Shown one piece after another: positions 1-32,648 of a DNA stretch of 32,648 nt (positions are counted from its first letter, which is position 1; every line of letters begins with the position of its first letter). The stretch is from Magnetococcales bacterium (GTDB lineage: Bacteria > Pseudomonadota > Magnetococcia > Magnetococcales > Magnetaquicoccaceae), in NCBI GenBank assembly GCA_015232705.1, contig JADFZD010000005.1, forward strand, positions 1 to 32,648, read 5' to 3'. A model generated the notes under the pieces. The model was not told the origin of the DNA. It worked only from the letters and a program-made list of their open reading frames with translations, and made no database searches. A program made the position numbers and the translations under genes.

Positions 1-30
1 ACGAAAAAGACGAAAAATCAATACAAGAAA

Positions 31-86
31 CCTCGGAGGCTCTGCCTCCGAACCTCCGCCGGGGACCTTCGGTCCCTGGACCCCTG
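31..86 (-). repeat. R1 double-hairpin repeat, copy a
   Basis: Two consecutive hairpins are visible: GGAGGC-TCT-GCCTCC, then GGGACC-TTC-GGTCCC, joined by GAACCTCCGCC and ending in TGGACCCC. The same arrangement with different stem sequences occurs at seven other places in the window. The GGACCC end faces dapF, 67 nt from its start codon. The A-rich sequence to the left (AATACAAGAAACCTC) also resembles the flank of other copies, so this is probably the right end of a longer composite that begins before the window. Confidence 0.75.
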
Positions 87-152
87 CATAACGTTGGAAA
101 TCCTGTTTATCACGCCATTTCTTCACAAACCACGCCCCCAGGGAGAATTTCC

Positions 153-1127
153 ATGCTTCTACCCTTCATAAAATGTCACGGATCCGGAAACGACTTTCTG
201 CTCATCGACGAGATGACCACCCCCTTGGAACTGACGGAGGAGAACCGCAGTCGGCTGGTTGTGGCCCTCTGCCGACGCGATGGGGGCATCGGCGCAGATG
301 GCGTGCTGTTTCATCAACCCGCAGAAAACGCGGACGCACGCATGCGCATCTTCAACGCCGACGGCTCGGAAGCCCGCATGTGCGGTAACGGTATCCGCTG
401 TCTGGGTCGCCTCACCCTGGAAAAATACGCCCGTGACACCGTGAACATCGCCGTCATGCAAGGGATTCTGCGCATCCGATGGGTCAAAGATTTCTTTCCC
501 GGTGTTGTGGCCTGCGAAACCGAAATCAAACCAATCTCCCTGAATCCAACAACCCTGCCCATGGTCTGGGAAAAACCCCAGATGGTGGGCGAAATCCTGC
601 CATCCCTCTCGGCAAACCTGCGCTTTACCGCACTCTCGGCGCCCAATCCGCACATCAGCGCGCCAGTCGATACGCTGGATCGCGATGATCTGATCCGTAT
701 CGGACGCTTGGCCAACGGTGCCCATCCGCTCTTTCCGGATGGGGTGAATGTCAGTCTGCGTCGCGTCACCAGCGCAGATAGCCTCTTTGTGGCCACCTAC
801 GAACGTGGCGTGGGTTGGACCCACTCCTGCGGAACGGCCATGACCGCCTCTACCTTTGCCGCCTGCCTGGACGGCGCTCTGCCGTTCGGACAACCGATTC
901 GGGTCTTCAATGCCGGAGGACAGGTGCTTTGCACCGCGCTGCGCGCCCCCGAAGGGGAGGTTCATGCCGGTCTGCTGGCTGGCAATGCCACATTCGAATG
1001 GGATGGCGAAGTGGAAATCGATCCCAGCGATGCACTCAATCCCTTGCGGCATGTGCGCCGTATGCGTGATCGCGACGACGAAATACGCGCCTACGATCGG
1101 TTCAAGGCGGCCTGCAATGCGGAATGA
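153..1127 (+). CDS. dapF: Diaminopimelate epimerase, divergent DapF
   Basis: Interconverts LL- and meso-diaminopimelate, the cytoplasmic step that supplies lysine and peptidoglycan precursors. The N-terminus KCHGSGNDFLLID is the DapF signature. The two active-site cysteines are Cys77 (MCGNGIRC) and Cys226 (SCGTAM). The ATG is preceded by GGGAGA at good spacing. At 324 aa it is about 50 residues longer than usual, mainly through a charged C-terminal tail after the normal end of the fold. The second cysteine motif is unusual: the family normally has ERGxGET-x-ACGTGA, whereas this reads ERGVGWTHSCGTAM. Both catalytic cysteines are kept, so DAP epimerase is the best call; a related epimerase with another substrate is possible but less likely. 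The gene stands alone, with repeats on both sides. Confidence 0.92.
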   Translation: MLLPFIKCHGSGNDFLLIDEMTTPLELTEENRSRLVVALCRRDGGIGADGVLFHQPAENADARMRIFNADGSEARMCGNGIRCLGRLTLEKYARDTVNIAVMQGILRIRWVKDFFPGVVACETEIKPISLNPTTLPMVWEKPQMVGEILPSLSANLRFTALSAPNPHISAPVDTLDRDDLIRIGRLANGAHPLFPDGVNVSLRRVTSADSLFVATYERGVGWTHSCGTAMTASTFAACLDGALPFGQPIRVFNAGGQVLCTALRAPEGEVHAGLLAGNATFEWDGEVEIDPSDALNPLRHVRRMRDRDDEIRAYDRFKAACNAE

Positions 1128-1256
1128 GCCGCTCCTGCTCCCCTGCTGATCGGCCCATCTCCCATGCGGACCTGGGATGGCACGCCTGATCTTTCGAAGC
1201 GTACCCACACACCGCCCATGTCACTTTCTTTCCTTCTGGACGTTTGATTGCCATGT

Positions 1257-1312
1257 GCAGGATGGGGGGTGTTCCCCCCTCCCTGCACCCCTGGCGCCCG
1301 CGATAGACGCCA
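1257..1312 (-). repeat. R1 double-hairpin repeat, degenerate copy b
   Basis: The first hairpin is GGGGGGTGTTCCCCCC. It is followed by TGCACCCCTGGCG and a weak second stem (GGCG...CGCC). The order matches R1 in minus orientation, but the second hairpin and the terminal GGACCC are eroded. It lies in the long non-coding stretch after dapF. Confidence 0.5.
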
Positions 1313-1378
1313 TACGCTCCCTGAATGACGCATGGCCGTCCCACCCCTGAATCCCATGCTCGCCTTTGCATCATCCCA

Positions 1379-1532
1379 GATCCGGCAGTTGTGAACCCTT
1401 ACCTGAGACAACATTTTGATTCATAAGGCCAACCAAAAAAGGTTTCCTTGCCAATCAGGGAACCTGGATGTCGTGCGATCCACCCTATGAACCCATGGGT
1501 TCGCTCATGCAATCATTCGCAACTGCCGGATC
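1379..1532 (-). mobile_element. 154-bp MITE-like element, copy A
   Basis: Bounded by near-perfect inverted ends, GATCCGGCAGTTG on the left and CAACTGCCGGATC on the right. Read on the minus strand it aligns with the copies at 11438 and 21679: TGCATGAGCGAAC near one end and ATCAAAATGTTGTCTCA near the other are shared. It has no open reading frame of its own, so it is best described as a non-autonomous element. The source of the transposase is unknown. Confidence 0.7.
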
Positions 1533-1552
1533 TCGATTAAAGGCAAAAGCAA

Positions 1553-1600
1553 AGTCCCTTGAATCCCACCAGAGGCCATTGGCCTCTGGACCCCCTCCAG
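1553..1600 (-). repeat. R1 double-hairpin repeat, truncated copy c
   Basis: The sequence TCCCTTGAATCCCACC followed by the hairpin AGAGGCCATTGGCCTCT and GGACCCC matches the right half of R1. The left arm of the first hairpin is missing; compare CCCAAGGGCTTTGCCCTTG in the copy at 19242. The truncation lies just right of MITE copy A. Confidence 0.65.
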
Positions 1601-1610
1601 TAATTACCAA

Positions 1611-1880
1611 ATATCCCGAGATGGTTGCGGTTAAACCGCACCCATCTCGGGATACGTCGTTTTCCAACAGGCCGCGTACACGATGTGGGAGTCGATTCCA
1701 AAAAACGGAAACGACTCCCACGAAGGCGGCGCGCCGCGCATTTTTCGCGAAAGACGCGAAAAATGCTTCTTTTGAAGAGCGCGCCAACGTCAAAATCAAT
1801 CTCCTGGGTGATGAACCTCCCAGACCATTTCTTCTTTTTCACCCGTAAAAACGACACATTCCAAAATGAGTGCGGTTTAA
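1611..1880 (+). repeat. R2 multi-hairpin repeat, copy 1
   Basis: About 85-90% identical by eye to 9985-10233. It holds an inverted repeat TATCCCGAGATGG...CCATCTCGGGATA, a 37-nt hairpin at 1685-1721 (15-bp arms with one mismatch, 7-nt loop), a 29-nt hairpin at 1738-1766 (GCATTTTTCGC/GCGAAAAATGC), and a tail with GTCAAAATCAA and CGACACATTCC. Several ORFs in the track cross it on both strands, but the palindromic structure explains them better than coding does. No gene is seen between here and 2169. The stretch from 1881 to 2090 is AT-rich and holds nothing else I recognise. Confidence 0.75.
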
Positions 1881-2091
1881 AACGTGTTTATGCGTTTTTT
1901 TCCCATCTTGCGAACCTGTCATACTCATGAACGTTTTTTCATTTGCCAAGCTGTAATTCGTTATGCCCACATCGATCCACGATGACATGATAATACTATC
2001 AAAAGTTACAATAATACCTTGTTAATGTCATGCAATATGATCATGTATGATTATAAGTGATTAGTTGAGGCCAATTTTAATATCTTTTTTC

Positions 2092-2120
2092 TTGACAAAC
2101 GCCAGGAAATAACCGAGTAT
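2092..2120 (+). promoter_or_regulatory. Possible sigma-70 promoter for gam-mor
   Basis: A perfect -35 box TTGACA is followed after 17 nt by GAGTAT, which keeps the key A2 and T6 of the -10 consensus. It lies about 45 nt upstream of the gam start codon in AT-rich DNA that contrasts with the GC-rich genes. The -10 is weak, so the assignment is tentative. Confidence 0.4.
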
Positions 2121-2168
2121 TCATGTCGCCAGGTCAACAATAACCAGGCCGATCAATCGGAGGAGAGG

Positions 2169-2744
2169 ATGGGGAAACAAAAACAGACCCAAAGGGACGA
2201 TGATAACGCTGTTTTCAATAGGACGATGCGCGATGCCAACCACCTCTTGGGAGAAATTGCTCATGTACAACGCAGTCTGGATGCCATTCACATGGACATG
2301 CACGAGAGCATCGAACGCATCAAACGCGCTTCGGAGGCCTTTGCAGCACCCCGCCGCGCCCGCCTGGAGGCGTTGGTTGCCGAATTGTCCACGTTTGCCG
2401 AGAGGAACAAACCCCTTCTGTTCGCCAGAAAACGGGGTATTGAACTGACGCATGGTATGCTGGGATTTCGGCGCACACGTGCCATTCGACCCCCGATTCG
2501 TGGTGGCTGGGGGGGTGTTCTGCAAAAAATCAAGGCTCTGGGTGCATCCGAAGCGATCCGGGTACGCGAGGATGTCAACCGGGCCGTGTTGCGCGGCTGG
2601 TCTGTGGAAAGATTGGCCCAATTGGGGATCGAGAGCGTGCGATCGGATCTTTTTTGGTATGAGTTGAAAGTGGACAACCTGCATCCGGATGCCACGCCGT
2701 CATCGGCGCATCTGGAGACTACGCCAATCGGGGAGGTCAAATGA
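2169..2744 (+). CDS. gam: Mu Gam-like host-nuclease inhibitor
   Basis: 191 aa. The long helical N-terminal half (about residues 15-85, NRTMRDANHLLGEIAHVQRSL onward) predicts the coiled coil of the Gam family. It is followed by the typical segment KRGIELTHGMLGFRRTRAIRPP and a C-terminal KALGASEAIRVREDVNRAVL block. In phage Mu, Gam binds free double-stranded DNA ends and protects them from host exonucleases, and it is a distant bacterial relative of Ku. An SD-like GGAGGAGAGG lies just before the ATG. It is followed by a mor-like gene in ATGA overlap, so the two are co-transcribed. No Mu transposase (MuA/MuB) is visible nearby, so this is a phage remnant or a domesticated pair. Confidence 0.8.
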   Translation: MGKQKQTQRDDDNAVFNRTMRDANHLLGEIAHVQRSLDAIHMDMHESIERIKRASEAFAAPRRARLEALVAELSTFAERNKPLLFARKRGIELTHGMLGFRRTRAIRPPIRGGWGGVLQKIKALGASEAIRVREDVNRAVLRGWSVERLAQLGIESVRSDLFWYELKVDNLHPDATPSSAHLETTPIGEVK

Positions 2745-3112
2745 TGGAAGGTTTGGAGCTGATCTTGAAAGAGGATTTGCCGGGATCACTGGAGGAGATC
2801 GCCGAAGTGATCGGACGGGAAGGTGCATTGCAGCTGGTGCATGCCTGTGGAGGGACACGTATTTTCGTGCCGCGCAAGCTGCGGGTTCAACATAAGCTGG
2901 TGACGTTGTTGGGATTCGAGCAGGCTCGCAAGCTGTCGAACCATTTCGGCGGGGAGACGCTGACCGTGGTGCGCGCCGCGGAGTTGCTGCGTCGACGACG
3001 CAACCGTGAGATCATACGGCGTTACGATACGGGTGCGGGCGTGCGTCAATTGGCGCGCGAGAATGCCCTGACCGAGCGGCAAATCTACGCGATTCTCTCG
3101 ACCTCTGTGTGA
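2741..3112 (+). CDS. mor: Mor/C-family phage transcription activator
   Basis: 123 aa, the usual size of Mu Mor (middle operon regulator). The central part GTRIFVPRKLRVQHKLVTLLG and the C-terminal helix-turn-helix (REIIRRYDTGAGVRQLARENALTERQIYAIL) are typical of the family, which activates phage middle promoters as a dimer. GGGAGG lies 4 nt before the ATG at 2741 and 7 nt before a second in-frame ATG at 2744, so the true start may be one codon later. It overlaps gam by 4 nt. The phage operon it should activate is not in the window, so its target is unknown. A strong bidirectional terminator follows. Confidence 0.78.
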   Translation: MMEGLELILKEDLPGSLEEIAEVIGREGALQLVHACGGTRIFVPRKLRVQHKLVTLLGFEQARKLSNHFGGETLTVVRAAELLRRRRNREIIRRYDTGAGVRQLARENALTERQIYAILSTSV

Positions 3113-3165
3113 TGACAGGGGAGTGGGACCTGCCGTGAGGCGGACAGGCTCGATTGTGGATGTCA

Positions 3166-3220
3166 CGACTTCCCCGATACGGATCGACGCACGCCTCGAT
3201 TCTGTATCGGGGAAAAGTCG
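3166..3220. terminator. Bidirectional terminator between mor and the Rossmann-MCP gene
   Basis: Long stem CTTCCCCGATACGGATCG / CGATTCTGTATCGGGGAAAAG around a short loop, nearly perfect over about 18 bp, located between two convergent genes. The T/A tracts are part of the stem rather than a long downstream U-run. The convergent position supports a terminator acting on both strands. Confidence 0.6.
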
Positions 3221-3233
3221 AATCCGAAAGATA

Positions 3234-3881
3234 CTACAGAACCTTCTTTAAGGACTGATCGATCCGTTTGGACATCGAGGAGATTTCGCTGATGACCCGA
3301 TCGATATCCCCGGCCAGGTCGCGGGCCACGCGGGCCGTGCTTTTCACCTCGCCGGCCACGACCGCGAAACCCTTGCCGAACTCACCGGCCCGGGAGGCCT
3401 GGATGCCAGCGTTGATGGCGAGCACTTCAAGTTCGTTGGAGATTTTTTCAATGCCATGCAGGGTCTTGGAAACATCGCGGGTATTGCGATCGATCTCCTG
3501 ACGGACACTGGCCAGATCGGCGAAGACCTGATGATTGGCCTGGCCACGCTGTTCGCTGAAGATCTTGTAGAGCATCAGGATCTGCGACACGTCGATGACG
3601 CCTTCCTTGCCGACCGCCTCGACGACCATGCGATGGACATCCGGCGAGCCGCTGCAATCGACGATCAGATCGGTTTTGAAGTTCTTGAGTGCCACTTCGG
3701 GTTTGGAGACGGTCTTGATGCCCAGCTTTTTGGCCATGGCCAAACCGGGTGCCGCGGAGTCGGGATCGGCCACAAAGAGGAGTTCCACGCTCTTGTTGTG
3801 CGAGAAGAGTTCCAGGACCTCGCATCCTTCCTTGCCGGCACCGATGATGCCGATTTTTTTGCCTTGTTCACTGGTTGCCAT
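3234..3881 (-). CDS. Soluble chemoreceptor-like protein: Rossmann domain fused to a minimal MCP signalling hairpin
   Basis: 215 aa with no membrane segment. Residues 8-100 read as a Rossmann nucleotide-binding fold: beta-strand plus glycine motif IGIIGAGKEG (G14, G16, G19), an acid after the second strand (FVAD, D39), and the LIVDCSGSPD turn typical of oxidoreductase NAD(P) domains such as homoserine or aspartate dehydrogenases. Residues about 105-215 form a helical hairpin whose tip, LEVLAINAGIQASRAGEFGK then GFAVVAGEVK, is the conserved CheA/CheW-contact region of methyl-accepting chemotaxis proteins. The helices are only about 50 residues on each side of the tip, so it resembles a receptor cut down to its signalling end. 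No catalytic domain follows the Rossmann fold, which suggests a cytoplasmic sensor of a dinucleotide or related ligand that signals to CheA. That function is inferred. The SD is GGGGTGG before the ATG. It sits between Mu-like phage genes. Confidence 0.8.
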   Translation of the reverse strand: MATSEQGKKIGIIGAGKEGCEVLELFSHNKSVELLFVADPDSAAPGLAMAKKLGIKTVSKPEVALKNFKTDLIVDCSGSPDVHRMVVEAVGKEGVIDVSQILMLYKIFSEQRGQANHQVFADLASVRQEIDRNTRDVSKTLHGIEKISNELEVLAINAGIQASRAGEFGKGFAVVAGEVKSTARVARDLAGDIDRVISEISSMSKRIDQSLKKVL

Positions 3882-3958
3882 AGTCGTTCCACCCCGTGGT
3901 GCCGGATCACTGTGTGTTGCGGTCGAACTTGTTGGAAAACGCCATCACTTTCCCGAAT

Positions 3959-3973
3959 GCAAGAAAAAAGCCA
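3959..3973 (-). promoter_or_regulatory. Possible sigma-54 (-24/-12) promoter of the Rossmann-MCP gene
   Basis: On the minus strand TGGC-TTTTTTC-TTGC gives the GG-N10-GC spacing of RpoN promoters, followed by A. It lies about 78 nt upstream of the start codon, which would give a leader of about 65 nt. The inner ACG of the full consensus TGGCACGNNNNTTGCW is absent. A match at this level is expected about once by chance in the window, so position is the main support. Confidence 0.35.
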
Positions 3974-4291
3974 AAAAATCTTATAGTTCGAAGCAGGATT
4001 GCGCTTTTATGACCGATTCTCGATGCCCATTACCGTAGCACTCCCGAGGGGAGCTCCACGGATGAGGGGTGAGGGGCTTCTCCCCCCATCGTGCGAGCTA
4101 GAATAGCACACGTTTGCATGCAAGGTCATGGAGTTTGTGAAAAAAAGTATCGAGAATCTTTGATGGAACACAATCGTATCCAGGCAGCAGGGATTCATCT
4201 TGGTTAGAATTGATGATTTTTATAGTCTCATCAATTATTTGACCCTTTTTTCCAACGAGCACCCCTACCATGGCGGAGTGATGGACCAAAA
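3974..4291. other. Intergenic stretch without recognised genes
   Basis: Divergent spacer between the Rossmann-MCP gene and the DUF1804 gene. It contains short GC hairpins (for example CTCCCGAGGGGAG near 4040) and an AT-rich part at 4130-4260. No clear promoter for the DUF1804 gene, RNA gene or repeat family was found in it. Confidence 0.5.
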
Positions 4292-4873
4292 ATGGGCAAA
4301 GCGGATGAGATCGACAGAGAGAATCGGGATGATCGGCGTGAGCGTTTGCGTGCTGCATTCATGGAGAGTGGCGGAAATCTGGCGCGGGCCGCCAGGCAAC
4401 TGGGTGTCGCGGAGAGTACGGCGCGCCATTGGCGTCGGCTGGATCAACAGGCAGGTGTGTCGTGGGAACTCCGAGGGGATGGCGCGTTGTTGGATCGGGC
4501 CGCCGGCTGTCTGATCGGCAATCGCCGCGATCGAATCGTGGGGGCCATGCTTGAGGAGTATCTGGAGTTGCACAAGGAGGCGGTTGCCTCTGTCAAGCGT
4601 GGCGAGGTCAAGCCGCTTGAGCGGGTGGATGCCTTGTCGAAGTTGTCCCAGGCATTGGATCGCACCTTGCGGGCCCTGGGCAAGGCCAGTCCGGAGTTGT
4701 CACGGCTGGGGGTCGCCAAGTGGGTCTTGGAGCGCCAAGCCGAGTTTGTCCGTCTTCATTACCCCGACTATCTGGAAATGTTCGTGGAGATCCTTGAACC
4801 GTTTGGCGAGGAGCTTGTCACCTGCATGACAGGCGGAGAAGCGACCCATGCATCCGCGGAAGAGCTTGCCTGA
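4292..4873 (+). CDS. DUF1804 / Mu gp27-like phage protein
   Basis: 193 aa. The N-terminus (RRERLRAAFMESGGNLARAARQLGVAESTARHWRRL) is a helix-turn-helix of the kind in small terminase-like proteins. The middle and C-terminal part (LVKWVLERQAEF-type segment followed by YLEMFVEILEPFGEEL) matches the DUF1804 family, which in Mu-like phages is gp27, just upstream of the large terminase subunit. GGAG precedes the start by 13 nt. No gp28 terminase, portal or head genes follow, so it is an orphan. Together with gam and mor it points to a decayed or domesticated Mu-like prophage split by a chemotaxis-type gene. It ends convergent to the diguanylate cyclase. Confidence 0.7.
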   Translation: MGKADEIDRENRDDRRERLRAAFMESGGNLARAARQLGVAESTARHWRRLDQQAGVSWELRGDGALLDRAAGCLIGNRRDRIVGAMLEEYLELHKEAVASVKRGEVKPLERVDALSKLSQALDRTLRALGKASPELSRLGVAKWVLERQAEFVRLHYPDYLEMFVEILEPFGEELVTCMTGGEATHASAEELA

Positions 4874-5005
4874 GCGGGTTGCCGCACCGGGAGGTCAGGG
4901 TGGCACACGTCCCATCCTGCGGATGCACCCAAACGGTCGTCATGCGACATTCTGGGAAAACCTCTTTACCTCGGAAGCCCGATCTCCGCACTCACGCCAA
5001 GGGGT

Positions 5006-6700
5006 TCATTCGCCACCCCGGCCCTCGTGGGAAACCCCATCGGTCACCTCCCACCGGTAAGCGGGATCTCCATGCAGCCGACACACCCCGCGTCCCGCAT
5101 CCTTGGCCGCATAGAGTGCCACATCCGCACATTTGAGAAGCCCTTCGAGCTGCTCCGCATGATCCGGGAAAATGGCCACCCCGACGCTCACCCCAATGAC
5201 ACACTCCTGACCATTGATATGATACGGCTTGGCCACGTCGCGAATCAGCCGTTCACCCAACTGACGCGCCACCTCCCCCTCGGCACACTCCGGCAACAAG
5301 GCGGCAAACTCATCCCCGCCCAGACGAAACACTACGTCGGACTCCCGCAACGCCTGCTTGAGACGTCCGGCCACCGCCTTGAGCAGCAGATCGCCAACGT
5401 CGTGACCCATGGTATCGTTGATCGGCTTGAAGTGGTCCAGATCCAGATACATCACCGCCATGCGACGCTGATAACGCTGACAGACCGCCAGTGTCTTCTC
5501 CACAAGTTGCGAGAAAAGCCGACGATTGCCCAACCCGGTCAACGGATCGCGGATCGCCATATCCTCGAAGTGCTCTTTTTGGTGATGCAGCTCGCCGATA
5601 TACGAATAGATCGCCGTGGAGGCGGTCTCAAAGGCGTGATCGAGAATCTGGATTTCGTTCCCCTTGCCGGATCTGGCGAGGTGCGGCACGTCCAGCCGTT
5701 CGTTCGAGCAGACCTCAACCAGGATCATCGCCTTGTCACGCAGACGGTTCAGCGGCAGCAGGATGAGGAAATGCATGCTCAATCCCAAAAAACCGATCAT
5801 CAGGATGATGATCAGCGACGACCAGCCCAGACGCAGCGCATGGTCGCGCAACGCCACACGGATCGGACTGAAATCAACCGGCAGAATCAGACAGAAAGTA
5901 CGTCCGACGATGGCCTGAGGCGCGTACAACAATCCGTGATCCGACTCCTCGACACGATGGGTCTGAGCCGACGCGCTTTCCGGACAGACACGCACCCGTT
6001 CCGGATCGGGCGTCGGCCAGTCGCTGTCATCCAGCGTGCTCGCCAAAAAACCATCCGGATGACCGATCGCCATGCTGGTCACCTTCTTGCCATGCGCGCG
6101 CGCCAGATCTGGATGGATCCATCGTCCCAGAACCAGCAAACCGACGCTCTTGCGCTGCACGCTGATCGGTGCCAGGGCCAGCATGGCCCAGCGGGAGTCC
6201 ACAGAGATCGAGACCAGATGACCACCGGTCTTGATCCCTTTGCTGACCGCCTCGGGCGGCAATGGTTGGTCTCCCACCAAACCCTCGGTGGCAAAAAGGG
6301 TTTTGCCACTCGGATCGAGCACGCCCAAAAAATCCACACCGCGGATGGTTTCGGACAAAAACAGCACCTTGCGCATCAGGCGGTTGAAATCCTGATGGAA
6401 GACCGTGACCGCCTCCTGCAACTCCCCATCGCGCGACACCGCGTTGGCCAATTGCGACAAACCGCTCGCCTCGTGATCGATGAGAAATCCGAACTGCGCA
6501 GCGCGGGCTTCGTGCTCGATACGAGCCTTGGTATGCAGGGTTTCGTTGAGAAAGGGATAATTGATGAAATATCCGACCGCCATAGTGGATAACACGGTCA
6601 GGATCAACAATCCGACAATGGGTATCAGGAGACTGCGTCCGCGATTTTTTTTGCGTTCAACCTCCGTGGGAGGTGATGTATGATCGTCCAAGGTTTCCAT
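5006..6700 (-). CDS. Membrane diguanylate cyclase with periplasmic sensor domain
   Basis: 564 aa. Two transmembrane helices (about 24-46 and 294-316) frame a periplasmic domain of about 245 residues that resembles CHASE4-type sensors (VDFLGVLDPSGKTLFAT). After a short linker the GGDEF domain spans about 383-545: RDPLTGLGNRR, DLDHFKPINDTMGHDVGD, and an intact active-site GGDEF at 461-465. RESD at 452-455 is the allosteric I-site (RxxD, five residues before GGDEF), so product inhibition is expected. It converts two GTP to cyclic di-GMP, a second messenger that favours sessile behaviour and polysaccharide production. No EAL domain follows. The polysaccharide genes downstream on the same strand side may be related, but they have their own spacing. 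Start METLDD has a weak AGAGG. Confidence 0.9.
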   Translation of the reverse strand: METLDDHTSPPTEVERKKNRGRSLLIPIVGLLILTVLSTMAVGYFINYPFLNETLHTKARIEHEARAAQFGFLIDHEASGLSQLANAVSRDGELQEAVTVFHQDFNRLMRKVLFLSETIRGVDFLGVLDPSGKTLFATEGLVGDQPLPPEAVSKGIKTGGHLVSISVDSRWAMLALAPISVQRKSVGLLVLGRWIHPDLARAHGKKVTSMAIGHPDGFLASTLDDSDWPTPDPERVRVCPESASAQTHRVEESDHGLLYAPQAIVGRTFCLILPVDFSPIRVALRDHALRLGWSSLIIILMIGFLGLSMHFLILLPLNRLRDKAMILVEVCSNERLDVPHLARSGKGNEIQILDHAFETASTAIYSYIGELHHQKEHFEDMAIRDPLTGLGNRRLFSQLVEKTLAVCQRYQRRMAVMYLDLDHFKPINDTMGHDVGDLLLKAVAGRLKQALRESDVVFRLGGDEFAALLPECAEGEVARQLGERLIRDVAKPYHINGQECVIGVSVGVAIFPDHAEQLEGLLKCADVALYAAKDAGRGVCRLHGDPAYRWEVTDGVSHEGRGGE

Positions 6701-6746
6701 GTTCGCATGCCTCTTCCCATGGCCTGATCAGGCGAGTAATCCACTT

Positions 6747-6775
6747 AAAATACGTTTTTCCCAACCAATAAGCAA
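6747..6775 (-). promoter_or_regulatory. Possible promoter of the diguanylate cyclase gene
   Basis: On the minus strand TTGCTT - 17 nt - TATTTT lies about 45 nt upstream of the start. The perfect palindrome GCCTGATCAGGC at 6722-6733, just downstream, could be an operator. Both boxes are imperfect. Confidence 0.3.
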
Positions 6776-6852
6776 GAAAAATGGACTTTTAGATTCGCTA
6801 GTTTCGCAAGATACCGGTTCATGACAGCCATGTGGGATGGTTTCATCCTTGC

Positions 6853-8769
6853 TTATGAATGCTGTGAAATCCTCATGCATCCACCCTCCTGACGCGCGCT
6901 TGCCGCCAACATCCACAATCCCCAAAGTGCTGCGGAAAAGTCCCGTTGTCCGCGCAGATGCGCATCGATCAACCGTTTGACCCCCTTGGGATCGAACCAG
7001 CCGGTGGCAGCCAGGGTCTCCACAAAGGCGCTATCGCGCAGACGCCCTGCCAGTACTCCCCGGGTCCAGGCCACAAGCGGCAGGTTGAATCCCTGTTTGG
7101 GACGCCACAAAATCTCCTCGGGCAGCACAGGACGCATGGCCTGTTTGAGGAGATATTTTCCGATTCCGTTATGTAATTTCCATTCCGGGGGCAAGCCGGC
7201 GATCCACTCGACCAGCTGGTAATCCAGCAGTGGCGCACGCACCTCCAGGCCATGGGCCATGCTGGCGCGATCCACCTTGACGAGCACCCGTCCGGCCAAA
7301 AACCCTTTAAGATCCAAATACTGAACTCTCGACAAAGGATGTTCCGGGGCATCCGCCGCGTAAGCGCGCCAAATCTGCCGGGTATCGAACCCCTGCAGGT
7401 CGCGTCGGGCCTGTTCCGTATAGAGACCCTGCCGGATCTCGACCGGCATGATCTCCACCGCTTGCAAGGCTGCACCGACCCAATCCGTACCCAGGGAACG
7501 CAAGGTGTTGCGCGCCCGCAAAAAGCGCGGTGCCCAATCGAGTTTGGGATACCAGCGGCCTGGCCAGCCGAAGAGAATCCGGCGCAGCGATGCGGGCAGT
7601 GCGACTCGCATCCGTTCTTCAGCCAGCAAGGCGCGATGGCGGGTATATCCTGCCAGGTTCTCGTCCCCGCCGTCGCCTGAGAGCACCACCTTGGCATGGC
7701 GTCGTGCCATGGCGCAGACCAGCCAGGTCGGCAGGGCGGAAGGATCTCCAAACGGTTCGCCATAGTGACGCGCCAGGGTATCGAGCAGTTCGAATCGTTC
7801 CGGATCGGCCTGTTCCACATGATGGCGCATTCCGTAGCGCATGGCGACGCGCGCCGCATGGCTGCTTTCGTCGTGGTCGCGATCGGCAAAGGCGACGGTG
7901 CAGGCTTCGGGTGGATCCGGTATCTGTTGGGCCATCAAAGCCGCCACCGCCGATGAGTCCAACCCTCCGGACAGAAAGGTCGCCACCGGCACATCGGCGA
8001 TCAGATGGCTTTTGACCGCGGCGGCGAGCCGTTCCCGCAGCTCTGCGGCGGCTGACTCCGGTACTCGATGGCCGGAGGCGACCTCGAAGCGTGGTTGCCA
8101 GTAGCAGGTCGGTTCGGGCAGGGGCGCACCATGTCGCACCCAGAGCCGATGGGCAGGAGGCAGTTTATGGATGTCGGGATGGATGGTCAGCGGATCCGGC
8201 ACATAGCCCAGGGCGCAATAGCACTCCAGGGCCTGCATCGACCAGGGGCGGCGGCGTTCATCGGCAGCGGTGATTCCGCCGATCTCCGAGGCAAAACCCA
8301 GCCAGCCATCGGCATGCACGCCATAATAGAGCGGTTTCATGCCCAGTCGGTCGCGCGCCAGAAACAGGCCACGTTTTTTTTGATCCCAGATCGCAAAGGC
8401 GAACATGCCGCTCAAGCGGGTCACGCACCCTTCTCCCCAGGACTCCCAGGCGTGCACAATCACTTCGGAGTCGGAGCGGCTCTTGAACTGGTGTCCCAAG
8501 AGAAGCAGTTCCTGGCGCAACTCCAGAAAATTATAGATCTCGCCATTGAAAACCAGCCATGCCGATCCATCTTCGTTGGTGATCGGCTGATCTCCGCCCG
8601 CCAGGTCGATGATCGCCAGTCGTCGGTGGGCCAAGCCGACGCCCGGAGCCAGCATCTCACCCGCGCCATCCGGTCCGCGATGCGTCTGGGCGTCATTGAG
8701 CCGCTTGAGCCGTGTGCGTTCCGGGGTCCGTTCCCCGTGCAGATCAAACAGTCCGACGATGCCACACAT
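6853..8769 (-). CDS. Asparagine synthetase-like amidotransferase, exosortase A (XrtA) type
   Basis: 638 aa. The N-terminal class II glutamine amidotransferase domain has the obligatory Cys2 after Met (MCGIVGLFDLHG), RGPDG, RRLAIIDL and NGEIYN. The C-terminal Asn_synthase domain has the ATP-pyrophosphatase motif SGGLDSS at 267-273. Length and the N-terminal context (ERTRLKRLNDAQTHRGPDG) fit the amidotransferase found in XrtA/PEP-CTERM exopolysaccharide clusters better than housekeeping AsnB. It would use glutamine to amidate a sugar or peptide-like substrate during surface polysaccharide synthesis; the substrate is not known. Its start overlaps the end of the nucleotidyltransferase gene by 26 nt, so translation is probably coupled. 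No exosortase, PEP-CTERM protein or glycosyltransferase lies in this window. Confidence 0.85.
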   Translation of the reverse strand: MCGIVGLFDLHGERTPERTRLKRLNDAQTHRGPDGAGEMLAPGVGLAHRRLAIIDLAGGDQPITNEDGSAWLVFNGEIYNFLELRQELLLLGHQFKSRSDSEVIVHAWESWGEGCVTRLSGMFAFAIWDQKKRGLFLARDRLGMKPLYYGVHADGWLGFASEIGGITAADERRRPWSMQALECYCALGYVPDPLTIHPDIHKLPPAHRLWVRHGAPLPEPTCYWQPRFEVASGHRVPESAAAELRERLAAAVKSHLIADVPVATFLSGGLDSSAVAALMAQQIPDPPEACTVAFADRDHDESSHAARVAMRYGMRHHVEQADPERFELLDTLARHYGEPFGDPSALPTWLVCAMARRHAKVVLSGDGGDENLAGYTRHRALLAEERMRVALPASLRRILFGWPGRWYPKLDWAPRFLRARNTLRSLGTDWVGAALQAVEIMPVEIRQGLYTEQARRDLQGFDTRQIWRAYAADAPEHPLSRVQYLDLKGFLAGRVLVKVDRASMAHGLEVRAPLLDYQLVEWIAGLPPEWKLHNGIGKYLLKQAMRPVLPEEILWRPKQGFNLPLVAWTRGVLAGRLRDSAFVETLAATGWFDPKGVKRLIDAHLRGQRDFSAALWGLWMLAASARQEGGCMRISQHS

Positions 8770-9859
8770 CGAATGACCATCTCCGGGTCCATTTGCGCGC
8801 CAGATGGGGAATCAACAGATTCATCGGCATACGCAGCCAGTGGGAACGGGTATAGAGCAACCAGGCGGCCACCCCGGTCAAGGGATCCAAAGCCTGTGCA
8901 TCCGGGTGTTTCGGCAGAATCACCCGTGGGATCAGATGGCGCCGCATGAAACGCGCATGCCATGGTGTCCTGGCGATCCCGGTCAGTTGTCGGCTTATGG
9001 TTTCCGGGATGGGTGTGGCGCACCAGCGGTTGCAGCTCCACAAGGCATGTTCGAGAGGTCGGCTCAGGTTCAATTTTTGGGCCCGTGCAAGCAGCTCATG
9101 CCAGAAATCGGGCTGTTCCCCGAAATGACGCAGCAGGCTATCCAGATCGAAAAGATCCCGGAGTCCCATGCGTTCAAAAGCGCCGTCGTAAAACAGGTGT
9201 ACTGTCGCATGCAGCACCATGTCCGCAGGTGCGAGAGTCCAGACCCCTGGATGGCCTGGCACCTCCCGGACGTTTTCGATCAAGGGTGCCGAATCGGTCA
9301 CCAGTCGTCCGGTACGCGGCAGAATGGCGTGATGCAGATCCAGTTCGCTCAGGCGTTCGCGATGTCGCATGGGCGGGAGTTCGTGCATCCATTCGCGGTA
9401 GTAGCGTTGGTCGTAGTCATCCGGCAGTGCGCTGATCCAGCCCCATGCTTTCAGTGCCTCTTCGGCCATATTCAGGTCCGGGTACGGGAGCAGCAGATCC
9501 ACGTCACCGGTCAGGCGGCCCTGGGCAAACGGCATCTCCAGCATATGGTAGGCTGCCCCTTTGAGCAGGATCACCGGCAATCCCGTGCCGAAAAAGGCGC
9601 GTTGGATGCGTCCCACCTCCCAGCGGATGGAGCGTTCCCGATCCAGTGCGATCATGCGTGCCCCCTCGAAGATCGATTGGATGCGTGTGGGCAGGGGTGA
9701 CAGGCATGCGGCTTGTTCCAGACGTTTTTCGAGGGTTGCCAGGATGGCGTTGGTGCGTGCCAGGCGCAGCACCACCTCCTGGCGTGCGGGGGGCATGGTC
9801 GGGAAGGTGTGCGGGGAGAGCCAGGCGGTCAGGAGCCATTGGGCTGGGGTATCGGGCAT
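8744..9859 (-). CDS. Nucleotidyltransferase family protein (NTP_transf_5-like)
   Basis: 371 aa from the chosen start MPDTPAQW. The ORF can extend 12 codons further to 9895, but the extension runs toward the repeat and has no better ribosome site. The core motif is VILLKGAAYHMLEMPFAQGR followed by LTGDVDLLL, the Asp-x-Asp metal site of the nucleotidyltransferase superfamily. The rest is helical (LAPADMVLHATVHLFYDGAF). Such proteins often accompany the amidotransferase in exosortase/EPS loci, where they are thought to modify or transfer to surface polysaccharide; the exact reaction is unknown. It is first in a two-gene operon with the amidotransferase. An R1 repeat sits about 60 nt upstream of it. 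Confidence 0.75.
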   Translation of the reverse strand: MPDTPAQWLLTAWLSPHTFPTMPPARQEVVLRLARTNAILATLEKRLEQAACLSPLPTRIQSIFEGARMIALDRERSIRWEVGRIQRAFFGTGLPVILLKGAAYHMLEMPFAQGRLTGDVDLLLPYPDLNMAEEALKAWGWISALPDDYDQRYYREWMHELPPMRHRERLSELDLHHAILPRTGRLVTDSAPLIENVREVPGHPGVWTLAPADMVLHATVHLFYDGAFERMGLRDLFDLDSLLRHFGEQPDFWHELLARAQKLNLSRPLEHALWSCNRWCATPIPETISRQLTGIARTPWHARFMRRHLIPRVILPKHPDAQALDPLTGVAAWLLYTRSHWLRMPMNLLIPHLARKWTRRWSFDVWHRRTV

Positions 9860-9918
9860 GCCGGATCCAAGCGTGTGAAACGCGCGAAGGGGCAAGTTGC
9901 CATCGCGCGTTTAGGTGA

Positions 9919-9976
9919 TGGGGTCCAGAGGCCCATGGCCCCTGGTGGGGTGCAGGGCAAAGCCCTGAGGTTTTGT
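9919..9976 (+). repeat. R1 double-hairpin repeat, copy d (left end of a composite)
   Basis: GGGTCCAGAGGCC...GGCCCCTGG, then TGGGGTGCAGGGC-AAA-GCCCTGAGG and TTTTGTATTTTT. The GGGTCC end faces the nucleotidyltransferase start. Together with the inverted copy at 10326 it brackets an R2 copy. Confidence 0.8.
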
Positions 9977-9984
9977 ATTTTTCG

Positions 9985-10233
9985 TCATTAACCGCACCCA
10001 TCACGGGATACGTCGTTTTCCAACAGGCCGCGTGCAAGATGTGGGAGTCGTTTCCAAAAAACGGAAACGACTCCCACGAAGGCGGCGCGCCGCGCATTTT
10101 TCGCAAAAGACGCGAAAAATGCTTCTTTTGAAGAGCGCGGTAAAGTCAAAACCCTGGGAGATGAATTTCCCAGACCCTCTCTTTTTCTCACCACTAAAAA
10201 CGACACATTCCAAGCTGGGTGCGGTTTAAGAAC
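9985..10233 (+). repeat. R2 multi-hairpin repeat, copy 2
   Basis: Near-identical partner of 1631-1880. It contains the perfect 37-nt hairpin at 10041-10077 (GTGGGAGTCGTTTCC / GGAAACGACTCCCAC, loop AAAAAAC), the 29-nt hairpin at 10094-10122, the small stem CTGGGA...TCCCAG near 10157, and the CGACACATTCC tail. Confidence 0.8.
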
Positions 10234-10325
10234 GCGACAAAAAACAATCAAACACGGAAAAAAAAGGAGATCTCAAAAAATACAAGAGAAGTCAAAGTCA
10301 AAAGCTCACAGGAAAAATCATACAG

Positions 10326-10381
10326 CCCGGGGGCGCTGTCTCCGAACCTCCGCCGGGGGAGATAATCTCACCCGGACCCCC
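10326..10381 (-). repeat. R1 double-hairpin repeat, copy e (right end of a composite)
   Basis: Minus-orientation R1: a stem around CCCGGGGGCG, then CTCCGAACCTCCGCC and the second stem CGGGGGAGATAATCTCACCCGG, ending GGACCCC. It lies 47 nt upstream of the engB start, so it may be in the engB leader. Confidence 0.7.
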
Positions 10382-10427
10382 ATGAAACTTTGTCAATCCC
10401 CTCTGCCGAATGCTACCATTCCCCACC

Positions 10428-11084
10428 ATGAACGAACCCGACGCCACGCCATCAACCGCTGCTCCCACCTCTCCGCCCGGCTCGCTGGCCGGACACCCGG
10501 CACTATTCCTCGTCGGCGCCGTGTCACGCCATCAATTTCCACCCGACGACCTGCCGGAAATCGCCTTCGCAGGGCGCTCGAACGTTGGCAAATCCTCCCT
10601 CTTGAACCGTTTGCTCAACCGCCGCAATCTGGCGCGGGTCAGTCGTACCCCAGGCCGCACCCGGGAGATCAACTTCTTCTCCATCCGCGACCAGGCACGC
10701 TTCGTCGATCTCCCAGGCTACGGCTTCGCCGCCGTGGGACGCCAACAACGACTGGTCTGGGATCGGATCGCCGAATCCTATTTCAACGAACGCCGTTGCC
10801 TGCGCGGCGTGATCCTGCTCATCGACCTGCGCCGGGGCCTGCTGGACTCCGACCTGGAATTGATCGCCTACCTGGAAACACGTGGCATCGGATTCTTACC
10901 CGTGGCCACCAAAATCGATAAACTCAATGCCAATCCACGCCGCCAGGCACTCCTCGTTCTAGAAAAAGAACTTAAACAACAAACAAAACTGGCCATGTCC
11001 CCTCCCCTGGCCGTCTCCTCCCTCGACAGCAGCGGCATCCCCACCCTCTGGGAACAGCTGGAAAAAATCCTGAGCACAGGCTAG
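10428..11084 (+). CDS. engB: Ribosome-biogenesis GTPase EngB/YsxC/YihA
   Basis: 218 aa from MNEPDATPS; the track start 18 nt upstream (MLPFPT) is less likely. All GTPase motifs are present: G1 GRSNVGKSS (49-57), the G2 threonines in SRTPGRTREINFF, G3 DLPGYG (94-99), G4 TKID (161-164), and a G5 serine near the end. The protein helps late assembly of the 50S ribosomal subunit and is usually essential. The first 20 residues are Pro/Ser/Ala-rich and add a short unstructured extension. There is no clear Shine-Dalgarno before the ATG. It is a single gene enclosed by repeats, with an R3 element starting 1 nt after its stop. Confidence 0.93.
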   Translation: MNEPDATPSTAAPTSPPGSLAGHPALFLVGAVSRHQFPPDDLPEIAFAGRSNVGKSSLLNRLLNRRNLARVSRTPGRTREINFFSIRDQARFVDLPGYGFAAVGRQQRLVWDRIAESYFNERRCLRGVILLIDLRRGLLDSDLELIAYLETRGIGFLPVATKIDKLNANPRRQALLVLEKELKQQTKLAMSPPLAVSSLDSSGIPTLWEQLEKILSTG

Positions 11085-11085
11085 T

Positions 11086-11223
11086 GCGTGTTGACATATG
11101 AAGGCAGCGAGCCTTCAGACAAGGCGCGACGACCCGAGCAGCGCAGCATACACGGTCGTATGTGAGCAACGAAGGGGCGTCGCAACGCCGTATCAAGGCA
11201 GCTGACACACTATGTCAACACGC
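11086..11223 (+). repeat. R3 repeat, copy 1, with 12-bp inverted ends
   Basis: Perfect terminal inverted repeat GCGTGTTGACAT / ATGTCAACACGC around a 138-nt unit that contains GACAAGGCGCGACGACCCGAG and CGTCGCAACGCCGTATCAAGG. It starts immediately after the engB stop codon. A second copy is at 12823 and an inverted copy at 11328. Confidence 0.8.
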
Positions 11224-11325
11224 CCTAAAGTCAAAATCAAGACCCTGGGAGATGAATCTCCCAGACACTCTTTTTTTTTCACCAGTAAAAGCGACACATT
11301 CCAAGCTGGGTGCGGTTTAATTAGT
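11221..11325 (+). repeat. R2 repeat, 3' half only
   Basis: AAAGTCAAAATCAAGACCCTGGGAGATGAATCTCCCAG followed by a T-run, CACCAGTAAAAGCGACACATTCC and GTGCGGTTTAA match the last 100 nt of the R2 copy at 9985. The hairpin half is absent and the R3 right end sits at the break, so R3 probably landed in, or recombined with, an R2 copy. Confidence 0.7.
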
Positions 11326-11327
11326 GC

Positions 11328-11612
11328 GCCAACGGCCTTGATACAGCGTTGCGACACCCCTTTGCTGCTCACATTCGGACATGCATGCCGCACAACTCTC
11401 GTCGCGTCTTGTCTGAAAACGCACTGCCTTCATCCTGGATCTGCCAGTTGCAAAGGATGGCATGAACGAACTTATTGGTTCCCTTGGTGAATTGCAGGAA
11501 ACCGCAGTTACCTTGTCCGTCATGAGGCTTTCTTGCTATTTTCCATATGGATCAAAATGTTGTCTCATGTGAGCCATCGCAACTGCCGGATCCAGATTCA
11601 AATGTCAACACG
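11328..11612 (-). repeat. R3 repeat, copy 3 (inverted), split by a MITE
   Basis: The reverse complement matches R3: GGCCTTGATAC, GTTGCGACRCCCC, TGCTGCTCACAT, GTCGCGTCTTGTCTGA and CTGCCTTCAT are recognisable up to 11432. The expected end ATGTCAACACG appears only at 11602, after the 155-bp MITE copy B. The other end has lost a clear GTGTTGACA. The sequence is more diverged than the two direct copies. Confidence 0.65.
11438..11592 (+). mobile_element. 155-bp MITE-like element, copy B
   Basis: Ends GATCTGCCAGTTG and CAACTGCCGGATC form an inverted pair. The inside shares ATTGGTTC, CCATATGGATCAA and GTTACCTT with copy C, and ATCAAAATGTTGTCTCA with copy A. It lies inside an inverted R3 copy, which reads CTGCCTTCAT on one side and ATGTCAACAC on the other. 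A target duplication cannot be fixed with certainty. Confidence 0.75.
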
Positions 11613-11665
11613 CCCTGACTCTCAGGGAGAGCTTCCCCCTCACCTGCCAATCGCAGACCTCCCGG

Positions 11666-12787
11666 TCAACCCACACCTAAATCCGCAACCCCATACAGCC
11701 TGTCCAGAATCGCCACGACTCGCTCACCCGTGCGGCCATCCCACAATTCAGGAATTGCTCCCTTTTTCCACGCCCCGGCAAAAAGTCGATCCAAGGCCGG
11801 ACGGATCGCCCCAGGATCGGTGCCCAACAACTCGTTGGTGCCCACGGTCACGGTCTCTGGACGCTCGGTGGAGTCGCGCAAGGTAAGACATGGCACCCCC
11901 ATCACCGTGGTCTCCTCGGTGATCCCCCCGGAATCGGTGATCACCGCCTTGGCGTGACGGGCCAGATGGTTGAACTCCAGGTAGGGTTGTGGCTCCACCA
12001 GAACGAAATTCCCAGGAAGCCCGGACAGCCCCTGCAACGTCCGGCTGGTGCGCGGATGAACCGGAAAGATCACCGGCAAACCCCGCGACGCCGCACCTAT
12101 GGCCTCAAGCAGGGCGGACAAAGAGGCCGCGCCATCGACATTGGCCGGTCGATGCAGGGTCAACAACAGATAGCCTCCAGGCTCCAAAGCGTGCTCGGAC
12201 CAGAAAGCGGGCGGACGCAGACGCGCCAGATTGGCCAGCAGGGTATCGATCATGGTGTTGCCGACAAAGAAAATTCTTTCATCGGTCACGCCCAGGCAAC
12301 GCAAATTCTCGTTGGCTCTCTCGCTGGTGGTGAAAAAATGGTTGGTGATGGCATCCGTGACCATGCGGTTGATCTCCTCGGGCATGCTCCAATCCCCGGA
12401 ACGGATGCCCCCCTCCACATGCGCCACCGGAATGCAGAGCTTCTGGGCAGCAATCGCACAAGCCATGGTGGAGGTGACATCCCCCACCACCACGCACAAA
12501 ACGCTCGGCTGCTCCAGCAAAAGCCGCTCATACCGGGTCATGATCGCCCCGGTCTGCTCGGCCTGGGTGCCGGAACCCACCTCCAGATTGACATCCGGGG
12601 CCGGAATGTCGAGTTGGGTGAAAAACTCCCCGGACATGCGCGCATCGTAATGCTGGCCGGTATGCACCAGCCGGTGACGCCAACGCCGCTCACCGGGCGG
12701 GCGGTTGAGCAGGGCATGCAGGATCGACGCAATCTTCATGAAATTGGGTCGCGCGCCGGCAATGATGTCGATCAGCGGCAGGGACAT
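11666..12787 (-). CDS. wecB: UDP-N-acetylglucosamine 2-epimerase, non-hydrolysing
   Basis: 373 aa from MSLPLIDIIAGARPNFMK. The track ORF is 34 codons longer, but that extension is translated from the R3 repeat and should be discarded. Family hallmarks are AGARPNFMK, HTGQHYD near residue 55, GDVTSTMA, HVEGGIRSGD, MPEEINRMVTD, and the C-terminal ITDSGGITEETTVMGVPCLTLRDSTERPETV. It interconverts UDP-GlcNAc and UDP-ManNAc in the cytoplasm to supply ManNAc or ManNAcA units for surface polysaccharide. This fits with the XrtA-type amidotransferase and nucleotidyltransferase on the same strand 2 kb away, but engB and repeats lie between them. The upstream ribosome site is weak. Confidence 0.92.
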   Translation of the reverse strand: MSLPLIDIIAGARPNFMKIASILHALLNRPPGERRWRHRLVHTGQHYDARMSGEFFTQLDIPAPDVNLEVGSGTQAEQTGAIMTRYERLLLEQPSVLCVVVGDVTSTMACAIAAQKLCIPVAHVEGGIRSGDWSMPEEINRMVTDAITNHFFTTSERANENLRCLGVTDERIFFVGNTMIDTLLANLARLRPPAFWSEHALEPGGYLLLTLHRPANVDGAASLSALLEAIGAASRGLPVIFPVHPRTSRTLQGLSGLPGNFVLVEPQPYLEFNHLARHAKAVITDSGGITEETTVMGVPCLTLRDSTERPETVTVGTNELLGTDPGAIRPALDRLFAGAWKKGAIPELWDGRTGERVVAILDRLYGVADLGVG

Positions 12788-12822
12788 GACAGGGATCCCG
12801 GTTCGTGGTCCATCTATGAGGA

Positions 12823-12961
12823 CGTGTTGACACAGAAAGGCAGCGAGCCTTCCGACAAGGCGCGACGACCCGAGCAGCGCAGCATACAAGGGAGTATGTG
12901 AGCAGCTTTAGGCGTCGCAACGCCGTATCAAGGCCGCCGCTGACGCACGGCTGTCAACACG
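12823..12961 (+). repeat. R3 repeat, copy 2
   Basis: Terminal inverted repeat CGTGTTGACA / TGTCAACACG around a 139-nt unit. It shares GGCAGCGAGCCTTC, GACAAGGCGCGACGACCCGA, GCAGCGCAGCATACA and GTCGCAACGCCGTATCAAGGC with copy 1. It lies directly upstream of wecB (minus strand), between wecB and asmA. Confidence 0.8.
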
Positions 12962-12967
12962 ACCCAA

Positions 12968-12995
12968 AGGCTGTTTGGCCATGGCCAAACAGCCT
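12968..12995 (-). terminator. Perfect 28-nt palindrome after asmA, probable terminator
   Basis: AGGCTGTTTGGCCATGGCCAAACAGCCT is a perfect 14-bp inverted repeat, one base beyond the asmA stop codon. On the minus strand it is followed by TTTGG only, so the U-run is weak. It could also act as a protein-binding palindrome. Confidence 0.5.
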
Positions 12996-12996
12996 G

Positions 12997-15222
12997 TCAC
13001 TCCTTGGTCGGTGCGCTCACCTGGGAAAAGTCGATCCCGCCCGGCTCAAACCGCTTGAGCGCTTCCAACGGTCCACGCAGCGTCCAGGGCTGGGTCAGAC
13101 CCTGATAGCGTTCGACATCGAGCGCCACCGCCCGCAAGGCGGTCGTCACATCCACGCTCAAATTGGCATCGACCTGACGCTTGACGCAGTCCACCTCCCC
13201 GGACCCGCTTACCAGCAGATCCGGACCACTGGCCTTCAACTCGGAGATGCGCGATCTGCCTTCACGCAACTGCGCGGTCGCCGTCAAACGGGCAAACGTG
13301 GTCTCCTCCGCACCAGAGAGCGGCGCACGCTGCCGGGTGAACTGCGCATGCGCCTGACGCACCTTGCCAACCAGATCCATGCCACTCACCACCCCATCCG
13401 CCATATCCAGGCGGATCTCGCCATCCAAGGCACGCCACAAAGCCAGCCGCTCGTGACCACGGGTGGTCAGACGCGCCTGCCACCCCCCCTTGCCATCCAC
13501 ACCGCTCCAGCCCAATCCATACTTCAACAATGACCCGATACGTACCCCTTCGGCATCCTGCTCCAGACGCAGCACCGGCTCCGGGCCGTTTTGATCCACC
13601 TCGATCCAGCCGCGCGTCCGTCCTTCGTGGAGACCGAAGGTCAACGGATCGACGCGCATCACCCCATCCTGTGTGGCAACCACCAGATCCAGATCGGTCA
13701 GCTCCCCCTTGGGGGTGATCAACCGTCCTGCCTGAAAAGTCCCGGCCACCCGCCAATCGCGACCCGGCAGATGGAGGGTACTCTCCCCCTCCCCTTCACT
13801 CTTGACGCCTCCTGACAGCAGGGGGACGAATCGGGTCAGATCCAGGCTGTCCACCCGCCCATCAAACCTGAGCCGCGATTCGGGCACCGACCACTCGGCA
13901 GAGCCGCTCAGATGGGTATCGTCCACGCCCAGGGAGAGCTGCGAGATGCTCCAGGTGCCACTCTTGTGCGAAAACGCCACCTCGGCTTCGGCCCCGGCAC
14001 ACACCTTGCCATCCGCGGGGGCAGGTATCGTCCGTCCCAGGGCGATCAGCAACGCCCGAAAATCAAAGCGTCGCGCCTCCAGGCTCCCCTCCAGAAGCAA
14101 CGGCTGCCCCCCTGCGCGCAGCTCGCCGATGACCTTCAAGCCCGCCGGACCCTCGATCTCCAGGTTGTCCATCGCCAGAACGCGACGCCATGGATCGGCG
14201 CTTATGTCGGAGCGGATCACCGCCCGCACCCCTGCCGGAGGCAGGGCATTGGCCTTGAGCAGCAGGTTCACGCGCGACTGAAGCGCCGCCAGACGCCCAG
14301 AATTCAGATCCATCTCCAGCCCACCCTGGAATCCCAAGGTCAGCTCACGCATCCACTCGGCATCCGACCAGAGATTGGCGTTGAGTTCCAATCGCGACCA
14401 AGCCGCCTGACGGGCATGGGTGTCGAGGATCAGTTCGGCCTGGAGTCCGGCCTTGACCTCCTTGATGAGACCTTGGGCCACAGCGGAAGTAAGCTGGATC
14501 GTCAACCCCTCGAAGCGGATCTGGCCCTGATCGAGGGGGCGCAGCTGGGTTTTCATCTCCAGGCGACCTTGAGCCCCGTGAGCGGCTTCCAGGAAACGAA
14601 GCGTGCTGCCCACCGTCACCGGACGGCCCGGATGGATTGGACCGGTGGTGAAATCCCATGGTTCGATCTTGAAATCCAGGCCGGCTTGTCGGTCATGCAC
14701 GAACAGTGAGGCTTTGCCAATTTCGATACCGCCGTTGGAGATTCCCAAAAGTCGGTTCAACAGCGTTGCGGGATTGACGGGGGTGTCCGCACGCCCGGCG
14801 TCGTCTCTCTGGCCTGGATGCGCCAGGAGGCTCGACCAGTTGGCGCGCCCATCCTCGCGAGTGACCAGACGCAATCGCAATCCGCTCAATTCCGCGCGAT
14901 TCATCTCGACACGCCCGGAGAGCAGAGGCACGAATTTCACCCCCATTACCAGGGTACGCGCCTCGGCCAAGGGCTCGACGCCGAAGTCGGGATCCTCTTC
15001 CAGGGATAAATCCCGCAGGATCAACTCCAGACTCGGGAAAAAGGCCAATCCGACATCGCCTCGTATGGTCAGCGTCCGACCGGTCGCGCTCTTGACAAGC
15101 GCACCAATCGGCGCCCGGAACTGATTGGGGTGAACCAGCAGCGGCACGGCAACCAGCAGAATCACCATCAGCGCCGTCAGACCTGCCGTTACTTGCAAAG
15201 CACGTTTCAGGGTTGGATTCAT
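12997..15222 (-). CDS. AsmA family protein
   Basis: 741 aa with one N-terminal transmembrane helix (about 11-31) and a long periplasmic beta-rich region. The start (NQFRAPIGALVKSATGRTLTIRGDVGLAFFPSLELILRDLSL) is the AsmA N-domain. The C-terminal part (LRFDGRVDSLDLTRFVPLL; GVVSGMDLVGKVRQAHAQF) matches the AsmA C-terminal region. Members are thought to bridge the inner and outer membranes and influence lipid or outer-membrane protein transport. GAGGGG gives a strong ribosome site. It follows the ferredoxin gene after 47 nt on the same strand and may share its transcript; a functional link is not evident. Confidence 0.88.
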   Translation of the reverse strand: MNPTLKRALQVTAGLTALMVILLVAVPLLVHPNQFRAPIGALVKSATGRTLTIRGDVGLAFFPSLELILRDLSLEEDPDFGVEPLAEARTLVMGVKFVPLLSGRVEMNRAELSGLRLRLVTREDGRANWSSLLAHPGQRDDAGRADTPVNPATLLNRLLGISNGGIEIGKASLFVHDRQAGLDFKIEPWDFTTGPIHPGRPVTVGSTLRFLEAAHGAQGRLEMKTQLRPLDQGQIRFEGLTIQLTSAVAQGLIKEVKAGLQAELILDTHARQAAWSRLELNANLWSDAEWMRELTLGFQGGLEMDLNSGRLAALQSRVNLLLKANALPPAGVRAVIRSDISADPWRRVLAMDNLEIEGPAGLKVIGELRAGGQPLLLEGSLEARRFDFRALLIALGRTIPAPADGKVCAGAEAEVAFSHKSGTWSISQLSLGVDDTHLSGSAEWSVPESRLRFDGRVDSLDLTRFVPLLSGGVKSEGEGESTLHLPGRDWRVAGTFQAGRLITPKGELTDLDLVVATQDGVMRVDPLTFGLHEGRTRGWIEVDQNGPEPVLRLEQDAEGVRIGSLLKYGLGWSGVDGKGGWQARLTTRGHERLALWRALDGEIRLDMADGVVSGMDLVGKVRQAHAQFTRQRAPLSGAEETTFARLTATAQLREGRSRISELKASGPDLLVSGSGEVDCVKRQVDANLSVDVTTALRAVALDVERYQGLTQPWTLRGPLEALKRFEPGGIDFSQVSAPTKE

Positions 15223-15269
15223 GCCCGTTTCCCCTCAAGCCAGCTCTCGCCCCGGCAACCGGGTGGGAG

Positions 15270-15578
15270 CTACATGATCCGCAGGCGCTTCACCGGTTCG
15301 CCGTTCTGAAGATGCGCATCGAAAATCTCGGCGACATCCTTCGGCTTGACACCACCGTACCAGACACCCTCCGGATAGACCACCACGGTGGGACCCTTAT
15401 CGCAAGGACCCATGCAGAAGGTGCCCGTCACCATGATCTGTTCAAAAAGACCCCGATTTTCGATCTCGCCGGCAATCGCCTCGAACACCGATCCCGCCCC
15501 CGCGCCACCACACGAGCCACGTGGATGACCCGGCGGACGCTGATTCATACACACGAACAAATGATGCTTGAGTTTCAT
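15270..15578 (-). CDS. Thioredoxin-like [2Fe-2S] ferredoxin
   Basis: 102 aa. Four cysteines, Cys10 (FVCMNQRP), Cys23 (SCGGAG), Cys55 and Cys59 (FCMGPCDKGPTVVVYPEGVWY), match the ligand pattern of thioredoxin-fold [2Fe-2S] ferredoxins related to Shethna-type proteins and the NuoE subunit. It would carry single electrons in the cytoplasm. It is divergent from the dsrCMK genes, 488 nt away, so it might serve the same sulfur-redox metabolism; that is inference. The ribosome site is AAGGA. asmA follows on the same strand. Confidence 0.85.
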   Translation of the reverse strand: MKLKHHLFVCMNQRPPGHPRGSCGGAGAGSVFEAIAGEIENRGLFEQIMVTGTFCMGPCDKGPTVVVYPEGVWYGGVKPKDVAEIFDAHLQNGEPVKRLRIM

Positions 15579-15978
15579 GGCATCTTATTTCCTTTTGTCA
15601 AATCTATGTTGATGGGAATGCCCGTTCACGTCCCTTGCCTTTGGATCCGGTTCCACGGAAAAAAAACGGTTCATGTTCATTGGGGGTTGATTTTGGGTGC
15701 CAAATCCCTGAAAGTCAATCAAAAGAGATTTTGCCCAACCGCCCGGATCCACCTTTCGGCTCCCAGCGCGCCCGACGCTCCCAGAGCGAAAACAGACCTG
15801 CGTGGATTGGCACTTGCTGTTTGGGAAAATCATGATATGCTAATGTTCGTTTCGATGCACGAAAGATTCGAACACGGTAAATATAACTTCTTTTAATGGT
15901 TTCAATCCTATCTGTCGCGAATCGATCACGGGTTTCAACCCTAAACCCTTCGTGGCGATATTGATCCAACCGGTTCAA
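15579..15978. other. Intergenic spacer between ferredoxin and dsrC, no gene seen
   Basis: Divergent promoter region with an AT-rich segment at about 15830-15900. Short ORFs in the track have no family resemblance. No RNA gene or repeat family was recognised. Two similar short strings (GTTTCAATCC, GTTTCAACCC) occur about 30 nt apart but do not form a CRISPR. Confidence 0.5.
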
Positions 15979-16008
15979 TTGACTTCCGACTGGATCCGAA
16001 TGTACAAA
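15979..16008 (+). promoter_or_regulatory. Possible promoter of dsrC
   Basis: TTGACT - 18 nt - TACAAA, about 60 nt before the dsrC ATG. Five of six -35 bases and four of six -10 bases match consensus. It would drive dsrC and probably dsrMK. Confidence 0.45.
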
Positions 16009-16066
16009 TCTTTAGTCTGCGAAATGTTTCGCCCCCTTTCATCAGCACGTTTGAGGAGATGCCATC

Positions 16067-16402
16067 ATGCCGAGTTTTGAACTGAACGGCCGCACCTATG
16101 AGACCGACGAGGACGGTTATCTGGCCAACCTGGCCGACTGGAGCCCGGATGTCGCCGGCTACCTCGCCAAGACCGAAGGCGTGGATATGTCCGAGTCCCA
16201 TTGGGAAGTGGTCAATTTCCTTCGCGAATACTATGATGAGTACAAGATCGCTCCGATGATCCGCATCCTCACCAAAGCCATCGGCAAAAAGCTTGGCAAG
16301 GAAAAGGGCAACACCAAGTATCTGTATGACCTCTATCCGGGCGGTCCCGCCAAGCAGGCCTGCAAAATCGCTGGACTCCCGAAGCCGACCGGCTGCGTGT
16401 AA
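16067..16402 (+). CDS. dsrC: Sulfur-carrier protein DsrC
   Basis: 111 aa. The sequence closely follows purple-sulfur-bacterial DsrC (FLREYYDEYKIAPMIRILTKAIGKKLGKEKGN). The flexible C-terminal arm keeps both functional cysteines, Cys99 (KQACKIAG) and the penultimate Cys110 (PKPTGCV). This separates it from TusE-like proteins with a single cysteine. DsrC carries a trisulfide or persulfide between cytoplasmic sulfur enzymes and the DsrMK membrane complex. GAGGAG lies 8 nt before the ATG. dsrM and dsrK follow, which fits the trisulfide-reducing or -forming role. Confidence 0.95.
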   Translation: MPSFELNGRTYETDEDGYLANLADWSPDVAGYLAKTEGVDMSESHWEVVNFLREYYDEYKIAPMIRILTKAIGKKLGKEKGNTKYLYDLYPGGPAKQACKIAGLPKPTGCV

Positions 16403-16560
16403 TCCTGATCGGGCCACACCTCCGAAATCATCATTATCCGCCCGGAATGGTTGTTTCCCCAACCTCCGGACGGGGTCGAAATGGATGCCGATTCGGTTTT
16501 GAATCGGATCGGTATCCCATTTCCAAGCCTCATCCCTTTTCTTGACATGGGGAAAGCCGG

Positions 16561-17274
16561 ATGTTGACCTTCCTCGCCTATATCGTCCTGACCATTTTCG
16601 TTCTCGGTTTTCTAAGCCGGATTTTCGTCTACGCCCGCTCTCCCGCGCCGCTCAAAATCGCCACCACGCCCGCTCCCACCACTGTATCGGGTGTCGCCTG
16701 GCGACTCTTCACCGAGGTGGTCTTCTTCAACAGCCTCTTCAAGAGCGACAAGCTGGCCTGGGCTGGTGGTCTGGCCTTTCACGGGGCCATGGCCGTGGTG
16801 CTGATCCGGCATCTGCGCTATTTCTGCGATCCGCTTCCGGCCTTCGTCGCGCCGTTGCAGATCTTCGGCATCGTGGCCGGCATCGTCATGGCGGGAGCCC
16901 TGGCTTTTCTCCTGCTGCGCCGCCTGGTCTTCGAGCGTGTCAAATACATCTCCTCCAAGGCGGATTATCTCTTTCTGGTGCTGCTGCTCGCCATTGCCGG
17001 ATCCGGTCTGCTGATGGATTTCGCGTTGCGTCCCAGCATCGTAGACATCAAGAGCCATATGCTTTCCATGTGGCGTTCCGTGACCGGTCTGCCGCCCATC
17101 GGGTCTGCCGGTGATGTGATGTTCCTGTTGCATCTGTTGCTGGTCGGTCTGCTGCTTGTGGTTTTTCCCTTCAGCAAGCTGATGCATGCGGGTGGCATCT
17201 TTTTCAGCCCGACGCGCAATCAGGTGGACAATCCACGGGAAAAGAAACACGTCACTCCCTGGGCGAAATCGTGA
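16561..17274 (+). CDS. dsrM: Membrane cytochrome b subunit DsrM
   Basis: 237 aa with five likely transmembrane helices, in the NarI/DsrM family. Histidines in membrane segments that could bind heme b are His74 and His84 (FHGAMAVVLIRHLRYF), His191 (LLHLLLVG) and His209 (KLMHAGG). DsrM exchanges electrons between the quinone pool and DsrK. The C-terminus (FFSPTRNQVDNPREKKHVTPWAKS) is the usual cytoplasmic tail before DsrK. GGGGAAAG precedes the start. A 158-nt gap with an imperfect stem (CCGATTC...GAATCGG) separates it from dsrC, which could set a lower level of dsrMK than dsrC; that is inference. Confidence 0.9.
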   Translation: MLTFLAYIVLTIFVLGFLSRIFVYARSPAPLKIATTPAPTTVSGVAWRLFTEVVFFNSLFKSDKLAWAGGLAFHGAMAVVLIRHLRYFCDPLPAFVAPLQIFGIVAGIVMAGALAFLLLRRLVFERVKYISSKADYLFLVLLLAIAGSGLLMDFALRPSIVDIKSHMLSMWRSVTGLPPIGSAGDVMFLLHLLLVGLLLVVFPFSKLMHAGGIFFSPTRNQVDNPREKKHVTPWAKS

Positions 17275-17342
17275 CACCGTTCGGGGTGGCAACAGCTCAT
17301 CGACATTCGAGATGATCGCAACCTTTTTTCAGGAGTTCTCGC

Positions 17343-18842
17343 GTGGCTGACTATCATGTTCCCGTTGTCGGGGATGACATCAAAACGCCTGATCTGAAAA
17401 CCGGCACCATGGCCCATCTGCACCCGTATCCGGCCACGGCCAAGCATATGGACCCCATGGGGTTTCCAGGCGAACGGGTGGAAAACTGGCAACAGAAGGG
17501 CATCGAAAAGCTCGGTGAGTTGCTCAAGAAATACCGTTCTCTCCAGGTCTACCTGGACATCTGCGTCAAGTGTGGCGCCTGCACCGATAAGTGTCACTAC
17601 TACCTCGGTACCCAGGACCCCAACAACATGCCGGTGATGCGTGCCGAGTTGATGCGCAGCGTCTATCGCCGCTATTTCACCCCGGCTGGCAAGCTGGTAC
17701 CGGGTTTGGTGAATGCCGCCGATTTCGACGAAGAGACTCTGGGCAAGTGGTTTACCTATTTCCACCAGTGCTCCCAATGTCGCCGTTGTTCGGTCTTCTG
17801 TCCGTTCGGCATCGACACCGCCGAAATCACCATGGCAGCCCGCGAGATCATGAATGCCATTGGTGTGGGTCACAAGTATTCGGTCGAGATCATTGGCAAG
17901 GTTCATCAGATCGGCAACAACCTGGGCATTCCCAAGCCGGCACTCAAGGGAACCTTGGAATTTCTTGAAGAGGAGATCCTCGATTCCACCGGGTATGACG
18001 TGCGCATCCCTCTGGATCAGGAGGGAGCCGATGTTCTGCTGGTCGCTCCTTCGGCGGACTTCTTCAGCGAACCACACATCCAGTCTCTGATGGGGTATGC
18101 CAAGGTATTCCATCAGGCCGGCATTTCGTTCACGATCAGTTCGTATGCCTCGGAAGCGGCCAATTTCGGCATGTTCATAGGCTCTTATGATCAGCAGAAA
18201 AAAATTGCCAAGCGTGTGGTGGAGCAGGCCCGCGACCTGAAGGTCAAGCGACTGGTGGTTGGTGAGTGCGGACATGCCTGGCGCGTGGCCTATGCTTTCT
18301 GGAACACCCTGAATGGTCCGTTCGATTTTCTCGATCCCCGTTATCCGGCCCCGCAGCATATCTGCGAGTTCACCCATGACCTTCTCAACCGGGGTGCCCT
18401 GACTCTGGACAAGGAGGCCAACGATTCGTTCCGAGTGACCTTCCACGACTCCTGCAATGTGGCGCGCGCCACGCGCATGGGTCCGAAGGCGGGTGGGCAG
18501 TTCGAAATACCGCGTGATCTCATTCGTGCCAGCTGCAACCATTATGTGGACATGGACGAAGATACGATTCGCGAGAAGACCTTCTGTTGCGGAGGCGGTG
18601 GTGGTCTGTTGACCGATGAGTTGATGGATCTTCGCATTCGTGGGGTGCAGCCGCGTGTGACCGCTTTGAAGCGTGTCATGGAGAGTGACAAGGTCAATTT
18701 CATGGCGTTGATTTGTGCCATCTGCAAGGCGCAGTTCACCAAGGTGTTGCCGATGTATGGCATTCCCATGGAGATGGTGGGTGGAGTGCATCAGTTGGTG
18801 AGCAATGCGATTCAGTTGGGTGTCAAGAAGGGTGTGGTGTAA
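17343..18842 (+). CDS. dsrK: DsrK, heterodisulfide-reductase-like iron-sulfur subunit
   Basis: 499 aa, starting with GTG after GGAG. Two classical [4Fe-4S] sites are visible: C74-C77-C80-C84 (CVKCGACTDKC) and C143-C146-C149-C153 (CSQCRRCSVFC). The C-terminal half has the CCG-type ligands of the HdrD/DsrK catalytic cluster: Cys309 (GECGHAW), Cys371 (HDSCN), Cys415-416 (FCCGGGGG), and Cys458/Cys461 (CAIC). It is the cytoplasmic subunit that acts on the DsrC disulfide or trisulfide and passes electrons to DsrM. dsrA, dsrB, dsrEFH, dsrL and dsrJOP do not follow; a repeat region and rph do. Confidence 0.93.
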   Translation: MADYHVPVVGDDIKTPDLKTGTMAHLHPYPATAKHMDPMGFPGERVENWQQKGIEKLGELLKKYRSLQVYLDICVKCGACTDKCHYYLGTQDPNNMPVMRAELMRSVYRRYFTPAGKLVPGLVNAADFDEETLGKWFTYFHQCSQCRRCSVFCPFGIDTAEITMAAREIMNAIGVGHKYSVEIIGKVHQIGNNLGIPKPALKGTLEFLEEEILDSTGYDVRIPLDQEGADVLLVAPSADFFSEPHIQSLMGYAKVFHQAGISFTISSYASEAANFGMFIGSYDQQKKIAKRVVEQARDLKVKRLVVGECGHAWRVAYAFWNTLNGPFDFLDPRYPAPQHICEFTHDLLNRGALTLDKEANDSFRVTFHDSCNVARATRMGPKAGGQFEIPRDLIRASCNHYVDMDEDTIREKTFCCGGGGGLLTDELMDLRIRGVQPRVTALKRVMESDKVNFMALICAICKAQFTKVLPMYGIPMEMVGGVHQLVSNAIQLGVKKGVV

Positions 18843-18885
18843 GAGGGCGGATCACGCGCAACTCTGCGTTTGAAAACGGATCGTG

Positions 18886-18935
18886 TCCAGGGGCCAATGG
18901 CCCCTGGTGGGATCCAAGGGCAACGCCCCTGAGAC
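18886..18935 (+). repeat. R1 double-hairpin repeat, copy f (left end of a composite)
   Basis: TCCAGGGGCC-AAT-GGCCCCTGG, then TGGGATCC and AAGGGC-AAC-GCCCCT. It starts 44 nt after the dsrK stop with the GTCC end facing dsrK, and may serve as its terminator. Confidence 0.75.
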
Positions 18936-18959
18936 TTGGACTTGAATTTTATGGTGCGT

Positions 18960-19241
18960 CTTTACAAAGAAAAAAATTTCACGTTTTTTGTGAAATTTTT
19001 TAAGCGTGCGCATTGCTCTTTGGAGACCATTTTTGGGGGGTGCAAAAGGTCTCCAAAGACCAATGCCAAATCAGACCGCCTAAGACGGCGCAACGCAGAG
19101 GGCCATACACGCCCCTTTCGTTGCCAAAGGCGCAACGAAAGGGGCGCATAAAATGCACGCGCGCTTGCGCGATTTTCACAAAGATCGTGAAAAATCGCTT
19201 ATCGTTAAAGGCACGCGAAAGTCAAAATCATAAAGACACAT
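18960..19241 (+). repeat. R2-family repeat, diverged copy
   Basis: Same order as R2 with different sequence. There is an AT stem AAATTTCAC/GTGAAATTT at 18974-18998 followed by Ts, and a stem TTTGGAGACC/GGTCTCCAAA at about 19019-19060. A 37-nt hairpin lies at 19110-19146 (CGCCCCTTTCGTTGC / GCAACGAAAGGGGCG, loop CAAAGGC) and a 30-nt hairpin at 19169-19198. The tail keeps GTCAAAATCA and GACACATTCC. No coding is proposed. Confidence 0.7.
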
Positions 19242-19293
19242 TCCCAAGGGCTTTGCCCTTGAATCCCACCAGGGCGATAATCGCCCTGGACCC
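19242..19293 (-). repeat. R1 double-hairpin repeat, copy g (right end of a composite)
   Basis: CCCAAGGGC-TTT-GCCCTTG, then AATCCCACC and CCAGGGCGATAATCGCCCTGG, ending GGACCC. It lies 76 nt before the rph start. With copy f it closes a composite of about 408 bp. Confidence 0.8.
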
Positions 19294-19368
19294 GTAATAC
19301 GTGAAACATTCAGCACTGAGCATTCATTTCTTAACCTCCTATGCGGTCCCCCGCCGAAAGCCACACGC

Positions 19369-20100
19369 ATGAGCCGAAACGACGGACGCCAACCAGACGA
19401 AATGCGGCCCGTAAACATCACCCGCCCCTTCAACCACCGCGCTGAAGGCTCCTGCCTCATCAGCTTCGGCCAAACCCGCGTGATCTGTACCGCCTCCGTC
19501 GAAGAACAACAACCACGCTGGATGAAAAACCAAAATCGCGGCTGGGTCACCGCCGAATACGGTATGATCCCACGCGCCACCCATGACCGCACCACCCGCG
19601 AAGCCAGCCAAGGCCGACAGGGAGGCCGCACCCTCGAAATCCAACGCTTGATCGGTCGCTCGCTCCGCTCCGTCACCGACTTGACCAAATTGGGCAAACG
19701 CACCATCTGGATCGACTGCGACGTGGTACAGGCCGATGGCGGTACCCGCACCGCCTCCATCACCGGTGGCTTTATCGCCTTCATGGATGCCTGCCGCTGG
19801 CTCGAAAAGCAGGGATTGATCAAATCCCTTCCCATCACCGACTTCGTGGCCGCCGTCAGCTGCGGCATGGTAAAAGGTTCCCCGCTTCTGGATCTGAACT
19901 ATAAAGAGGATTCCGACTGCGAAACAGATATGAATTTTGTAATGACAGGCAGCGGAAAATTCATCGAGATCCAGGGAACCGCCGAGACCGCACCCTTCAC
20001 CCTGAATGATTTCAATGCCATGGCCAATCTGGCCAACAAAGGGATCGGTGAGTTGATCGCCCTGCAACGCAAAACCTTTCTGGGTGAGCTCTCCGCGTGA
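19369..20100 (+). CDS. rph: Ribonuclease PH
   Basis: 243 aa, the usual length. Family motifs: [31 protein letters not shown], the [15 protein letters not shown] region, [20 protein letters not shown] (phosphate-binding arginines), [19 protein letters not shown], and the EIQGTAE signature near residue 200. It trims the 3' ends of tRNA precursors phosphorolytically. There is no strong Shine-Dalgarno before the ATG. It overlaps hemW by 4 nt. The rdgB gene that often lies between the two in proteobacteria is absent here. Confidence 0.95.
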
Positions 20101-21251
20101 CCGAAACGGTCGCCACACCCCTGACACTCTACATTCACCTCCCGTTTTGCATTCGCAAGTGTCCCTATTGCGATTTTCACTCTCTGCCTGACCGCCTGGA
20201 TGAAGCGTCCGCCTATGTCGCACGTCTGATCGACGAGTTGCGACACAGGCGATCACGTCTTGTCCGGGATGCGCGACCGTTGCATGCCATTTTCTTCGGG
20301 GGTGGCACACCCTCTCTCATGCAGAGTGGCGCCATCCTGACGATACTGGACGCGGTACGCACCGAGTGGCCCCTGGAGGAGCATTGCGAAATCACGCTGG
20401 AGGCCAATCCGGAGTCGTGTCACCTTGAGAAGATTGGGGCGTGGATGGAAGCAGGCGTCAACCGGGTGAGTCTGGGTGTGCAGGCGCTGGATGACCATCG
20501 CTTGCGGCAATTGGGGCGTCCCCATGATCGCGATCGGGCGTTACGGGCAATAGATGCATTGAAGGCGAGCGGATTGACGCGTATCAACATGGATCTGATT
20601 TATGCGACCCCTGGGCTGAGTTTGAAGGCTTGGGAAGTGGAGTTGACCGAGGCTGTGGCGTTGGCGTTGGGTCATCTCTCCTGTTACGCCTTGACGCTGG
20701 AGGAGGGAACACCCTTCAAACGGCTTTATGATGCGGGCCGTCTGCGTTTGCCGGACGAAGGGTTGGGTTTGGCATTCTTTCGCTTTACGCGACAATTTCT
20801 GGCGCATCATGGTTATGATCCTTACGAGATCAGCAACTTCGCCAAGCCGGGTCAAACATGTCGGCACAATCTCAACTATTGGGAATATGGGGACTATCTG
20901 GGTATTGGTTCCGGGGCGCACGGCAAGTGGCAGGATGGGGCCGGGATGATCTGGCGATGGGCCAACAGGACGGATCTGACCGGTTATTTGTGTGATGATT
21001 TTGTTGGTTTGGAGCCTCTCCAAGCATCGGAAGCGGCCATGGAGTGCGTGATGATGGGGTTGAGGAAGGCTGCCGGGATGTCACGAGGAAGGTATCGATC
21101 CATCACCGGGTTGGATCTGGTTGATGCGCGCAGTGAGCAGGTGATGGCCCTGGTGGAGGCGGGTTTGGTGGTGGTGGAATTGGATCGGGTACGGGTAACC
21201 GAGATGGGGGCGGCCTGTCTGGATGATATTGTGGAGCGGTTGACCGGGTAA
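20097..21251 (+). CDS. hemW: Radical SAM heme chaperone HemW
   Basis: 384 aa, GTG start inside the rph stop (GTGA), so translation is coupled. The radical SAM cluster motif is C18-x3-C22-x2-C25 ([13 protein letters not shown]). [52 protein letters not shown] and the C-terminal winged-helix-like part place it in the HemW branch rather than true HemN. HemW is known as a heme-binding chaperone that delivers heme to membrane respiratory enzymes. DsrM is a local heme-b protein, but a direct link is only speculation. Confidence 0.93.
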
Positions 21252-21270
21252 AATGGATCTTGAGGATCAC

Positions 21271-21335
21271 GGGGGTCCGGGGACGATGATCGCCCCCGGC
21301 GGAGGTTCGGAAGGCTCAAGCCTCCGAGGTTTTGT
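21271..21335 (+). repeat. R1 double-hairpin repeat, copy h
   Basis: GGGGGTCCGGGG-ACGATGATCG-CCCCCGG, then CGGAGGTTCGG and AGGCTCAAGCCTCCGAGG with TTTTGTATTATT. It begins 20 nt after the hemW stop with the GGGTCC end facing it. The matching inverted R1 is missing to the right, where other elements are inserted. Confidence 0.8.
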
Positions 21336-21349
21336 ATTATTACTTTTAT

Positions 21350-21890
21350 CTATATGGGCACCTTTCAAAGAAAAATTTTTTCACGATTTTTGTGGAAAGA
21401 ATGTCCCGCCAGCCAAGGCTTACGGGATCGTTGTGCGCCTTTGGCAAAACAATCCCGCGAACTTGGCCAAAGAAAGAATTGACCGCCGAAGGCGGTTAAA
21501 CCGTCGCGCACCTCGTCCATGTTGCCAAAGAGGCAATCGCGACGCCGTTGCTGCCTTCGGTGGGATGATAGGGTTGGCGTGCATGAGCCAAGGGTTGGCC
21601 TCCTTTGGCGGCTTGCTTGGGGCAAGGCGAAGAGGCGTCGTTTTGCCAAAAGCGCAAAACGACGCCTCTTTCAACTTAGATCCGGCAGTTGCGGGTGATT
21701 GCGTGAGCTAACATATTGGTTCATTTGGTGAAGTGTAAGAAACCGAAGTTACCTTATTGATAATGAGGCCTTCTTCCGATTTGCCATATGGATCAAGAGG
21801 TTGCCGCAGGTGATTGCCCGCAATTGCGGATCTAGGTTCAAGTCTGCGCGCAAGCGATTTTCACAAGAACCGTGAAAATCGCTTTTTTCG
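21350..21890 (+). repeat. R2-family repeat, copy interrupted by MITE C
   Basis: Starts with an AT stem (AAATTTTTTCACGA...), followed by GCCGAAGGCGG-type stems. The 37-nt hairpin is at 21632-21668 (GAGGCGTCGTTTTGC / GCAAAACGACGCCTC, loop CAAAAGC) and the 29-nt hairpin at 21854-21882 (GCGATTTTCAC / GTGAAAATCGC, followed by six Ts). The two hairpins are adjacent in other copies but here are separated by the MITE. The second hairpin plus T-run is terminator-like. No gene was recognised in the whole of 21252-22247. Confidence 0.65.
21679..21832 (+). mobile_element. 154-bp MITE-like element, copy C
   Basis: Ends GATCCGGCAGTTG and CAATTGCGGATC. The inside aligns with copy B (ATTGGTTCATTTGGTGAA, GTTACCTT, CCATATGGATCAA). 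It is flanked by TTTCAA on the left and GGTTCAAG on the right, which may be a duplicated TTCAA or part of longer ends. It interrupts an R2-family repeat. Confidence 0.75.
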
Positions 21891-22183
21891 GTTCTTCCGG
21901 CGGAAGCGTACCTGGACCTCCTGAAAGGCGTTATTGCACGGTAAACAGGTGTCAGAAGCAGTATACAGACGGGAGCATAAAGTGGGCGCTCCACTTTTGA
22001 GCGTGGGCCCACCCCCCGAACCCCCAAATGCAGCACTGGCCGCCAAAACCGGCTCCGCCGGCGGCCAGTGCTGCCGATGGTATTCAGGGGGATCACCCCA
22101 TCTCAAAGGTCGTTCGTCCATTTATATCCCGTCTGGTTTGCCAGGGGCCAAAAGCACCCCAGGTACGCTTCCGCCGGAAGAGC
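21891..22183. mobile_element. About 290-bp non-coding element with 23-bp inverted ends
   Basis: TCTTCCGGCGGAAGCGTACC-TGG at 21893-21915 is repeated perfectly inverted at 22159-22181. Each end contains the near-palindrome CTTCCGGCGGAAG. The inside has a long hairpin at about 22030-22074 (GCAGCACTGGCCGCC / GGCGGCCAGTGCTGC). No ORF fits. Only one copy is seen in the window, so mobility is inferred from the ends. Confidence 0.6.
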
Positions 22184-22247
22184 CCAATTTGAACTTCTCA
22201 AGGGTAATCAGCAGAACATTCATGAACACAACCTCTGGAGGTCTATA

Positions 22248-23702
22248 TCAATGGCGACGGCGAAACAATCGGTGGTAGTGATCTACAGGGGAAAACAGTG
22301 CATTGCCGACCACGCCCAGGGATTCGGACTGGCCGATGAACAACACTCCGCTTGGCACCAGTGCCTGATGAAAATTGGCAATCAACTGCTCCTGCAAATG
22401 GCTTTTCATATAGATCAACAGATTACGGCAACTAATCAGATCGAGGGTATCACATGGGGGGCCAGTCATCACATCCCTCTGTTCGAAAGTGACAGCTTTC
22501 CTGATCTCCTGGCAAATCTCGAAATGTTCGCCTCTTGCCCGAAAATAACGAGCACGCAGCGTATTGTCCATCTCTTTGAACGCCGCTTGCCGATAGAAAC
22601 CGCCTCTGGCCAACTCCAGACCATCGGGATTGAGATCTGTGCCGATTATCTGCAAAACAGGACGATCACAGGATCGATTCAGCAACTCGGTAATCAAAAT
22701 TGCCAGGGTGTAGGCCTCTTCTCCAGAGGCACAACCCGGCACCCAGACCCGAAAGGCATCACCGGTATGTTTGGTGACCACGATTTTTGCCAGCAAACGT
22801 TCCAATTCATAGAAGGAGTCACGATCGCGGAAGAACGAGGAAACGGAGACCAAAAACAGATGCTGTAGAGTTTTCAATTCATTCGGCTGGCTACGCACCC
22901 AGGATAGATAAGCCTCGGGATTTTTTACTCCCAGGGTCGCCTTACGCTTTTCCAGGCGACGCAACAGGGTCTCCTCTTTGTAACTGGAAAAATCGATCCC
23001 GGTTGCCTGGTGTACCATGCGCAACAGAATTTCGAGTTCTCGTTGCGCGGGTTCTGGGATCGACGTGTCCGGCAGAAATTCCGGATTGCCTGGAACACCG
23101 GGAAACAATTCCGCAAGGGTTTGACCCATATCCTGTACCGACAAAATCCGATTCACCAGACCAGCCTCGATGGCGGCATTCGGCATGCCGTTGAATTTGG
23201 CCTCGTTTGGATTTTGTGCAAAGGCCAAGCCCCCATGGTCCTTGATGGCGCGGCACCCGGCTACACCGTCAAAACCGGTGCCGGAGAGCACGATCCCGAT
23301 GGCCTTGTGCTGGCAGGTGGTGGCAATTGACGTGAACAGTGTATTGATCGACGGGGTGGACAGATGCGAGGCGGAAGGTTCCTGCAAGTGCAAGGAGAGG
23401 TTGGCTCCCTGCACCAAGCCATCCTTGCCAGATGGAATCACCTGTACGGTATCGACCCTCAGGGGTGCGCCATCCTGGGCCAAAACAACAGGAAAGACCG
23501 ATTGCCGGCCAAGCAGACGCATGATCAATTCATCGTGGCCATTCCGCGCCATGTGCTGAGCCACCACATAGGTCAGTCTCCCGGTCGGACGCATCCGCGC
23601 CAACATGGCCAGCATGGCTTCCAAGCCTCCCGCCGAAGCTCCGATACCCACGACATGCGGTGACGAATCTCTCCTGCCGGTGGGGATCCAGCTGCCGTTC
23701 AT
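22248..23702 (-). CDS. CheB-CheR fusion (chemotaxis methylesterase-methyltransferase)
   Basis: 484 aa. The N-terminal CheB methylesterase domain (about 15-200) has its catalytic triad Ser23 (GIGASAGG), His50 (VVAQHM) and Asp145 (SGTGFDG), and no receiver domain in front. The CheR part follows: an N-terminal helical domain at about 215-265 ([32 protein letters not shown]), then the SAM-binding methyltransferase ([40 protein letters not shown]). Both activities look intact, so it could set and remove glutamyl methylation on a receptor. It is last in a three-gene operon, its start overlapping the kinase stop by 4 nt. No membrane chemoreceptor is encoded nearby, so the methylated partner may be elsewhere or may be unconventional. 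Confidence 0.9.
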
Positions 23703-26700
23703 GCTGGCTGACCTAGAGCCCTCAACCTTTCCAGCGCTGTTTCAAAGTCGTACATGGCCACCGCGGAAGCCACTTCGCTTAATTTCGAGGCAAAAGGCGT
23801 CCCTTTGACCAGAATCAACAACTCTTCCAGGGTGTCGGTGGCTTCGGTTTCATCCTCCCTGATCTGTTTTTCCAAACGTTCCAACAGAGGGATCACCTTG
23901 GCCAATTCAGCAACGACACGAGGTGCGGCATTGGACAGCTCCAGCGTGTTTTCGTCATCGATCCGGCGCAAACCCGCTATCACCGGTGCGAGTTCGGACA
24001 GAGTATGGCGCAGCAGTTCTTTTATGGTCTCGGCGTTCGCATTCTCGTTGCAGGCCGCCTCAAGCGCGCCAGCCGCCGCCTGCACCCTTCGGGCTCCGAT
24101 ATTGCCTGCCGTGCCCTTGAGGGTATGGGCACAGCGGGCGGCTGCCGAGGGATCATCCTCTTGCCGGGCAGCGGCGAACAACGTCGCAAAGTCGCCCTGG
24201 TTGTCACGGAACTTGTTCAAGAGACGGAAGTAGAGTTTTTCGTTGTTCATGGTCGTGGCAAGCCCTGCCTTGACCTCAATGCCGGGCAGCGGCGGCAATC
24301 CCATGGTGGAGATCTCCGGATCCGCCGGTTGAGTAGCCTGCGCGGATGGCTTTGTCGTGATCTTTTCGTCAGCGACAGGAGTGATCCATCGAGCCAGGGT
24401 TTGAAACATCTCGCCTACATTCAGGGGTTTGGCGATGTGATCCACCATCCCGGCTGCAATCACCTTTTCGCGGTCGCCGGCCATGGCATTCGCGGTCATG
24501 GCGATAATGGGCATGTCTTGCCAAGCAGGATTCTCACGAATTTTGCGGGTGGCCGTATAACCGTCCATCACCGGCATCTGGCAATCCATCAGCACGGCGT
24601 CAAAACGGTCGTCTTTGGTCAACAAGTCGAGGGCCTCTCGGCCGTTGTAGGCCAGCACGACTTCCATGCCAGCTTGGCTCAGCAGTTCCATCGCCAATTC
24701 TTGATTCATCTCGTTGTCTTCGGCCAGCAAGACCCTTGCTCCCTTAAGCCTGGCCATGGCCTCGATGCTGGTATTGACCTTTTCACGTGAACATGTCTCC
24801 GTGACATAGCCCTTGATCAATCTCGCGCCGATCGCCTCCAGCAGGGAGGAGGAGGTAACCGGTTTGGTCAATACGGTTTGCAGCGCTACGCCGTGCTGTT
24901 CGGCGATCCCGAGCGCCTCTTCACGACCATAGGCCGTGACCATGATTACTGCCGGAATCCGGATCAACTGCTCTTCCTGCAATCGCTGCACAGTCTCGAC
25001 ACCGTCCATGCCCGGCATTTTCCAGTCCATCAGAACCAGATCGTAGGGCAACGCCTTTTTCTCCGCAGCAGCGATCATGGTCAGTGCCTGTTGACCGTTC
25101 CAGGCCACATCCACCTCCAGCCCGAAGGTCTTGGCCATGCTGGAGAGGATTTCCCGCGCCGTGGCATTGTCATCCACCACCAGAACGCGCACTCCGAGCA
25201 GTTCTGCGGCATTGAAAATGCGGCGCGGCATTGGAATTTTCTGCAAACCAAAATGGGCATGAAAGTGGAAGTGCGACCCCTTGCCGACCTCGCTTTCGAC
25301 CCAGATTCGTCCTCCCATCAATTCGACGAGGTTCTTCGAGATCGCCAGTCCCAGCCCGGTACCTCCGTATTTGCGTGTAGTCGACGTATCCGCCTGGCAG
25401 AAACTTTGGAACATTTTGCCGCATTGTTCCGGTGTCATGCCGATACCGGTATCCTTGACCCAGAAGTGCAACGTGACTCCGGATGTTTCATCCTCGGGAT
25501 CCCCTCCAGGCACCTTCTCGATACCGATCACGATTTCGCCCGCATCGGTGAATTTCACCGCGTTGTTTCCGAGATTGATGAGCACCTGTCCCAACCGCAG
25601 AGGATCGCCGACCAACGCGGTCGGAACATCGGGCGCCACGTTGAACAGAAGTTCGAGCCCTTTGTCCTCGGTTTTTATGCCGACCAGGTTGGAGAGATGA
25701 TCCATCACATCTTCCAGACGGAAGTCGATGACCTCCATCGACATCTTGCCTGCTTCGATCTTGGAAAAATCGAGAATATCGTTGATGATGCCGAGCAGGT
25801 TCTCGCCCGCCCGATGTACCTTCTCTATGTGGTTGCGTTGCCTCTTGTCGAGTTCGGTTTGCAAAGCCAGATGGGACATGCCGATGATGGCGTTCATCGG
25901 GGTGCGAATCTCATGACTCATATTGGCCAGAAAATCGCTTTTGGCTTTGGTGGCCTCTTCAGCAAGCGCCTTGGCCTTGATCAATTCCTGCTGTGCATGC
26001 ATGTATTCGCTGATGTCTTGCGTCACACCGTACATGTCCGTGGGCTTGCCATTCTGATCCTTGACCACCGAACCGAAGGCGTGAATCCAGACCACGTTGC
26101 CGTCGATGGGGCGTTTGTAAGCGTAAATCGAATCGTAAGCATGCACCTTGCCGTCGATGGCATCCTGGAAATTCTGTCCCGTGCTCTTGGCATACTCGGG
26201 ATCGCCGGCTTCGACATTGACGAACCAATCCTCCATGACACGGTAACGGTACTCCTGGTTTGGAATGTCGCCGAAGATGGCAACGGCGCGCTGGGATGAG
26301 TTGTACCAGCCGGAACCGTCCAGAGGTACATGCCAGTAGCCGGCCTTGGTGAGCCCGAGCGCTTGGTCGGCCAGGAAATTGGTGCGCTTGATCTCCTCCT
26401 CCATGCGCCTACGGTTGGTGATATCCCGGTAGACCACGACACTTCCGACCAGGTCGCGTTCCTTGAAAATCGGTGTTGTGGAGTATTCAACTGGAATGGA
26501 GGTGCCATCCTTGCACCAGAGCACTTCGGTATCTATGACGCGTGACAGGCCGTCGTGCGCCGTCAGATACATCGGGCACTGTTCACGAGGGAAAAGAGTA
26601 CCATCCGGGTGTTTGTGATGGATGAGTTCATGCATGGAGCGACCAATGAACTCATCCATGACATAACCGAGAATGCTCGGGGCTGCGGAATTGGCAAAGG

Positions 26701-28210
26701 TCATCACGCCGTTGGCATCGAGACCGACAATGCCATCGTTCACCGAACTCAGGATGAGACGGCTACGCTCTTCCAGGGCGGCGAGAGAAGCGGAGGTCTC
26801 CTGGAGGGAGCGTTGTTGCGCTTCCATTTCCACCGTCTGTTCTTCGAGCAGGGCGGCTTGGCGCTCCATATTTTCCGCCTGTCGCTGGGTTTCCACCAAC
26901 AGCTGTTCAGTTTTGCTGTTGCGTTCCAGGATCTCCATGCTCATGGCCAGCAGGGGAATCAGACTGTCGAGCAACTCCTGCTCTTTGAGGCCGAAGCCCT
27001 GCAGAGATGCCAGTTCGATCACCCCAAGCAGACGATGTTTACTCAGGATAGGCAGCACCATGATGGCGCGGGGTGCCGCATCTCCAAGGCTGGAGCCGAT
27101 CCGGATGTAGTCTTCCGGCGGCTCCGTGATCAGGATGGGTAGGTGTTCCAGAGCGCACTGACCGACCAGTCCCTGGCCGATGGCAAAGTGCTGGTCCAGG
27201 TTTTTGCGGGCGCGGTAGGCGTAACTGCTCATCAGACGCAACCGGTTCTGTTCTTCCTCATGGAGGTAAAGCACCCCCTGGCCGATCTTCATCAGTGGCG
27301 CGATATTCGACAGGAACCTTTGGGCCAGATCGATCATGCTGGAGGCTGTTTGCAATTGTGTGGAGATGGCCGCCACATGGGTCTTGATCCAGCGTTGCGT
27401 CTCCATTTGCAGGGCTTCGTTTTGCAGGACCGCTACCGCGCGTGCAAGGACGCCGATTTCGTTGGCGTAATCGCGGTAGGGGATGGGATGGAAGAGTTGG
27501 CCAGTCGCCAGTTGTTCAACCGCCTCACGCAGACGGTCGATGGGTGTGCTGACGGAACGCAGCACCAGAAACCACAATATAACTCCCATCGCCAAAGCAA
27601 CACCCAGCAGGATCATGGATTTCCATAAGCCCTGCTCCGCGTTGTTCAGGGAAACATCGAACAGTTCATGAGCGTTTTCTTCTTTGAATTGAATAATATT
27701 CCTCATATATTCGTTGGCGATGATGCCAGGCTTCTGAAATTCCTGCGAGGTGACCAGAGCGTGTGCCTCGGCGGCACGTCCACTACCCAGGAGGTTCAGT
27801 GCGTTGTCCACGCCATGTATGTAGGTGGCGAAATTTTCCTCAAACCGGATCAAATCTCTCCGGTTCTCTTCACGCATGAGTGTTGGCTTGAGCTGCTCGA
27901 TCTCCTTGGCGAGTTGGCTGCGAGCCTCGGTCAATTGGCCAAGGACACGCTTCCGTTCCGAGTCGTCGGTCGTCATGATGGCCTGACGCACGGTGCGTCC
28001 GATGGTGGTGTAGGCGATCAACGCACTTTTAGCGTATGATACCCCTTTCATCCCGATTTCGTAGAGCGCTTGCAGGTTGCTGACCAACTGACGATTTTCC
28101 AGAACGCCTCCAACACTGATCCCAATGGCCAGAAGCAACATCAAGGCAAACCCGAAGGCAAGTTTGAGCTTCAAGGTACGTTTTTCCAGTGCGATCATCC
28201 AGGGGTTCAT
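23699..28210 (-). CDS. Hybrid sensor histidine kinase: HAMP-GAF-PAS-PAS-HisKA-HATPase-REC-REC-Hpt
   Basis: 1503 aa. Domains in order: TM1 about 15-35; helical periplasmic sensor resembling a four-helix bundle 40-195; TM2 198-218; HAMP 218-270; GAF 290-430; coiled coil 430-485; PAS 485-600; a second PAS 615-735; HisKA with phospho-acceptor His766 ([10 protein letters not shown]); HATPase with N-box [15 protein letters not shown] (920-925) and GGTGLGL; receiver 1 with Asp1062 ([10 protein letters not shown]); receiver 2 with Asp1209 ([10 protein letters not shown]); Hpt with His1362 ([13 protein letters not shown]). A helical tail of about 85 residues follows. All phosphorelay residues are present, so the full relay can occur within one protein. 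No separate response regulator is encoded here. It is translationally coupled to the PocR sensor upstream and CheBR downstream. Confidence 0.93.
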
Positions 28211-31020
28211 GAGCGCATCTCCTTGTTGTCACCCTGTTCCAAGGTGCGTCGTGCTATGTCTGCATCCTCGGCCAGGCTCATGGCGATCATGCGTTCATGG
28301 CGTAGGACTTCCGCCTGCTGCTCAAGGAGTTTTTGCGCCGCATCAGCGCGATGGCGATCCAGCGACATGATGGCGATCATACGTGAAAACCCTGCCAAGA
28401 AACCAAGGATGGAGGAGAGACGCTTTTCAGCCAGCACCGGAGCCTCCGTGATCGCATTCAGGTAATCCACCTCCGGATATCCGAACCTGTTGGCCTGCTC
28501 CTTGAAGAATGTCATGTCCGGGGTTCCGACATGGAACTGTCCGATGAAGACATTGGCCAAGTGGTGGCCCTCAACAATGATCGGCGAGGCGCAATCGGTC
28601 ATGCCATTCTTGCATCGGTACATGGTGAACTCGGCTCCTGTTTCCAATTTGACGGCCAACTCGGTATCGCTTTCGATACATCGGGAACAGGAGTCTGGAT
28701 TGACGCGATGGAAGTCGGTACAGGCACGTTGCCAATGAGAAGCGGCCAGAATCTTGCCTTCGAGGTCGATCAGGGCAGCAGCCACACCGACGGTATGGCA
28801 AAAACTATCGAACATGCTCTGCAATTGGCCAAGATCGACCAGTTTATCCATCGTGATGCCTGCCTCGGTGAGGGACGGGACGGAATGTTCGCTGGATTCG
28901 ATTTCGGGCAGGAAACTTTCCGGCTGCGCGTCAAGCCTGTCGGGTGACAGGTAGTGTGGGGATCGTCCCAACTCCCGTGCCAGAAGGTTGATTTCCTTCT
29001 TCAGTTCCAGGATGCGATTTTCACGTCCCTGAGCGAGCCGGTTGAACCGCTCGATATCCGCCAAGCGTTCCAATTTTCGTTCGGCTGCCCGGATCGAACT
29101 CATGTCGACTATGGTGCCCACCAGGCCACCCGGCGATCCATCTGCGTTGCAAAAGCCAGACACAAAGTACAAGGTATCGTGCGTCCTGCCATCGGCCAAG
29201 AAAAAACGCATCTCCCGTTGTACGCTCCCGACATTGACGAGGGCAGACTCGTTCTCCGCCTGACAGGCTACCCGGTCGGATTCGGAGAGAAATTCCAAAT
29301 CGAGTACCCGTTTGCCGACCAGATCCTGGTGATCGACCCCAAAAGTCTGCTTGAAAGAGCGGTTACAACCCAGGAAACGGGTATCCGCCCCTTGGTAAAA
29401 GACCGGATAGGGGATGGTATCCATCAATACTTGCTGGAAGGATGCGCGTTCGGTACTGGCCCGTTCAGCAGCCGTAGTGATCGCCAGGATCTCCTCGGTC
29501 TGTTTACTGCGCAGCAGGATTTTGATGTTCAGTGCCAGCAGGGGGATTGTTTCGAGCAGCAACTCCCGTTCGCCATCGCTTACGGGTTTGAGCATGGCCA
29601 ACTCGACCATGCCGAGCAGTTCCTCGTGGAGTGTGATCGGCACCAGCAGCGTGTTGGTGGGCATGGCGGATCCAAGCCCGGAACGGATCTGCCAATAACT
29701 GTCAGACGTTTCCACGACCATCAAGCATCGATCGCGGGCACATTGGCCGAGCAATCCCTCTCCGAGAGCAATATGCTGGGCAGGCGTATCATGGCAGGCA
29801 TAGCTGGCTGCCAACGACAGATGAGACGCATCGTCGGCGAGGAGATACACGACCCCTTGCAATGCCCCGATTCGGGTATGCATCTCATGAAGGAACACTT
29901 TGGCCAGTTCTTCGGCACTCTGGGTTTGCTGCATCAGGAGAGCGGCAGCGGCAACCGCTGCTTTGCGGTGAGCGCTCTCCTGTTGGGCATGAACATTAAC
30001 CTCCAGGGTTTGTGCGGTCAATGTCTGGATGTAATGGCCACGCAACCTGCCAAAGAACAATCCAGAGACGATCAACAACAAGGCCAAGATCCCGGACATG
30101 ATCCAGATCCGCTGGCTCATGGGCACGGTGCGAGAGAGATCCTCGATCAGAACCAGGGTCCAGGCACCCTGCTGATCGTTCCACTGTACCTTGGTTTGCG
30201 CCACGGCATGGTCGCGTCCTTCCAGTGAAACGATTCCAGGCTCCAGGGAGAGGGGTAGTGACACTGGATCCCTGGTATCGAACATCGTACCGAATTGTTT
30301 GATTGTACGAAGTTCTTGAATACGTTCGGGTGTGATGGCGCCATCCATGCGACCGATCCATTCCGGACGTGTACTGGCGAACACCACCCCCTGCGGAGAG
30401 AGCAGGAGCGCGATATCGGAACTCCCGTTGAGCGCCGTGTCCAGACGCTTCACACCGGCACGGATGACAACCGCACCGATGATCGGACTCTGAGTTGAGT
30501 CCCCGGCATGGATAGGGGCAGCAAAATACAAGGTACGCAAGCCGGTCGTGGTGCCGATCGCGGCATAGACATTCTGTTTTCCCTGAAGCGTTCTGTGAAA
30601 ATAGGGACGAAACTTGACATCCACACCAGTCAACGGTTTGCCAACTCCCCAGGAGGACTTGATGATGCCATCCTGTCCGACGATGAAAGTTCCGTCGGCA
30701 TTATGGGCGCGGGTGATGTTTTCCAGCAATGTCACTACGGATGGACTGTTGGGGGCCAAGTCGTTACGAGCCTCCCGTTTGACCTCTTTGTCGATCAGCC
30801 CCAACAGTCCCAATGCCCCCATATGGTTGCCGTTGAGGGTCTGGGACATGACCTCGATGCCGCGCAATTCGGTATCGATTTTGAGTTGGGACAAACGCTC
30901 CTGTTCCCGAAAGTCCTGCACGTTCTTGGAGAGGAGGAGTGTCAGGACGAATGAAACAACCAGGACCAGAATCCAGGCAAGCCGGTTGTGCGTCACATAG
31001 GCCTTGGCAAAAAAATTCAT
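28207..31020 (-). CDS. Membrane sensor with Cache-like, GAF, PAS and PocR domains, no output domain
   Basis: 937 aa. TM1 14-31; large periplasmic ligand-binding region 32-303 of Cache/PDC type ([50 protein letters not shown]); TM2 304-325; GAF about 368-500; PAS 525-645; coiled coil 645-685; PocR domain about 728-885 ([24 protein letters not shown]) with a cysteine set C767, C778, C781, C803 and C810; C-terminal coiled coil. There is no kinase, GGDEF or MCP module, so it must signal through a partner, most simply the hybrid kinase whose gene overlaps it by ATGA. PocR domains sense small molecules; the cysteines may bind metal or respond to redox. The ligand is unknown. GGAG lies before the ATG. 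It is the first gene of the operon. Confidence 0.88.
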
Positions 31021-31167
31021 TCGTGATCTCCAGTCAAGCCAAAGCGTGTATCGAATTCCCGAGATGTTTGTTGGCCTGCCTGTTTTATCAGTTTCCGCTG
31101 TGCGGTTTTTCTAACAACCATGTTGATCTTCGGATCAGTGGTTTCAGTAGCGGTGACATTCGCAATA

Positions 31168-31320
31168 TCAGTCAATTTTCACCTTGACTGACATTGCCAA
31201 CTCGCGCACCAGTTGCAATGCCTCAGGGAATTCATACAGGTCAACTTTCTGTTGGATTCTTTTACCCAATTCTTCCACTCCCGTACCAGATATGGCGTCC
31301 AGAAGTTTGGCAACTCCTGA
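31168..31320 (-). pseudogene. Severed C-terminal tail of an Hpt-type hybrid kinase
   Basis: Fifty codons read AKLLDAISGTGVEELGKRIQ, then KVDLYEFPEALQLVRELAMS, and end at TGA. This closely parallels the tail of the kinase at 23699 ([20 protein letters not shown] then [14 protein letters not shown]), a segment that follows Hpt domains. It is too short for the ORF track and has no start. The reading frame runs into recombinase sequence at about 31314-31320, so the rest of the kinase was lost when the recombinase fragment was joined. It lies upstream of, and on the same strand as, the sensory operon, which may once have included a further kinase. Confidence 0.6.
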
Positions 31321-32093
31321 TCGTGCCAAGCGAAGCGGAAAACGTGCGCCACATCTTCCGGCGTTTTCAGGAGTGCGGATTCGCCACCCTGCTGATTCAG
31401 GAGTTGGCCGAGGCCGGAATCAACGCCAAGAACGGCCAACCCCTCGACAAGTGCTACCTCTACCGCATGCTGGCCAACCGGCTCTATGTCGGCGAGATCG
31501 TCCTGGGCGAGGAGGTGTTTCCTGGCGAACACCAAGCGATCATCGACCGGGATCTTTGGGATCAGGTGCAGGCCGAGATGGCGGCGAAAGTCCGGCGCCA
31601 GGGAAAGAACCGAATCCACCCTCCGGCCCTGCTCAAGGGAGTGATTCGGTGTCGGCATTGCGGGCGGGCCATGAGTCCCTCCTTAATCAGCAAGGATGGG
31701 CGGCAATATCGGTACTACCTCTGCCAGACCGCCATCAAGACCGGCCACAACGCTTGCTCCCTGCGTTCCGTGGCCGCCGGAGAGATCGAGGCGGTGGTGA
31801 TCGGGCAGGTGCGCACCATGTTGCGCTCGCCGGAGATGGTGGTCAAGACTTGGCAGGCCGGAAATGAGCAGGAATACGGCCTTCAGGAGCGCGAAATCGT
31901 CCCGGCCCTGCGGCGACTCGATCCGGTCTGGGAGGAGTTGTTCCCGGTCGAGCAGCAGCGACTGGTCAATCTGCTCATTGATGCGGTGGAGGTGAGCAAG
32001 GGCGATGTGCAGGTCCACCTGCGGGCGGCGGGTCTCGACACCCTGGCTCGGGGACTCAACGAAATTGGCAACCAGACGGAGGCGGCGGCATGA
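31314..32093 (+). pseudogene. Large serine recombinase, 5'-truncated remnant
   Basis: From LLIVPSEAENVRHIFRRFQE the protein follows the Recombinase domain of large serine integrases. It continues with NRLYVGEIVLGEEVFPGEHQ, a zinc-ribbon (CRHCGRAM...YYLCQTA...HNAC), and the C-terminal coiled region. The catalytic resolvase domain with its nucleophilic serine (about 150 residues) and the start of the Recombinase domain are missing. The track ORF begins at 31194, but its first 40 residues are antisense of the kinase tail and not recombinase. It should be inactive for strand exchange. It overlaps the next gene by 4 nt. Confidence 0.85.
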
Positions 32094-32491
32094 ACATCGA
32101 AAAGCGCAAAGGCAGGGACATTATCGTGGTGACCATCCCGTTGCAACTGAAACGGCGTGGCGGTCGCAAGTTGATCATCGCGCCGGAAGGTGCCGTGGAG
32201 GCGCCGCCACGGGAAGAGACCCTGGCCAAGTTGGTGGCCAAGGCGCACCGGTGGTTGCGGATGATGGAGAGCGGCCAGTTCCGCTCCATCAAGGATCTGG
32301 CTACCTTAGAGCAGATCGACGACTCCTATCTGGCCAGGGTGCTGCGCCTGACCCTGCTCGCTCCGGATATCATCGTCGCGATCCTGGACGGGCGACAGCC
32401 GGACGTGTTGACCTGGCGGGAGTTGAAGAACCCGTTCCCGATGGAATGGGAGCAGCCGCGAGAGAAATGGGGGATGACTCATCCCGGTTGA
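32090..32491 (+). CDS. Conserved small protein that accompanies serine recombinases
   Basis: 133 aa, ATGA overlap with the recombinase remnant. The N-terminus is basic and beta-rich (DIIVVTIPLQLKRRGGRKLI). The C-terminal half reads like a helix-turn-helix (SIKDLATLEQIDDSYLARVLRLTLLAPDIIVAILDG). From memory, proteins of this kind are often encoded just after large serine recombinases in alphaproteobacterial elements; the function is unknown, and a DNA-binding role is inferred from the helices. The reading frame is intact, although the recombinase before it is not. Confidence 0.65.
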   Translation: MNIEKRKGRDIIVVTIPLQLKRRGGRKLIIAPEGAVEAPPREETLAKLVAKAHRWLRMMESGQFRSIKDLATLEQIDDSYLARVLRLTLLAPDIIVAILDGRQPDVLTWRELKNPFPMEWEQPREKWGMTHPG

Positions 32492-32648
32492 TCGGGCCTG
32501 GTGGGCTTGCGTCCTGGCTTTTGGGGCTTGAGAATCCGTTTCAGCTGGATCTCCAGTTTGTCCAAAAAAAGATCACTGCCCAGGGGTCTTCCTGTTTGTT
32601 CGTGTCTGCGCAAAATTTCCATGGTTTCATCAGCCAATCGGCTGGCCA
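32479..32648 (-). pseudogene. C-terminal part of a REP-associated (RAYT-like) transposase, cut by the window end
   Basis: Minus strand, 56 codons to a TGA at 32479-32481: LADETMEILRRHEQTGRPLG, then a KLEIQLKRILKPQKPGRKP tail. The TGRPLG plus Lys/Pro-rich end is typical of the C-terminus of Y1 tyrosine transposases associated with REP sequences. The HUH/Tyr catalytic part lies beyond the window, so it may be an intact gene rather than a broken one. It overlaps the convergent 133-aa gene by 13 nt. Confidence 0.6.

Follow-up and report, generated by a model that had tools for sequence, protein, structure and literature searches.

The window analysed here, a stretch of 32,648 nucleotides, is the whole contig C338 of a Magnetococcales genome (G000; 2.05 Mb, 58% complete, 382 contigs). 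Two of its spacers, one upstream of engB (positions 9919-10381) and one upstream of rph (18886-19293), are filled with repeats that recur along the contig and are hereafter called R1 (a hairpin module followed by a T-rich tract), core C (about 320 nt with five hairpins, H_A to H_E) and R2 (about 240 nt). The genome is incomplete and fragmented, and the gene starts, assigned with a simple purpose-written gene finder, are approximate. No Rfam family matched above its gathering score anywhere in the window, and no tRNA or tmRNA genes were detected in it. The window harbors the following copies of the three repeats:

28-84, minus strand: R1 module at the contig start, with its inner side cut off (profile match)
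1555-1594, minus strand: R1 module beside an R2 MITE, with no core C between them (profile match)
1634-1877, plus strand: R2 MITE with TA at both sides (sequence and border census)
9920-9974, plus strand: R1 module, left end of the shell (profile match)
9953-9967, strand of the plus R1: inner hairpin of the left shell R1, which with the T-rich tract after it forms a terminator-like site (terminator scan)
9990-10226, plus strand: R2, an IS630-type MITE (24-copy alignment, border census, IS630 element with matching ends)
10326-10380, minus strand: R1 module, right end of the shell (profile match; orthologous engB spacer)
11221-11317, plus strand: partial R2 MITE, right end only (profile match)
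18885-18937, plus strand: R1 module, left end of a complete composite (profile match)
18953-19145, minus strand: core C of the complete composite, hairpins B to E as modelled (covariance model, 132.7 bits)
18942-19236, minus strand: the same core C as matched by nhmmer, with hairpin A to the right of the modelled part, up to about 19236
19249-19293, minus strand: R1 module, right end of the complete composite (profile match), with a terminator-like inner hairpin (19263-19243, minus strand)
21272-21333, plus strand: R1 module of a further, broken composite (profile match)
21355-21543, minus strand: core C of the broken composite (covariance model, 115.7 bits)
21596-21674 and 21839-21888: further core C fragments of the broken composite (fragment matches)

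In the sequence-only reading of this contig, the two spacers shared one arrangement, i.e. an inverted R1 pair around an R2 core. The R1 pairs are indeed present in both, but the cores differ: the engB spacer is an R1 shell enclosing an R2 MITE, with no core C outside R2, and the rph spacer is a complete R1(+)-C-R1(-) composite (18885-19293), with C on the minus strand. The sequence of this core is different from that of R2 and resembles only a part of it. The R2 copy in the engB spacer is followed by TA at its right border and shows TT at the left one, where TA is expected. The copies of the composite in the window have decayed outer ends and no target duplication.

Two other repeats lie in the same contig. 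One, of about 160 nt and with inverted ends GATCCGGCAGTTG...CAACTGCCGGATC, occurs at 1371-1533, 11429-11602 and 21669-21827 and is probably another MITE; the last copy (about 21670-21827) sits within the broken composite starting at 21272. The other, with GGCGTGTTGACATA-type ends (11087-11404 and 12823-12937), is possibly a MITE as well; its copy at 11087-11404 encloses the partial R2 (about 11221-11320) and looks like an element within an element.

The arrangement of the three repeats was then analysed with R1 and core C profiles in 503 kb of G000 and 827 kb of G008, its sister species (1.33 Mb from two species). A total of 183 R1 and 120 core C copies were retrieved, the numbers for G000 being lower bounds since many of its contigs end inside these repeats. 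To the left of C, R1 lies on the plus strand in 63 cases and on the minus strand in one; to the right, the minus orientation is found in 74 cases and the plus orientation in none. Hence, 137 of the 138 R1 neighbours of C have a consistent outward orientation (binomial p about 8e-40, a value that ignores the kinship of the copies), and 175 of the 183 R1 copies have no other repeat on the outer side for 350 nt; the rule that the GGGTCC end of R1 faces a gene, proposed from the window, holds beyond it. On the inner side, core C is the neighbour of 137/183 R1 copies, and 22/183 have no inward neighbour at all. Complete R1(+)-C-R1(-) composites number 47, and those without R2 measure 348-581 nt (median 430). 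The core is directional, with the H_A side usually carrying an R1 of the type GGGGTCCAGGGGCC... and the H_E side the other one (...GGACCTTCGGTCCCCGGACCCC). The composite is short, non-coding, multi-copy (at least about 60 core matches per genome) and intergenic, only 1 of the 164 repeat islands lying inside a called gene, as bacterial MITEs are.

The five hairpins of core C are strongly supported by covariation. An earlier alignment of the core, from which gappy columns had been removed, gave a poor consensus fold, and alignment A1 was used instead. In a MAFFT alignment of 14 cores not fitted to any structure, 22 of the 44 consensus pairs have two-sided changes, a number reached by none of 500 shuffles, and sliding the partners by one column lowers the pairing from 93.7% to 48% or less. 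The covariance model built from this alignment was used to align 92 cores, in which 95.4% of the cells are paired and two-sided changes amount to 596 versus 148 in shuffles; since the larger alignment was fitted to the model, the 14-core one represents the more independent evidence. Some of the two-sided changes look like swaps of whole hairpins and, therefore, not all of them are separate compensatory mutations. Moreover, the complementarity of the arms could also be maintained by arm-to-arm correction of palindromic DNA. In two genomes of another family of the order, G029 and G039 (L319-L329, alignment A3), positions A/E and B/D are occupied by discrete alternative hairpins that recur there. 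On the C+ strand, G-U pairs exceed C-A ones (125 versus 71; 39 versus 18 sequences, p 0.0075), although the core has no preferred orientation with respect to the direction of genes (28 same, 25 opposite); this makes the strand evidence weak and mixed, and a strand-specific RNA tied to host transcription was rejected on the ground of the unbiased orientation.

The R1 modules had been regarded as the ends of the cassette. They do lie near them, but the outermost ends are IS66-type sequences, GTAAC[N]ATTCAG, placed about 28 nt outside R1, beyond GGGTCC. GTAAC ends were recognised in 21/92 cases in G000 (0.2 expected) and in 6/82 in G008 (score of at least 9; 0.4 expected). Exact 8-bp direct repeats flank them in three of the seven paired copies from these two species, all three in G000:

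L097 10498-11241: 8-bp target duplication ATTTTTTC
L269 15509-15958: 8-bp target duplication CGCACTTT
L278 4691-5104: 8-bp target duplication TTTTTCTC

By comparison, random pairings of flanks match on average at 2.4 of 8 positions. The duplications anticipated directly at the GGGTCC ends were not found: apart from the exact GTAAC-side 8-mers, the words that the two flanks share are only slightly longer than those of random pairings (mean 5.42 versus 5.22, p about 0.08), since the outermost ends of the cassette are the GTAAC ones further out. The tetranucleotide GTAA is typical of IS66 ends. The congener G003 harbors a 1722-bp IS66-family element (L293 1345-3066; PF03050) with GTAACTATTCAGCACCCC ends and an exact 8-bp duplication, i.e. 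an IS66 element of a relative whose ends match those of the composite. In G000 itself, we found no IS66 element with exactly the ends of the composite; its IS66 copies L289 and L304, considered as the exact parent, have no matching ends within the flanks examined. Duplications of 8 bp are also known from the IS66 elements ISPpa5a and ISPpa7 of Paracoccus (PMC3281130). Those of the composite point to a mechanism other than that of REP/REPIN sequences with their RAYT (Y1-type) transposase. Terminal inverted repeats together with target-site duplication are thus seen among the GTAAC-ended copies but not in most G008 copies, and the mobility of the unit is well supported for copies with GTAAC ends.

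The comparison of orthologous sites revealed the empty sites in relatives that a mobile cassette should leave. Two complete composites of G000, L285 3968-4459 and L092 3741-4121, correspond in G008 to 13 and 24 nt, respectively, and a partial one (L284 6962-7196) to 4 nt. The spacer upstream of rph is short and empty in G001 (another congener), G002 and G004; it contains variant R1-bounded repeats in G003, G005 and G007, and an unrelated hairpin in G006 and G010. In the spacer upstream of engB, G008 retains only the outer hairpin of the right R1. This presence/absence at orthologous sites, typical of MITEs, is seen with junctions that are not placed to the base, and loss is not fully separable from gain because the flanks of the empty sites are too diverged to place them. 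Other spacers are occupied in both G000 and G008 (L282/L222, L102/L217 and L104/L238), L104 holding an R2 that its ortholog L238 lacks. In one orthologous spacer (L272 9507-9930 in G000, L246 5348-5970 in G008), the core has opposite orientations in the two species, the outcome of either a separate insertion or an inversion of the core between its R1 arms.

Regarding the gene context, spacers with R1 or C represent 30/123 of the convergent, 58/693 of the codirectional and 8/122 of the divergent ones (convergent versus divergent, p 0.00015); these occupied fractions, as well as densities, are not genome averages because the contigs examined were chosen partly for containing the repeats. R1 lies at a median of 32.5 nt from the 3' end of a gene. 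Read from the gene towards the core, it is terminator-like (a G+C-rich hairpin followed by a T-rich tract) in 117/172 copies, versus 0/172 on the other strand and 4/172 in shuffled sequences. Thus, of a terminator acting in both orientations only the inward one is predicted, and R1 reads as a putative intrinsic terminator inward from the gene only. The bias towards convergent genes also arises from mere tolerance of insertions at such places.

The alignment of 24 copies of R2 revealed sharp ends (AACCGCACCCA...TGGGTGCGGTT), and the exact pattern of these ends retrieved three public records, all from Magnetococcales. Among the 22 copies with both ends, 17 have TA on the left, 15 have it on the right and 11 have it at both borders. 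Moreover, the congener G001 harbors a 1230-bp IS630 element (L158 388-1617) whose ends match those of R2, with TA on both sides and a transposase scoring 154 bits against the NCBIfam IS630 model (cut-off 100). In the DNA examined, 23 of 46 R2 copies have neither R1 nor core C within 350 nt, and R2 is the inward neighbour of only 17/183 R1 copies. R2 as the core of the composite was, therefore, ruled out, because it has TA-flanked ends of its own and half of its copies are solitary: the mutual independence of R1 and R2, which would have argued against a cassette built from them, is largely observed, but it does not extend to R1 and C (137/183). R2 is an independent IS630-type MITE, often inserted into or beside the cassette. 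Since its interior resembles the right half of the cassette (H_D, H_E and a reduced R1), the capture of this half probably gave rise to R2. IS630 ends of the R2 type surround quite a different cargo in another genome of the Magnetococcales (L147 2618-2799, with CGTCATTCCCGCG...GGGATGACG repeats).

The same architecture was found in G029 and G039, where the core model scores up to 75 bits. In nine copies, R1 is reduced (GGGGTCTGGGGGATTGCCCCCAGGGTTTTGA), the closing stems are long and the hairpins number five. GTAAC-like ends, for the most part GTAACTGCCCAGGTAC, occur as pairs in six copies, two of which also show exact 8-bp duplications (AAAAATAT and ACAATATA). Taking these copies together with those of G000 and G008, no more than 5 of the 13 paired copies have intact target duplications. 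A search for an IS66 element bearing GTAACTGCCCAGGTAC at its two ends found none. The similarity of these copies implies, therefore, a like cargo between two IS66-like end subtypes and, partly, between IS630 ends.

On the whole, we consider it likely that the composite is an IS66-type MITE with a conserved five-hairpin core between two inward predicted terminators. The architecture, the covariation, the ends, the target duplications, the presence/absence, the orientation and the gene-context bias are all read directly from the DNA; from them we infer which transposase moves the cassette, termination at R1 in the cell and the reason why the hairpins are kept. From the outside in, each end consists of the often decayed GTAAC[N]ATTCAG inverted repeat and then of R1, which reads as a terminator for transcription entering from the flanking gene; the core with its five ordered hairpins forms the interior. 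The cassette would most likely be moved in trans by an IS66-family transposase, giving the 8-bp target duplication. It persists chiefly a short way past stop codons, most of all where genes converge and its two inward terminators would stop transcription arriving from either side. R2 is a second and independent MITE with IS630 ends, often located in cassettes. The single non-coding mobile cassette of the sequence-only reading is in this way upheld by the order, the orientation, the empty sites, the 8-bp duplications and the conserved ends, with C in place of R2 as its core.

The outer ends raise the question of which unit is kept. In G008, R1 and the core are well conserved and the outer GTAAC ends are usually unrecognisable, so that the moving unit or the route may differ there: either the ends decay after insertion and R1-C-R1 is preserved by selection or gene conversion, or R1-C-R1 also moves by another route. 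R1-C-R1 itself might be the unit kept or moved, the IS66-type ends being only one of several vehicles that acquired it. In favor of this, conservation in G008 drops about 8 nt outside GGGG, and similar cores are found between GTAACNATTCAG ends, between GTAACTGCCCAGGTAC ends and, in part, inside IS630 ends. However, some G008 ends are visibly decayed GTAAC ends, which would be compatible with simple decay, the R1 copies were found through their own conservation, which biases the contrast, and no direct-repeat signature was seen at the R1 border; we regard this possibility as rather doubtful. A related idea is that this structured nucleic-acid cassette has its own function, whether as RNA or as folded DNA, and that selection maintains it, the unrelated transposon ends around it being interchangeable: two IS66-like end subtypes and, in part, IS630 ends would carry the conserved five-hairpin, double-terminator cargo. 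We consider it unlikely.

An immobile host element, either a bidirectional terminator or a structured RNA at fixed positions, would fit the tight placement after stop codons, the convergent bias, the terminator-like character of R1 in one direction only, the strong covariation and the orthologous spacers occupied in both species. Nevertheless, it is contradicted by the exact duplications of 8 bp that flank conserved inverted ends in two families, and neither the orthologous spacers lacking the composite, nor the dozens of copies per genome, nor the core orientation, which is unbiased with respect to genes, would be expected from it; this explanation appears very improbable. We give hardly any credit to the idea of independent REP-like palindromes (R1) and unrelated repeats merely sharing spacers, which would account for the isolated R1 copies and for the R2 copies found alone: the almost invariable relative orientation of R1 and C contradicts it, and the complete composites are of similar size and are absent as wholes at orthologous sites. 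The IS66-type MITE remains the reading that we prefer.

The usual view of bacterial MITEs is that of simple remnants with inverted repeats. The MITE harbored here by several genera of a single order has five ordered hairpins with strong covariation as its core, and both of its ends bear a directional terminator-like module; it is present in dozens of copies in the best-sampled genomes, and a second MITE family, R2, carries half of it. If the terminators work, the cassette would add or replace the 3' ends of host genes wherever it inserts, and the reason why mobile elements keep an elaborate structure would become testable. The cassette also explains many of the repeats between genes, and of the contig breaks, in these assemblies. 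We found no published description of the R1-C-R1 composite: in the literature searched, there was no paper on miniature inverted-repeat elements in Magnetococcales or on repetitive extragenic palindromes in magnetotactic bacteria, and none of the papers on Magnetococcus, insertion sequences and repeats is, judging from titles and the openings of abstracts, about such a composite.

The nearest parallel to the Magnetococcales system is the set of pneumococcal BOX, RUP and SPRITE repeats, which form clusters, are inserted into each other and occur in excess between convergent genes (PMC3049150, PMC10969869, PMC2229807). The BOX elements of Streptococcus pneumoniae (PMC3049150) are likewise composite, modular, multi-copy and intergenic, with a strong predicted folding and an excess between convergent genes; their modules and sequence differ, and the composite has IS66-type ends, five covarying ordered hairpins and a terminator-like module at each end. 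RUP, which is most probably mobilised by IS630-Spn1, resembles R2 in being short, non-autonomous and located at TA, with ends matching an IS630 element (PMC2229807), whereas it is 107 bp long versus about 240 nt, differs in sequence and lacks the half of another element's core that R2 carries. SPRITE (PMC3049150) is a mobile-looking repeat similar to a rho-independent terminator and strongly enriched between convergent genes; it consists of a single hairpin with a T-rich tract, in contrast to the two inward terminator-like modules around a core. Outside this set, the IS66-family elements ISPpa5a and ISPpa7 (PMC3281130) share the 8-bp direct repeats, and the congener IS66 element L293 has near-identical terminal bases; unlike these insertion sequences, the composite has no transposase gene and would be a non-autonomous derivative. 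YPAL/RU-2 of Yersinia (PMC2229807) is also a palindromic intergenic mobile element with internal inverted repeats and is not A+T-rich, but it measures 168 bp and has duplications of 3 to 26 bp, versus about 430 nt and exact 8-bp duplications in the composite. The Magnetococcales system unites these pneumococcal-type features in one element; its sequences and the IS family of its ends are different, and its core has five hairpins.
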